From NCBI GenBank assembly GCA_021108185.1, contig JAIORJ010000142.1:1-52518 (forward strand): a stretch of 52,518 nt of DNA. The letters run 5' to 3'. The notes beneath the pieces are model-generated. The model was not told the DNA's origin, did no database searches, and was given only the letters and a program-made list of their open reading frames with translations. The position numbers and the translations under genes were made by a program. Below, piece after piece: positions 1 to 52,518 of this stretch. This stretch comes from Methanococcoides sp. (GTDB lineage Archaea; Halobacteriota; Methanosarcinia; Methanosarcinales; Methanosarcinaceae). Numbering within the stretch: position 1 is the stretch's first letter; every line of letters begins with the position of its first letter.

Positions 1-469
1 AGTAGTCAAGGGAATCATAATGCACAAGAGGTTCGAGGAAGATCTCTCCACCGATCCGGTTCCAGTATGGGAGAAATCGACCTGTTTCATCGTGAAATTT
101 CGTATTTGCATATGCAGAATCATTGAGGTCAAAAGCGTTAGGTTCGAACCCTGCATAGGCTCCTAAAACATTTGGATTATCTACCAATGTCTGTTTGACA
201 ATGCCACTGGCAATCTCTCTATCTCCATGTCCGTAACCTTTCATTGAGCTGGCAATACCTCTGGCAATTGCCATATCGGCCCGCATATCTGCGTCAAAAT
301 TAGAGGCATAATTTTCCGTAAGAGAAACAGCTTCTTTGTATATCAGTTCTTCATGCTGTTCAGTTGTTGTAGAAATGATCAGGGACATAGTGAATGTCAT
401 GACTAGGATTGTACCGATTATGATGTAGAATAAAAGTTTAAAATCCAATGGCACTTCTTTAAAGTTCAT
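1..469 (-). CDS. Cache-domain membrane sensor, N-terminal part (cut by window edge)
   Basis: The reading frame opens at the ATG complementary to 467-469 and runs off the window start without a stop, so only about 156 N-terminal residues are visible. A short cytoplasmic head (MNFKEVPLDFK) is followed by one hydrophobic membrane segment at about residues 12-33. An extracytoplasmic region then contains the motif pattern of a double-Cache ligand-binding domain (GAYAGFEPNAFD, then a FLPYWNR-like stretch). In methanogens this head usually precedes a HAMP plus methyl-accepting or histidine-kinase module, which here lies outside the window. The output domain therefore cannot be named. Two TCACAA/TTGTGA palindromes lie just upstream and one abuts its TATA box. 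Confidence 0.75.
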   Translation of the reverse strand, partial: MNFKEVPLDFKLLFYIIIGTILVMTFTMSLIISTTTEQHEELIYKEAVSLTENYASNFDADMRADMAIARGIASSMKGYGHGDREIASGIVKQTLVDNPNVLGAYAGFEPNAFDLNDSAYANTKFHDETGRFLPYWNRIGGEIFLEPLVHYDSLDY

Positions 470-520
470 TCATCAGCCCTTCTTTTTTAAATGATCATTT
501 TTAGGATCAATACGCATCAA

Positions 521-589
521 GTTCATATATAATCACAGTTGTGATGAATTAATCCGTGTAGTTAGTTCACAACTTAATATATTTTGTGA
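521..589 (-). promoter_or_regulatory. Promoter and palindromic operator pair upstream of the Cache sensor
   Basis: On the minus strand a TATA-like box (TTATATATG, plus 523-531) lies about 55 bp before the Cache-sensor start. A perfect 6-2-6 palindrome ATCACA-GT-TGTGAT (532-545) directly adjoins it where the BRE element would lie. A second copy of the half sites, TCACAA-N11-TTGTGA, sits at 567-589. Two copies of the same half site next to an archaeal TATA box suggest binding of a dimeric regulator. No candidate regulator is evident nearby. Confidence 0.45.
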
Positions 590-613
590 TTGATTTATTA
601 ATAAATGCAAAAT

Positions 614-636
614 AGGGGGAGCTTTTAGCTCCCTAT
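614..636 (-). terminator. Hairpin terminator after the acyl-CoA synthetase gene
   Basis: GGGAGC (617-622) pairs with GCTCCC (628-633) around a five-base loop, about 20 bp beyond the acyl-CoA synthetase stop. In the minus-strand direction the hairpin is followed by a T-rich stretch. Confidence 0.5.
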
Positions 637-654
637 ATGCTGCGATATGGTCGG

Positions 655-2292
655 TCAGTTTTGTTCCATCAACTCAACAGCCATTTCCCTAAGCTTGAAC
701 TTCTGAACTTTTCCGCTTGCTGTAAGTGGATACTCATCTACAATGAATATGTGCTTTGGCACTTTATAGCGTGCTATCTTTGTGATGCTGAAGTCCCTGA
801 TATCTTCCGGTGTGAGCTTTGAACCTTCATTGAGTACAACGAAAGCCCCTACTATCTCCCCGTATTTCTCATCAGGGATACCAATTACCTGGGCATCTTT
901 AATTCCCTCGATGGTGTAAAGGAATTCTTCTATCTCCCTTGGGTAGATGTTTTCTCCGCCACGGATGATCATATCCTTTATCCTTCCGGTAATACGGTAG
1001 TAACCTTCCTCGTCAACGGTAGCGAGATCTCCGCTGTGCAACCATCCATCCTTGTCGATTGCATTCTCTGTCATCTCAGGCATTTTGTAGTACCCTTTCA
1101 TGACATTGTAACCCCTGCAGCATATCTCTCCCTGCTCGTTCGGTCCTAAGGTATTTCCGGTCTCAGTATCCACTATCTTTGTCTCGATATGTTCCATTGA
1201 GGTTCCTACTGTGCTCACACGGCGTTCAATGGGATCATCTGTACTTGTCTGGGTAAATACAGGAGAAGCTTCTGTAAGGCCATAAGCTATGGTAATGTCC
1301 TTGCAGTTCATTTCGTTGATAACTTTTTTCATGGCCTCTATCGGGCATGGGGACCCTGCCATGATACCTGTTCTCAATGAGGACATGTCGAACATTTCGA
1401 ACATCGGGTGTGAGAACTCTGCAATGAACATCGTGGGTACTCCATAAAGGGCAGTACATTTTTCTTTCTGTACTGCTGCAAGCACCAGAAGCGGGTCGAA
1501 GAGTTCTATCATTACAAGCGTTCCGCCGTGGGTGAGGGTTGCAAGGACCCCAAGTACTAGTCCAAAGCAATGGAACAATGGAACAGGAAGGCATAATCTG
1601 TCGTCCTCTGTGAATTTTTGCCTTTCTCCGATGTAATATCCGTTGTTAAGGATATTCTCGTGTGTCAGCATAACACCTTTCGGGAATCCTGTGGTTCCTG
1701 ATGTGTATTGTATGTTGATGACATCTTTACAGTTCAGTGTTCCCTTGAGACGGTCAAGTTCCTCTCTGTTGGAATACTTTCCAAGCAGAAGCAGTTCTGC
1801 TGTGTTGTACATTCCCCTGTGCTTTTCCTGACCGATGAAGATTACACTTTCAAGTTTGGGGTAGTCTTTACTTTTAAGGTTCCCTCGTTTACATGATTTT
1901 AGTTCGGGTACCAGCTCATAGACCGTTTCCACATAGTCAACGTCCCTGAACCTGTCAACGATGGCAAGTGCCTTCATATCCGATTGTTTCATTACATATG
2001 AAAGTTCGTGGCTCTTGTATGCAGTATTTACGGTAACGAGCACCGCACCGATCTTTGCTGTTGCAAAAAGGAAGGTCAGCCAGTCAGGCACATTTCGTGC
2101 CCATATACCAACGTGATCGCCTTTTGTGATGCCTATGGATATGAGTCCTTTTGCAAGATCATCGACCCTGTCATTGAATTCACTGTATGAGAATCGTAAG
2201 TTCCGGTCAGGATAGACTATAAAGTCCCTGTTCGGATCCTTTCTTACCTGGTCTTCAAAGAACTCTCCAATGGTAGCTTTAGTAAATGGCAT
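655..2292 (-). CDS. AMP-forming acyl-CoA synthetase
   Basis: This 545-residue cytosolic enzyme of the ANL superfamily activates a carboxylic acid with ATP and CoA to acyl-CoA, AMP and PPi. All core motifs are visible: the P-loop [11 protein letters not shown] (about 196-206), YGLTEASP, the GWLHSGD aspartate motif, [16 protein letters not shown] at the hinge, and the C-terminal catalytic lysine in TASGKVQKF (K528). Length and motif spacing fit medium/long-chain acyl-CoA synthetases better than acetyl-CoA synthetase, which is about 100 residues longer. It is the last gene of an operon with a thioesterase and an XRE-cupin regulator. The true substrate cannot be read from sequence; branched or short-chain fatty acids and aryl acids are all possible. 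Confidence 0.9.
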
Positions 2293-2314
2293 TGATATCA
2301 GATCCTTTTTAATT

Positions 2315-2728
2315 TTATTCGTTTTTATCTTCAGGGATCAGGTGTTCTGCCAAAGCTTCCTTTATGTCCTCTGTTAAAGGCTTTGAGCTCTTATTGACAA
2401 AATCATAGCACACCAGCACGGCGTCTCCTTTTGTCTTAAGTTCTCCTCTTTGCCAGGCTTCGTGATGCAACGTAAAGGATTTGTTCCCTAATCTTTTTAC
2501 ATATGTCCTTATCTCTACATCGCCATCGAAGAACATCTCGCCAAGGAAATCAAAATCTATCCTTGCCATTATCAGTGTCCATTTCTCAGGGCTCAGATCG
2601 AGGTTTGGCTCGAACATACGGAATATCGGGTTCCTTGCCAGTTCGAACCATTCGGGAAGGACTGTATTGTTTACGTGTCCCAGGCCATCGATATCGCCGA
2701 ATCTTGGGGTAACAGTGGTAACGAACAT
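2315..2728 (-). CDS. Acyl-CoA thioesterase, 4HBT hotdog family
   Basis: The 137-residue hotdog-fold protein is predicted to hydrolyse acyl-CoA thioesters. The N-terminus [21 protein letters not shown] contains the 4-hydroxybenzoyl-CoA thioesterase signature with the catalytic aspartate (D-x-D-x-x-G-H-V-N-N), followed by [10 protein letters not shown] and [11 protein letters not shown] strands. I place the start at the ATG at 2726-2728 because AAAGGAGGAG precedes it at proper spacing. The longer open frame to 2818 would overlap the upstream regulator and has no such site. Placed between an acyl-CoA synthetase and a regulator, it may keep acyl-CoA pools in check or recycle CoA. Confidence 0.85.
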
Positions 2729-2738
2729 TTCTCCTCCT

Positions 2739-3317
2739 TTAGAGTGGGGTATAGACAACTGCCAGTATCTTTGATTCCTTTCCTGCTGCATGGAGGTCAT
2801 GCGGGACGATGGAATCATAGTAGATGCTGTCGCCTTTTGTCAGGGTGTGCTTATCCTTTCCGTAGGATACTTCGATATCTCCCTCGAGCACATAAATGAA
2901 CTCTTCACCTTCGTGGGATGACAATACCGGTTCATTTACATCTTTGCAGGGGTGGACATCTATGATGAAGGGCTCCATATGTCTGTCCTGCTTATCAGCA
3001 GCAAGTGAGCAAAAATCAAGTGCACTTTCTTCACAGGATGCACATTTGCCTGAAAAGCGGACCACGTTCTTTGCTTCTCCATTACGGTTTATCCTGGGGC
3101 CTTTTTGTGGTGTGTCGTCAAGGAATGTCCCAAGGCGCACTCCGAGGGCACGTGCGATCTTCAAAAGAGGTGTTAATGACGGGATGAGCTCTCCCGCTTC
3201 AAGCTTTTCTATCAGTTCCACATTGCTCTGACTTTCATTTGCCAGTTCTTCCACTGTCATATCACGGTCTTCACGGAACTGGCGGATCTTTTCTCCAACA
3301 CTGTTTTTTTCAGTCAA
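2739..3317 (-). CDS. XRE-family regulator with C-terminal cupin domain
   Basis: This 192-residue DNA-binding protein has an HTH_3 domain at about residues 9-63 ([16 protein letters not shown]... [10 protein letters not shown]) and a cupin at about 125-190 ([25 protein letters not shown] with metal-ligand-type His and Glu). Between them lie three cysteines (C92, C95, C103) in [12 protein letters not shown] that could bind metal. The start is TTG at 3315-3317 behind GAGGTG. It leads the operon with thioesterase and acyl-CoA synthetase, with 10 bp between its stop and the thioesterase ATG. A ligand-sensing cupin regulator of that operon is the natural reading. The divergent spacer 3318-3462 holds its promoter. 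Confidence 0.88.
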
Positions 3318-3462
3318 TTCATTTCACCTCTTTTTGCATATATGTACACATCAAATAATGATCAAAAGGGTTTTTGAATTGGTATTGCAACTTAAATAGA
3401 TATCTGCGCTACTGTGTGGCTACCTTTATAATTCTTGAAAACAAAATATGGGTGTGAGGAAA

Positions 3463-3927
3463 ATGAACAATAAAATGCTAATATTATTGTTGGCGACCAT
3501 GTGTATTTTTGCAGCAGGCTGCATAGGTGACAGTGGCGACGATGTTGATGGTGGGGAAACCAATGTATCAGATGATGTTATCTCTGGAGATATTCCGGAT
3601 GAAGATATTTCTGAAAATGTCTCTGAAGATATTTCTGAAAATGTCTCTGAGGAAATAATCGAGCCAAGGATATATTCTATCACGCTTGATCATTATTTGT
3701 CACGACCTGCTTTACTTGAGATCAATAAAGGTGATACTGTTTACTGGAACAATCGGCAGAATAGCGGTGATAGGAAACGTTTCACTCTTGTCAGTGAAGA
3801 TGGGTTGTGGGATGATCATTCCATAAACTATGGGGTGCCTTTCAACTATACCTTCACTGAAGAAGGGGCATACAATTACAGCATTCTCGGCCAGCCAAGA
3901 ATGGATGGTACCGTTATTGTTAAATGA
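3463..3927 (+). CDS. Lipoprotein with degenerate cupredoxin (plastocyanin-like) domain
   Basis: The 154-residue exported lipoprotein starts at the ATG at 3463, preceded by GTGAGGAAA; a second ATG lies 15 bp upstream without such a site. The signal peptide ends in the lipobox FAAGC (C20). An acidic low-complexity linker follows in which SENVSED and SENVSEE repeat. The C-terminal ~85 residues follow a cupredoxin pattern (INKGDTVYWNN, YTFTEEGAYNYS, MDGTVIV). However, the usual His, Cys and second His copper ligands are replaced: the canonical C-x-x-H-P-x-M loop reads I-L-G-Q-P-R-M, leaving only Met. Copper binding is doubtful, so the fold may have another role at the cell surface. Confidence 0.75.
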   Translation: MNNKMLILLLATMCIFAAGCIGDSGDDVDGGETNVSDDVISGDIPDEDISENVSEDISENVSEEIIEPRIYSITLDHYLSRPALLEINKGDTVYWNNRQNSGDRKRFTLVSEDGLWDDHSINYGVPFNYTFTEEGAYNYSILGQPRMDGTVIVK

Positions 3928-3951
3928 TGTTGTTCTGTTACACGTTCCAAT

Positions 3952-5118
3952 ATGCAAATGTTGAGCACTAAGGTCACAGAGGGTAGTACGACAGTCTCTG
4001 TACCGGTTCCTCCAGAAGGGGTTCCATTTCCACCTTCTGAAGCACCGGTATTCTACAATCCTCATATGGAATTGAATCGGGACATCTCGGTTGCAGCAAC
4101 TTCAGCTTGTGCTAAGCGTATTCTTCTCAAAAAGGATATGGAGCTCAAGGACATCACTTATCTTGATGCGATGTCTGCATCAGGTATCAGGGGATTGAGG
4201 ATTGCCAATGAGGTAGGCATCACTTCGATACTGAACGACTGGAGTGATGATGCTCATGAGCTTATTCTGGAGAACATTGAGCTTGCAGGGGTTTCCGATA
4301 TTGCGGAAGCTACTTGCAAGAACGCCAATGTACTGATGCACGAGAGGCGTTTCAATATAGTGGATCTCGATCCTTTTGGAACCCCTGCTCCTTATCTTGA
4401 TGCGGCTACAAGGTCGGTAGTTCATTTTTTAGAGGTTACTGCGACAGACACAGCTCCGCTTTGTGGTGCTCATTTTAATTCCGGGATGAGAAAATATGCC
4501 GCTGTGCCATTGAACAATGAATTTCATAGTGAGATGGGTGTCCGTATCCTTCTTGGCAAGATCGCGAGAGAACTTGCCAAACATGACAAAGGTATGACTC
4601 CCTTGCTCTCTCACGCTACAAGGCACTATGTGCGCACTTATCTTCAGGTTAAAAAAGGTGCTAAACAGGCAGATAAAGCGCTTAAGGAGCTTGGATTCCT
4701 CTCCCATTGCGAGCACTGTGGTCACAGGGAGGTATCTCACGGAATGGCCATATCCATCAGCGCTCATTGTAGCTCTTGTGGAAAAGATGTCTATATTGCA
4801 GGTCCTCTGTGGTTAGGACAATTGCATGAAACCCAGTATTGTGATGAGGTTCTCCTGGAGATCGAAGACAGACCTCTTGGAACGAAAGAGCAGGCAAAGA
4901 AGCTTGTCCTGGCATGCAGAGATGAACTGGATATTCCTTTCTTCTATGACCAGCACGTAATTTGTAAGATGATAGGAGTCTCCGCACCTGCAATGGACAT
5001 GTTCATTGCCGCTCTTAGGGACACCGGTGCCAACGTCTCAAGGACACATTTTACTGGAATTTCATTCAAAACCGATGCAAATATTGCTACGATCAAAGAT
5101 GTCTTGAGGGGTCTTTAA
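3952..5118 (+). CDS. trm1: tRNA (guanine26-N2)-dimethyltransferase Trm1
   Basis: Trm1 uses SAM to make N2,N2-dimethylguanosine at G26 of tRNAs. The 388-residue protein has the normal archaeal length. The N-terminus contains the substrate-side motif [19 protein letters not shown]-binding GxG-type loop follows ([15 protein letters not shown]), then the catalytic [13 protein letters not shown] motif. The C-terminal region has a cysteine cluster (CEHCGH... CSSCG) typical of Trm1 zinc sites. A second ATG two codons downstream (3958) is equally possible as start; no clear Shine-Dalgarno sequence is visible, so the message may be leaderless. Confidence 0.96.
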
Positions 5119-5190
5119 CCCCAACCTTTGACCATTTTATTATGGTCTGAGCTCGATTCATGTATTATAGAAAGTAATATATATATCAAA

Positions 5191-5213
5191 TTAGTTAATG
5201 TTGAATTAACTAA
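5191..5213. promoter_or_regulatory. 23-bp palindromic operator candidate upstream of winged-helix gene
   Basis: A perfect inverted repeat TTAGTTAA-N7-TTAACTAA sits just downstream of a TATA-like run (about 5176-5186) and 64 bp before the winged-helix gene. That position overlaps the expected transcription start, where a dimeric repressor would block initiation. Autoregulation by the adjacent gene is inference. Confidence 0.5.
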
Positions 5214-5276
5214 AATCTATTATGAATTTTATATATTTATGGGGGAATCAGTCTGCCAAAAATAAGTCCTGAATAT

Positions 5277-5831
5277 TTGTTCCTTCAAGAGAAACCAACA
5301 CTTGCCTTGCTTGCGATATGGTTCTATGGTAGGACCTATGGTTCCGTTATCACAAAAGAGATCAATTCAACATTTGCCCACACGACCAAGATCCTTTCAA
5401 GAATGGAGGCGGACGGACTTGTTCAATTTTCATTTGAAGGGCGTATCAAATATGTCGAGTTGACGGAAAAAGGGGTCAATGTCGTATCGATCCTTAAGGA
5501 TCTCATAATTTCTCTTGATGGTGAGCTTCCTGATGAATATGATGTCGAAGAGCGCCATGAAGTAAGTGGATCGGAACTTGATACAGCTTCTGCTGAGATA
5601 CTTGATATGGTCAAAAAGTTGCGCCTTAAAATAGAGGGTATCTATAAAGAACTTATAGACTCAGGCGCTGATGCGGATACTATCAAGAGGAAGCTTGGGC
5701 CGTTCAGTCGTGATATGGCAATGATGGGTGATATGATCGATTCTTCAGAAACACCTGTGGCTGGTGAGGTCATCAAGGCTTATGACACTACAAGGGATGT
5801 CTTTTCTTCCCTTCTGAACAAAAACGGTTAA
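5277..5831 (+). CDS. Winged-helix (MarR-like) regulator with C-terminal helical domain
   Basis: The 184-residue protein has an N-terminal winged helix (LALLAIWFYGRTYGSVITKEIN, with recognition-helix-like TFAHTTKILSRMEADGLV and wing FEGRIKYVELTEKG). A helical region rich in acidic and lysine residues follows (about 95-180). It is probably a DNA-binding regulator, but no ligand is evident. The start is uncertain. TTG at 5277 is listed, but the frame is open upstream to CTG at 5253 (product LPKISPEYL...) with GGGGG 7 bp before it, which would be a better-spaced ribosome site with a rare start codon. A palindrome lies in its promoter. Confidence 0.7.
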   Translation: MFLQEKPTLALLAIWFYGRTYGSVITKEINSTFAHTTKILSRMEADGLVQFSFEGRIKYVELTEKGVNVVSILKDLIISLDGELPDEYDVEERHEVSGSELDTASAEILDMVKKLRLKIEGIYKELIDSGADADTIKRKLGPFSRDMAMMGDMIDSSETPVAGEVIKAYDTTRDVFSSLLNKNG

Positions 5832-5855
5832 ATGCTTGCTATTCAATGAGTACCC

Positions 5856-6545
5856 ATGGAAACCGCAATTTTGACCATCAAGATCTACGGCAATGTAGAA
5901 CGTGCATTAAGCTCTGCTTCCTTTATGCTGGAAAACGAATTGAAAGACATCGATGCGAAAGCTGAGGTATCACTGGGTCTGGATGGATGGCTTCAGGTAT
6001 CTGCTACCGGAGATGATGGTGAGTTTGCTATTAATTTCCTTAAGGAAAAGTTCGGCACTCCGGTGACCTATGTAGATGATAAAGCAGTTTATAGAGGCTT
6101 CATTTCTTCTATTGATGAGGATGGCATAACTGTAGATATCGGTATCAGTTTAAAGATCAAGTCTTCTGAGCTCAGTGTTCTTGGAGCCGGCACTAGTCCG
6201 CAGATAGCATCAAGGTTTGGTCTTATACCTCACCTGCCGGTATATATCAGGGTATTAAAGCAGGAAGATGGTACGTTCGCTTCTTTTACGAAGAAGCAGG
6301 TTGATCTTTTCTGGAGCTGGAAGAAATTGCCAACTGACCGTCTGACCGTGAATTCAGTTACACGTTCCGAACTTAAGAGTGCTATTAAGAAAAAAGGGCA
6401 TGGCAGGGATGTTTATGGGATTGAAAGGCTTGGTCTGCTTGAGAATCTGGTGGTATGCCGTGAGAAAACGGATGGTCCGGGTATCGTGGCAGAGATAGGT
6501 CCTTTGCTGAATGCAGAAATTGGCGTTATCAAAGGAACTCGTTAA
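5856..6545 (+). CDS. DUF2110-family archaeal protein
   Basis: This 229-residue soluble protein is conserved in archaea and I assign it to DUF2110 from its overall pattern. It shows alternating strands and helices, a central segment with VDIGISLKIKSSELSVLGAG and a C-terminal KIEVVCREKTDGPG-like part (read here as ENLVVCREKTDGPGIVAEIG). There is no membrane segment or catalytic motif. It follows the winged-helix regulator by 24 bp and may be co-transcribed. The molecular function is not known to me; family members often lie near transcription or tRNA-modification genes. Confidence 0.65.
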   Translation: METAILTIKIYGNVERALSSASFMLENELKDIDAKAEVSLGLDGWLQVSATGDDGEFAINFLKEKFGTPVTYVDDKAVYRGFISSIDEDGITVDIGISLKIKSSELSVLGAGTSPQIASRFGLIPHLPVYIRVLKQEDGTFASFTKKQVDLFWSWKKLPTDRLTVNSVTRSELKSAIKKKGHGRDVYGIERLGLLENLVVCREKTDGPGIVAEIGPLLNAEIGVIKGTR

Positions 6546-6554
6546 GTTGATTGA

Positions 6555-6598
6555 CAGACAAGTCCCTTTGGTGATCTTGTCTGATCTTACCCTTTTTT
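6555..6598 (+). terminator. Intrinsic terminator after DUF2110 gene
   Basis: CAGACAAG (6555-6562) pairs perfectly with CTTGTCTG (6576-6583) around a 13-base loop, followed by a six-T run at 6593-6598. It ends the rightward unit and separates it from the convergent msvR gene. Confidence 0.65.
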
Positions 6599-6684
6599 AC
6601 CTTCTCTCTAAAATGGTCATCTAATAGGCATAATGAATAGCTTGCAGTTTCATTCCTATGCATTGAGTATATTTGCAAGGGTAG

Positions 6685-7419
6685 TTATTGCATAACAAAG
6701 AGGCAGTGTCCATAACCTGTTCCACAACATTCTGTTTCCACGATGTTGCATTGCAGGTTCAGTCTATTTAGGATAATTCCCTGAAGTATGCCTTCGTTAA
6801 AAGAGCATAATGTCTGGCCTATGTTCTTCGTACCTTCGCAGATAAAACTGTCCTTTATATTGATAATGAGAGGATCATGGGATCCAACGGTGAGTTTTCC
6901 CATTTTGTGCTTTTGCCAGTAATCCGCAACTTCCTCGAACAATCCTTCGATATCAGTTGAAGTGAATGTTTCGGCGATCTTCATTCCTATATCCTGTCCG
7001 ATATTTTCCATTATTGGCGTGTGGTTGAATCCCTGTGCCTGAAAACCGCTTTGTACTGTCTGGAATATTGATCTGAGAAGCTTTCCTTCACTATCGAAGT
7101 TCGAGGTAAAATCTTCCAGGTTCTTTTTGTAATGGTCGAATACTGGTTTTTGTGAGCATGCGGCATATTGTGAGCACATGACATATGTCTTTTTACGCCT
7201 GTCATCAGTGTCTACATGTTCTTCAAGCAAATGACTTGCCTTTAGATCTTTCAAATGTACGGATATCGTTGATTTTGCTTTTCCTGTATGCTTTACGATA
7301 TCATCAAACGATTGTGCATTCTCGTACAAGAACTCCATTATTTGAAGCTTGACCGGACCGTCAATGGCAATAATACCATTTAGGGTTGAAAATAGTGCAG
7401 TTTGTCCATCAGGCTCCAT
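6685..7419 (-). CDS. msvR: MsvR-type redox-sensing regulator (ArsR-like HTH plus V4R domain)
   Basis: The 244-residue protein combines a winged-helix DNA-binding domain (about 15-85; IVKHTGKAKSTISVHLKDLK is the recognition helix) with a C-terminal V4R domain (about 180-244; CEGTKNIGQTLCSFNEG then ETECCGTGYGHC). This is the architecture of the methanogen-specific V4R regulator MsvR, described as a redox-sensitive transcription factor whose V4R cysteines control DNA binding. The C-terminal cysteines are C194, C205, C224, C231, C232 and C239. I choose the ATG at 7419 because the TATA box lies about 25 bp upstream, implying a nearly leaderless message; an in-frame TTG at 7428 also exists. A TTCG-N8-CGAA element lies beyond the TATA box. 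Confidence 0.85.
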   Translation of the reverse strand: MEPDGQTALFSTLNGIIAIDGPVKLQIMEFLYENAQSFDDIVKHTGKAKSTISVHLKDLKASHLLEEHVDTDDRRKKTYVMCSQYAACSQKPVFDHYKKNLEDFTSNFDSEGKLLRSIFQTVQSGFQAQGFNHTPIMENIGQDIGMKIAETFTSTDIEGLFEEVADYWQKHKMGKLTVGSHDPLIINIKDSFICEGTKNIGQTLCSFNEGILQGIILNRLNLQCNIVETECCGTGYGHCLFVMQ

Positions 7420-7429
7420 ATAGAACAAT

Positions 7430-7467
7430 TAAAATATAAAATATATAAACGTTCGCTATGTAACGAA
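7430..7467 (-). promoter_or_regulatory. msvR promoter with MsvR-box-like inverted repeat
   Basis: On the minus strand the element TTCG-N8-CGAA (plus 7452-7467, TTCGCTATGTAACGAA) directly precedes a TATA-rich segment (plus 7430-7450, TTTATATAT), which lies just before the msvR start. Published MsvR boxes are TTCG...CGAA inverted repeats with 7-9 bp spacers (from memory), so this fits an autoregulatory operator. Confidence 0.6.
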
Positions 7468-7643
7468 TTATAAAGCTCTAATTTGAATAGATTTTTTAAG
7501 GTATTCTATATGAATTTTGCTACATTCAATAATAATATTGGGTCAGTTAAGCTGTATCATCAGTTTTTTGAGCAATTTTCCACTCTTCTTTCCAATTTTG
7601 ACCGTTAGTTTATTTTTACTTCAGTACAGATTCAGACCATTCT

Positions 7644-8657
7644 ATGAAAGCAGTTGTTGTACCCATTGGATCAGTTGAAGCTGTAAGGGCTGAATTTGTA
7701 GAGTCGAATATCCTGGATAGGGCTCGGAAGATAGTGGTAGTTGATTCACTGGAAGGTAGGATGGCTGAAATTCCCGTTCTTTGTGATGTGTCCGGTTTCA
7801 CTGTGGTAGAACAAAGCAGCCCGGAGTTCTATCTTTCAACTGCCTCATTGAAGGACCATCTAAGAGGTATCATTCCTGACGAGATCATGCAATACGTGCC
7901 TTCAGGCTGGCAGTTGATAGGCGATGTCATAATAATCCATGTTCCTGCTGAGATCAGAAATTACAGAACTGAGGTCGCGGAAAAACTTCTTTTGATGAAT
8001 CCTCGATGTAACTGTGTTGTACAGGACCTTGGAATAAAAGGACCTTTCAGGGAACCTGAGCGTGAAATAATTATTGGTGACAAGACAGAGACCATACAGA
8101 AGGAGAACGGCTGCCTTTTTAAGATCGATGTGATGAAGTTGATGTTCTCAAAGGGCAACCTTGCTGAAAAAAGACGAATGAGTAAGCTTGGAAAGGGTGA
8201 TGTGGTAGTAGATATGTTCGCAGGCATTGGATACTTTTCCATTCCTCTTGCAGTCCATGGTAATCCTAAAAAGGTCTATTCCATCGAACTGAATCCTGTC
8301 TCATATGGCTATCTGCTTGAGAACATAAAGCTGAACCATCAGGAAGATGTCATTGAAGCCATCAATGGGAATTGCAAAGATGTGACACCTGTGGGCATTG
8401 CCGACCGTGTGATCATGGGATATGTGGGCACCACTCATGAGTATCTCCAGCAGGGGATATCTGCTATCAAGAAAGAGGGCGGTACTCTGCATTATCATGA
8501 GACTACGCCTGAATGTCTTGTCTTTGACCGTCCCATAAAGAGAATAAAGGATGTAGCAGCAACCCTTGGAAGGGATGTTGAGATTATGGGATGTTATCAC
8601 ATCAAGAAATATTCGCCAGGCGTATGGCATGTTGTTGTGGATGCATTTATCAAATGA
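7644..8657 (+). CDS. taw2: tRNA 4-demethylwyosine aminocarboxypropyltransferase Taw2 (Trm5/TYW2 family)
   Basis: The 337-residue protein belongs to the Trm5/TYW2 family. It has a small N-terminal domain, then a class I SAM fold with DMFAGIGYFSIPLA (about 190-203) and YSIELNP. The position where Trm5 methyltransferases carry an N-(P/L)-P motif here reads ADRVIMGYVGTTHEYL; MGY instead of NLP is the mark of Taw2, which transfers the aminocarboxypropyl group of SAM to 4-demethylwyosine at tRNA-Phe position 37. I therefore favour Taw2 over Trm5, with Trm5 the alternative. No ribosome site is obvious before the ATG. Confidence 0.8.
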   Translation: MKAVVVPIGSVEAVRAEFVESNILDRARKIVVVDSLEGRMAEIPVLCDVSGFTVVEQSSPEFYLSTASLKDHLRGIIPDEIMQYVPSGWQLIGDVIIIHVPAEIRNYRTEVAEKLLLMNPRCNCVVQDLGIKGPFREPEREIIIGDKTETIQKENGCLFKIDVMKLMFSKGNLAEKRRMSKLGKGDVVVDMFAGIGYFSIPLAVHGNPKKVYSIELNPVSYGYLLENIKLNHQEDVIEAINGNCKDVTPVGIADRVIMGYVGTTHEYLQQGISAIKKEGGTLHYHETTPECLVFDRPIKRIKDVAATLGRDVEIMGCYHIKKYSPGVWHVVVDAFIK

Positions 8658-8664
8658 ATTGTAA

Positions 8665-8690
8665 CCCCATTCTATGGATAAATGATGGGG
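8665..8690 (+). terminator. Hairpin after taw2
   Basis: CCCCAT (8665-8670) pairs with ATGGGG (8685-8690), eight bases after the taw2 stop. It could end the rightward transcript; no strong T run follows. Confidence 0.4.
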
Positions 8691-8761
8691 TATGACAATA
8701 CAAAATGATCACTAAAAAAGAAAAATAATGTAGATGCTTAATTGTCAGATGTTTTTCCAAT

Positions 8762-9235
8762 TCAAGCTTTCAATGTTTTGATCGATAGGTCGGAATCAAT
8801 GATGTGATCGAATTCTATCGGTCCTATCCAGCACTGGTTCTCAAAGGCTGACTGGAAACAGACTCCGATGGTAGTTCTATTTTCCGTGTTCTCAAATACT
8901 TTTTCAATTGTAGTTTTCATTTCATTGATGTCTATGCCCATCTTTGGCATGGAAAGACCGCCAAGAAGGACAATGGTGTCTGCATGGAAGTCTATATTGT
9001 CTCCGATCTGCATCCCGAAAGGTGTTTTGATGATCTCCCTTGCTTCCTCGGGTCTGGTCTCTGGAATAAAACCTATCTCTATCTGGGTGTCACGTATGAC
9101 ATATGCCATAAGTTCTGCAAAAGGTGTACAGAATCCGGCTGTGCCAATGAACATAATTTTGTTTGAGTCCTTGACAAGCTTTCTAAAAGATGTTAAAAGA
9201 CCGCCGACTCCACTGGAATTGTCTATTGTTTCCAT
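8762..9235 (-). CDS. DUF2124-family protein
   Basis: This 157-residue soluble protein has a Rossmann-like pattern (KIMFIGTAGFCTPFAELMAYV, then DTIVLLGGLSMPKMG and TIGVCFQSAFENQCWIG) and resembles the methanogen-restricted DUF2124 family. The start ATG at 9233-9235 has GGAGG 6-7 bp upstream. It follows mch, from which it is separated by a terminator-like hairpin, so it may be expressed by readthrough at a lower level. The function is unknown; co-location with a C1-pathway gene hints at a link with methanogenesis but does not prove it. Confidence 0.65.
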   Translation of the reverse strand: METIDNSSGVGGLLTSFRKLVKDSNKIMFIGTAGFCTPFAELMAYVIRDTQIEIGFIPETRPEEAREIIKTPFGMQIGDNIDFHADTIVLLGGLSMPKMGIDINEMKTTIEKVFENTENRTTIGVCFQSAFENQCWIGPIEFDHIIDSDLSIKTLKA

Positions 9236-9244
9236 TTATCCTCC

Positions 9245-9280
9245 AAAAAAAGAAATGTCGCAGCCATAAGTGATGGCTGC
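9245..9280 (-). terminator. Terminator between mch and DUF2124 gene
   Basis: GCAGCCAT (9260-9267) pairs perfectly with ATGGCTGC (9273-9280) around a five-base loop. In the minus-strand direction a seven-T run (plus 9245-9251) follows after eight bases. The T run leads straight into the GGAGG ribosome site of the DUF2124 gene. Confidence 0.65.
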
Positions 9281-9294
9281 ATTCTCAATTATAC

Positions 9295-10257
9295 TTATAC
9301 GCTCTTGACGCCGAATGATTCGAGCAGAATGCCAGGGTTGATGCGACCGCTGGTGAATGACTTCTTTGACTTGAGGTCGTTGATGGTGATCTTTGCAGGT
9401 GCGAACATTCCTGCGTCAACCTTGAAGAAGTCAAATCCTGCTTCCTTGAATGTTGTGTAGAATGGCTTACCAAAGTCCCTTGATGTTGAGGATGGTGCCT
9501 TCTTCACGAAGTCTTCGAGTTTCTCTTCGTCTCCATACTCAACGGTGTAGTATGTCTCACCACAGTAGATGATACAGTCGTTGGTGGATCCCATGCACTT
9601 GGTGTCGTCTCCGACAATAGGTGCGATAGGTGCAACACCGAAACCGCTCTTGATGGTGTTGATGTCGAAACCGATGGATTCGAGCTTGTGGATACCTGTT
9701 TCAACAACTCTTGCGGAGATCTGGACTGATCCTGCAATTGATGAGGTTGGTGCAACAGCAATGTAAACGTTCTGTGGCTCTACACTGCAATGCTTTGCAA
9801 TGTACTCGACGATCTCCTCGTTTGGAAGTTTGTCGGATTCCATTACAAGGACCGCTGCATCAGCATCGTCTTTGTATCCGATCTTTTCGTAGAGCTCCTT
9901 TGGTTTAAGTCCGAGAGCCCTTGCAGGACCTGAACCCATTCCAAAGTAATCGCCGACTGCAATTCTCCAGCCTGCATACTGTGATGCCATACATGCGATG
10001 GTAGGATGGTCGGTAGCGACCTGAATTGCAGGTACTGCTAATCCATCGAGATCTACTTTAGTGTAGCTGATCTCAGCAAGGTCTGCGAGGCAGATGCGTG
10101 AGAGGTACATACCTGCATCGTAACCGCCTTCGGTGTTCACACCACAGTCGATGATTGTTGCGCCGTTCTCAAGCACTTTTGATTCTATCTTTACATCTTC
10201 TTCCCAGTCTAACATCTCATCGATGATCGCTAGTCCTTTTTCATTGACACTTATCAT
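9295..10257 (-). CDS. mch: Methenyltetrahydromethanopterin cyclohydrolase
   Basis: Mch interconverts methenyl-H4MPT (H4SPT) and formyl-H4MPT in the central C1 pathway; in methylotrophic methanogens it runs in the oxidative direction. The 320-residue length is normal. Recognisable blocks include [18 protein letters not shown] near the N-terminus, [24 protein letters not shown], and [19 protein letters not shown]. The start is the ATG at 10255-10257, with GAGTGAT upstream; an in-frame GTG three codons earlier is within that ribosome site. A clear TATA box lies about 45 bp further up. Cytosolic. Confidence 0.97.
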
Positions 10258-10300
10258 GGTTATCACTCATTATTATTGGTGTCTTTGATTAGCTCGGGGA

Positions 10301-10312
10301 GAATATAAAAGT
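10301..10312 (-). promoter_or_regulatory. mch promoter (BRE/TATA)
   Basis: On the minus strand CACTTTTATATTC forms a TATA box (plus 10303-10310 ATATAAAA) with a purine/GC-rich element before it, about 46 bp upstream of the mch ATG, leaving a leader of about 20 bases. Confidence 0.55.
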
Positions 10313-10359
10313 GCCGATTGCACGAAGCCAGTCCAAATAGTGCTGGAGAGAACTAAAAT

Positions 10360-10392
10360 TTAAAAAAGGGAATCCGGGCAGTTCAACTGCCC
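10360..10392 (-). terminator. Terminator after small winged-helix gene
   Basis: GGGCAG (10376-10381) and CTGCCC (10387-10392) form a six-pair stem with a five-base loop. In the minus direction it is followed by CCCTTTTTTAAATTTTAG. Confidence 0.6.
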
Positions 10393-10416
10393 TGAGAAAG
10401 ACCTGATGGTGTGTAT

Positions 10417-10734
10417 TTATTTGTCCTTATGGCCCTTGATAGAGGCCAGCATGTCAACGCCACTATCCGTCAATCTGAAAAGATCTTCCTTGACCACAAC
10501 GATATTAGCATTTTTCAAAAAGTCCATGTGATACTTTAATGTATTATCATCGGCTTCCACTTCAGCCTTTATGTCAGCTTCCGCTTTACCGAATACACCA
10601 ATAGATGTTACGATCTGTCTTCTTATTGGATGGGATGCAGCTTTGTCAAGCATTTCGTGTTCCATCTTTACTCTATCCCCCTCTGAAGGTTTCTGCATTA
10701 TAATATCGTCAAGTTCATCGTAGTCATCTTCCAT
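10417..10734 (-). CDS. Small ArsR-like winged-helix protein
   Basis: This 105-residue protein has an acidic N-terminal tail (MEDDYDELDD) and a winged-helix domain (SHPIRRQIVTSIGVFGKAEADIKAEV... LKYHMDFLKNANIVVVKEDLFRLTDSGV). The start is ATG at 10732-10734 behind AGAGGCG; a longer frame to 10788 exists but lacks a ribosome site. It ends in a good terminator. It is probably a DNA-binding regulator; its targets are unknown. It lies between mch and a methyltransferase, both on the same strand. Confidence 0.75.
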   Translation of the reverse strand: MEDDYDELDDIIMQKPSEGDRVKMEHEMLDKAASHPIRRQIVTSIGVFGKAEADIKAEVEADDNTLKYHMDFLKNANIVVVKEDLFRLTDSGVDMLASIKGHKDK

Positions 10735-10868
10735 TATATTCGCCTCTTTTGTTGTGTATTTGAGTATGTATCCATAACGATTAATCATTTATAATCATAT
10801 CGGTAACTTCAAACTGATCTGTTTTTCATCGTTTGATATTGTTTATTCCTTGTTTGGTATATATGGCC

Positions 10869-11498
10869 TTATTTGTCCGGTTTACTGATAAAGAGCCTGA
10901 ATACATCGAAAAATGCGAATTTATGATCTTCGACAATAATTGCTCCTCCGGCTTCGATATTGCTTCTTGTATTCCTATTGACATTGAACCCGAAGAATCC
11001 GCTTGTTATCGGGTTCATCAGCTCTTCCATAAATGCAATTATTCGGTACTTGCTGCGAACATGTTCCAGATTTATTATCTTACCTTCAGGTTTGCAGACA
11101 CGTACGCATTCTTCCACTCCTGTTACAGGATCTGGCACCGAACAAAGTACAAATGTCATTACAACCGAATCAAATACATTATCCTTGAATGCAAGATGCT
11201 GGGCATCCATTACCACCATTTCCACGTCTGCTTTTGCTGCTCTTCCCTTAGCTTTTCCCATCATTCCAGGCGAAAGATCGATAGCTACCATTTGAGCATT
11301 TTCAGGATAGTGATCAAAGTTCTTACCTGTGCCTAACCCGACTTCAAGACATCTTCCTTCAACTTTTGAGAATACGACCTTCCGCCATTTTTTGAAAGCA
11401 ATATGTTCCATTATCCATTCAAAAAGATCATAGACATGTGAATAGCGGTTATATTTCCGGAGTGTATCTTTTGTTGTGTTCAATCCCTTTTTCCCCAT
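10869..11498 (-). CDS. SAM-dependent methyltransferase, UbiE/PmtA-like
   Basis: The 209-residue class I methyltransferase has a SAM loop CLEVGLGTGKNFDHYP (about 50-65), the acidic ribose-binding strand VAIDLSPGMM, MDAQHLAFKDNVFDSVV, and LEHVRSKYRIIAF further on. The N-terminal KYNRYSHVYDLFEWIMEHIAF is typical of UbiE- and phosphatidylethanolamine-methyltransferase-like proteins in archaea. The substrate, possibly a lipid, quinone-like carrier or small molecule, cannot be told. Confidence 0.85.
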   Translation of the reverse strand: MGKKGLNTTKDTLRKYNRYSHVYDLFEWIMEHIAFKKWRKVVFSKVEGRCLEVGLGTGKNFDHYPENAQMVAIDLSPGMMGKAKGRAAKADVEMVVMDAQHLAFKDNVFDSVVMTFVLCSVPDPVTGVEECVRVCKPEGKIINLEHVRSKYRIIAFMEELMNPITSGFFGFNVNRNTRSNIEAGGAIIVEDHKFAFFDVFRLFISKPDK

Positions 11499-11622
11499 AT
11501 AAGTTCTGTCTGTTTAATATATGTAATTTTTTCATAGGTGGTTGCAGGGCATGTGGGTTACAAGTAACACCATGAAAAGTTATTTTATGTATCAACATCA
11601 ATTCTTATTCGGGGTTATTGTG

Positions 11623-12285
11623 ATGAAAATGATCGGTATCTTTGTCATCTTGTGCTTGTTCATATCAATTTCAGGCTGTACTTATTCAGATACAGGTGAG
11701 GATGATGTTGTTGCATATGGTGATGAAGTGGAAACTCTTGAATTTCAGGGGATCGAGCTTACTCCTATAAGTGAGCAGAGAAACAATGCTATTAAAGGGA
11801 CTCAGAGGATAATTGAGGATACTTATCTGTTGAACATCAATGGTATGGTCGATGAACCGTTGACACTGACCTATGATCAGATCACTTCTTATCCGAACGT
11901 TTCAAAGGTGGTCGATCTCAATTGCGTTGAAGGTTGGGATTTTACTGGAAAATGGACCGGTGTGCCAGTTGCTACATTGCTTGATGAGGCAGGTGTACAG
12001 GAAGGGGCAACAACAGTTATTTTTTATTCAGCAGATGGCTACTCCACAGCCCTTGACCTGGATTATCTTATCGACAACAACATAATTCTCGCTTATCGGC
12101 TCAATGATGTAACCCTTCCTCAAGACCGAGGTTTCCCGCTTCAGCTTGTTGCTGAAAGCAAATACGGCTACAAGTGGGCAAAATGGATAACCGGCATTGA
12201 GGTTATTAATGAACCATATGAGGGGTACTGGGAAAGCAGGGGATATAACAATAATGCAGATTACGGTGGTCCACGATTTGGGTGA
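11623..12285 (+). CDS. Molybdopterin-dependent oxidoreductase lipoprotein (sulfite-oxidase fold)
   Basis: The 220-residue exported protein begins at the ATG at 11623 (preceded by GGTTATTGTG). Its lipobox is ISISGC (C19). The mature part shows the sulfite-oxidase/YedY-type molybdopterin domain: LTYDQITSYP, then VDLNCVEGWDFTGKW with the molybdenum-ligand cysteine, GYSTALDLDYL, LPQDRGFPLQLVAESKYGYK and KWITGIEVI. It is likely tethered outside the cytoplasmic membrane. It may reduce oxidised sulfur or methionine-sulfoxide-type substrates as MsrP does, but that is inference; the partner heme subunit is not nearby. Confidence 0.85.
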   Translation: MKMIGIFVILCLFISISGCTYSDTGEDDVVAYGDEVETLEFQGIELTPISEQRNNAIKGTQRIIEDTYLLNINGMVDEPLTLTYDQITSYPNVSKVVDLNCVEGWDFTGKWTGVPVATLLDEAGVQEGATTVIFYSADGYSTALDLDYLIDNNIILAYRLNDVTLPQDRGFPLQLVAESKYGYKWAKWITGIEVINEPYEGYWESRGYNNNADYGGPRFG

Positions 12286-12351
12286 TCTGGTTATATTTCC
12301 ATGATTATGTTGACAATGTGGTCACTTTTGGTTTAACCTCTCTGTCAGATA

Positions 12352-14712
12352 TTAATCACAGGCTATTATCTCAGGATCATTTGGTAAGGTCAATCCAAAT
12401 TCACTTCCTTTTCCAACTTCGGTCTCAACCCAAACTTCGCCTCCCTGCATTTCCACAAACTTTTTGACAATGGTGAGGCCGAGACCAATACCTCCATATT
12501 CCCGTGTACGTGATGAATCGATCTGGACAAATGGTCGAAATAGTTTCTTCATATCCTCGGACAAGATCCCAATGCCATTATCTTTTACAAAAAACGAAAT
12601 ATTATCCTCAGTGGTTCGGGATTCGATAGTCACAAAACCTCCTCTTTCTGTGAACTTGATGGCATTGCTTATCAGATTGTAGAGGATCTGCTTGAGCTTT
12701 GTTCTGTCTGCTTTTATAATAGGCTTTCTGATGTCGATATTGAATTTAAGTTCAATATCCTTCTTTGAAGATAAAGGTACTATTGAAGTCTCTATTTCTT
12801 CAATTAATCTGGTCAAAATGAATTCTTCTATTTTCAACTCCATCTTTCCGCTTTCTACCTTTGAGAAATCCAATAACGCATTGATCAGTATCAAAAGCTG
12901 CTTCCCATTTATAGATACATTATTAATGTAGCGTTTCTGAGTTTCGTTCAAAGTGCCAGATTTTTCAGTGTACAGTACATCTGAGAAACCAATGACCGAA
13001 TTAAGAGGTGTCCTTAGCTCATGGCTCATATTTGCGATAAATTCGGATTTGGCCCGATTAGCATCTTCAGCAGCAATTTTGGCATTGATCATTGCGTCTT
13101 CTGCTTGCTTCCGCTCGGTCAGGTTTCTGGAAGTGGAGAGGACAGCTGTTTTTCCATCATACTCAATGACACTGTTGCTTAGTTCTATAGGTACAAGAGT
13201 GCCGTCTTTGCAAAGAGCTATGCTTTCAAATATGGCACGTTTTCCCTTTTGTAATTGCTTTATATTATCAGTTATTCTTGCTGCTTTTTCAGGAGAATCC
13301 AGGTCCATCACTGACATACTCAGCATTTCATCTCTGCTATAGCCAGTGAATTCACAAGCAACTTCGTTCACTTCCAGGATGTGACCGTCAAAATCGTATA
13401 TTAGGGTTGGATCATTAGAATTGTTAAAAAATGTTCTGAACTTCTGTTCCGATTTTTGCAAAGCAGTTTCTATCTGCTTTCGGTCAGTGATGTCATTCAT
13501 CGACACTACTGCTCCGAGTGGATTCCCCTTGGTATCGGTCAGTTTGCGTCCAGTGGCAATTAGTGTGTGAGGTGCAAGTCCTTTCATTGCGATGACCATC
13601 TCTTGGCTGGACACATCTTCACCCTTCCACGCCCGTATCAGTGGGTTACGCTCAAGCGTCAGCGGCGTTTTGCCATCCGGCTCGTGCAGGCTGTAGTGGT
13701 TCGCCCACTCCTCCGCCGGGATCGGCTCAATGGGGAAGCCATGTAATGCGCATATGGCCCGGTTGAAATACGTCAGTGTCCCCTCCTGATCGCAGGCTAC
13801 GATGCCATTTGCGATACAGTCCAGTACCGCCTCTTGGAACATCAGGCGTTCCTCCAGTTCTTCTTCCACCTTCTTGCGTGAGGTAATGTTGGTTAAAGAA
13901 CCAACGATCGCTATGGTTTTTCCATCTTTTACGATAGGTGTTTCGTTTACCTCTGCCCAGATATTTCGCCCTTTCTTTCCTGCAACTTCCATTTGGTATG
14001 ATGGCTGTTTTTTTCCGGTTTTGATCGCTTTCTCGGTAAGCGCGAATCCTTCTTTGTTGACGGGATCGTCGGTGGCGAATTTGCTCCATCTGACCATGGC
14101 TTCCTCGGGTTCGCATTGAAGGAATTCACGGCACTGAGGGCTAAGATATGTTAATTCGTGTTCCGGTGTGTGTGAATAGAAGAGATTGGTGCTATTCTCC
14201 ACGATGTTGCGCAGTTTTTCCTCACTCTCTCGCATTGCATCTTCTGCTTGCTTGCGCTCGAGACTAGTTCCTATTATATGGGACACCATACCAAGAATCG
14301 AAATATCTTCTTCTTCCCACTCTCTAATATTTTGAACATTATCCAGTCCGATAAATCCGATAAGTTCATTATCTCTGTTCAGAGGCAAGACTAGCAATGA
14401 TCGGATCTCTTGCATCTCCAGGATCTCTTTTTCAGCTGATGCTTCTTCGGGTAATGCTGAGACATCTTTAATATGAATCGATTCACCATTGTGGAGCTTG
14501 TTCATCCACCAAGGGAACATATCTACGGGGAGGTCTTGAAGGTTCTCTTTGTGGGCTTCCACACCTTCCGGACAATACTCATGGGTGTTATCCATCTGAG
14601 TTCCATTGTCGCGGATCAGAAAAATGTAACTTCTACTGCTTCCACACAAGTTGCAAATTTTTTCCAGTGCAAAATCTATGTTAAAATCAATATCTTTACT
14701 GGAGATGAACAT
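12352..14712 (-). pseudogene. Sensor histidine kinase, main part (GAF-PAS-PAS-PAS-HisKA-HATPase), downstream of an apparent frameshift
   Basis: The 786-residue frame carries GAF (about 1-155, starting inside the domain), three PAS domains (about 160-285, 290-425, 428-545), HisKA (NMSHELRTPLNSVIGFSD, phospho-His) and HATPase_c (LKQILYNLISNAIKFTE, DNGIGI, GGIGLGLTI). It has no membrane segment, so it is probably a cytosolic kinase. The GAF starts abruptly at MFISSKDIDFN. The upstream 14696-15250 frame supplies a preceding PAS and linker and overlaps it by 17 bp, so the two are best read as one broken gene. The segment 13621-13740 is about 64 % GC (77 of 120 counted), far above its surroundings. 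The kinase core itself is intact. Confidence 0.8.
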
Positions 14713-15250
14713 CGAAGAAGTGTGCGATACTACCTTCTATCTCAAGTTTCCGTTTGATGATCTCATTTGTCCTTTTGATCTCTGATATATCATCCACGAC
14801 CAATGAGACATTTGGACCATTTTCACCTTGTATCAGGATCGTTGAAATTAAAAAATGAATTGGTGTGGGCTGACCATTGTCAATTATATCCAATTCGCCT
14901 TCCTTTTTGTAAATGTTCTCTCCGGTCTTAAAAGTGTGCAGTATGGATCTTCGGACAACACATTCTAAGCATTCTATGTTTTTCCCACATCCTTCTCCTG
15001 AAAATGAATTTATACATTGAAATATTTCGCCACCAAGAAGACCAACACAATCCTTTTTATCCTTCCCCAATTTAACAGTGGCAGCTCGATTTACATTTTT
15101 AATTATTCCGTCCTCATCGATAAGGACCATGATCAAAGGCAGATCATCAAAAATAGAATTTAAGATCCCAGGATCAACGGTCGATTCGGCTTGAGCTTTA
15201 CAATATCCTTCCAAAGCTAAATCGCTCCGAATGTCTTCCGTTCCATCCAT
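14696..15250 (-). pseudogene. N-terminal PAS part of the frameshifted sensor kinase
   Basis: This 184-residue frame has one PAS domain (about 25-150: NSIFDDLPLIMVLIDEDGIIKNVN... PIHFLISTILI), including a cysteine-rich insert (CGKNIECLECVV) common in methanogen PAS domains. It then has a coiled linker IIKRKLEIEGSIA before ending at FFDVHLQ. In related kinases that linker runs straight into a GAF domain of the kind that begins in the other frame at 14712. Restoring one base or removing two near 14705-14735 would join them. It could be a true mutation, a programmed event or an assembly error. If translated alone it would be a single-PAS protein. Confidence 0.7.
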
Positions 15251-15354
15251 ATTCGGTTATCTTCCTCAATTTCTCATGTATAATATCGATTATCTTTTAA
15301 TATTTATCATATATATTATTTGTTATATTTCATTGTGCAATTAGGTCTATTTTG

Positions 15355-15487
15355 GGCTCTTGTAGAAATCCTTAATATTCGGACAATAATCCAATTTAAA
15401 AATATTATGGGATGTGTTACATGATGTTGGAATGGAATCCCAATTCCATCCTATATATGTTGATTTTGATAGGGTTTCTACAGAGCC
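15355..15487. repeat. MITE-like element with near-perfect terminal inverted repeats
   Basis: GGCTCTTGTAGAAATCCT (15355-15372) and AGGGTTTCTACAGAGCC (15471-15487) are inverted repeats differing by one indel and one substitution. They bound 133 bp of AT-rich non-coding DNA. This looks like the ends of a transposon with no transposase left, i.e. a MITE or solo remnant. No convincing target-site duplication is visible. The remaining spacer from 15251 to 15670 holds only AT-rich DNA and the corA promoter region. Confidence 0.45.
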
Positions 15488-15670
15488 TAAGATCGCACTT
15501 TTATCAACTAACGTTCATAGCCAGCAAAACATTATATCTAGTTTCTTCAAAGACCTGATAATCAATTTTATGAGTTGCATTTCTACTAGTTTTTCCTAGA
15601 ACTAAACTACGCACTATCCGCAAAAATTGAAATAACAATACTGTCATAGTTGTAAGTGGCAGGGGTATTA

Positions 15671-16732
15671 ATGTCTAAAATCTTCAAAAGATCAACTAAA
15701 GCAGGTCTTCCACCAGGGTCTCTGATCCATATCGGTGAGATGAAAGAAGAAAAGGTCAGATTTACTATTTTTGATTACGATGAAGATCACTTCTCGGAAA
15801 CGGAAATGAAAACTGTAGAGGAATGTTTTCATTCTAAGGATAAAAATACAGTTTCATGGGTCAACATAGATGGCATACACCAGGTTGATGTAATAGAGAA
15901 GATCGGAACACATTTTGGTTTAAATACCCTTGTACTAGAAGATATACTTAACACGAATCAGCGTCCGAAATTAGAGGATTTTGAAAATTACATATACGTT
16001 GTAATGAAAATGCTCTCTTTTGATGAAGCGGTAAACAAGATAACAACAGAGCAGGTTAGTTTTATCTTAGCACCAAAGTTGGTCTTATCTTTCCAGGAAA
16101 GAATAGGGGATACCTTTGATCCGGTCAGGGAGAGACTGAGAACATCAAAGGGTCGTATCAGAAAGATGGATGCGGATTATCTTGCTTATGCGTTAATAGA
16201 TTCCATTGTCGATAACTACTTCATTATACTCGAAAAGATCGGGGATAAAATTGACTTTATAGAAGAAGAACTGGTGACAGATCCAACGCCAGATACCTTG
16301 CAGATGATCCATGAACTGAAAAGAGAACTGATAACTCTTAAAAGATCTATCTGGCCACTAAGGGAGATCCTAAGTAGACTGGGGTTGATGGAATCCATGC
16401 TTATAATGGAATCCACAAAAGTATATCTTAGAGATGTGCATGACCACATAATTCAGATAATCGATACAATAGAGACGTATAAAGAGATGCTTTCCGGAAT
16501 GCTGGACATATACCTCTCAAGTTTGAGCAATAAAATGAATGAGGTAATGAAAGTTCTGACATTGGTTGCCACGATATTCATACCCCTGACATTTATAGCC
16601 GGGGTATATGGAATGAATTTTCAGCATATGCCCGAACTTACCTGGAAGTGGAGCTATCCAGTGGTGTGGATCGTCATGATCTCGGTGTCAATGTCGATGG
16701 TCCTTTATTTTAAAAGGATGAAATGGCTATAA
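15671..16732 (+). CDS. corA: CorA-family magnesium/cobalt transporter
   Basis: This 353-residue inner-membrane channel has a large N-terminal cytoplasmic domain (EDILNTNQRPKLEDFENYIYVVMKM) and a long stalk helix (about 170-285). Two C-terminal membrane helices carry the signature GMNFQHMPE, where YGMN is the selectivity motif at the end of the first helix, and the protein ends in a basic tail. It mediates Mg2+ (Co2+/Ni2+) uptake as a homopentamer. The start is ATG at 15671 behind GGGGTATT; a GTG five codons upstream is less likely. No Mg2+-sensing leader is obvious. Confidence 0.95.
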   Translation: MSKIFKRSTKAGLPPGSLIHIGEMKEEKVRFTIFDYDEDHFSETEMKTVEECFHSKDKNTVSWVNIDGIHQVDVIEKIGTHFGLNTLVLEDILNTNQRPKLEDFENYIYVVMKMLSFDEAVNKITTEQVSFILAPKLVLSFQERIGDTFDPVRERLRTSKGRIRKMDADYLAYALIDSIVDNYFIILEKIGDKIDFIEEELVTDPTPDTLQMIHELKRELITLKRSIWPLREILSRLGLMESMLIMESTKVYLRDVHDHIIQIIDTIETYKEMLSGMLDIYLSSLSNKMNEVMKVLTLVATIFIPLTFIAGVYGMNFQHMPELTWKWSYPVVWIVMISVSMSMVLYFKRMKWL

Positions 16733-16810
16733 GATAGGAACTATTCTATGATCAATGGTCCTGGATCCTTATGCAAACATCATCCGAGGATAAAAATCAG
16801 TTCATATTTC

Positions 16811-17395
16811 TTATTTCCAGTACCCTTCGACATATGATTCTGTCTGCTGTATATATGGGGTGACATATCGAAGTAAAAATGGAACTATCACGATCGTTGC
16901 TATAACATTTGTTGTGAACCATTGTTCAAATGTTAGGAACATTTCCTCATAAGGGATGACTCCATTGATGGCCAGCATATAGCTTCCCCAGAATGCACCT
17001 ATCAGGTTGTTCAGAAATACCCCGAAAATTAGCAAATAAACAAAATCCCTTCTTGTCTTTAGACGGATGTTGACTTTAAAATAAATGAATGCAACAAGGG
17101 GGATCATCACCTGCCATAGATCCGCAATGGACCATATAATGTTCAGTGAGGTTGGCATATCTGCAAGGATACCTGCTCCTACAATACAACCAAGATAAGC
17201 TGCCAGTGCACCCCACATCCCATACCATAGGGCAAACACTATCATAAAAGCTACTGCGAAGTACATGCTGGACACGCCGGTTGAAGGGGATGATGGGAAA
17301 TTTACAACTGCGAACCTTGAGAGGAGTGAATTTACCAATGTCACAAAGAGGAAGATGTTCAGGTACATTGAAGCAGATTCTATATCTCGTTGCAT
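16811..17395 (-). CDS. Stand-alone multi-spanning membrane protein, MASE1-like
   Basis: The 194-residue protein has about five or six hydrophobic helices (e.g. MYFAVAFMIVFALWYGMWGALAAY, FVYLLIFGVFLNNLIGAFWGS, TTNVIATIVIVPFLLRYVTP) and conserved-type small loops, resembling the MASE1 or ECF-transporter S-component type of integral membrane sensor domain. Unlike most MASE1 proteins it has no fused kinase or cyclase. It is transcribed divergently from the histidine kinase at 17566, with a 170-bp shared spacer, which suggests it could be the membrane sensor for that kinase. The role is unproven. Confidence 0.6.
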   Translation of the reverse strand: MQRDIESASMYLNIFLFVTLVNSLLSRFAVVNFPSSPSTGVSSMYFAVAFMIVFALWYGMWGALAAYLGCIVGAGILADMPTSLNIIWSIADLWQVMIPLVAFIYFKVNIRLKTRRDFVYLLIFGVFLNNLIGAFWGSYMLAINGVIPYEEMFLTFEQWFTTNVIATIVIVPFLLRYVTPYIQQTESYVEGYWK

Positions 17396-17565
17396 TCTGA
17401 TTCTTCCCTTTCTGGACCGGTACTTGGTTTATGTGCATAAATATTTTTCAATGTTAACAATGTACTATCTTTTTATATTATGCATTTCTTATTATTCAGT
17501 GCACATTATATAAAACCTTTGTATAAATTAATTTATACCAATTTTAGTATATTGGGAGTCGTAAA

Positions 17566-18969
17566 ATGAGGGGGGAATATGGGGATGAAGATCCACTTCG
17601 AATAAAAGAGTGGTTCAAACGCTCCTATTCTGTTCCTGTCACAATAGTCCTGTTTTTCTTATTATTCCTTTATCCTGCATGGCTTTATGTCATCGATTGG
17701 TTCCAATATATAATGGTCAATGGCTTGTCTTCAGCAGACCTTTCCTTTATCAAAGCCCTTTCCTTTATACTGGTCCTCATGTCTGCTAATATCTCCTACA
17801 TGGTACTGAGTAAGAACGTCAGTCTCTCAAGGACAATTGAAAAGCAGGATATAGAGCTTCAACTGAATGATAAGAAATTCCGTAAATTCATAGATGATAT
17901 ACCCAATGTTGCAATTCAGGGCTTCGATATCCATCTCATTGTTCATTACTGGAACAGTGCCAGTGAAAAGATGTATGGATATTCCAAGGAAGAAGCGATC
18001 GGTCAAAAGATCACTGACCTCATAGTTCCCATTGACAATGGCAAAGAACTGTTTGAAATGATCAATTCAGCCATGACCGATCCAAAATTTGAACGATTTA
18101 ATGAAACTACTTTTGTGACAAAGAGCAAAAGGAGTATCCCGGTACTTTCCAGTTATTCAAATGTTCTGTTACCAGGAACCCAGTTGAGCATATTTTCCAT
18201 GGAGATCGATCTAACTGAAAGAAAAATGATGGAAGAAGGGCTCATAATCTCAAAGGATATGGCTGAAGCTTCAAATATTGCTAAAAGCAAATTCCTTGCA
18301 AATGTCAGTCATGAGCTCAGGACGCCACTGAACTCTATTATAGGTTTCTCCGATCTGCTTGCTAACGGATATACTGGACATTTGGGTGAAAAACAGGGGA
18401 AATATGCAGAGAATATCTCTGCAAGCGGCAAACATTTGCTTAGTCTTATCAATGACATTCTCGACCTTTCAAAAGCAGAAGCTGGCAAGATGGAACTCCA
18501 TTATGAAAAAGTTAATTTACGACTATTGCTTTTAGAGATCACGGAGTTCATGTGTGTATCTGCCAGTCGTAAAGGGATAACGATCAGTACTATGATAGAA
18601 CCTGATGTAGGTATCGTTGAAGTCGATACTGGTAAACTCAAGCAGATACTCTACAATCTGGTGGGTAATGCCATCAAATTCTCCAAGGAGGGTGGGGTAA
18701 TAACTATAAAGGCCCGTGTGGATCGGGGATCTTTGGAAATTGAAGTTGAAGATAGTGGCATCGGGATAAAGGAGGAAGATATGGTCAAGCTTTTCAAGCC
18801 ATTTAGCCAGATCAGCTCCTTTTCCCAAAAACAGCATTCAGGAACTGGCTTAGGTCTTTCACTGGTGAAAAAGCTAGTTGAGCTCCATGGGGGGAAGACC
18901 TGGGTCAGAAGTGAATACGGAAAGTTCAGCATATTTGGTTTTTCGATTCCAATTGAAAGGATCAAATAA
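17566..18969 (+). CDS. Membrane-bound PAS sensor histidine kinase
   Basis: This 467-residue kinase has two N-terminal membrane helices (about 22-47 and 58-83), a PAS domain (about 105-220: FIDDIPNVAIQGFDIHLIVHYWN, YGYSKEEAIG), a HisKA dimerisation domain with phospho-His in NVSHELRTPLNSIIGFSD, and a HATPase_c domain (LKQILYNLVGNAIKFSKEGG, DSGIGI, GTGLGLSLVKKLVELHGG). No receiver domain is attached and no regulator is adjacent. The ATG is preceded by GGGAGTCGTAAA. It sits divergent from the MASE1-like membrane protein. Confidence 0.93.
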   Translation: MRGEYGDEDPLRIKEWFKRSYSVPVTIVLFFLLFLYPAWLYVIDWFQYIMVNGLSSADLSFIKALSFILVLMSANISYMVLSKNVSLSRTIEKQDIELQLNDKKFRKFIDDIPNVAIQGFDIHLIVHYWNSASEKMYGYSKEEAIGQKITDLIVPIDNGKELFEMINSAMTDPKFERFNETTFVTKSKRSIPVLSSYSNVLLPGTQLSIFSMEIDLTERKMMEEGLIISKDMAEASNIAKSKFLANVSHELRTPLNSIIGFSDLLANGYTGHLGEKQGKYAENISASGKHLLSLINDILDLSKAEAGKMELHYEKVNLRLLLLEITEFMCVSASRKGITISTMIEPDVGIVEVDTGKLKQILYNLVGNAIKFSKEGGVITIKARVDRGSLEIEVEDSGIGIKEEDMVKLFKPFSQISSFSQKQHSGTGLGLSLVKKLVELHGGKTWVRSEYGKFSIFGFSIPIERIK

Positions 18970-19129
18970 ATATGTTATTTTTTCATTTGGGTGACTTTTA
19001 ATTTTTTTATCTTTTCTAGTTCTCATAGGACACCGCTGAGCTCTTCTGTTAAAACAGCACCACGATGCGAAGATATAACATCCCCCACACCATTAAAGGC
19101 CCAAATTCATATTCAGGGATGGATGAACA

Positions 19130-19600
19130 ATGCCAGGCGGAAAAACACATGATACGATAAATATTGCAGTGCTGATAGTTGTACTTGCAGGCATTTTCTA
19201 TCTTACTATGGGGAATGTAAATGAGCTGGCTGTCAAATATCTGGACATTTACACGATAGCGGTCTTTTCTCTATCCTACCTGTTCGCAACATTTTTCCTT
19301 AGTCCGGACCTCGATATAGAAAGCAAACCCTACAAGAGATGGAAGATGTTCAGGATACTCTGGTGGCCCTACAAGGTTATATTCAAACACAGGGGACTCT
19401 CCCATAATCCCATTATTGGACCCCTGTCCATCGTGATCAACCTTGCATTGATAGTGGCTGTATTGCTGCTGCTTATGGGCGTTGAGCTGCATAAGGGACA
19501 CTTCAGGTTTATTGTAGTAGCCACAGCAGGGATGGTTCTGTCAATGGAGGTCCATATAATATCGGACTTCTTGGTCTCAAAAATGAAAAGTTTGTTTTAA
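19130..19600 (+). CDS. DUF2227-like membrane metal-binding protein
   Basis: The 156-residue protein combines four hydrophobic helices with conserved His/Asp pairs: GGKTHDTIN near the N-terminus, SPDLDI, RGLSHNPI and HIISDF at the end. This is the pattern of DUF2227, a putative metal-binding membrane family related to YdjM-type hydrolases. The His and Asp residues could form a metal site at the membrane surface. The substrate is unknown. It follows a sensor kinase by 160 bp, probably with its own promoter. Confidence 0.75.
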   Translation: MPGGKTHDTINIAVLIVVLAGIFYLTMGNVNELAVKYLDIYTIAVFSLSYLFATFFLSPDLDIESKPYKRWKMFRILWWPYKVIFKHRGLSHNPIIGPLSIVINLALIVAVLLLLMGVELHKGHFRFIVVATAGMVLSMEVHIISDFLVSKMKSLF

Positions 19601-19705
19601 AATTCAGTCATTCCCATCGCCTATGGCAGGTAGCTAATCGCTATTGCCACCTTTCAATTCATTTTTTAATTATTCTATCAAATGATATGCCTTTGATCAT
19701 GGTGG

Positions 19706-20164
19706 TTAATATTTCTCAAAGTATTCGCGATTTGCCCACAAGCCAATAATTCCTAAAAGCGAAGGTATGGTCCATAGAAAAATGGCTATGATAACTGTTT
19801 CCGGATAAGTCGTCCATCTCTGAAATGCAAAAACGATTGGAAAATAGACACCTATGGAAAACTCCATCAATCCCGCAGCAAAACCAAAGAACCTTTTTCG
19901 TAAGAGTCCGATGAGAGCCACAATACCTAGGGGCATTGCCCATAGCATATCGGTTACTGCTACGGCCCAGCTCTCATGAGCCCAGGCGCGTTCTGCAGCA
20001 TCACCAGTGAAACGTTCGTTCTGGAACCCAAGATTTACAGCACTATCCCAATTGAGGAGTGAATAGGTTTGCATGAACCAGGCCAAAAACAGGGATATGA
20101 TAGCAATGATGGCAATCCAGACTCCCAATGGAAATCTACCGATGCTTTTGTTTAGGATGTTCAT
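19706..20164 (-). CDS. Four-helix membrane protein of unknown function
   Basis: This 152-residue protein has four predicted membrane helices (VWIAIIAIISLFLAWFMQ; MLWAMPLGIVALIGLL; GLMEFSIGVYFPIVFAFQ; VIIAIFLWTIPSLLGIIGLW) and a polar loop after helix 1 (NLGFQNERFTGDAAERAW). The start is ATG at 20162-20164 behind GGTGAA. It lies 66 bp after another small membrane protein on the same strand and is probably co-transcribed with it. I do not recognise the family. Confidence 0.65.
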   Translation of the reverse strand: MNILNKSIGRFPLGVWIAIIAIISLFLAWFMQTYSLLNWDSAVNLGFQNERFTGDAAERAWAHESWAVAVTDMLWAMPLGIVALIGLLRKRFFGFAAGLMEFSIGVYFPIVFAFQRWTTYPETVIIAIFLWTIPSLLGIIGLWANREYFEKY

Positions 20165-20230
20165 TGTTTGTTCACCTTCCATTCTTCAACGCTTTTCAAT
20201 ATTTGTTCGTTAGACGTAGTGTTCCTTTTG

Positions 20231-20686
20231 TCAGAACGGTATGCCAGTCAGTCGTAGCACAGCATAGGTAACGACAGCTATTCCCCAATACACAAAAAAA
20301 CCCCAAACATATGTATAGTAAGCCAGTGGTCCGCACGATGGATACACATATTCACGCTCAGAAAACCACAGCACAATACTGATGTAAACCGAAACCAATC
20401 CCGATCCTGCCCATAACACATAGCCCCATATCTGGCCTTGCAATACGCCGATACTCCCGGCTGCTAACATTGGTAGCCAGATCATCAGATCAGCCCGGGC
20501 GAGTCCGTTAGCCGTACGGAAGTGTGTCTTATCGCGCCAATCTTCTCCTTTTCCGATAATTATGTCCTTAGATCTCTGACTATGGGGCCGAAATGCCATC
20601 TGGGTCTGGGCGTATAGTATGGGCAGAAAGATAAAGAACACTCCGAAGATCACGAGTGCCCATGCGATGAGCGTTGGTTCAAGCAT
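20231..20686 (-). CDS. Four-helix membrane protein of unknown function
   Basis: The 151-residue protein has an N-terminal helix (LIAWALVIFGVFFIFLPILY), a hydrophilic segment (RPHSQRSKDIIIGKGEDWRD) and three further helices with many aromatics (WYVLW-type stretches, YYTYVWGFFVYWGIAVVTYAVL). A start ATG at 20684-20686 follows AAGGGGAA. It forms a two-gene unit with the following 152-residue membrane protein. I do not recognise the family. It may be a small transporter or a membrane partner protein. Confidence 0.65.
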   Translation of the reverse strand: MLEPTLIAWALVIFGVFFIFLPILYAQTQMAFRPHSQRSKDIIIGKGEDWRDKTHFRTANGLARADLMIWLPMLAAGSIGVLQGQIWGYVLWAGSGLVSVYISIVLWFSEREYVYPSCGPLAYYTYVWGFFVYWGIAVVTYAVLRLTGIPF

Positions 20687-20948
20687 TTGGAATTCCCCTT
20701 TTATTAGATCATTATTTTTAAAAATATGTTTTTACTCAAAGGTTTGGGTATTATCAATTACTTTTTATTGAATAATTGTTACTTTGGTCACAACTTTTAT
20801 TGATATTTAAATCATAACTCTAACTGCAGATAAATATGTTCCATGTTCAATTTGTCCTTTAATTACATTTTATTGCTCGTAAGGAATGTGGTATTTGCAT
20901 GAAAATAGAAATGAATTAGTAAATTGAATTTTAAAGGGATGGTAAAAA

Positions 20949-21578
20949 ATGTTTATAGGACACTATGCAATTGGATTCTTATTAAAAAAGAAATTTAATG
21001 CAATTCCTTTATGGGTGTTCTTTATTGCAGTCCAGGTTGTCGATATTCTGGCATTTATCTTGGTTTTGCTTGGTGTGGAAAAAATGAGCTATAATCCCAC
21101 GTCTAATCCTTTCCTAAGAACTTCGATGGACTATATCCCGTTAACTCATTCTTTATCGAACAGTTTGGTTATTGCTCTTATTGTTTTCCTGGTCTTTTGG
21201 AAACTAAAGGATAGGGAATGGGGAATTGCACTCTCAATGGGGGTACTGTCACACTGGTTTATTGATTTCATAGCTCACACACCGGATATGCCCCTTATTT
21301 TCAACAGCTATAAAGTTGGTCTGGGATTGTGGAACTATCCCTGGATAGCTTTTTTACTTGAAGTTGGTTTTTTCATTGGAGCCGGATATTATCTTTACAA
21401 AGGTTCTGAGAACCTTAAACGACCGATCATTCTAATGGCTCTTTTAGTTCTTTTTTATGCTCCAACAATGTTCGCACCAGAAGAGGAAGTGCCTGTAGCA
21501 GTAATGAGTATTTTAAGTTTGAGTTTCTACATAATATTCGCAGCCTTGGCTTGGTGGAGTGAGAAAAAGAAGAAATGA
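20949..21578 (+). CDS. Membrane-bound metal-dependent hydrolase-like protein (YdjM/DUF457 type)
   Basis: This 209-residue polytopic membrane protein starts MFIGHYAIGF and has a His/Asp set placed between helices: H5, VVDI, LTHSLSNS, and SHWFIDFIAHTPDMP. That arrangement matches the YdjM/DUF457 family of predicted membrane-embedded metal-dependent hydrolases. Five to six helices are evident and the tail is lysine-rich. The ATG follows AAAGGGATGG. Physiological role unknown; it is the second such protein within 2 kb, after the DUF2227 gene. Confidence 0.7.
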   Translation: MFIGHYAIGFLLKKKFNAIPLWVFFIAVQVVDILAFILVLLGVEKMSYNPTSNPFLRTSMDYIPLTHSLSNSLVIALIVFLVFWKLKDREWGIALSMGVLSHWFIDFIAHTPDMPLIFNSYKVGLGLWNYPWIAFLLEVGFFIGAGYYLYKGSENLKRPIILMALLVLFYAPTMFAPEEEVPVAVMSILSLSFYIIFAALAWWSEKKKK

Positions 21579-21629
21579 TGGGGTCGTAAGAAGCTTGTTT
21601 GATCCCGTTCGATGTGATCGTTAGGCTGA

Positions 21630-22271
21630 TCAGATAATTCCAACCAACCTTGAGATCTTTAGAGCTACTTCTCCTGCCAAAAAGGTAACACTTCTAACAA
21701 ATCCTACAGGTTCTATCTTAATAGCACCACTGTCATAGGCGTCTATAAATGTGTCAGCAGGCGTTTCAGATTCCATTATGCTTCTGATCGTATCTTCATT
21801 TGATATTACCACGACCGTTGGATCCACTTCAGAGCTCAGGCCTACTACAGATTGTAGTATTATCCTTGCATCCAGGGATGTGACAGCTCCACTATCATCA
21901 ACATCGACATTTGGGTCTTCTTCCATCTTCCCGGTAGACATCTTCAGTGCACACAGGGAATCCACAGCACTTAGATAACCATCCCCATTGCAGTCACCCT
22001 TTTCAGCTTCGATCTTGATTCCCACTTTATGGAATTCTACAATCGTAGCATCCTTTGTAACCATTTTTAGTTCTAGTGCACTTCCATCATTTAGCTCTAT
22101 AATACCATAGATCTCTTCATTTCCAAGAAGATCCTTCAGAAAATCCGGGACCTTATCTACATTCTGATTATATGCCACGACCCTCTGATTCATATCGTCA
22201 AATAGGTCTGCTGATGCTGGGTTTGCCAAAAAGATGAAAAGTAGAAATGAGATAATGATGATCTTCTTCAT
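21630..22271 (-). CDS. Secreted protein with dockerin domain inserted in a split host domain
   Basis: This 213-residue exported protein has a signal peptide to about residue 21. A first domain half (about 26-88: YNQNVDKVPDFLKDLLGNE, IIELNDGSALELKMVTKD) is followed by a type I dockerin (92-144: GDCNGDGYLSAVDSL and VDVDDSGAVTSLDAR, two Ca-binding F-hand repeats). A second half follows (149-200: DPTVVVISNEDTIRSIMES, GAIKIEPVGFV). The flanking halves look like one methanogen surface domain into which the dockerin was inserted. It has no membrane anchor, so attachment would come from the dockerin binding a cohesin, and two cohesins are encoded directly upstream, 12 bp and one gene away. GGGGGTG precedes the ATG. 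Confidence 0.85.
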   Translation of the reverse strand: MKKIIIISFLLFIFLANPASADLFDDMNQRVVAYNQNVDKVPDFLKDLLGNEEIYGIIELNDGSALELKMVTKDATIVEFHKVGIKIEAEKGDCNGDGYLSAVDSLCALKMSTGKMEEDPNVDVDDSGAVTSLDARIILQSVVGLSSEVDPTVVVISNEDTIRSIMESETPADTFIDAYDSGAIKIEPVGFVRSVTFLAGEVALKISRLVGII

Positions 22272-22283
22272 TTCTACACCCCC

Positions 22284-22826
22284 TTACCTTCTTCTCTTGA
22301 CAACGAACAGAGCCATGACGATCGCTGCCATTGTCATCAACAACATGCTTCCATAACCTGCACTTTCTGAAGCTTTCTCGGTAACACTGAGAGTTCCGTC
22401 AATGGTGGGAGAAATAACTTCAACAAGATCAGTATTGTGAACTGATACATCACTCAGGGTCAGGGTACTGGATGACCCTACCGCACCGAGAACTTCAAAT
22501 GATACGACTGCGACCGCACCATCACCAGTTATGCCGGAAGAGTCTGCCAGGGCAATTATGACCTCTCCTTCATTACCTGTATTGGACTCGAGATATGCAT
22601 TTCCACCAAGTTCACCGGCCTCTACACCTACAGCTTGTAGAACTGCCGAATCATACATCAGGGAAATGTCCATACTTCCCACATCTATAGCTCCTTCAAG
22701 GTTGATAGGAACCTCCACTATACCCCCGGCTGCGCCTGTTGTATCGCTCACACTAACAGTCAGGTCTTGTGCCGATGCAAGAGATACAAGGCACAACAGA
22801 CTAACTAACAACAATATCCTTTTCAT
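22284..22826 (-). CDS. Membrane-anchored cohesin protein
   Basis: The 180-residue exported protein has a signal peptide (1-19), one cohesin domain (about 21-148: VSVSDTTGAAGGIVEVPINL, VGSMDISLMYDSAVLQAVGV, GDGAVAVVSFEVLG, the jelly-roll pattern of scaffoldin cohesins) and a C-terminal helix at about 160-176 followed by KRRR. The tail AGYGSMLLM...KRRR is reminiscent of archaeal C-terminal sorting signals. It would display a single dockerin receptor on the outer face of the membrane. Middle gene of the cohesin-dockerin operon, 15 bp after the scaffold gene; GGGAGTGG precedes the ATG. Confidence 0.88.
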   Translation of the reverse strand: MKRILLLVSLLCLVSLASAQDLTVSVSDTTGAAGGIVEVPINLEGAIDVGSMDISLMYDSAVLQAVGVEAGELGGNAYLESNTGNEGEVIIALADSSGITGDGAVAVVSFEVLGAVGSSSTLTLSDVSVHNTDLVEVISPTIDGTLSVTEKASESAGYGSMLLMTMAAIVMALFVVKRRR

Positions 22827-22841
22827 GTTACCACTCCCATT

Positions 22842-25271
22842 TCAAGACAATTTGGCAGAATTTCTCAGTATCTGCCTTGCATCAATTGATGTTACACTTC
22901 CATCTCCATTCACATCCATAGCCAGATCTTCCGGTATCTTTCCCACAGCCATCTGGAGTGCATACAGAGCATCCAGAGCTGTAAGTTCACCACCGTCACC
23001 AACGGCATCTCCTTTGCTTTCCTCCAGACTGATCACCTTGAATACTCCGTCCTTAGCAGGAATTTTGACGGGTGTCAGATCTGCCCTGTTTGCAGACAGA
23101 GATACAATATCAAGAGCGGTGGATGAGCCTTCAGCTCCGACCACATCAAATCTTACGTGAGCAACAGAGCCATCACCGGAGAATCCATCCTTATCAGCAA
23201 AACTGATCTTGATCGTACCGTCAATGATATTGTAATCGAACAGTGAATCGCTTGATAAACTACCTTTAACAACTTCAGTAGCTACAAGGACAGAGGAATC
23301 ATATCTCAGTGTCATATCCATATTTCCAATATTCTCCCGTACTCCATACAATGTCAGAGGGATCTGGACACTGCTTCCGGTAGCCTTGCTACGGGATTCA
23401 AAGGTCAGGCCATTGAACCTGTCAATTACAGGATCCTGAGTCGGGGTTGGAGTCGGGCCCGGAACCGTTGATCCCTGGCGAATGGAGTTGATCTCACTTT
23501 GTGAAAGAGCAACATTATAGATCCTCACCTCATCAATGATCCCTGAGAAATAGCCTCCATAGGAAGGATTGGATGCAATATTGGTATAATCCCAGCCGTT
23601 ACTCAGTTTGCCTTTTTCTTGATACACCTTATCATTTACGTACAATGTCACTGTTTCAGCATCCTGGTCATAAACCGCTGCAAGGAAAGTCCATTCTCCG
23701 GTTGTGACAGGCTGGAATCCCAGAACACCACCTGTGCCACTAAATGCAGACCAACCAGCTCCCCCGCCACGAGTATCGAAACCTATCGTACGATCAAAAC
23801 CCCCATTATCATGTGAAATGACGGATCTCGCAACATCTGCCTGAGCCCAGGCAACCATGGTCAGTTGTGGCATATTATCCGGATTTATGTTGACAGGTGA
23901 ACGAACGTAGTCATTCGTTCCGTCAAAGCTCAATGCCTGATTCCTTACTCCAGATACAAAGACAGCGCCATTGTTGGTTCCATGGTTATTGTTGCCGGAA
24001 TAATCCCTTGCATCACCATCAAAAGGATAGTAGGCAACAAGGCCCCTCTCAGAAATGGGTGTTGGGCTTGGAGTAGGTGTCGAGCCCGGAACTGTTGCTC
24101 CCTGACGAATGGAGTTGATCTCGCTTTGTGAAAGAGCAACATTATAGATCCTCACCTCATCAATGATGCCTGAGAAATAGCCTCCATAGGAAGGATTGGA
24201 TGCAATATTGGTATAATCCCAGCCGTTACTCAGTTTGCCTTTTTCTTCATATACCTTATCATCTACGTACAGTTTCACAGTTTCAGCATCCTGATCATAA
24301 ACTGCCGCTATGAAAGTCCATTCTCCGGTTGTGACAGGAGAGAATCCTAAAACAGCCCCTGTACCACTAAATGCAGACCAACCAGCTCCCCCGCCACGGG
24401 TATCGAAACCTATCGTACGATCATAACCCCCGTTATCATGTGAAATAACGGTTCTCGATTCAGCATCAGACTGAACCCAGGCAACCATGGTCAGTTGTGG
24501 CATATTATCCGGATTGATGTTAACAGGTGAACGCACGTAATCGTCCTTACCGTCAAAGCTCAATGCCTGATTCCTTACTCCGGATACAAAGACGGCACCA
24601 TTGTTGGTTCCATGGTTATTATTGCCGGAATAATCCTTTACATCGCCATCAAAAGGATAGTAGGCAACAAGCCCTTTCTCAGAAATAGGTGTTGGGCTTG
24701 GAGTAGGAGTAGGTGTTGGACCTACTGCCGATGGATCCATCAGACCAAAGAAATAGACTGTCACGTGATCCTCGCCTTCAAGAGAACCAATCATTCCCAT
24801 ATTTTCCACCCTTATGGTGTGGATACCTCTATCCAGACCGGATATCTCCAGGTACTTAACAAATGCACCACCCGGATAAGCGGGATCACTTCCATAAGTG
24901 TTTCCGATCCATACCTCTGAACCATCAACAAGAACACGTGCCCAGCCATCATTGGTGTCACCCCAGAACTGGACACCTACTGTGGTCGTTTCAACGGTTG
25001 TCTTTGCTTCGATCCAATTACCCTGATTCAACAACGCGATCCACTGATTATATCGCCAGATCGAACCACTGGTTGTGATCTGGAACTCGGATGGAGGTGT
25101 AACATATGCCGTATTGGCAAAGGCTACAACATCCGGTGGAGTTGCAAAATTAAGGGCATTTCCATCATACATTACAGTGCTAACTTCTGCAGAAGCAACT
25201 GTCACAGCCATAGACAAAATTGCTAAAGAAATAAAAAGAACATACAATAATCTCTTTGTGGTATTTTTCAT
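22842..25271 (-). CDS. Scaffold-like surface protein: jelly-roll domain, two LamG, cohesin, dockerin
   Basis: This 809-residue exported protein has a signal peptide (1-28), then an unassigned beta-rich domain (about 30-180, with GDTNDGWARVLVDGSEVW). Pro-Thr linkers separate two LamG/concanavalin-like domains (about 198-390 and 408-600). A cohesin follows (about 615-748: GSSVQIPLTLYG, MDMTLRYDSSVLVATEV, GDGSVAHVRFDV), and a C-terminal type I dockerin (about 755-806: DAVGDGGELTALDAL, DVNGDGSVTSIDAR). The LamG domains are near copies. Carrying both cohesin and dockerin, it can bridge the anchored cohesin downstream and the dockerin protein after that. It is first gene of the operon; a TATA box lies at 25363-25371. 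Confidence 0.9.
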   Translation of the reverse strand: MKNTTKRLLYVLFISLAILSMAVTVASAEVSTVMYDGNALNFATPPDVVAFANTAYVTPPSEFQITTSGSIWRYNQWIALLNQGNWIEAKTTVETTTVGVQFWGDTNDGWARVLVDGSEVWIGNTYGSDPAYPGGAFVKYLEISGLDRGIHTIRVENMGMIGSLEGEDHVTVYFFGLMDPSAVGPTPTPTPSPTPISEKGLVAYYPFDGDVKDYSGNNNHGTNNGAVFVSGVRNQALSFDGKDDYVRSPVNINPDNMPQLTMVAWVQSDAESRTVISHDNGGYDRTIGFDTRGGGAGWSAFSGTGAVLGFSPVTTGEWTFIAAVYDQDAETVKLYVDDKVYEEKGKLSNGWDYTNIASNPSYGGYFSGIIDEVRIYNVALSQSEINSIRQGATVPGSTPTPSPTPISERGLVAYYPFDGDARDYSGNNNHGTNNGAVFVSGVRNQALSFDGTNDYVRSPVNINPDNMPQLTMVAWAQADVARSVISHDNGGFDRTIGFDTRGGGAGWSAFSGTGGVLGFQPVTTGEWTFLAAVYDQDAETVTLYVNDKVYQEKGKLSNGWDYTNIASNPSYGGYFSGIIDEVRIYNVALSQSEINSIRQGSTVPGPTPTPTQDPVIDRFNGLTFESRSKATGSSVQIPLTLYGVRENIGNMDMTLRYDSSVLVATEVVKGSLSSDSLFDYNIIDGTIKISFADKDGFSGDGSVAHVRFDVVGAEGSSTALDIVSLSANRADLTPVKIPAKDGVFKVISLEESKGDAVGDGGELTALDALYALQMAVGKIPEDLAMDVNGDGSVTSIDARQILRNSAKLS
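23451..24698 (-). repeat. Tandem 0.63-kb duplication encoding the two LamG domains
   Basis: Two direct copies, plus 24069-24698 (first in the protein) and 23451-24068, encode residues about 192-401 and 402-607. Blocks such as LVAYYPFDGD, NINPDNMPQLTMVAW and GGYFSGIIDEVRIYNVALSQ are identical at a 210-residue offset, with only scattered substitutions. The DNA copies are also nearly identical, pointing to recent duplication or gene conversion. Confidence 0.9.
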
Positions 25272-25649
25272 ATTTTGTCCCCCACGAACAAATACTTTTT
25301 ACATTGGAATGTTTGTGACTAATAATTGTTAAAAAGAACCCTCTGACCATTAGAAGAAAAATGATATAAATCTACGGTACTGTCAAATTCAAATTATAAC
25401 AACTTTGACTCCATACCCACCGATTCTGCTTTATTTAGAGACGTTACTAAAAGTGGAAAGCTTACAATCACGCCTTTAATCCTCTTGAGAACTTCAATGG
25501 ACAAGGTATGCGGGCAATTTTTACCTATAAAAAAGTTCTGAAATATCGTTATCGCAATATTGAAATTAAATATCAACAATGAGCATTAATCTGGCATGTC
25601 ATTTTCTTTGCTCATAGCATTCAGGTGTATTTTGATCTTAGGTGGTATT
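25272..25649. other. Intergenic region with the cohesin-operon promoter
   Basis: This AT-rich spacer lies between the divergent cohesin operon and the GNAT gene. A minus-strand TATA box (GATTTATATC, plus 25363-25372) lies about 95 bp before the scaffold start and implies a leader of about 70 bases; GGGGGAC forms the ribosome site. A short minus-strand open frame at 25394-25579 shows no family features. I see no RNA gene. Confidence 0.45.
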
Positions 25650-26216
25650 ATGAACGATCAGTTTGATGTAGTACGAGCCAATTTGTCGCATGTAAACTTT
25701 CTTTCCGAATTCGGGAAAGAATCATTTATAGATGCATATAAGGTAACCCTTCCTATGGATGAACTTAGAACTTATGTGGAAGAGGCTTTCTCAGAAGAAC
25801 TGATCAAGCATGAGATCGAAAGCTCTGAATCCATATATCTGCTCTGTAAAAACGCAAAGGGTGTAATATGTGGCTATGCAAAATATGTAGATTCTGAAAT
25901 ACCCAATCGCTTAGTTCCTGATGGGGCAATAGAATTGCAACGTCTTTATGTTCAGAATGATTGTAGGGGGGAAGGAGTCGGGAAGCTTCTGTCCAGATAT
26001 GGGGAATCGATCTCTCAGCAAAAAGGATTCAAGGTTATATGGTTACGTGTATGGGATGGTAACACTGCTGCTCAACAAATTTATTTGAAATGGGGATTCA
26101 CATTTTGCAGTGAAGAAGCATACCAAGTAGGAAAAGAAAAACGAAAAGTATTGATTATGATGAAGCATATTCAATCAAGTTCGGATAAACATGATCTGTC
26201 AGTCCATAGGTCCTAA
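25650..26216 (+). CDS. GNAT-family N-acetyltransferase
   Basis: The 188-residue enzyme transfers an acetyl group from acetyl-CoA to an amine substrate. The GNAT fold is clear: VRANLSHVNFLSEFGKESF at the start, then IELQRLYVQNDCRGEGVGKLL, where R-G-E-G-V-G is the acetyl-CoA pyrophosphate-binding motif A, and WLRVWDGNTAAQQIYLKWGFTF as motif B. The start is the ATG at 25650 behind AGGTGG; upstream in-frame codons lack such a site. Similar proteins acetylate small molecules or protein N-termini; the substrate cannot be inferred. Confidence 0.88.
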   Translation: MNDQFDVVRANLSHVNFLSEFGKESFIDAYKVTLPMDELRTYVEEAFSEELIKHEIESSESIYLLCKNAKGVICGYAKYVDSEIPNRLVPDGAIELQRLYVQNDCRGEGVGKLLSRYGESISQQKGFKVIWLRVWDGNTAAQQIYLKWGFTFCSEEAYQVGKEKRKVLIMMKHIQSSSDKHDLSVHRS

Positions 26217-26307
26217 GGGCACTTTGCATTACAGTGCTAATATACTATGTTAACAAAGGTTAGTAATTATAAACGATTTTCCAATTTAATAGTTCTACCA
26301 ATCATAC

Positions 26308-26469
26308 TTACTTGGTTTCAAATCCCTTTAGCAGGGTCAATATTGCCAGTATGCCCACAACTTCTCCACCAAAAATCTTAGCTAAAGGGCTTTCTACAAA
26401 AAATATAAGATATATTGATACAATCAAAAATGTTGCTCCTAATAAAATTAATCCATAATTCAGATTCAC
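26308..26469 (-). CDS. Small membrane protein (53 aa)
   Basis: The frame runs from GTG (complement of 26467-26469) to TAA (complement of 26308-26310) and encodes two hydrophobic helices: NYGLILLGATFLIVSIYLIFF and, after ESPLAKIFGG, EVVGILAILTLLKGF. AAAGGGAGTG immediately precedes or overlaps the start, which is either this GTG or the GTG just before it. Two-helix hairpin proteins of this size are common in archaea but easily missed. Function unknown. Confidence 0.5.
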   Translation of the reverse strand: MNLNYGLILLGATFLIVSIYLIFFVESPLAKIFGGEVVGILAILTLLKGFETK

Positions 26470-26511
26470 CACTCCCTTTAATTATTCGCTTTTCATTGCA
26501 TTTTGATTTGA

Positions 26512-26679
26512 AATGTCAAGCTTCTAGCAACAATGTTTCCTTCTGAAAGTATTAATGTAAAGACCAAGTTTGCTCAATACCATGCTTATGAAGATCAGGA
26601 TACAAGGCTAAAGCTTGCCAAAAAATAGATTGAAGCAAAGATTTCCCTCTCTCAGCTCCACCAGCTCACTTTACACTAA
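26512..26679 (+). pseudogene. Probable cas1 remnant
   Basis: One frame reads NVKLLATMFPSESINVK, then TKFAQYHAYEDQDTRLKLAKK, an amber stop at 26626-26628, then IEAKISLSQ before TAA at 26677-26679. The block K-x-A-Q-Y-x-A-Y-x-D-x-x-x-R-L-x-L-A-K-x-x-I-E-A-K-I matches the central helical region of the Cas1 integrase. Only about 55 codons survive and no repeats or other cas genes lie beside it, so it is a decayed fragment. Assigned by pattern only. Confidence 0.45.
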
Positions 26680-26695
26680 ATACCCTTCCCGGCAA

Positions 26696-27313
26696 TCATT
26701 TCCCTACAAGCTTTTTTGTAATCTCTGCCACATGCCTGCCCTGGAAGCGTGCAATTCCAAGCTCGTTCTCACTGGGCTGCCTGACGTCGGGTCCATTGCC
26801 TGCGATCGTTGAAGCACCATAGGGACTGCCTCCTGTTATCTCATCGAGGATCGTTTGCCTTGTTTCTGAGTAGGGAACACCTACAATGATCATTCCATGG
26901 TGCAACAAGGTCGTATGAAAGCTGAGTATGGTGGATTCCTGGCCCCCGTGCTGGGTAGAAGTGGAAGTGAAGACGCTGCCAGGCTTTCCAATGAGGCCAC
27001 CTCTTGCCCAGATACTTCCGCTCCTGTCCAGGAATGCTCGCATCTGAGCGCTCATCATCCCGTAGCGAGCGGCAGTTCCGAATATGACGGCATCAGCCTC
27101 TTCGAGGTTTTCCATGGTTGCAACAGGCACATGCTCGAAATTCTTCTTGGATTGGGTGGCCCCCATTTTCTCCAGTATCTCAGGAGTCAGAGTTTCTTCG
27201 ACCTGATAAAGTCCGACCTCTGCACCCTCTACTTCCCTGATACCTTCAGCTACTGCCTCTGCCATCTTGTAAACGTGTCCGAACATGCTATAAAATATGA
27301 CATTTATTTTCAT
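26696..27313 (-). CDS. wrbA: NAD(P)H:quinone oxidoreductase WrbA, flavodoxin fold
   Basis: The 205-residue flavoprotein starts at the ATG at 27311-27313 behind GGGGGAAAC. It shows [20 protein letters not shown] (FMN phosphate loop), [18 protein letters not shown] (isoalloxazine contact), [19 protein letters not shown] and [14 protein letters not shown], all WrbA signatures. It performs two-electron quinone reduction that avoids radical formation; in methanogens it is linked to oxidative-stress defence. Cytosolic tetramer by family. It faces away from the preceding genes with its own promoter. Confidence 0.94.
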
Positions 27314-27463
27314 TGTTTCCCCCGATCTGACCGCTATGTTCCATAGCAGTATATGCCCCATAATAGGTTCGTTTTGAATGATAAGTAATTTACTGACCTC
27401 TAAATTGATAGCCTGATCTGTTGGGGAACAAAGCTTTTAATTTGATATAACTAACTTTATGAT

Positions 27464-27898
27464 ATGAACTATGAACACACTCAAACAGGATATTTAATAA
27501 TCGTTGTCTTAATCGCACTTGTTTTACTTTTTGGATCCATTCTATCAGCAACAGGTTTTGAACCGATCATTTTTGCTATTATGTTGCTCAGTTTGCTGAT
27601 CTTAATTTCCTTCACAACACTTAAAGTAATGATCGATGAAAACTATCTAAGAATAAAATTTGGTTATGGGATATTTCGGAAGAGTTTTCCGCTTAGTAAG
27701 GTCGTTTCAGCAAGAACTGTAAGGAATCATTGGTATTATGGCTGGGGGATTAGATTATGGCTATGGCCTAAAATGTTGATCTTCAATGTTTCTGGCCTTG
27801 ATGCAGTTGAGATCAGGATGGAAAACGGTAAAATATACAGGATAGGTACAGATGAACCCAAAGAACTGGAAAGTGCGATCTTGCAGGCTGTTAGATAA
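27464..27898 (+). CDS. Membrane protein with bacterial-type PH domain
   Basis: This 144-residue protein has two N-terminal membrane helices (GYLIIVVLIALVLLFGSIL and FAIMLLSLLILISFTTL) and a soluble domain of about 80 residues: DENYLRIKFGYGIFRKSFPLSKVVSA, then RLWLWPKMLIFNVSG, and YRIGTDEPKELESAI. This is the pattern of YdbS-like PH (bPH2) proteins. The role is unknown. A TATA-like box precedes it, so it is likely monocistronic. Confidence 0.7.
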   Translation: MNYEHTQTGYLIIVVLIALVLLFGSILSATGFEPIIFAIMLLSLLILISFTTLKVMIDENYLRIKFGYGIFRKSFPLSKVVSARTVRNHWYYGWGIRLWLWPKMLIFNVSGLDAVEIRMENGKIYRIGTDEPKELESAILQAVR

Positions 27899-27981
27899 TT
27901 TTTCCTGTGTTCTTGCAAATGTATATCCTTAAAAAAGATCAGCTAGCCAAAGCTGGCCAGCAATGCTTATCCATATAAATT

Positions 27982-28332
27982 TTAACAAACTCCCAGAGAT
28001 ACAAGCAGTTTCTGTATATCTGCCTTAGAGCTTTCAACGAAAACGCCTCTTGTGCCTGAGATAACAATGGTCCAATCGCCACCGCTGTACATCCAGTTAT
28101 GTTGAGGTGTCCAGCTCATCTTGTAGAGCTCTGAGTAGGCAGTGGCCAGAGCATCGAACATAGTGTTCACAGCTCCGCAGAACTTAGCTGTCATCTGCGC
28201 CATCTCTTCAGGCATTCCGGTCTTGGATTTATAGTTCACAAGCTTTCCTTCAGGACTGAAGATACCAGCTGCCATGACTCCGTCAAGTTCCAGAAGCTCA
28301 TCTAACGATAGATTACATTCATTTCCTTTCAT
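27982..28332 (-). CDS. DUF2173 (roadblock/LC7-like) protein
   Basis: The 116-residue soluble protein matches the DUF2173 pattern: LDELLELDGVMAAGIFSPEGKLVNYK, a helical MAQMTAKFCGAVNTMFDAL, MYSGGDWTIVISGTRGVFVE, and DIQKLLVSLGV. Roadblock-type folds often act as small adaptor or GTPase-regulating proteins, but for this family the function is not established. The ATG is preceded by a GGGGTT ribosome-like site. No obvious operon partner. Confidence 0.75.
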   Translation of the reverse strand: MKGNECNLSLDELLELDGVMAAGIFSPEGKLVNYKSKTGMPEEMAQMTAKFCGAVNTMFDALATAYSELYKMSWTPQHNWMYSGGDWTIVISGTRGVFVESSKADIQKLLVSLGVC

Positions 28333-28461
28333 ATTATAACCCCTTATTTAATTGAGAGGATTCCCACTTCCTCTACTTTTATAAAGACATCTTACTGCAT
28401 ATAAGGATTTAGTTTTGCACTTTATCGGACATAAGCAAGAAGAACACTGTTTTTAATCTCA

Positions 28462-28727
28462 CATTAAATCAAAGATTTAATGGGAGTTTCATTTCATGGA
28501 AAACATCCTGATTAATCTGGATGTCTTGCAGTTTAACTGCAAGATAAAACAGGTGGATAAATTGCGTAAACAGTTATTTGCTCTTGTTTCTGATATATAT
28601 TAGTAGTACTAAAACGTATGTTGCATATGTGGAAATCCTACAAATTCCTTCAGCACCCGACACAGCTCGCAATATCGTGGTGCTGTCATAAACGTGTCCA
28701 CGTAGTTCCTGCAGTACAAATACTGCA
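28462..28727. repeat. Cluster of perfect hairpins in an intergenic region
   Basis: The spacer between the DUF2173 gene and the next membrane-protein gene contains CATTAAATC-AAA-GATTTAATG (28462-28482), CATCC...GGATG (28504-28523), CTTGCAGTT-T-AACTGCAAG (28525-28543) and TGCAGTA-CAAA-TACTGCA (28710-28727). Three lie within 82 bp. They could be folded RNA, terminators or protein-binding palindromes. No convincing gene is visible in 28333-28781. Confidence 0.5.
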
Positions 28728-28781
28728 ATCTCTTTCTGAAATCGTCTCATCCACTTCGATGTTCTTGATCAGATCGCCAAT

Positions 28782-29843
28782 TCAATAAAGCTCCTCATCG
28801 ATCTGCTGCATGTCAAACACAGGAATTTCCACATCGGGATACCATTGCTGCAGGAATGTGAGCATGTGATATTTCATGAAAACACTTGCAGGCAGGGCAA
28901 TAAATGCAAGCAAAAAGATGAAAAAGATCAGCTCGATCAAAATTATTGGTGCAATGATCATCCAGACAATGCTATCTGATCCTGGTAGAATTGCTGAAAG
29001 AGCAAAATAAAGAAGCATGTCTACGAACAAGATGAGAAGACCTACTGCAATCATTACTATCAACAAAATGATAGCTACTGCAATTCCAACAGCAAGACCA
29101 ATCAGGATCCTGCCAAACCAATAAACAACGATTTGCTTCCAGTCTTTCCTGAACTGTCTGAATACATTGGAAAATGCGCGGAAAATGCCGGACTCTGTAT
29201 AAATGGCTACAGGTATTGACAGGTTGATAAATGAATTGATGATCCCACCAATTATTGCTGTTACCAGAAGTATGCCAAGTAACAGGAATATTAAGGAAAT
29301 AATATTACTCGCCATAGCGTCTGCAAAACTTTCACCCGAAGAACCTATCAACGGTAGCACAAAGGGAAGGGCCATAACTGCAATGACGGCAAGCAAAAGA
29401 ATGCCTGTCAATATCCTGAATATGAACAGTCCCAATCCTTTCCTCAAATATCTGCGGGAGTATTCCCAGAACCTGACATCATTGCTTACGAGGGATTCAA
29501 CAAATACAAATTCCATGACACTGGAAACGTAGGAGAAGAACAAGATCAGGACAAATATGAGAACTATTATCCCAATGATCAATCCCAGACCTGGACCAGT
29601 AGGGATCTGATCAACAAAACCTGTGAAAACATCGGTGAAGCTGTCAGTTGTACCTGACTCGGGAAGGTTATGACCATCAGGTGAATAACTATTTCCGCCA
29701 CCATTGAAATTGCTTCCAGCACCACCGATAAGCATAACGATGATGACAAGTTTCATCCATTTCCAGAAATCAAAAGGCTCAAAAAGGCATTTTTTTGTTC
29801 GTCCAAATGCCTTGTCCAGAGCGTCTACTACATACCACGTCAT
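28782..29843 (-). CDS. Polytopic membrane protein (DUF7544-like)
   Basis: The 353-residue protein starts MTWYVVDALDKAFGRTKKCL, a conserved head of an archaeal membrane family (I recall it as DUF7544), followed by an extracytoplasmic Gly/Asn-rich loop and five or six long helices (e.g. LGLIIGIIVLIFVLILFFSYV, ISLIFLLLGILLVTAIIGGI, WMIIAPIILIELIFFIFLLA). It resembles membrane domains of glycerophosphodiester phosphodiesterase-type proteins but lacks the catalytic part. The function is unknown. It is transcribed alone. Confidence 0.7.
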   Translation of the reverse strand: MTWYVVDALDKAFGRTKKCLFEPFDFWKWMKLVIIVMLIGGAGSNFNGGGNSYSPDGHNLPESGTTDSFTDVFTGFVDQIPTGPGLGLIIGIIVLIFVLILFFSYVSSVMEFVFVESLVSNDVRFWEYSRRYLRKGLGLFIFRILTGILLLAVIAVMALPFVLPLIGSSGESFADAMASNIISLIFLLLGILLVTAIIGGIINSFINLSIPVAIYTESGIFRAFSNVFRQFRKDWKQIVVYWFGRILIGLAVGIAVAIILLIVMIAVGLLILFVDMLLYFALSAILPGSDSIVWMIIAPIILIELIFFIFLLAFIALPASVFMKYHMLTFLQQWYPDVEIPVFDMQQIDEELY

Positions 29844-29998
29844 AGAAATAAATAGGGACTGTTTTGATAAATAATTTATGATGTATTTTTCTACAAAGTG
29901 AGATGCTTTCTATCAGGTCAATAAATGTCCAGTTCTATTTTTATTTACTCCCCGTTGTTCTCTTCAATAATCGGTTTCATTTTACTATGTCCCTCACG

Positions 29999-30211
29999 TT
30001 AAAGGGTATAGTCACGAACTGCTGTATTAGGTTGATTCTGGACTAGTTGAACTTGCACGATCTCGTCAGACAATTCAACTTCCGAAGCTGTACCAGTGTC
30101 TGCACTGGATACTTCGTTCACTGGCGCTTCGGCTGCAACGTCTGTGCATCCAATTGCAGTCATAGATGCTAATATTAGTAAAAGTGCAATTATTTTATAG
30201 ATTATTTTCAT
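29999..30211 (-). CDS. Small lipoprotein
   Basis: This 70-residue exported protein has a signal peptide with lipobox ASMTAIGC (C22) and a short acidic mature tail (EVELSDEIVQVQLVQNQ). There is no recognisable domain. The ATG at 30209-30211 follows AAGGGGTAC. The function is unknown; such mini-lipoproteins are common on methanogen membranes. Confidence 0.65.
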   Translation of the reverse strand: MKIIYKIIALLLILASMTAIGCTDVAAEAPVNEVSSADTGTASEVELSDEIVQVQLVQNQPNTAVRDYTL

Positions 30212-30473
30212 GTTGTACCCCTTTGATTATAATTCGTAATTTGATATACGGAACGATATACTATAAAATAGAATTGTAACTATATATAAAAATTATGTTT
30301 TGAAGTTGTAGTTTAATGATGGAAGATTAAAACAGATGATTTTCTATATTCAATAATCTACCTCGCGGACTGACTAAATACAAGTGCTTCTTGTAGCATT
30401 TTGCATTACATTACGCAAAATACCAAGAATCATTTACTTTGAATGTCATAAGGCAAAAAGGAGAGTATTAACA

Positions 30474-30938
30474 ATGGATCCTATAATTGATAAAAATACG
30501 ACATTACTGTTCGTTGGAACATTTCCTTCACAAATTTCCCGGGATACAAATCAATACTATGGAAATCCTAGAAATCAGTTCTGGAAATTGATGGGTGAAA
30601 TACTTGCAACCGATTTGCAATATTCAAATTACGATGGCAGAATTCGAGTTTTGCATGATCATCAAATTGGATTGTGGGATACTCTGAAAGATTGTGAGAT
30701 AACTGGAAGTTCAGATAACAGTATCCGTAATGAAGAGTACAATGACTTTTCTCAACTAACCTCTATCAAAAAAATAATCTGCAATGGGAAAAAAGCAGAG
30801 GAATACATTAAGCACTGTAATGTACCAACCAATGTTGATATTTTAGTTGTTCCATCTTCAAGTCCAGCAAGGGCTATGAAATTTTCGGATAAATCTGAAA
30901 TGTGGAAAGAAGTAATTGGTACAGTAGAAAAACATTGA
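30474..30938 (+). CDS. Hypoxanthine-DNA glycosylase (uracil-DNA glycosylase family 6)
   Basis: The 154-residue enzyme starts at the ATG at 30474 behind AGGAGAG. It shows GTFPSQISR (motif 1), YYGNPRNQFWKLM, GLWDTLKDCEITGSSDNSI and PSSSPARAM (motif 2). These are marks of the HDG family of the UDG superfamily, first described in Methanosarcina. It removes hypoxanthine, the deamination product of adenine, from DNA by base excision. No other repair gene is adjacent. The longer upstream open frame lacks a ribosome site. Confidence 0.85.
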   Translation: MDPIIDKNTTLLFVGTFPSQISRDTNQYYGNPRNQFWKLMGEILATDLQYSNYDGRIRVLHDHQIGLWDTLKDCEITGSSDNSIRNEEYNDFSQLTSIKKIICNGKKAEEYIKHCNVPTNVDILVVPSSSPARAMKFSDKSEMWKEVIGTVEKH

Positions 30939-31002
30939 TGTTTAGGGAACATTTAAACTAAACAATCGCATGGTCAAAATGTAATTTTAAAAGAAGTGTG
31001 GA

Positions 31003-31088
31003 CGCTGAGGAAGAGATTCGAACTCTTGCAGCGCGTTAGCACTACCGGTTTTCAAGACCGGCGCCGTAGTCCACTTGGCTACCTCAGC
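31003..31088 (-). tRNA. tRNA-Ser (anticodon UGA)
   Basis: On the minus strand a 7-bp acceptor stem GCTGAGG/CCTCAGC is followed by discriminator G. The anticodon stem is CCGGT/ACCGG with loop CTTGAAA, giving anticodon TGA. A long class-II variable arm (AGTGCTAACGCGCT) precedes the T arm AGAGTTCGAATCTCT. These are serine-tRNA features. No intron and no encoded CCA are seen. Confidence 0.96.
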
Positions 31089-31177
31089 AAATGAATGGTT
31101 CCTAAATAGTCTTTTCAGCTATAAGGCTTTTGCTTTGAAATGAATAAAAAAGTTTTAAAGAAAGGATATGAAGAGGA

Positions 31178-31900
31178 TTACTCTTCACTTTCTGTAACTT
31201 CTTCTTCGGTTGCTTCTTCAACAACAGGTGTAGGCATCTGAACTGGGTATGATTCTATGTAGCTTACTTTTTCGAGACCAATGTACTCTATAAGTTCGCT
31301 TGCTACTCTTCCCTTTGCCATTAACCAGCGCTGGTTGAATGAAAGCATTGCAGGGACCTCAATGGATACTTTGTTGTCCTCGATAGCAACCTCTAGGTCA
31401 GGAACACCTGTATAGAGTGCAAGGAGGCCTTTTACTTTCTCGATAGGCTCTTCGATCTTCTCGTCAATGGAGTATTCGTAGTGGATGTCCTTTCCTGCGA
31501 GAGGGTGGTTGAAATCGACGCGTACTCTGCGACCGATGACCTTTACAACAGTACCTCTTTTGTCGTCAAGCTCAACGTTCATGCCAGGGTATGCCTTCTG
31601 GTCCTTGAACTTTGTCAGGGAAAGGTTCTCCACAAGTTTCGGGTCATGTTCGCCAAAACCTTTCTCAGGTGTAATAATGACTGTGCCTGAGTAGCCGACC
31701 TCTTTACCTGGAAAGTCTTCATCAAGACCTACAATGGTGTGTCCTGCACCTACGATAACAACATCTCCACCGTACATACCGCGTGGGTTGTGGATCTCGT
31801 TTGTCTTTGCAAGCTCTTCGTCGGTCGTATCAAAGATCTGGTCTCCACCGAACTTTCCGGTGTATGATACTTTAATGATATCTCCTTTTTCTATTGCCAA
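31178..31900 (-). CDS. FKBP-type peptidyl-prolyl isomerase (archaeal SlyD-like)
   Basis: The 240-residue protein catalyses proline cis-trans isomerisation and acts as a chaperone. It has an FKBP core (IEKGDIIKVSYTGKFGG, GAGHTIVGLDEDFPGKEVGY), an inserted IF chaperone domain, VDFNHPLAGKDIHYEY, then a C-terminal extension of about 90 residues ending in a Glu-rich tail. The likely start is TTG at 31898-31900, giving MAIEKGD..., the usual archaeal N-terminus; an upstream TTG at 31909 would add three residues. It is a long-type archaeal FKBP by length. Confidence 0.93.
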   Translation of the reverse strand: MAIEKGDIIKVSYTGKFGGDQIFDTTDEELAKTNEIHNPRGMYGGDVVIVGAGHTIVGLDEDFPGKEVGYSGTVIITPEKGFGEHDPKLVENLSLTKFKDQKAYPGMNVELDDKRGTVVKVIGRRVRVDFNHPLAGKDIHYEYSIDEKIEEPIEKVKGLLALYTGVPDLEVAIEDNKVSIEVPAMLSFNQRWLMAKGRVASELIEYIGLEKVSYIESYPVQMPTPVVEEATEEEVTESEE

Positions 31901-31909
31901 GATGATCAA

Positions 31910-32280
31910 CTCGATTGGATTTTATTAATTCAATTAATATCTATAGAGAATTTCTTCTCGGTATACTCATTTGCCTTTAATAAAGTTTTGGGATAAATCG
32001 ATCATTATTAGATGGTGGATGGTTTAGTTCGTCAGATTTCTGTGTTCTCAGTATCGGATTTTAAATGAAAAGAGTAACCTCTATATGTCATTAAATTAGA
32101 CTTTTATTAACATTCAGTTTTTATAATTTTTATATAATCTAAAAAAAACACAGCGCATTACAACAATTTTTATAATTTTTCTCAAAAAATTGTTATACAT
32201 TCGTAAACATATGCATATTTATATATGTGTAGTAATATTGATTATGTGCAGTCTGGTATTGACCAAGGGGATGGGTTCAT
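31910..32280. other. Divergent promoter region with 10-bp inverted repeat
   Basis: This 370-bp AT-rich spacer lies between the FKBP gene and a sensor kinase. AACAATTTTT (32162-32171) and AAAAATTGTT (32185-32194) form an inverted repeat upstream of the kinase TATA box (about 32215-32227). No gene is seen. Confidence 0.4.
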
Positions 32281-33951
32281 ATGAGTAATGAACACGAAAT
32301 GTTTAAGGGAATGAATGGCGATCTGGAATTTGAGTTGAGGCAATCCCTTAAAGAAATAAAGCTATCTGCCGAAACGAAAATACGGTTGGAATCTGTAATT
32401 AACAAGAGCCCTGCTGTTGTATTTTTCTGGCGTGTGGAGGAAGGACGCCCGGTTGAATTCGTGAGCGAGAACATTGAACGGTTCGGCTACTCAAAAGAAG
32501 ACCTTGTTTCCGGCACATTACTTTATGACAGCATCATACACCCAGATGATCGTGATGGTGTAAATAGCATGATCTCTGAGGCTGTCAATGCTGGACTGGA
32601 TGAGTTCAGTTGTGAATACCGGGTCGTTACAGAATCCAATGATGTAAAATGGGTATATGAAACGACAGTGGTCCATCGGACAAACGATTCAACTGTCGAC
32701 CATTTCTATGGAATCATTTTTGATATAACCGGTCGAAAACGTGCTGAACAATCCGTCGTGGATCATGAACGTGACATCTCTGTCCTTTATTCTGCTGTTA
32801 CACTTGCATCTGGATCACTGGATATCGATGAAATGCTCTCTGAGGTATTGATGGAGCTTGGTAATCTTTTCGAGATCGAAGCCGGTGGCATCTATATAAT
32901 AGATCATGACCTGCATGAAGCAAAGCTCAGGGCGAACATAGGCATTGGTAATGTGCTTGCATCTACAATCCACTATTCTCAGGATGAGGATATGTTCAAG
33001 AACGTGACGAACCTACCTAAAAACACTATTGTTTCGGATGAGTTCATACGCCAGGATTCTCGCTTTATAACAAAAACAAATCTAACTTTCTATCTTTATT
33101 CGAGAGACAAGGTTGTAGGTTTTGTCCTTCTGGTACTTCCAGCTGGCTATCCTCTATCTGAGAAGAACCTTCAGGTCCTTGAGCATGTGGGAAAACATAT
33201 TGGTATCGCTATTGAGAACGCCCAATTGTTCGAAAAGACGCAAAAAGCCTATGATGAGCTAAGGTCACTTGAAAATCTCAAGAACGAGTTTTTTGCGAAC
33301 CTAAGCCATGAGCTTAAAACGCCCATGATATCCATCAAAGGCTTCAGCGAGCTTCTTGGTGATGGGAAATTCGGTCCTCTGAACCCCGAACAAAGCAAAG
33401 CGAACGATGCTGTTGTACGCAATGCGGAACGATTGAAGGACCTTATCGATTCACTACTCTATATGTGCATGGAGCGAGAGGGCAAATACAAGTATGAGTT
33501 CACAGTCCTTCCTATCAAGAGACTAATTCTCAATTCCATCGAAAAGGCACGAGCTCAGGCCGGCAGCAACAACATCCTCTTCAGAGGGGATATTCCTGAC
33601 AATATGCCGGATATCTATGGTGATGAAGAAAGGCTGACAACTGCATTGAACAATATTATGGATAATTCTGTCAAATTCATGTCTGAAGGGGAAGTCGTTG
33701 TCTCGGTACAGGATGAGGCTGACCATATCCATCTTCGGATCAAGGACAATGGTATCGGAATTCCCAGGGACAAGGTCGATAAGGTCTTTGACAGCTTCTA
33801 TCAGGTGGATGGTTCCCTTACTCGAATGTACGGCGGAACGGGTATTGGTTTGAACGTCTCCAAAAGGATCATTGATGTACACAATGGTAAGATCTGGTTG
33901 AAGAGTCTGGAAGGTTTTGGTACGACGGTCCATATACTGTTGCCAAAATAA
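32281..33951 (+). CDS. Soluble PAS-GAF sensor histidine kinase
   Basis: The 556-residue cytosolic kinase has a PAS domain with PAC motif (about 30-155: VFFWRVEEGRPVEFVSENIERFGYS, YGIIFDITGRK), a GAF-like domain (about 170-315: LEIEAGGIYIIDHDL region, VVGFVLLVLPAGYPLSEKN), HisKA with phospho-His in NLSHELKTPMISIKGFSE, and HATPase_c (DEERLTTALNNIMDNSVKF, DNGIGIP, GTGIGLNVSKRI). No membrane helix or receiver is present. Start ATG at 32281 is preceded by AAGGGGATGGG. Input signal unknown. Confidence 0.93.
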   Translation: MSNEHEMFKGMNGDLEFELRQSLKEIKLSAETKIRLESVINKSPAVVFFWRVEEGRPVEFVSENIERFGYSKEDLVSGTLLYDSIIHPDDRDGVNSMISEAVNAGLDEFSCEYRVVTESNDVKWVYETTVVHRTNDSTVDHFYGIIFDITGRKRAEQSVVDHERDISVLYSAVTLASGSLDIDEMLSEVLMELGNLFEIEAGGIYIIDHDLHEAKLRANIGIGNVLASTIHYSQDEDMFKNVTNLPKNTIVSDEFIRQDSRFITKTNLTFYLYSRDKVVGFVLLVLPAGYPLSEKNLQVLEHVGKHIGIAIENAQLFEKTQKAYDELRSLENLKNEFFANLSHELKTPMISIKGFSELLGDGKFGPLNPEQSKANDAVVRNAERLKDLIDSLLYMCMEREGKYKYEFTVLPIKRLILNSIEKARAQAGSNNILFRGDIPDNMPDIYGDEERLTTALNNIMDNSVKFMSEGEVVVSVQDEADHIHLRIKDNGIGIPRDKVDKVFDSFYQVDGSLTRMYGGTGIGLNVSKRIIDVHNGKIWLKSLEGFGTTVHILLPK

Positions 33952-34204
33952 TTTCTTCTTTTTGTTACTCTTCATTTTTTAGTTTTCGATTTGAATTATT
34001 TTTTGTATCGATCTTTATTTCTGTTTTCACTCCCCTTTATTTTTCGTGTCTCTCGGTTTCACTTTCCTGCTATACTTATCTCATTTCATCTTTCCTTTTC
34101 TTTTTTTGTAAGCCATTATTTTAGCCTCTATTATATATCTGAAATAACCGGAAGTAATATATGCACAGTTGATTATTACTCGTAAGCAGGCAGAGGTAGT
34201 AGAT

Positions 34205-35707
34205 ATGGTCAAAAAAACAATACATGAGATCAATGGCAGGATTCGTGACGGTAGTGTCAATGTAGTGACTGCCGAAGAAATGGTAGATATCGTGGGCGAG
34301 CTCGGTGCAGAAGGTGCAGCAAAGGAAGTTGATGTCGTAACTACTGGTACTTTCGGAGCCATGTGTTCTTCCGGTGTATGGCTGAATTTTGGTCATTCGG
34401 AACCTCCTATCAGAATAAACAAGCTCTGGCTCAACGATGTTGAAGCTTATTCCGGTGTTGCTGCGGTCGATGCATACATAGGGGCCACTCAGGCATCCCG
34501 TTCCAAAGGTCTGGAATACGGCGGCGCTCATGTCATAGAAGATCTCATTCGTGGCAGGTCAATCGATGTTCACGGAACTTCTCCTGGGACAGACTGCTAT
34601 CCTCGAAAGGTTATCGATACCACCATTAACATCTATGATCTGAATCAGGCCATCATGCTGAATCCTCGTAATGCATACCAGAAATACAACGCTGCTACTA
34701 ACAGTACTAATCATACTCTGAATACCTATATGGGTACTCTACTACCAAATCATGGCAATGTGACCTACTCTGGTGCAGGTGTGCTCTCTCCAATGCACAA
34801 TGATCCGAACTATGAGACCATAGGCACAGGCACGCGTATCTTCCTTGGTGGTGCCCAGGGCTATATCGTAGGCGAAGGCACACAACACTCTCCTGCAGCA
34901 GGTTTTGGGACACTCATGCTTAAAGGTGATCTAAAGGAGATGAGTTCGGAATACATCCGTGCTGCCAGTTTTGAAGGATATGGAACTTCCCTTTATGTTG
35001 GAATGGGTATTCCAATACCGGTGCTCAATGAGGATATTGCAAAAGCCACTGCTATTACAGATGACGATATCGTTACAAATCTTCTTGATTATGGTATTCC
35101 TAGCAGTAATCGTCCTGCTATCAGGTCTGTCACTTATGGCGAATTGCGTTCCGGTTCGATAGATGTCAATGGTAAGGAAGTAACTACTTCATCTCTCTCA
35201 AGTTTCAAGAAGTCCCGTCAGATCGCCAATGAACTTAAGGATTGGATAAAAGGCGGTGAGTTCTTTGTCAGCATGCCGGTGGAACGTCTTCCAAGGGATA
35301 CTGCATGCAACTCGATGAAACTGTCCCGTGTAAATCCTCTTGTGGGGGATATCATGACTTCGGACGTTAGTATCATTCGGGCAGAAGCAAGCTTCAACGA
35401 TGCTGCAAAAACCATCATGGATAGACAGTTCAGCCATCTTCCTGTGGTCGATAAGGATAATTCCCTTGTGGGTATCGTGACCGCATGGGACATTTCCAAA
35501 GCTGTTGCAAAAGCGGAATATGATCTTGTTAAAGATATCATGACAAAAGATGTGGTGACCACAAGCCCTGATGAAGCAATAGACATTGCGGCTTTCAAAC
35601 TTGACAGCAATAGTGTTTCTGCACTTCCTGTCATCGATGCAAAGAAACAAGTGGTTGGTATAATTACAAGCGATGATATCAGCAAACTGCTTGCAAGGAG
35701 GCAATAA
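34205..35707 (+). CDS. DUF39 homocysteine-biosynthesis protein with C-terminal CBS pair
   Basis: This 500-residue protein of the DUF39 (COG1900) family has two C-terminal CBS domains (about 385-497). In Methanosarcina acetivorans a DUF39-CBS protein and its NIL-ferredoxin partner are known to build homocysteine from aspartate semialdehyde and sulfide; this gene has the same layout. DUF39 motifs include TTGTFGAMCSSGVWLNFGHS, containing a potentially catalytic Cys, and GTSPGTDCYPRK. The start is ATG at 34205 with GAGGT upstream; a TTG at 34169 is less likely. It is followed, with a 2-bp gap, by the NIL-ferredoxin gene and then a COG2122 gene, forming one operon. Confidence 0.9.
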   Translation: MVKKTIHEINGRIRDGSVNVVTAEEMVDIVGELGAEGAAKEVDVVTTGTFGAMCSSGVWLNFGHSEPPIRINKLWLNDVEAYSGVAAVDAYIGATQASRSKGLEYGGAHVIEDLIRGRSIDVHGTSPGTDCYPRKVIDTTINIYDLNQAIMLNPRNAYQKYNAATNSTNHTLNTYMGTLLPNHGNVTYSGAGVLSPMHNDPNYETIGTGTRIFLGGAQGYIVGEGTQHSPAAGFGTLMLKGDLKEMSSEYIRAASFEGYGTSLYVGMGIPIPVLNEDIAKATAITDDDIVTNLLDYGIPSSNRPAIRSVTYGELRSGSIDVNGKEVTTSSLSSFKKSRQIANELKDWIKGGEFFVSMPVERLPRDTACNSMKLSRVNPLVGDIMTSDVSIIRAEASFNDAAKTIMDRQFSHLPVVDKDNSLVGIVTAWDISKAVAKAEYDLVKDIMTKDVVTTSPDEAIDIAAFKLDSNSVSALPVIDAKKQVVGIITSDDISKLLARRQ

Positions 35708-35709
35708 AG

Positions 35710-36096
35710 ATGAAGATAAAGATAATCATTGAATCTGCCATTGTTACAAAACCGATATTAGCGGAGGCAATTCTCGAAACAGGTGTTCTTCTGAACATTT
35801 CACAGGCACACTATGACACTACTCATGGTGAGGTTGTAGCTGATATTCCTTCTGAACAGTTCGGGCATATAAGGGATTCTCTTGTGGAGAAAGGTGCCGA
35901 AGTCGTAGTTCTTGACACTCCCATCAGCAGGGACGAGGAAGAATGTGTGGAATGCGGTGCATGTGTATCTGTTTGTCCTGTGGGGGTATTTTCCCTTGCT
36001 GACGACTGGAGTCTGGAGGTAGATCCTGACAAGTGCATCCAGTGTGGTACCTGTCTGACCATGTGTCCGCACAATGCTCTGGTTCTCGGGCAGTGA
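35710..36096 (+). CDS. NIL-domain ferredoxin (two 4Fe-4S clusters), homocysteine pathway
   Basis: The 128-residue protein has an N-terminal NIL domain (about 1-75; KIKIIIESAIVTKPILAEAI) and two CxxCxxCxxxCP cluster motifs (CVECGACVSVCPVGVF and CIQCGTCLTMCPHNAL). It is the electron-carrying partner of the DUF39-CBS protein, by analogy with the M. acetivorans pair shown to be needed for homocysteine synthesis from sulfide. It lies directly downstream of its partner with 2 bp between them. Confidence 0.92.
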   Translation: MKIKIIIESAIVTKPILAEAILETGVLLNISQAHYDTTHGEVVADIPSEQFGHIRDSLVEKGAEVVVLDTPISRDEEECVECGACVSVCPVGVFSLADDWSLEVDPDKCIQCGTCLTMCPHNALVLGQ

Positions 36097-36105
36097 TAGT
36101 TGAAC

Positions 36106-36819
36106 ATGAAAGAACATTTCCAGTTAAAGGAAACTATCGTAACGATAGTTGCAGATGATCAGTCCTATGTCGAGGTGGCGAAGGATGCCATAGCCGTACA
36201 CCGGCTGGAGCTTGAGGACTACATCCGCTCTGATCCTTATTTTAAAGTAACTCTTGAACCCTACGAATGTTCAAGTGATGCACCTGAAGTTGTCAAAAGG
36301 CTCGTTGCTGCCGGCAATTCCGTGGGCATCGGTCCCATGTCCGCAGTTGCGGGTACGATTGCGGCACTTGCAGTTGGATCAATGGTCGATGCCGGTGCGA
36401 CTTCTGCAATTGTCGATAATGGGGGGGATATTGCGGTTATCAACGACAGGCCTATGGTTATAGGGATATTTGCCGGTCAGTCCTCTATAAGGAACATTGG
36501 GTTCACACTCGAGCCTTCTGACCACATTCGTGGTATATGCACATCATCCGGCACAGTTGGTCCCTCTATTAACTTCGGGTGTGCAGATGCTGCCGTGGTC
36601 TTTTCAGATGATGTCTCTCTGGCGGATTCAGCAGCTACCGAATTGTCCAATGCAACAGGCATAGGGCATGATGGCGTGGAAAGGGCGTTCGATGCTATAA
36701 GTTCTATTCCTGGCATCGATGGTGCGGTCGTTATTCAGGGGGAGCACATGGGTATGTGGGGTACAATTCCGCAGATCACACGTGCTGATGTGCAGTATGA
36801 GTGTATCACAAAAGGCTGA
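36106..36819 (+). CDS. COG2122/UPF0280 protein (ApbE-like, sulfide assimilation)
   Basis: This 237-residue protein has the UPF0280 pattern: [50 protein letters not shown] and [14 protein letters not shown], resembling the ApbE-type fold. A COG2122 member in M. acetivorans is reported to be needed for efficient growth at low sulfide. The start is ATG at 36106; a TTG two codons upstream is possible. It lies 9 bp after the NIL-ferredoxin stop, completing the three-gene operon. The exact biochemical role is not settled. Confidence 0.85.
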
Positions 36820-36887
36820 ATCGAAATAAGATTTTTGAAAAAATGTTTGGCAGTACCTTTTGGCCTGCCATTTTAAAAATAATACGG

Positions 36888-37583
36888 TTAAGCTACTGGC
36901 TGCTGGAAAGGTATCTCTTCATAAGGCTGGATCACGACGAATCCTTCTCCTTTGAAAGCCATCTGTATACTTTCACCACTTGAACGTCCGATAAATGATT
37001 TTAGTGATATATCTGTTTTGAGATCAGGGTTAAGGTTGCCAGACCATGCAACTGTGGCGTTAGGATCGGTAAATACCGGTGTGTCCTTTGTAACTCTGAG
37101 TGTGACAGGGTCGTAATGTGTGGTTATGGCAACCATTCCGGTACCTTCGAGCTTTACATTAAAAAGTCCGCCTGCCATTATGCCGGTTACCTTTTTCATA
37201 AGCTTGATGTCCCATCCTATGCCTTCCTCGAATGCCAGAAGATCGTTTCCGTTAACGAATATTGCTTCATTATCTAGGTTGATTATGGATATCTTTTTTC
37301 CTGCATCTGCAAGATATACTTTACCTTGTCCTTCTGCTTTTGTGAGGCTGATGCCTTCTCCTGTAACAGCTTTCTTCAAAAGTTTGCCGACCCCGTGTTC
37401 CAGTACGCCTTCTCTTGTGAATTTCACATTACCAAGGTATGCTACCATTGAACCCCTTTTGGTCCAGACGCGGCCATTAAGGTTCAGTTCGAGCATCCTG
37501 TCGCGCTCAAGTTCGAATAAACCTTCTCCTTTGTCCTTCTGTCCTGTTTCAGCTATGAATTCTTCTATTGAATATCTTGGCAT
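36888..37583 (-). CDS. AIM24-family protein
   Basis: The 231-residue soluble protein belongs to the AIM24 family (beta-rich, TRAP-like fold). Marks are [58 protein letters not shown] and [13 protein letters not shown]. The homologous yeast AIM24 acts in mitochondrial membrane organisation, but the prokaryotic role is unknown. It is transcribed convergently with the sulfide operon. Confidence 0.88.
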
Positions 37584-37829
37584 TGTATCATGTCCTCTAA
37601 AATATAAAATGTAATCAATTTCTAATATTCTTCTCTATGTTTAATAAAGTTTCTTGATGCGTATTTACTGATTAATATTATTATATTTCAAGGGCTTATA
37701 TATCGACAATCCCAGAACTTGAATATATGATTATTTGGAAAATCGATTGCAGTACTGTCCAAGTGCTTTCCGACAATTGTCGATAAGCTTATATATTAAC
37801 ATTTATGAATACTATATCTGAAGATAATC

Positions 37830-38030
37830 TAATGGGGACAGTTCGGGCGGACGTAGGTCTGTCAGATCTATTTCTATATTGGATGAGATCTGAAAACAGG
37901 AGAAGGCGATGATCGATAGAATAATACCGGTTGATTCGGTAGTGTTTGAGCTGTTCGATCCAATTCCAGCCTGATCTAATCATCTGCTTACAACACGGAT
38001 GATGCCAGAAAGACCTGGCAAGAGAGTAGA
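37830..38030 (+). ncRNA. Candidate structured non-coding RNA upstream of ftsZ
   Basis: The 530-bp gap between the AIM24 and ftsZ genes holds four consecutive strong hairpins. H1: CTGT-CAGATCT (37859-37869) with AGATCTG (37886-37892) and ACAG (37896-37899). H2: GATCGA (37911-37916) with TCGATC (37955-37960), with inner TACCG/CGGTA (37925-37941). H3: TCATCTG/CGGATGA (37980-38002). H4: TGCCAG/CTGGCA (38003-38020). H3 and H4 abut. A TATA-like box (GCTTATATATTAAC, 37787-37800) suggests a start near 37820-37830. The ends are estimates. It may be a stand-alone RNA or the ftsZ leader. Two tiny open frames overlap it (from 37832 and from 37909) but show no family features. Confidence 0.45.
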
Positions 38031-38118
38031 AATATAAATTCATATTAATTTAATTATGTAAATGCGTAGTAGAGCGCATAATTTGCACTAGAATGCAAAT
38101 CCAAGAGAGGGGATGAAC

Positions 38119-39303
38119 ATGCAGTCTATAGTACAGGAAGCACTAAAACACACAGAGAAAGAGAGAGAGTACAGGCAGTCAGTTACAGAAGACGACAAAT
38201 TCGAAGGCTTCGGTATGCCTAGGATCACCATCGTTGGTTGCGGTGGTGCAGGGAACAACACTATCAATCGCTTATACAATATCGGCATTGAAGGTGCAGA
38301 GACTATTGCTATCAATACTGACAAGCAACATCTGGACCATATTCGTGCTGACAAGAAGATCCTCGTCGGTAAGACTCTCACAAGGGGTCTTGGAGCAGGT
38401 GGCTATCCTGAGGTTGGCGCCAAGGCTGCAGAACTCGCACGTGGCACTCTTGAAGAGATATTCAAAGAGAGCGATCTTGTTTTCATTACTGCTGGAATGG
38501 GCGGAGGAACCGGTACTGGTGTTGCACCAGTTGTTGCAGAGATCGCAAAGGAGCAGGGAGCTATCGTTGTTGGTATGGTATCCAGTCCTTTCAGGGTAGA
38601 GCGTGCACGTACCGTCAAGGCTGAAGAAGGTCTCGATGCATTCCGCAGTGCAGCTGACACAGTGATCGTTCTTGATAATAACAGGCTTCTGGACTATGTT
38701 CCAAACCTTCCTATAGAGCAGGCATTCTCTGTAATGGACCAGCTTATCGCTGAGACCGTTAAGGGTATTACTGAAACTATCACTCAGCCATCCCTCATCA
38801 ATCTTGATTACGCTGATATCAGGGCTATCATGGGCTGTGGCGGCGTTGCGGTTATGCTCGTTGGTGACAGCAAGAACCAGGACAAGAGCACTGATGTTGT
38901 TCGCACAGCACTTAACCACCCACTTCTCGATGTTGATTACAGAGGCGCTACAGGAAGTCTTGTGCACATCACAGGTGGTCCTGACCTCAGCCTGAAGGAA
39001 GCAGAAGAGATCGCAGCATCCCTTACATATGAACTTTCACCAGATGCAAACGTTATCTGGGGAGCACGTATAAGGGACGACTATGAAGGAAAGGTGCGTG
39101 TCATGGCTATTATGACAGGTGTTCAGTCCCCACAGGTCCTCGGCTCACAGTTCCAGAGCGGTATGGTCGAGAACGTTGCTACGAACACAAGCTCACACTC
39201 AAAGCCAAACTTTACTCGTGCAGAGCGAGGTCGCCGCACAGTTGTCGAACCTATGGGTTCAAAGGCATCCTTTGGCGGTTCAATTATAGATATAATACAG
39301 TAA
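38119..39303 (+). CDS. ftsZ: Cell division GTPase FtsZ
   Basis: FtsZ polymerises into the cytokinetic ring. The 394-residue protein has the GTP-binding motifs [14 protein letters not shown] (about 35-48), [17 protein letters not shown] (the tubulin signature), and the T7 synergy segment with [12 protein letters not shown]. The C-terminal tail is short and ends [11 protein letters not shown], like the FtsA/SepF-binding peptide. The start is ATG at 38119 behind GAGAGGGG at about 6 bp; an ATG two codons upstream overlaps that site. Methanosarcinales usually carry two ftsZ genes; which this is cannot be told. Confidence 0.98.
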
Positions 39304-39408
39304 TGTCATGCGTTGGTCGGAATGGATATTTCCGATCAACATATACTTTTTTAATCTTCAGTCAAGTTATATGGATATTCTTTTTTACGATGCCGGGAAT
39401 CTAAATCC

Positions 39409-40875
39409 ATGAAAGTTCTGATCGCGACGGGCAGACTTGCGGAAAGGACCGTAAGGCATTCAGTAGGTGATGATGCTGATGTTCTGGTACTCGATGTTGA
39501 CGTTGCCGCATTTATAACTCCTCATAGATTGCTGTCTGCTATTAAAGAGCAAAAGGAAAAATATGATGTCATATTAGTCCCGGGGCTTGCATCCGGTGAT
39601 TTTTCCATGGTGGCAAAAGAGCTTGGATGCAAGGTATTTCTTGGTCCTAAACATGCTTATGATATTGGTAGTGTGCTCAAGTTCGTTGATGAGATCGATC
39701 TCTCACTTGAGGTGCCTGCATGTGAACTTCTTTCTGATATCTGGAGGGAACTTGCCCTTGAAACACTTGTGGAACTGGAAAACAATGCAGATATGCTTGC
39801 AATGATCGGTGACGTGAAGCTTGGTGGCGGCTCTCGAATGAAGGTCATGGCAGAGATCGTTGATGCAACTGGGTTCGAGGAAGATGCTTTATCTTTAAAA
39901 GTTATTGAATTTATCAGAAAGGGTGCGGATATCATTGACCTGGGAGCTTCGCTGACGTCATCTGTCGAAGATGTCAGGAAAGCAGTCCGTGTAGCCCGTA
40001 AGGTCTCAACGGTTCCTATTAGCATTGATACTCTGGAATCCGGTTTACTAAAAGCTGCGATGGACGAGGGTGTCGACCTGGTGCTTAGTCTTAATTCCAG
40101 TAATATCGATATTGTAGGGAAGGATGTGGCGGAAGCAGGAGTCACTGCGGTGGTAATTCCTGATGCCGGAAACAGCTTTGAAAGCCTTGTTCATAATATT
40201 CAGGCCGCAAGGTCTGCTGGCATTGAGAGTATAATTGCCGACCCCGTGCTTGATCCCATCGGACATGGGTTCGTCGATTCGATCGTCAGGTATGCACGTT
40301 TTCATGAGGAGTATCCGGAGATCCCGGTCTTCTTCGGTGCGGGCAATGTGACTGAACTAATAGATGCCGATTCTGTTGGTGTGAATGCCACTCTTTGCGG
40401 ACTTGCAGCAGATGTTGGTTCCTGCATCTTGTTCACACCGGAGTTCAGTGAGAAGACGAGAGGTTCTATTGCTGAGCTTAATACGGGTGCCAGGATGATG
40501 GCACTTGCTTTGACGAGGGGCAGTTCTCCGAAGGACCTTGGGCTTGACCTTTTGGTGCTTAAGGAGAAAAGGCGGCGGCCGGATGTTGCTATTCCGGAGG
40601 ACTCTCTTCCTGCAGAACGGTTTGCAGGTTGGGAACTTGATCCGCTCGGGCCGTTCCGTATTGGGATAGTTTCCGATGAGTGCGGCGGTATGATCGTTGC
40701 ACAGCATGAGGATGCGTCCATCACGGGCAGAACTGCAAAGGAAGTCATCGAGACGATAATTAAAATGGGTCTTATATCAAAGCTCGACCATGCGGGTTAT
40801 CTTGGATGTGAAATTCAAAAGGCTGAAATAGCCTTACGCCTTGGTAGGAGTTATTCACAGGACGATGATCTTTGA
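39409..40875 (+). CDS. Dihydropteroate synthase-like protein (archaeal DHPS-related family)
   Basis: The 488-residue protein has an archaea-specific N-terminal part (KVLIATGRLAERTVRHSV... VDVAAFITPHRL) and a DHPS TIM barrel (GADIIDLGASLTSSVEDV, VPISIDTLESGLLKAAMDEGVDLVLSL split by strands, NSSN, DPVLDPIGHGF). It belongs to the DHPS-related methanogen family, thought to act in tetrahydromethanopterin synthesis, possibly joining the pterin with a ring compound. It is not a typical folate enzyme. It follows ftsZ by about 100 bp. Confidence 0.9.
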   Translation: MKVLIATGRLAERTVRHSVGDDADVLVLDVDVAAFITPHRLLSAIKEQKEKYDVILVPGLASGDFSMVAKELGCKVFLGPKHAYDIGSVLKFVDEIDLSLEVPACELLSDIWRELALETLVELENNADMLAMIGDVKLGGGSRMKVMAEIVDATGFEEDALSLKVIEFIRKGADIIDLGASLTSSVEDVRKAVRVARKVSTVPISIDTLESGLLKAAMDEGVDLVLSLNSSNIDIVGKDVAEAGVTAVVIPDAGNSFESLVHNIQAARSAGIESIIADPVLDPIGHGFVDSIVRYARFHEEYPEIPVFFGAGNVTELIDADSVGVNATLCGLAADVGSCILFTPEFSEKTRGSIAELNTGARMMALALTRGSSPKDLGLDLLVLKEKRRRPDVAIPEDSLPAERFAGWELDPLGPFRIGIVSDECGGMIVAQHEDASITGRTAKEVIETIIKMGLISKLDHAGYLGCEIQKAEIALRLGRSYSQDDDL

Positions 40876-40890
40876 TCTTTAGGTGTTATG

Positions 40891-41349
40891 ATGAAATTGC
40901 AAAATTATGATAAGGAACTGATCGTTGAGATTATGGCTGCAAGTTATTTTGCTCAACAGGGCTGGAAATGGATCAACCTGAAACGCGATGCTGGCAAGCT
41001 ATACAAGATATATGATGAGCTTGTTGACCAGTACAATGCATATCCCTATATGAGCAAAGACTGGTATGTGGAGAACTCAGCTTCAAAAAGTATCCACATG
41101 TGCAGTAAATGGGAGGAGCTTAAAACGCTTGTGGATTTCCTCAAAGTTCATTCCGATGATCTTGATTTCCTTGTGAACAACAATGGTAAAAAGATGTTCT
41201 GCATAAAAACCACAGATGGCGATATCACTGATTCTCAGAGACGTGCCATCGCAGAGGCAAGGGATCTGAGATGTAATGTCTTTGTCTTCAAAGCTGAGGT
41301 TCCTGATGAGATGGACTTTGAAATATTGCAGGTAGGTGGAGGTTACTGA
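40891..41349 (+). CDS. Uncharacterised protein, possibly PD-(D/E)XK-like fold
   Basis: This 152-residue soluble protein starts at the second of two ATGs (40891, AGGTG at 5 bp). It has a helical N-terminal half (KELIVEIMAASYFAQQGWKW) and a strand-turn-helix core at LDFLVNN, MFCIKTTDGDITDSQRRAIAEA, then NVFVFKAEVP. The D...(x)xK...Q spacing recalls restriction-endonuclease-like folds of VRR-Nuc type, but the usual Glu is replaced (C-I-K), so nuclease activity is uncertain. It follows the DHPS-like gene by 15 bp and may be co-transcribed. Confidence 0.55.
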   Translation: MKLQNYDKELIVEIMAASYFAQQGWKWINLKRDAGKLYKIYDELVDQYNAYPYMSKDWYVENSASKSIHMCSKWEELKTLVDFLKVHSDDLDFLVNNNGKKMFCIKTTDGDITDSQRRAIAEARDLRCNVFVFKAEVPDEMDFEILQVGGGY

Positions 41350-41548
41350 TCTCACCTCCTTCTCCTATTTTCATTGGTGACCAAAATGTTTATATTCGAG
41401 TTATACATATTTAGATTTGCTTCAAAGTATAACTTTCTACTTCAAACGTAAGGCATTAAATAGTATTTACTCATGTATTTGCTGATTTGTTCCATTATGT
41501 TCCGGTTTAGTTAGTTCTTTTTAGCATTAATAAAAGGACGTGAAAAGT

Positions 41549-41755
41549 TTGTTTAATAACATGGAATCCACTGCACCAGTAGAAGCTGGCGAGACTTACG
41601 AAGTGACAATTGAAGATATCGCAAGGGAAGGAGACGGCATCGCAAGAGTAAGCGGTTTTGTAGTCTTTGTACCTAACACCTCCGTCGGTGACGAAGTTTC
41701 CATCAAGGTAACAAAAGTAATGCGCAAGTTCGCATTCGGCGAAGTCGCTGAGTAA
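41549..41755 (+). CDS. TRAM-domain RNA-binding protein
   Basis: The 68-residue protein is nearly all TRAM domain: AGETYEVTIEDIAREGDGIA, SGFVVFVPNTSVGDEV, VTKVMRKFAFGEV. Small TRAM proteins in Methanococcoides burtonii are known to be abundant, cold-responsive and RNA-binding. I choose TTG at 41549 because AGGACG lies 5-8 bp upstream and homologs begin MFN-; a GTG at 41540 is the alternative. The 200-bp upstream spacer, with a TATA-like box near 41390, could give a leader of about 100 bases as is common for cold-responsive genes. Confidence 0.88.
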   Translation: MFNNMESTAPVEAGETYEVTIEDIAREGDGIARVSGFVVFVPNTSVGDEVSIKVTKVMRKFAFGEVAE

Positions 41756-41961
41756 TTTTTCAGTGTTCATATCTGGTGTGAGAGAAAGAGTGATCTTTCT
41801 TCATACCATTTACTGACATTCTTTTGATTCTCTTGTAGTTTTGTTCTAATTTTCTTCTTATCATCTTGTTTCGTTGATCTTACTCTATCTGTTCTAATTA
41901 TTCCCTTATATTTCCTGCTGAAACACATTTATAATATATCGCTACTATAGAACACATTCTC

Positions 41962-43152
41962 ATGATGCCTGAAGAATTATATGATATTATTGTTGTCGGA
42001 GCAGGACCTGCAGGTTCAACTGCTGCAGCTTATGCTGCACAGGCAGGTGCATCCGTACTCCTCATTGAAAAGAAAAAGGACCTGGGCGTACCACTTCAAT
42101 GTGGAGGCTTCCTGCCACATCTTGATACTTTGCAGGAGCTTGTGCCAAATGCACAACTTCCCTATATGCTTGAGGAGATTCCTGCGGAGTGCATTCACAC
42201 TACAAGCAGTGTACAGCGTTTCATCGCTCCGAATGGATATTCCAAGGAATTTGAAGTGGATGCTGATGCCATCGACAGACGCAGGTTCGACAAATATCTT
42301 GCAAAAGAGGCAGGACGCTGCGGTGTGGATATGATGGTAGGCACAAATGTTCTTGAGGTCAATGGTACTTCCGTTAATGTGGATGGTGTTTTTGGAGCAC
42401 ACACAATTGGTGCTAAAGTGCTTATTGGGGCAGACGGTCCAAATTCCATTGTCGGCAGGGCAAAGGGTCTGGTAAGGGATCCCGATCCCATGGGTACCGG
42501 TACTGCTTTCGAGTATGAGATAAGTGGTGTGGATATTGACCGCGAAGCCGTTGAGATGTATTTTGGAAAGGATTACGTGCCCGGTGGTTATGCGTGGATA
42601 ATCTCCCAGGGTGGGGATACTGCGAATATCGGTGTCGGTATAAGGGAAGTATTGTTCAGGAACGGGTTGTCTGCAAGGGATTATCTTGAAAGGTTCATGT
42701 ATGAGCATCCTATAGCAAGTCCGAAACTTGCCGGTGCTTCCATTGTTTCAGTCGTATCCGGTCTTGTGCCGGTAGGTGGTGCACCCAAAGTAACTGCCAC
42801 GAAGGATACTCTTGTAGCCGGGGATGCAGCAGGTCACATAATAGCCACCAACGGTGGCGGTATCTCCACTGCAATGGTCGGGGGTAAGATCGCAGGACAG
42901 ACTGCAGCTGAATTCCTCGATGGTAAATGTGCTTTACAGGATTATGATGAGCGCTGGAGGCGGGAGATGGGACTTGAGATAAAAACGGCGGTCTATGTGC
43001 GAAAGCTAATGGATAATCTCATGCGCTCTGATTCTATGATGTCGACTGCCATCAGGATGATCGCCCCTGAGCAGATGAAGGCATTGCAGTGTGGGCAGCT
43101 GCCGGATGCTGTGCGTAAAGGTCTCATCAAGATGAACTTTGGGATAAAATGA
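41962..43152 (+). CDS. Geranylgeranyl reductase-family flavoprotein
   Basis: This 396-residue FAD enzyme has the Rossmann motif DIIVVGAGPAGSTAAAYAA at the N-terminus, GADGPNSIVGRAKG in the middle, PGGYAWIISQGGDTANIGVG and VAGDAAGHIIATNGGGI. The family reduces geranylgeranyl chains of archaeal lipids. It probably saturates digeranylgeranyl-glycerophospholipids or a related isoprenoid such as methanophenazine side chains. It overlaps the next gene by four bases (ATGA), indicating translational coupling. Confidence 0.92.
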   Translation: MMPEELYDIIVVGAGPAGSTAAAYAAQAGASVLLIEKKKDLGVPLQCGGFLPHLDTLQELVPNAQLPYMLEEIPAECIHTTSSVQRFIAPNGYSKEFEVDADAIDRRRFDKYLAKEAGRCGVDMMVGTNVLEVNGTSVNVDGVFGAHTIGAKVLIGADGPNSIVGRAKGLVRDPDPMGTGTAFEYEISGVDIDREAVEMYFGKDYVPGGYAWIISQGGDTANIGVGIREVLFRNGLSARDYLERFMYEHPIASPKLAGASIVSVVSGLVPVGGAPKVTATKDTLVAGDAAGHIIATNGGGISTAMVGGKIAGQTAAEFLDGKCALQDYDERWRREMGLEIKTAVYVRKLMDNLMRSDSMMSTAIRMIAPEQMKALQCGQLPDAVRKGLIKMNFGIK

Positions 43153-43517
43153 ATTTCCTTTTTGTCTATGGCACTTTGAAAAAAGGACATAAGAACCATC
43201 ATCTTCTTGATGGGGCATCATTTGTTTCTGAAAATTGTACTGAAGATAAATTTCAGATGCTCGATATGGGTGATTTCCCCTCAGTCGTGAAAGAGAATCC
43301 TGTGTCGAGTATAGTTGGTGAGTTGTTCAGTGTTGATGACAGTACATTGTCCGCTATAGATAGATTTGAGGGGAAATGGTTTTGCAGGGAGAAAGTCCTC
43401 CTAAAAGACAGTTGTGTTGCATGGATGTATTTTCTATCGGACGATGTGTCCTATGGAGGACGTTCATCTATCGTTTCGGGGATATGGCTAAAGGATAAAG
43501 GGGGCAGTTACGAATGA
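43149..43517 (+). CDS. AIG2/gamma-glutamylcyclotransferase-like protein
   Basis: This 122-residue protein has the GGCT fold signature: FVYGTLKKGHKNHHLLDG at the start, then YXLVDMGDFPSVV-like (FQMLDMGDFPSVV), GELFSVDDSTLSAIDRFEG with the acidic catalytic region, and a strand ending. Family members cyclise gamma-glutamyl amines. It starts at the ATGA overlap with the reductase and overlaps the radical-SAM gene by four bases, so all three are coupled. Substrate unknown. Confidence 0.85.
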   Translation: MNFLFVYGTLKKGHKNHHLLDGASFVSENCTEDKFQMLDMGDFPSVVKENPVSSIVGELFSVDDSTLSAIDRFEGKWFCREKVLLKDSCVAWMYFLSDDVSYGGRSSIVSGIWLKDKGGSYE

Positions 43518-44134
43518 TCGAAGAAGAATTCAATGGGGATATTGCAGGTGTTGGAACTCTCTATTACGAAGGACATGACAATCTTTATCTTAACATTACT
43601 AACAGATGCAGTGCAAGCTGTATCTTTTGTATCCGTGATATCTCGGATGGCATTTATGGATATGACCTTCGCCTTAAGAAAGAACCATCCATTGATGAGA
43701 TCCTGGATAAGTTAGGCTCCATTGACCTTGAAAAATACCGTGAGGTCGTTTTCACTGGCTTTGGTGAACCTACTATAAGGTTCGATGTTGTGCTTGAAGT
43801 GACTAGCTGGTTAAAAGAACGTGGGATGAAGGTGCGGATCGATACCAACGGACATGCTCAATTGCTTCATCCTGAAAGAAATGTTATCTCTGAGCTTAAG
43901 GAAGCTGGTCTTGATGAAGTTTCAGTAAGCCTTAATGCCGAATCGAAAGAAAGATATGACGAACTATGCCAGCCTGCTTTTGAAAATGCCTATGAGGCAA
44001 TGCTCGAGTTCACAAAAGAAGCAGTAAATGCCGGAATAGAGGCTCGTATGACCGTGGTGGGTTTCAACGATGTCGATATTCTGAAATGTGAAAAGATAGC
44101 ACATGATATAGGTGCTGCTTTTCACGTAAGATGA
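43514..44134 (+). CDS. Radical SAM protein, TatD-associated type
   Basis: The 206-residue protein has the radical-SAM cluster motif CSASCIFCIRD (CxxxCxxC) preceded by NLYLNITNR, the glycine-rich FTGFGEPTIRFD for SAM binding, RIDTNGHAQLL and EVSVSLNAESKERYDEL. Size and N-terminal layout fit the TatD-associated radical SAM family of unknown substrate. It overlaps the upstream gene by four bases. The convergent engB begins 16 bp after it. Confidence 0.9.
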   Translation: MIEEEFNGDIAGVGTLYYEGHDNLYLNITNRCSASCIFCIRDISDGIYGYDLRLKKEPSIDEILDKLGSIDLEKYREVVFTGFGEPTIRFDVVLEVTSWLKERGMKVRIDTNGHAQLLHPERNVISELKEAGLDEVSVSLNAESKERYDELCQPAFENAYEAMLEFTKEAVNAGIEARMTVVGFNDVDILKCEKIAHDIGAAFHVR

Positions 44135-44149
44135 TATCTTAGTCCTATT

Positions 44150-44773
44150 TCAGATATACTTGAAAAGGTCATCCCTTTTTTCTTCGTGGAGACGTTTTCT
44201 AAGAAGGCCTTTAAGGCTTTTTATATCTCCCTTTTTAGCACTGGTGGGTGCAACGATATAGTTCCACTGTTTCCATGGTGCTGACAAACCGAACTTTTCA
44301 ACGATAGCATCAAGCCTCTCATCATGTTCCACATCCTTTATGCGGTCCATCTTGTTGACGGCTATGATGGTGTCGAATCCAAGCTCATTGAAAAAGTCGA
44401 ATATCTCAATGTCGATAGGTATTTCATTCCGGCTTTCCCAGCGTTCAACTACATCGACGAATGAAACGGGATCAGCAACTATCACTGCGATCTTTATCCT
44501 GTCAACATTTTTCTCTATGTAGCGGACGATCTGGTCTTTAACAATGTCCTGCTTCCTGTCCTTTACACCGCTCATGAACCCAAAACCGGGTAGGTCTGTT
44601 ATCAGCATATCGGAAAAAAGGATCTGTGTCGGTTTTAGTGTAACTCCAGGGCGTTTTCCCACCTTTACTTGCTTGCCGGTGAGCTCTCTTATTATGGAAG
44701 ATTTACCAACGTTCGATCTTCCTGAGATGATTATCTCAAATTTGACTTTATCTAGATTCTGCTCATATTTCAT
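44150..44773 (-). CDS. engB: GTP-binding protein EngB (YihA family)
   Basis: The 207-residue GTPase has the P-loop GRSNVGKSSIIREL (G1), the G2/G3 region with TDLPGFGFMSG (DxxG), NKMD (G4) and a SAKKGD G5 loop. In bacteria EngB assists large-subunit ribosome assembly; archaeal homologs are assumed to act alike. It is cytosolic and likely a single-gene transcript, convergent with the radical-SAM operon. Confidence 0.95.
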   Translation of the reverse strand: MKYEQNLDKVKFEIIISGRSNVGKSSIIRELTGKQVKVGKRPGVTLKPTQILFSDMLITDLPGFGFMSGVKDRKQDIVKDQIVRYIEKNVDRIKIAVIVADPVSFVDVVERWESRNEIPIDIEIFDFFNELGFDTIIAVNKMDRIKDVEHDERLDAIVEKFGLSAPWKQWNYIVAPTSAKKGDIKSLKGLLRKRLHEEKRDDLFKYI

Positions 44774-44841
44774 GTCATGCTCCCGCTGTCCAAACTCCTG
44801 AAAGGGCTAAATAGGTTTCGTTCAGTGAATTCCAATATCTA

Positions 44842-46098
44842 TCAGAATGAAAGAGCTTCGTTGATTATTTTCAGTGTGGTGTCCACAAGGTCTCTGATCG
44901 ATCTAATATTTCCATATCTGGGTATATCGGCTTCTATTATCCTATCTTTAGAATTGCTATTGGAAGTGTTCATCTGTGGCCTTGTATCGTCAACATACTC
45001 TTCGATGAACTCTACTTCCTCGTCTTCAAAGATATTGATGAGATAATATCTATTTGTTCTTACTGTGCCGGAATAACCCTTTGCATCAGTAAATTCAATG
45101 ACTGCTGAAGGCACGATCATATTGCCCTGGATCTTGTCAATGTGGACGCTGTATGACAAAGTAGTGGTATTCTCCGGGAAAAGTACAAGGTTTGCCGAGT
45201 TCTTGCCTTCAATAAATTTGGAATCGATGATCATCTCATCGTGAACTCTGATATGTGCTGCCCTATCACCTTCGTTCTTGACATTCACCGTAATGTCGAG
45301 TACTTCCGGATCAGTTTTATTTCCTTTAACGGTCTTTGTAGCGTTGATGTAAGGGCCATGAACTATCAAGTTGGTCGAATTGCTGTATTGGAAATAGGTT
45401 ATCCCTTTATTGACAAACCGTATCTCTGTGGGAGGTATGGTATAATTTCCCGGATACAAGGCTTTTACCGAATACTGGATCACTTCCTTTGAGTAAGGGC
45501 TAAGGTCCGCAATATGGATATCTTCTATTTCCGGGTCAAGGATAAGGTTCTCTGGAAGGGTTTCATTGATAGAGATATTTTCTATATTGCTACCTCTAAG
45601 GTTGTGCAACTGGATGGTGATGTATGCCCGTTCATCAATATTTGCATTCTTTAATTTTGTCTTCGAGACCTGAAGCGTTGCGTTGACCCAGCTGTCAGCT
45701 TCGCCCGTTGTAACATTAAAAATTGACACTCCTATCTTTGTGTATGGGGATGATATGTCATTGCCGGTCACCACTTCCAGAGCAGTTATGTTCAACCTTC
45801 CATCAATTATCTTGCTGTCAGGTATATTACTATTATTGACCGAGAGCAGAATATTCCATTCTTCTGAACTTTCTGAAAGGACCGTGAGCATGACATAGTC
45901 TGTATCAACATCAAATGGCTTCGCCTTTGAAAAATCATTTGCTGTTATCAATGATCCATTCACATCGATACTGTCGCCCCAGTACAATGTATGGTTAACA
46001 CGTTCTTCCCAGTTCCCATTCTCCTCTGCTGCTATGGGTGCATTCGCTAAGGCCAAGATCAAGATAGCTAGTATAATGCAAATGTATGCTTTCATCAT
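44842..46098 (-). CDS. Secreted CARDB/COG1361-like repeat protein
   Basis: This 418-residue exported protein has a signal peptide (ICIILAILILALANAPIAA), then tandem beta-sandwich repeats: ITIQLHNLRGSNIENISINE, DITVNVKNEGDRAAHIRVHD. They resemble the COG1361/CARDB modules of archaeal surface proteins. It has no C-terminal anchor. It follows the larger protein by 9 bp and shares its layout, including an N-terminal LYWGDSID motif seen as LHWGDTMA in its neighbour, so the two form a surface pair. Function is unknown; adhesion or S-layer-associated roles are plausible. Confidence 0.8.
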   Translation of the reverse strand: MMKAYICIILAILILALANAPIAAEENGNWEERVNHTLYWGDSIDVNGSLITANDFSKAKPFDVDTDYVMLTVLSESSEEWNILLSVNNSNIPDSKIIDGRLNITALEVVTGNDISSPYTKIGVSIFNVTTGEADSWVNATLQVSKTKLKNANIDERAYITIQLHNLRGSNIENISINETLPENLILDPEIEDIHIADLSPYSKEVIQYSVKALYPGNYTIPPTEIRFVNKGITYFQYSNSTNLIVHGPYINATKTVKGNKTDPEVLDITVNVKNEGDRAAHIRVHDEMIIDSKFIEGKNSANLVLFPENTTTLSYSVHIDKIQGNMIVPSAVIEFTDAKGYSGTVRTNRYYLINIFEDEEVEFIEEYVDDTRPQMNTSNSNSKDRIIEADIPRYGNIRSIRDLVDTTLKIINEALSF

Positions 46099-46107
46099 AT
46101 GACCCTT

Positions 46108-47760
46108 TTAATTTTTTCTTCTCAGCAGGTATACGCCTGCAATACTGGCGATAGCGAAAAGGGAACCAAATCCGGGTTGAACCTTTTCTTCACTTGTTTG
46201 TTCAAGGTTGGCTCCATAATTTCCAGAAGCTGAGTGCGAAGCTGCCCAAGTGTCTGAATTATCTGAACTATCTGAAGTGCCTGATGTGCCTGAAGTTTCA
46301 GTATCTACTGTTTCAGGTGGGACCTCTACTGTTATGCTGGGCATGTTCGATATCTTTTCACCTTTGAAACCTTCAATATCGATGAACGTTGCAGTTGCAG
46401 GAGGAATTTTAAATATGCCAAGTTCGTTCATTTTCAAGATGTATGTATAACTACTGGATTGGTCTTTACCAAGAACTATGTCGAGGATCGTGTCCCCGCT
46501 AATGAATGTTGTACCTTCCGGGAACTGGGTTGAAGTGACCCTTGTGCTGGCATCCCTGTTACCTTCATTCTTCGCCGTAACTGTTACTTTCACTTCATTT
46601 TCAGGTCTTATGGTCGACTTGTCCAATGTCTGGGTTATTACGATATCCGGACCGTTGATGGTTACCTGCGGGCCATTTGACTCGTAGGTATACTCTTTGT
46701 CATTAGAAGCTACAAATGATGCAGTTGCTTTAGGGGCGGTAAACGTACCTTCTTTAAGTGGTTTCAATGAATATGAAAATACTTCTTTTGTTTCGCCTGG
46801 TGCGAATGAGAGGGTCTTTTCAAGGGTTATACTGTCCTTCAATTCAACACCCTCGATGATGGAATCCCTTATGGTGACTGAATTAATATTGTAGTTACCC
46901 GAATTGCGGACAGCTACAAGAACGTGTGCAGTTTCATCCATGTAGATCTCTTTTGTCATGGATTTAGTAAGTATGAATTCGACCTTCGGCTCAATTGTAA
47001 TGGTCTTTGATTCGCTGTCCTCATACAGATCGTTGTTGATGTCTTTGGCTTCAATTATGGCATTTATGTCAATTTCAGTTTTATCCCATGGATGAGGTAT
47101 TTTGAATTTGACCGTTATGGGTTCGGAAACCTCGCCCTTTTCAAGACTATAAATGTCGTGGTTGAGCTTTCCATCCACGATCTCCAGTCCATCTGGCTCG
47201 ATAATGAGTTCAATATTCTTGCCCTGTGCAGCTCCTGTGTTCTTTACGGAAAATGTCGCAGTGATCACCTGGTTTGAACTCATGGTCTTCGGATCGTATG
47301 TGTCCTTGTCTGTACTGATCGTAATATCAAATTTCGGCAATCCCCTTCTGTAGATCTCTATCGCTGCGGTAGGATCCTCCATATTGCCGGTCCATTCGTC
47401 AATGTTCACTTTTACTGCCTTTGCATGGACCCTTATGTCCTGTCCATCTGCCTCATCCCTGTACTCAAGGCTCTGGCCGACCCGTATGAAACTGAAATCT
47501 TTAACTTCATTGTTCCTTGTCAGTGAAATATGCACATATCCATCTTTGGTGAAATCTTCCGCTTTTATTATGTACCTATCACTACCTTCTCCATTAGCCA
47601 TCGTATCTCCCCAGTGCAATGTGGAAGTGGCAGTTGATTTCCATTCAACATCTTCGATAGAGTATGCAGACGCGGTTAATGGGAGCAAGCAAAGGAATAT
47701 CAATAGTGCAGAGAACACCAGTAAAGATATTGAGCGTAGAGATACAGCTTTCCGGAGCAT
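46108..47760 (-). CDS. Large secreted surface protein with PGF-CTERM-like anchor
   Basis: The 550-residue exported protein has a signal peptide, an LHWGDTMA domain, three or four beta-sandwich repeats (TFSVKNTGAAQGKNIELII, VAVRNSGNYNINSVTIRD, VTAKNEGNRDASTRVT), a Ser/Thr-rich linker and a C-terminal PGFGSLFAIASIAGVYLLRRKN. PGF, a helix and an Arg-rich tail are marks of PGF-CTERM archaeosortase substrates. It is likely lipid-anchored on the cell surface after cleavage. First gene of a two-gene operon. Confidence 0.85.
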   Translation of the reverse strand: MLRKAVSLRSISLLVFSALLIFLCLLPLTASAYSIEDVEWKSTATSTLHWGDTMANGEGSDRYIIKAEDFTKDGYVHISLTRNNEVKDFSFIRVGQSLEYRDEADGQDIRVHAKAVKVNIDEWTGNMEDPTAAIEIYRRGLPKFDITISTDKDTYDPKTMSSNQVITATFSVKNTGAAQGKNIELIIEPDGLEIVDGKLNHDIYSLEKGEVSEPITVKFKIPHPWDKTEIDINAIIEAKDINNDLYEDSESKTITIEPKVEFILTKSMTKEIYMDETAHVLVAVRNSGNYNINSVTIRDSIIEGVELKDSITLEKTLSFAPGETKEVFSYSLKPLKEGTFTAPKATASFVASNDKEYTYESNGPQVTINGPDIVITQTLDKSTIRPENEVKVTVTAKNEGNRDASTRVTSTQFPEGTTFISGDTILDIVLGKDQSSSYTYILKMNELGIFKIPPATATFIDIEGFKGEKISNMPSITVEVPPETVDTETSGTSGTSDSSDNSDTWAASHSASGNYGANLEQTSEEKVQPGFGSLFAIASIAGVYLLRRKN

Positions 47761-48052
47761 AGGACACCTTTTTTGAATTGTTGATATTGATCAGGGTATA
47801 TTTATGATCGGATCATATGACCTCTGATCAACTTTTAAAATGGTCGAATATATTTATGTATTTATTGCTTGGTATTATATATTATTGTATTTTATTTAAC
47901 TTTATAGTTTAAAGTTATTATAAAACCATAACTTTATAATATAATCATTTTTAGGATGTAGGTGTTTTTCCTGATTCGATTGAAACATGTTTCGTTATAC
48001 TATAAAGGTCATAAAAGTGATAAGAAACATTTATTTGATAATCAAAAAAAAA
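47761..48052. other. AT-rich spacer with palindromes
   Basis: This intergenic stretch precedes the PGF-CTERM protein on the minus strand. It contains repeated AACTTTATA-type and TTAAAGTT inverted words and a perfect 12-bp palindrome GAAACATGTTTC (47982-47993). No gene or clear terminator is visible. Confidence 0.35.
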
Positions 48053-48412
48053 TTAATAATCTTCAGGCAGCATAATTGTGTACTTGCCAAGCTCGTTTAA
48101 TGATATGAATATCTGCTGTTTCTTCCCACTGGGCAGTTCAATCTTACCTGAATAAAACGATTCAGGCTTATCCTTGAAACCACTTGAGGCATTCCGTACA
48201 ATGATGTTAGCCTGATTCAAAAGGTCTAACAGGTTCGGGATATTGATATCATCATCCTGCAAATATCCTTGAGCCATTAGGTTAGTTGTAATGTACCTGA
48301 TGATACCTTTCTCCCATTCAGGATTGACTTGAATGATATCGAAAAGGATTCCATCTTCAACAGCTTGCTCTGACGTGTAAATATAGACAATTTCACCAAA
48401 AATATCATCCAT
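48053..48412 (-). CDS. DUF6573-like protein
   Basis: This 119-residue soluble protein starts MDDIFGEIVYIYTSEQAVEDG, the conserved head of DUF6573, a family common on plasmids, phages and integrated elements. The rest is alpha/beta with SGKKQQIFISLNELGKYTIML at the end. It lies 4 bp after a 67-residue partner. Its presence hints that this spot once received a mobile element. Biochemical function unknown. Confidence 0.65.
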   Translation of the reverse strand: MDDIFGEIVYIYTSEQAVEDGILFDIIQVNPEWEKGIIRYITTNLMAQGYLQDDDINIPNLLDLLNQANIIVRNASSGFKDKPESFYSGKIELPSGKKQQIFISLNELGKYTIMLPEDY

Positions 48413-48416
48413 ACAA

Positions 48417-48620
48417 TCACATCCTCTGCTGGATTGTCACAACAAAGGTTGATCTGTCAGGTGCGATAACAAGCAAGCCATTATCATTAGACAACATCCC
48501 TGCTTCTTCAAATGTCAATACTTCATAGGACAGTATTTCTCCTTCCTCGTCTTCTTCTTCCCAAGTCTTTTCCCATATTGCCTTTTCAAGAAATGTCTTA
48601 AAATCAGATTCGGTTGTCAT
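48417..48620 (-). CDS. Small hypothetical protein, partner of DUF6573 gene
   Basis: The 67-residue protein is acidic (EKTWEEEDEEGEILSYEVLT) and ends LLVIAPDRSTFVVTIQQRM. It has no membrane segment. It precedes the DUF6573 gene by 4 bp and is presumably co-transcribed and perhaps mobile-element derived. I do not recognise the family. Confidence 0.55.
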   Translation of the reverse strand: MTTESDFKTFLEKAIWEKTWEEEDEEGEILSYEVLTFEEAGMLSNDNGLLVIAPDRSTFVVTIQQRM

Positions 48621-48780
48621 AGTTTATCGCCGAAATAATTTATTCAAGACATTCCGAATGTAAACTTTGGAATATTAATTATAATGAACGACTGCAATGA
48701 GTTAGAAGGTGGAGGTAGGCAATGATATTGGTATGTAGGGACGATTAATGTGGATTATCCCTAATAGAAAATTCATTGGT

Positions 48781-48966
48781 TCAAGTTTCCAATCTTTCCC
48801 TAACGTGAGCATTCAGAGTAAAAGGTTTATCACTTGTAGTATTCTGCTTCATGCAATACAAAGTACCCTTAGAGAATCCCATCTTCTTCCTCAACATATC
48901 GGAATCATCTCTTTCACCAACATAAATAGGCTTGCTAAATTCAACTGGAATCGTTAGTACAACCAT
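48781..48966 (-). pseudogene. Short ORF fragment, possibly a cas1 C-terminal tail
   Basis: This 61-residue frame reads VEFSKPIYVGERDDSDMLR, then KKMGFSKGTLYCMKQN and KPFTLNAHVRERLE. The HTH-like S-K-G-T-L-x-x-M-K segment with a K-P-F-x-L-N-x-H-V ending recalls the C-terminal tail of some archaeal Cas1 proteins. An in-frame TGA immediately precedes the ATG and no ribosome site is visible, so it is more likely a remnant than a gene. The assignment is tentative. Confidence 0.3.
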
Positions 48967-49053
48967 TCAGATGTTATGGTTAATTGTCTACACCATGAAT
49001 ATTTATATTCTTAGTGAGAAACGTATTAGCAGTTAGAAAAAGTGGTGATCAAA

Positions 49054-49563
49054 ATGAACTATAAAATAATTACTGTATTGCTGTTAGCAATGATACTTTT
49101 GATAAGTGCACCCACGGTGTCAGCGAAACACAGCTATTTGGAAGATTTCAATCAGCAATATGATACCGGAGATACAAAGCTGGACTCATGTGATACATGC
49201 CACGAAGTTCAAGATATTGAATCCATAAATCCTTATGGAGAGGCATATCATCAAAATGGAAAAAATCTAGCTTCTATCGAAGCTCTTGACTCGGATGGAG
49301 ATGGATTCACCAATCTGGATGAGATTAATGCTCTGACATTCCCGGGAGATGCTAATGATTACTCGATGACTGACTCTGAAACCGTACCGGAAACGACCGA
49401 CGATGTGACTGAGCCATCAGACGATCCCAGTGAAGAACAGCCAGCTGAAGAATCAAGCGGCGACACAGCAGATGACCAAAAGACACTAGGATTTGAAATG
49501 ATTTTTGCTGTTGTTGGGGTATTAGCAGTCGTTGGTTTGAAGAAAAGGGGATATATAAAATAA
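49054..49563 (+). CDS. Anchored extracellular monohaem cytochrome c-like protein
   Basis: The 169-residue exported protein has a signal peptide (1-24), one CxxCH haem motif (CDTCH, 46-50) followed by NPYGEAYHQNGK, and a thrombospondin-type-3-like Ca repeat (DSDGDGFTNLDEI, about 79-91). A long Glu/Ser/Thr linker ends in a C-terminal helix (145-162) with the tail KKRGYIK. It would hold one covalent haem at the outer face. The start is ATG at 49054 with GGTGATC upstream. Possible role: extracellular electron transfer. No cytochrome-maturation genes are nearby. Confidence 0.8.
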   Translation: MNYKIITVLLLAMILLISAPTVSAKHSYLEDFNQQYDTGDTKLDSCDTCHEVQDIESINPYGEAYHQNGKNLASIEALDSDGDGFTNLDEINALTFPGDANDYSMTDSETVPETTDDVTEPSDDPSEEQPAEESSGDTADDQKTLGFEMIFAVVGVLAVVGLKKRGYIK

Positions 49564-49601
49564 TACTGGATTCCATGACCGTTAAGGAGAAGGAGTTTCA
49601 T

Positions 49602-49928
49602 TCAGATCCACCTTTCATCCCTCTTTTTCTCAGCTTCCTCAAAGGCTCTGTCTGCTTCTTCCTGCTTTGAGTTGTCAACCATTTCCAGATGATTCATACA
49701 CTTGTACCTTATATTAGATATAAACTGAGCAGAATCACGTTTGCCTTCTTTCCCAATATAAGTAACAGAATCAGCATGAACATGCTTCCTTTCAAGAATC
49801 TCAGTATCACCAAATTTAGCTTCTGGATGATCTATCTGGTCGATATTCCTTGTTCCCTCAATGAGCAGTAAAAGAAGTTTTTCCCTTTTTTCAGAAAGCT
49901 ATATTGTGGCACTTAATGAGGATCTCAT
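49602..49928 (-). pseudogene. Decayed/chimeric ORF with in-frame amber codon
   Basis: An ATG at 49926-49928 follows GAGGAG. The frame reads MRSSLSATI, then TAG (plus 49899-49901), LSEKREKLLLLLIEGTRNID and continues open to a TGA at 49602-49604, 108 codons in all. The first part matches the N-terminus of the methanogen HTH regulator family with DUF1724 (LSEKR-x-x-LLLLL-x-x-G). The remainder (KFGDTEILERKHVHADSVTY, then NHLEMVDNSKQEEAD) does not look like the rest of that family. Either the amber is pyrrolysine-decoded, or this is a fused remnant; I favour a remnant. The +300 bp around it hold no other gene. Confidence 0.45.
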
Positions 49929-50088
49929 CGAGACTCCTCTATAAAGTCCAGTATTGACACTAATAATTCATTCAGTTGTTTTTCAGGCTGAACGGGCTGA
50001 ATCGCATAATTGTGTCCTTCTCTTAAATACTATAGCTATTGGTGTTGATTTTTTTAAAAAATTTTTCATTTGCATATAAACTAAAGCC

Positions 50089-50197
50089 TTTGGAAATTCT
50101 CATGTCTTTGGAATATCCAACATTCCTAGCTATTTCTTATGGGCATTTCCATTTCCAATATCAGTCGAGTTTCCAAAGCAAATTATGCTATATATTA
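50089..50197 (+). promoter_or_regulatory. APC-permease promoter with four TTTGGAAA-type sites
   Basis: Upstream of the permease are TTTGGAAAT (50089-50097), the palindrome TTGGA-ATA-TCCAA (50108-50120), ATTTCCAA (50151-50158, inverse) and TTTCCAAA (50170-50177, inverse). These are followed by a TATA box (CTATATATTA, about 50188-50197). Four related half sites, two per orientation, suggest binding by a dimeric or oligomeric regulator. The factor is not identified. The rest of the 49929-50252 spacer shows no gene. Confidence 0.5.
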
Positions 50198-50252
50198 TTC
50201 TGATCTATTCTATATTATTACAAGGAATCATTGTTAAAAGGAGTGATGTAAT

Positions 50253-51761
50253 ATGTCTGAGGAAAAGAAATCGGGTGTAGACTGGAAGCACGCAGAGCAA
50301 TGTGCTAAGGTTGTCTGTGAAACCGGTGAGCTTGAACGATCGATCGATTGGAAGCAGGGATTGGCTATTGCTATTGGTGTACCTTTATTGATCTTGCCTT
50401 CGATTGGCTATTTTGCCAGCTATTTATGGTCATTTGCTATTATTGTATGGGGTCTCTCTGTATTCCAGGGATTTATGCAGAACCTCGCTTATGGTGAACT
50501 CGCAACTACATTCCCTAATGCATCCGGTCTGCCTGGATTTGCACAGAATGTTTTCAAGTCACCTGATCACAAAGGAAAGTACGACAAGGGTAAATTGATC
50601 GGTGGATTCAGTGCATGGAGCTACTGGTTCGCATGGAACCCTGTACTTGCTATCTTCGCAATTCTTATTGGTTTTTATCTTCACAGTTTGTTCCCTTCAC
50701 TTGCAGCAACTTTCTCCCAGTACCAGCTTTCAATGATAGCAGGTGTTGTGATATTTGGTGGTCTTATTCTTGTGAACTACCGTGGACTTTCGAGTGGTGC
50801 TGTTGTAGGTTATATCCTCGCGGCTTTCTCACTTATCCCAATGGCAATTATTACACTGGCACCTTATGTGACCGGTGATTTCGTAATGACTAACATCACC
50901 AGTACATGGTTACCAACTGACTGGGTATGGGATCTCTCACACATACTGATCTTGCTTGGTATCTTTGCAATGGCTCAGTGGAGTGCTTGTGCATGGGAAA
51001 CTGCAGCTATCTATGGTCCGGAATATAAGAATCCTGGTACCGATGTACCAAAGGCATTGTTCTCCTGTGGTGCTATCTGTCTGGTAGCTTTCATCCTTGT
51101 ACAGATGACCATTACTGGTGTACTGGGAATCGATGGTATTGCAGCTGCACCAATTGACCCAATGCTTCCGCTTGCACAGGCAGCGCTCGGTGACTTCGGT
51201 TCAACAATTGCTATTGTCATGCTCATTGCAGCAATGGTATTGATCATCCAGACTGCATACCTTGGTGCATCAAGGGCAATGCACTCAATGGCAACTGAAG
51301 GAAATCTTCCTAAAGTATTTGCAAAGACAAATGCACATGGTACTCCGGTCCTTGCAATGGTCGTTATCGGTATCTTCAACCTTATACTGATTTCAATGGG
51401 CACTCCTACAGCTATCCTTGCTGCATCAGCTATTGGATATGTTTGTGCTAACGGTATCAGTCTCTTCGCATATGTTAAGGCAAAATCAAGCCCACACCTT
51501 TTGGGTCTCGACAGGCCATTCAAGGCACCAGCAGGATGGAAGAACGTTGCATTGATGTTTGGTCTTTTCAACCTCCCACTCTGTCTGATCGGTGTGATCT
51601 ACCTTAACACCATTGAAGGAAGCTGGTTCTCAACGGTTGTCGGTATTTGTGTACTCGGTCTGTACATCCCAATGTGGTTCTACTCACAGCACGAGGCACA
51701 TGTTGACAAGATGGCTGCTGTAAGCATAAGTATGGTATCAGAAACTTCAAAGAAGAAGTGA
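50253..51761 (+). CDS. APC-superfamily amine/amino-acid permease
   Basis: The 502-residue integral membrane transporter has about 12 helices. APC-type features include VPLLILPSIGYFA in helix 1, GELATTFPNASGLPGFAQ (helix 3 and following loop), WSYWFAWNPVLA, WSACAWETAAIYGPEYKNPG and TAILAASAIGYVCANG. The hydrophilic N-terminus carries HAEQCAKVVCETG. It imports an amine or amino acid with a cation. In methylotrophic methanogens APC proteins serve as methylamine permeases, so a methylated-amine substrate is plausible, but no methyltransferase gene is visible here. AAAAGGAGTG precedes the ATG, and a strong terminator follows. Confidence 0.88.
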   Translation: MSEEKKSGVDWKHAEQCAKVVCETGELERSIDWKQGLAIAIGVPLLILPSIGYFASYLWSFAIIVWGLSVFQGFMQNLAYGELATTFPNASGLPGFAQNVFKSPDHKGKYDKGKLIGGFSAWSYWFAWNPVLAIFAILIGFYLHSLFPSLAATFSQYQLSMIAGVVIFGGLILVNYRGLSSGAVVGYILAAFSLIPMAIITLAPYVTGDFVMTNITSTWLPTDWVWDLSHILILLGIFAMAQWSACAWETAAIYGPEYKNPGTDVPKALFSCGAICLVAFILVQMTITGVLGIDGIAAAPIDPMLPLAQAALGDFGSTIAIVMLIAAMVLIIQTAYLGASRAMHSMATEGNLPKVFAKTNAHGTPVLAMVVIGIFNLILISMGTPTAILAASAIGYVCANGISLFAYVKAKSSPHLLGLDRPFKAPAGWKNVALMFGLFNLPLCLIGVIYLNTIEGSWFSTVVGICVLGLYIPMWFYSQHEAHVDKMAAVSISMVSETSKKK

Positions 51762-51791
51762 TATGAAACAACTCCTCTATCTGTTGAAAAG

Positions 51792-51824
51792 TCCCCGGAT
51801 CTCTCCGGGGAATGCTACCTTTTT
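51792..51824 (+). terminator. Strong intrinsic terminator after the permease gene
   Basis: TCCCCGG-(ATCTC)-TCCGGGGA, an eight-to-nine-pair GC-rich hairpin (51792-51811), is followed by a T run at 51820-51824. Confidence 0.75.
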
Positions 51825-51964
51825 AGATGAAAAACTGGAATTCTGATCAGTAATATGACAATGTCCGTAATGAGTGACGGTATGCATTACAGTATGGCAT
51901 GAATGGAAGCATATTGGGATATGGGTACGAGATTAGTCATTTTTGGGATGATCTGGATGTTACT

Positions 51965-52387
51965 ATGAAAAGTAAAAAAATAGTTGTTGTTGAAGTTGAA
52001 TCGATCGTTGGTATGATGATCAAGTTGAAGCTTGAGAAGATGGGTTACTCTGTAACTGGTTTTGCTTCAAGTGGCAAAGACGCTATTTCTATGGTAGATG
52101 CATTCCATCCTGATCTTATACTTATGGATATAAGGTTAAAGGGTGGGATGGATGGCATCGAAACCGCTATGAAGATCCGTGAGTCATATAATATTCCCAT
52201 TATCTTCCTCACAGCAGATTCTTCTAGGGAAACGCGTGAGAGGGCAAGTCTGGTAGGTCATCAGTTTTACCTCACGAAGCCATTTATGGATGAAGATCTG
52301 GGGTATGTTGTTCATTCTGTGCTTTACAACTCCGTGGATAGGGCAGGGGAAGTCAACGAAACGAAGTCTATATTATGCAAAACATGA
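51965..52387 (+). CDS. Single-domain response regulator (CheY-like)
   Basis: This 140-residue receiver domain has the phospho-acceptor aspartate in LILMDIRLKGGMDGIETA, FLTADS with the switch Thr, and YLTKPF with the conserved Lys. The acidic pocket at the N-terminus reads VVVEVES instead of the usual VEDE, i.e. one of the Mg2+-binding acidic residues is changed. It has no output domain, so it is probably a relay in a phosphorelay with PAS kinases such as those in this window. The start is ATG at 51965 (GGATGT upstream); the in-frame ATG at 51899 lacks a ribosome site. Confidence 0.85.
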   Translation: MKSKKIVVVEVESIVGMMIKLKLEKMGYSVTGFASSGKDAISMVDAFHPDLILMDIRLKGGMDGIETAMKIRESYNIPIIFLTADSSRETRERASLVGHQFYLTKPFMDEDLGYVVHSVLYNSVDRAGEVNETKSILCKT

Positions 52388-52518
52388 TGGTTTCAAGATT
52401 AGATTGCATAAATACGGGATGCAATTAAGTATGGATTGATGTATAAAATGCAAAGGCAATCCTTCGGAATATCTATGAACTTGAAAATCAGATAAAGGCT
52501 ATTGCTGCTGAAGTGAGT

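What the first reader, a model, noticed from the sequence alone, without database searches (positions are those of the whole stretch)
21630..25271. Compact cohesin-dockerin operon that could build a miniature cellulosome-like surface complex in a methanogen
Three genes, 12-15 bp apart on one strand, encode a scaffold (beta domain, LamG-LamG, cohesin, dockerin), a membrane-anchored cohesin and a secreted dockerin protein without its own anchor. Domain logic gives an obvious chain: anchor cohesin binds scaffold dockerin, and scaffold cohesin binds the third protein. Cohesins and dockerins in archaea are known in general, but I know of no description of a three-gene anchor/bridge/client unit in a methylotrophic methanogen. 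LamG domains suggest binding to polysaccharide or cell surfaces; no catalytic domain is present, so it may serve adhesion, biofilm or S-layer assembly rather than degradation.
Basis: partly seen in the sequence, partly recalled or inferred. Interest (0 to 1): 0.78.

Follow-up and report, generated by a model that had tools for sequence, protein, structure and literature searches.

The report
Archaeal three-gene cohesin-dockerin surface chain
Three neighbouring genes in a methane-making archaeon encode proteins that should plug into one another, cellulosome-style, to form a chain on the cell surface; the same three-gene set recurs in distant archaea and adds a third partner to a known but unexplained two-gene pair of Archaeoglobus, so its purpose can now be tested.

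Summary
Three minus-strand genes, 12 and 15 bp apart, encode a bridge (LamG-LamG-cohesin-dockerin), a cohesin with a C-terminal membrane helix (anchor) and a secreted dockerin protein (client). Both cohesins pass Pfam. The dockerins score weakly in Pfam but strongly with a lineage model.

Beyond the finding:
- Bridge-anchor-client order recurs in 16 loci: ten in Methanosarcinaceae including the window, one in another family (G133), and five in the family of Archaeoglobus fulgidus. A 17th locus (G348) is degenerate.
- Anchor and bridge cohesins form two ancient clades. The A. fulgidus AF2375/AF2376 pair, whose anchor cohesin and bridge dockerin bind strongly (PMC9705933), is the same locus without a client.
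- The client is not just a dockerin. It is an unnamed, widespread archaeal secreted domain (perhaps SCP2-like) that took up a dockerin twice independently: inside a loop here, at the N terminus in Archaeoglobaceae.
- The window's genome has exactly two cohesins and two dockerins of this kind, all in this cassette, and a congener lacks the whole block cleanly.

Likely function: a Ca-dependent, non-catalytic surface adhesion or display chain capped by the client. Client binding, chain formation and function are inferred. Both AlphaFold jobs failed.

The parts
22842..25271 (-). Bridge gene (809 aa): signal peptide, N-terminal beta domain, LamG, LamG, cohesin, dockerin
24732..25187 (-). Bridge N-terminal beta-rich domain (residues 29-180), no Pfam family; recurs in other bridges (L029-L032, L034)
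24096..24677 (-). LamG domain 1 (residues 199-392)
23466..24047 (-). LamG domain 2 (residues 409-602), 91% identical to domain 1 at protein level (recent tandem duplication)
23022..23426 (-). Bridge cohesin (residues 616-750)
22848..23015 (-). Bridge dockerin (residues 753-808); second Ca loop canonical, first loop one residue longer and degenerate
22284..22826 (-). Anchor gene (180 aa): signal peptide, cohesin, C-terminal membrane helix
22377..22769 (-). Anchor cohesin (residues 20-150)
22287..22355 (-). Anchor C-terminal membrane helix plus KRRR (residues 158-180)
   Evidence: Archaeoglobaceae homologues carry PGF-CTERM-like tails
21630..22271 (-). Client gene (213 aa): signal peptide, conserved secreted core domain split by an inserted dockerin
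22023..22208 (-). Client core domain, first half (residues 22-83)
21837..22001 (-). Client dockerin (residues 91-145), both Ca loops canonical
21633..21830 (-). Client core domain, second half (residues 148-213)
21571..25507 (.). Block absent from a congener (G016, locus L151), where 25 bp stand in its place between flanks 88-89% identical to the window's

Best explanation
The cassette encodes a small, closed cohesin-dockerin chain on the archaeal cell surface. The anchor, held by its C-terminal helix (a PGF-CTERM-like tail in Archaeoglobaceae homologues), offers one cohesin. The bridge docks onto it through its C-terminal dockerin and presents LamG and other sugar- or surface-binding domains plus one new cohesin. 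That cohesin takes either another bridge or the client. The client has a dockerin but no cohesin, so it ends the chain and displays a conserved secreted domain. Ca2+ is needed because dockerin folds around Ca2+. The most likely role is adhesion to, or organisation of, extracellular material, not polymer degradation. Shown: gene order, domains, ancient anchor/bridge split, closed set, clean presence/absence; in the A. fulgidus homologue, anchor cohesin binds bridge dockerin (published). Inferred: bridge cohesin binds client dockerin, chain growth, adhesion role, what the client domain does.
For: Bridge-anchor-client order, with gaps of -4 to 28 bp on either side of the anchor, in the window, L029-L037, L051, L060-L063 and L065 (in L037 the anchor is at G041:C1:1791605-1792141). 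Anchor and bridge cohesins are each one side of a branch, 98/95 support, in 96% of bootstrap trees. L069 contains the crystallised A. fulgidus cohesin 2xdh as its bridge cohesin at near identity, so L069 is AF2375/AF2376; PMC9705933 reports strong specific AfuCoh76-AfuDoc75 binding, i.e. anchor cohesin to bridge dockerin. In the window's genome the only dockerins (2) and cohesins (2) of this type lie in this cassette. A congener lacks the entire block. None of the 20 bridges scanned has a catalytic Pfam domain; accessory domains are LamG, AbfB, F5/8-type C, PD40, FG-GAP and FecR. The core domain gained a dockerin twice (joint clade rejected, p-AU 0.0005).
Against: No binding data for any Methanosarcinaceae member. 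The window's bridge dockerin has one degenerate Ca loop. The cassette does not visibly enforce who binds whom: both dockerin types look alike at the loop-end positions that usually set specificity, so the client could dock straight onto the anchor. AlphaFold models of client and bridge failed (mean pLDDT 34.5 and 28.5), so no structural support was obtained. A. fulgidus and some Methanosarcinaceae keep bridge and anchor without a client.
Confidence: 0.6

Rival explanations
1. No chain: bridge and client are alternative, competing ligands of the anchor cohesin, and the bridge cohesin serves another purpose such as homo-oligomerisation. The cassette then displays two different modules on one type of anchor.
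For: Client and bridge dockerins share the same loop-end motifs (TALDAL / TS[IL]DAR) and are 52% identical. From memory of the A. fulgidus literature, both cohesins bind the one dockerin and the bridge cohesin can self-associate.
Against: The bridge cohesin is conserved as a separate clade beside the anchor cohesin throughout, and bridge copies multiply within cassettes (1-3 per locus), which a bare anchor-ligand scheme does not need.
Confidence: 0.22
2. Cohesin and dockerin folds here are relics or generic beta-sandwich/EF-hand modules that no longer bind one another; the proteins are ordinary adhesins or S-layer accessories.
For: Dockerins are weak in Pfam and the window's bridge dockerin has a degenerate first loop.
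Against: Canonical loops in 16/17 (loop 1) and 15/17 (loop 2) clients and in 26/36 and 33/36 bridges; strict pairing of both modules in one cassette; measured binding in the A. fulgidus homologue; two independent gains of dockerin by the client domain.
Confidence: 0.1
3. The client domain is itself a membrane- or lipid-binding (SCP2-like) module, so the client is a second, non-covalent attachment point or a lipid carrier rather than just the cap of a chain. This can hold together with the best explanation.
For: Core versus archaeal SCP2 profile scores 22.7 against 11.1 +/- 2.5 for column shuffles, maximum 20.1 of 100; one weak hit to SCP2-related Alkyl_sulf_C, E 0.11; the core is found at the C terminus of a C13-peptidase-like protein, as a targeting domain might be.
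Against: hhalign probability only 9%; no Pfam family reached; no usable model.
Confidence: 0.3
4. The complex scaffolds secreted enzymes, as a true cellulosome does.
For: Same module logic; carbohydrate-binding type domains in bridges.
Against: No dockerin of this type outside the cassette in the window's genome or in most others searched, so there is nothing catalytic to recruit; no glycoside hydrolase domain in the bridges scanned.
Confidence: 0.05

Closest known systems
Archaeoglobus fulgidus AF2375/AF2376 (noncellulosomal archaeal cohesin-dockerin pair; PDB 2xdh)
   Same: Homologous locus: bridge with cohesin and dockerin next to a cohesin-membrane anchor; cohesins fall in the same two clades.
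   Different: A. fulgidus has no client beside the pair and its bridge N-terminal part matches a PD40 repeat, not LamG. The third gene and the unit's spread are not in the papers I could search.
Bacterial cellulosome
   Same: Cohesin-dockerin plugging, surface anchor, carbohydrate-binding type domains.
   Different: One cohesin per bridge, no catalytic subunits, closed three-protein set, membrane-helix anchor.
ANME dockerin/cohesin proteins (PMC9012536, PMC5244752)
   Same: Non-cellulosomal archaeal cohesins and dockerins, proposed for surface organisation.
   Different: ANME have many dockerins and multi-cohesin scaffoldins (up to 5 cohesins), with ABC-transporter binding proteins as dockerin carriers; here a minimal cassette with one dedicated client.

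Membership tests
Archaeal noncellulosomal cohesin-dockerin pair (AF2375/AF2376 type) | Bridge protein with cohesin followed by C-terminal dockerin | tested here: met
Archaeal noncellulosomal cohesin-dockerin pair (AF2375/AF2376 type) | Adjacent secreted cohesin protein with C-terminal membrane segment, in the same cohesin clade as AF2376 | tested here: met
Archaeal noncellulosomal cohesin-dockerin pair (AF2375/AF2376 type) | Measured Ca-dependent cohesin-dockerin binding | not testable with these tools
   binding published only for A. fulgidus (PMC9705933)
Cellulosome | Scaffoldin with several cohesins | tested here: not met
   one cohesin per bridge in the cassette loci
Cellulosome | Dockerin-bearing catalytic subunits | tested here: not met
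   in G000 only two dockerins of this type, neither on an enzyme; no catalytic Pfam domain in bridges. A different dockerin lies in the 1055-aa protein on C4, whose other domains were not identified
SCP2 domain family (client core) | Significant profile match to SCP2 | tested here: inconclusive
   no Pfam hit; HMM-HMM score above all 100 shuffles but probability 9%

The most novel reading that the evidence does not exclude
A mobile archaeal three-gene module builds a self-limiting, Ca-dependent linear chain on the cell surface (anchor, n bridges, one cap). Its cap is an uncharacterised secreted domain that two archaeal lineages independently converted into a dockerin client, once by inserting the dockerin inside the domain's fold. 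A. fulgidus AF2375/AF2376, called an enigmatic vestige since 1999, would be a remnant of it.
Probability: 0.45. Interest if true: 0.75.

Novelty: new variant of a known kind. Interest (0 to 1): 0.55.

Why it matters
The function of archaeal cohesins has stayed unclear since the A. fulgidus pair was described; PMC11452385 says so again in 2024. Placing that pair inside a conserved three-gene unit, with a dedicated third partner gained twice independently, turns an open question into a small testable system: four modules, one cassette, genera with culturable members, and a congener that naturally lacks it. It could also supply new orthogonal cohesin-dockerin pairs.

Tried and rejected
PDB profile search with the core domain found nothing credible. 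hhalign of the core against SCP2 is suggestive only. PADLOC gave no hit, so a defence role has no support. The promoter/terminator scan uses a bacterial consensus and is not informative for an archaeon. A plain 'cellulosome' reading was rejected for lack of a multi-cohesin scaffold and of enzymes. A single origin of the dockerin clients was rejected by a tree test.

Full report
What is there. Three minus-strand genes lie 15 and 12 bp apart: 22842-25271 (809 aa), 22284-22826 (180 aa) and 21630-22271 (213 aa). Pfam finds two LamG domains (2e-33) and a cohesin (6e-15) in the first and a cohesin (3e-16) in the second. Dockerin_1 is only weak in the first and third (0.002, 0.0006), but in the genome search both reach the curated cut-off with their repeat neighbours. 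An alignment of dockerins from this lineage (which includes both window dockerins) finds them at 2e-28. The best solved relative of both cohesins is 2xdh, the A. fulgidus noncellulosomal cohesin. The second protein ends in a hydrophobic helix and KRRR.

The third protein is more than a dockerin. Residues 1-83 and 146-213 match stand-alone proteins of about 150-170 aa; 90 of 112 genomes of the family have a match to the client, often several per genome, and the dockerin lies between the two matching halves. The stand-alone relatives have a short linker at that point; one relative (L042) has a different insertion there. The family has no Pfam entry. It occurs across the phylum, in 134 of 386 genomes sampled, and as the C-terminal part of a C13-peptidase-like protein in the A. 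fulgidus family. A profile comparison with archaeal SCP2 proteins scores above all 100 column shuffles (22.7 versus mean 11.1, sd 2.5, max 20.1), and a forced global alignment keeps one register over 120 columns, but the probability is low (9%). I treat 'SCP2-like' as a hypothesis.

The unit is conserved. I fetched the neighbourhoods of the full-length clients and of distant matches. The order bridge(s)-anchor-client, with small or overlapping gaps, is found in ten Methanosarcinaceae loci of eight genomes (window, L029-L037), in a genome of another family (G133, L051), and in five loci of the f8 family (L060-L063, L065) (the L037 anchor is placed). L052 (G348) is a degenerate version whose upstream cohesin gene lacks a detected dockerin. 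Two of these Methanosarcinaceae loci sit in records that the collection names: a Methanococcoides (L043) and a Methanolobus (L044). Bridges vary in number (1-3) and in N-terminal domains: LamG, AbfB, F5/8-type C, PD40, FG-GAP, FecR; none of the 20 scanned has a catalytic Pfam domain.

Link to the known pair. L069 in genome G216 contains the sequence of 2xdh at near identity in its 506-aa bridge, followed by a 190-aa cohesin with a C-terminal tail; this is AF2375/AF2376, and identifies f8 as the family of A. fulgidus. PMC9705933 states that the dockerin is in ORF2375 (residues 432-506) and the cohesin in ORF2376 (29-162), and that the pair binds strongly and specifically. In the present terms: anchor cohesin binds bridge dockerin. 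A maximum-likelihood tree of 57 cohesins separates anchors from bridges with 98/95 support, and both clades contain Methanosarcinaceae and A. fulgidus-family members. The anchor/bridge division is therefore old, or the unit travelled together. A. fulgidus itself has no client beside the pair; its relatives do. Several f8 anchors end in PGF-CTERM-like tails (one over the curated cut-off), the signal of archaeosortase substrates.

Convergence on the client. In Methanosarcinaceae and G133 the dockerin is inside the core domain; in f8 clients it precedes it. A tree of 76 core domains gives each client type as its own clade (97/92 and 98/94), and holding them together is rejected (p-AU 0.0005; few columns and some long branches, so with caution). 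Two lineages thus seem to have joined the same domain to a dockerin independently and placed it in the same operon position. This is the strongest sign that the client domain matters to the system.

A closed, separable set. In the window's genome the only two dockerins of this type and the only two cohesins of this type are in the cassette. Pfam finds three further, more distant cohesins and one further dockerin elsewhere. In congener G016 the flanks match the window at 88-89% identity, but 25 bp replace window 21571-25507, so the three genes are present or absent as one block. Whether this is a gain or a loss is not resolved. Cassette G+C is 0.452 against 0.392 in the flanks (that script stopped later on an unrelated error, after printing this).

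How it most likely works. One cohesin per anchor and per bridge, one dockerin per bridge and per client, gives only linear assemblies: anchor, any number of bridges, client as cap; or anchor-client directly. The first link is shown in the A. fulgidus homologue; the rest is inferred. The bridge domains and the lack of enzymes favour adhesion or surface organisation.

Known versus new. The two-gene core is known, and cohesins and dockerins in ANME archaea have been surveyed (PMC9012536, PMC5244752). PMC11452385 repeats that the function of the A. fulgidus cohesins is unclear. In the open-access library I found no description of the third gene, the conserved unit, or the nested dockerin; subscription papers such as Peer et al. 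2009 could not be read, so novelty is limited to what was searchable. Verdict: new variant of a known kind.

Noticed in passing
L139:3446-5728 and L140:1641-3923 (f8 genomes): The uncharacterised core domain is the C-terminal part of a 760-aa secreted protein with a Peptidase_C13-like region, so it is a mobile domain, possibly a surface-targeting one.
   Followed up: partly
L142:1095-2126 and L143:1826-3007: The same core domain ends secreted proteins that carry an HELVH motif (zinc-peptidase-like) but match no Pfam family.
   Followed up: no
L057:8187-11471 (G020): The anchor cohesin and its membrane tail are fused to a 1094-aa open frame in another Methanococcoides genome.
   Followed up: no
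window 23466-24677: The two LamG domains of the bridge are 91% identical, a recent tandem duplication also present in the congener G023.
   Followed up: partly
G023:C3:167069-167356 (L029): The gene next to the cassette (window 20949-21578, multi-pass membrane protein) is a broken remnant with several stops in G023, whose cassette has an extra bridge.
   Followed up: no
G000:C4 (L038:3594-6761): A 1055-aa protein elsewhere in the genome carries a different cohesin and a Pfam-strong dockerin, apparently a separate system.
   Followed up: no
window 49042-49563: Secreted protein with one CxxCH haem motif followed by a DSDGDG calcium-type loop and a C-terminal membrane helix.
   Followed up: no
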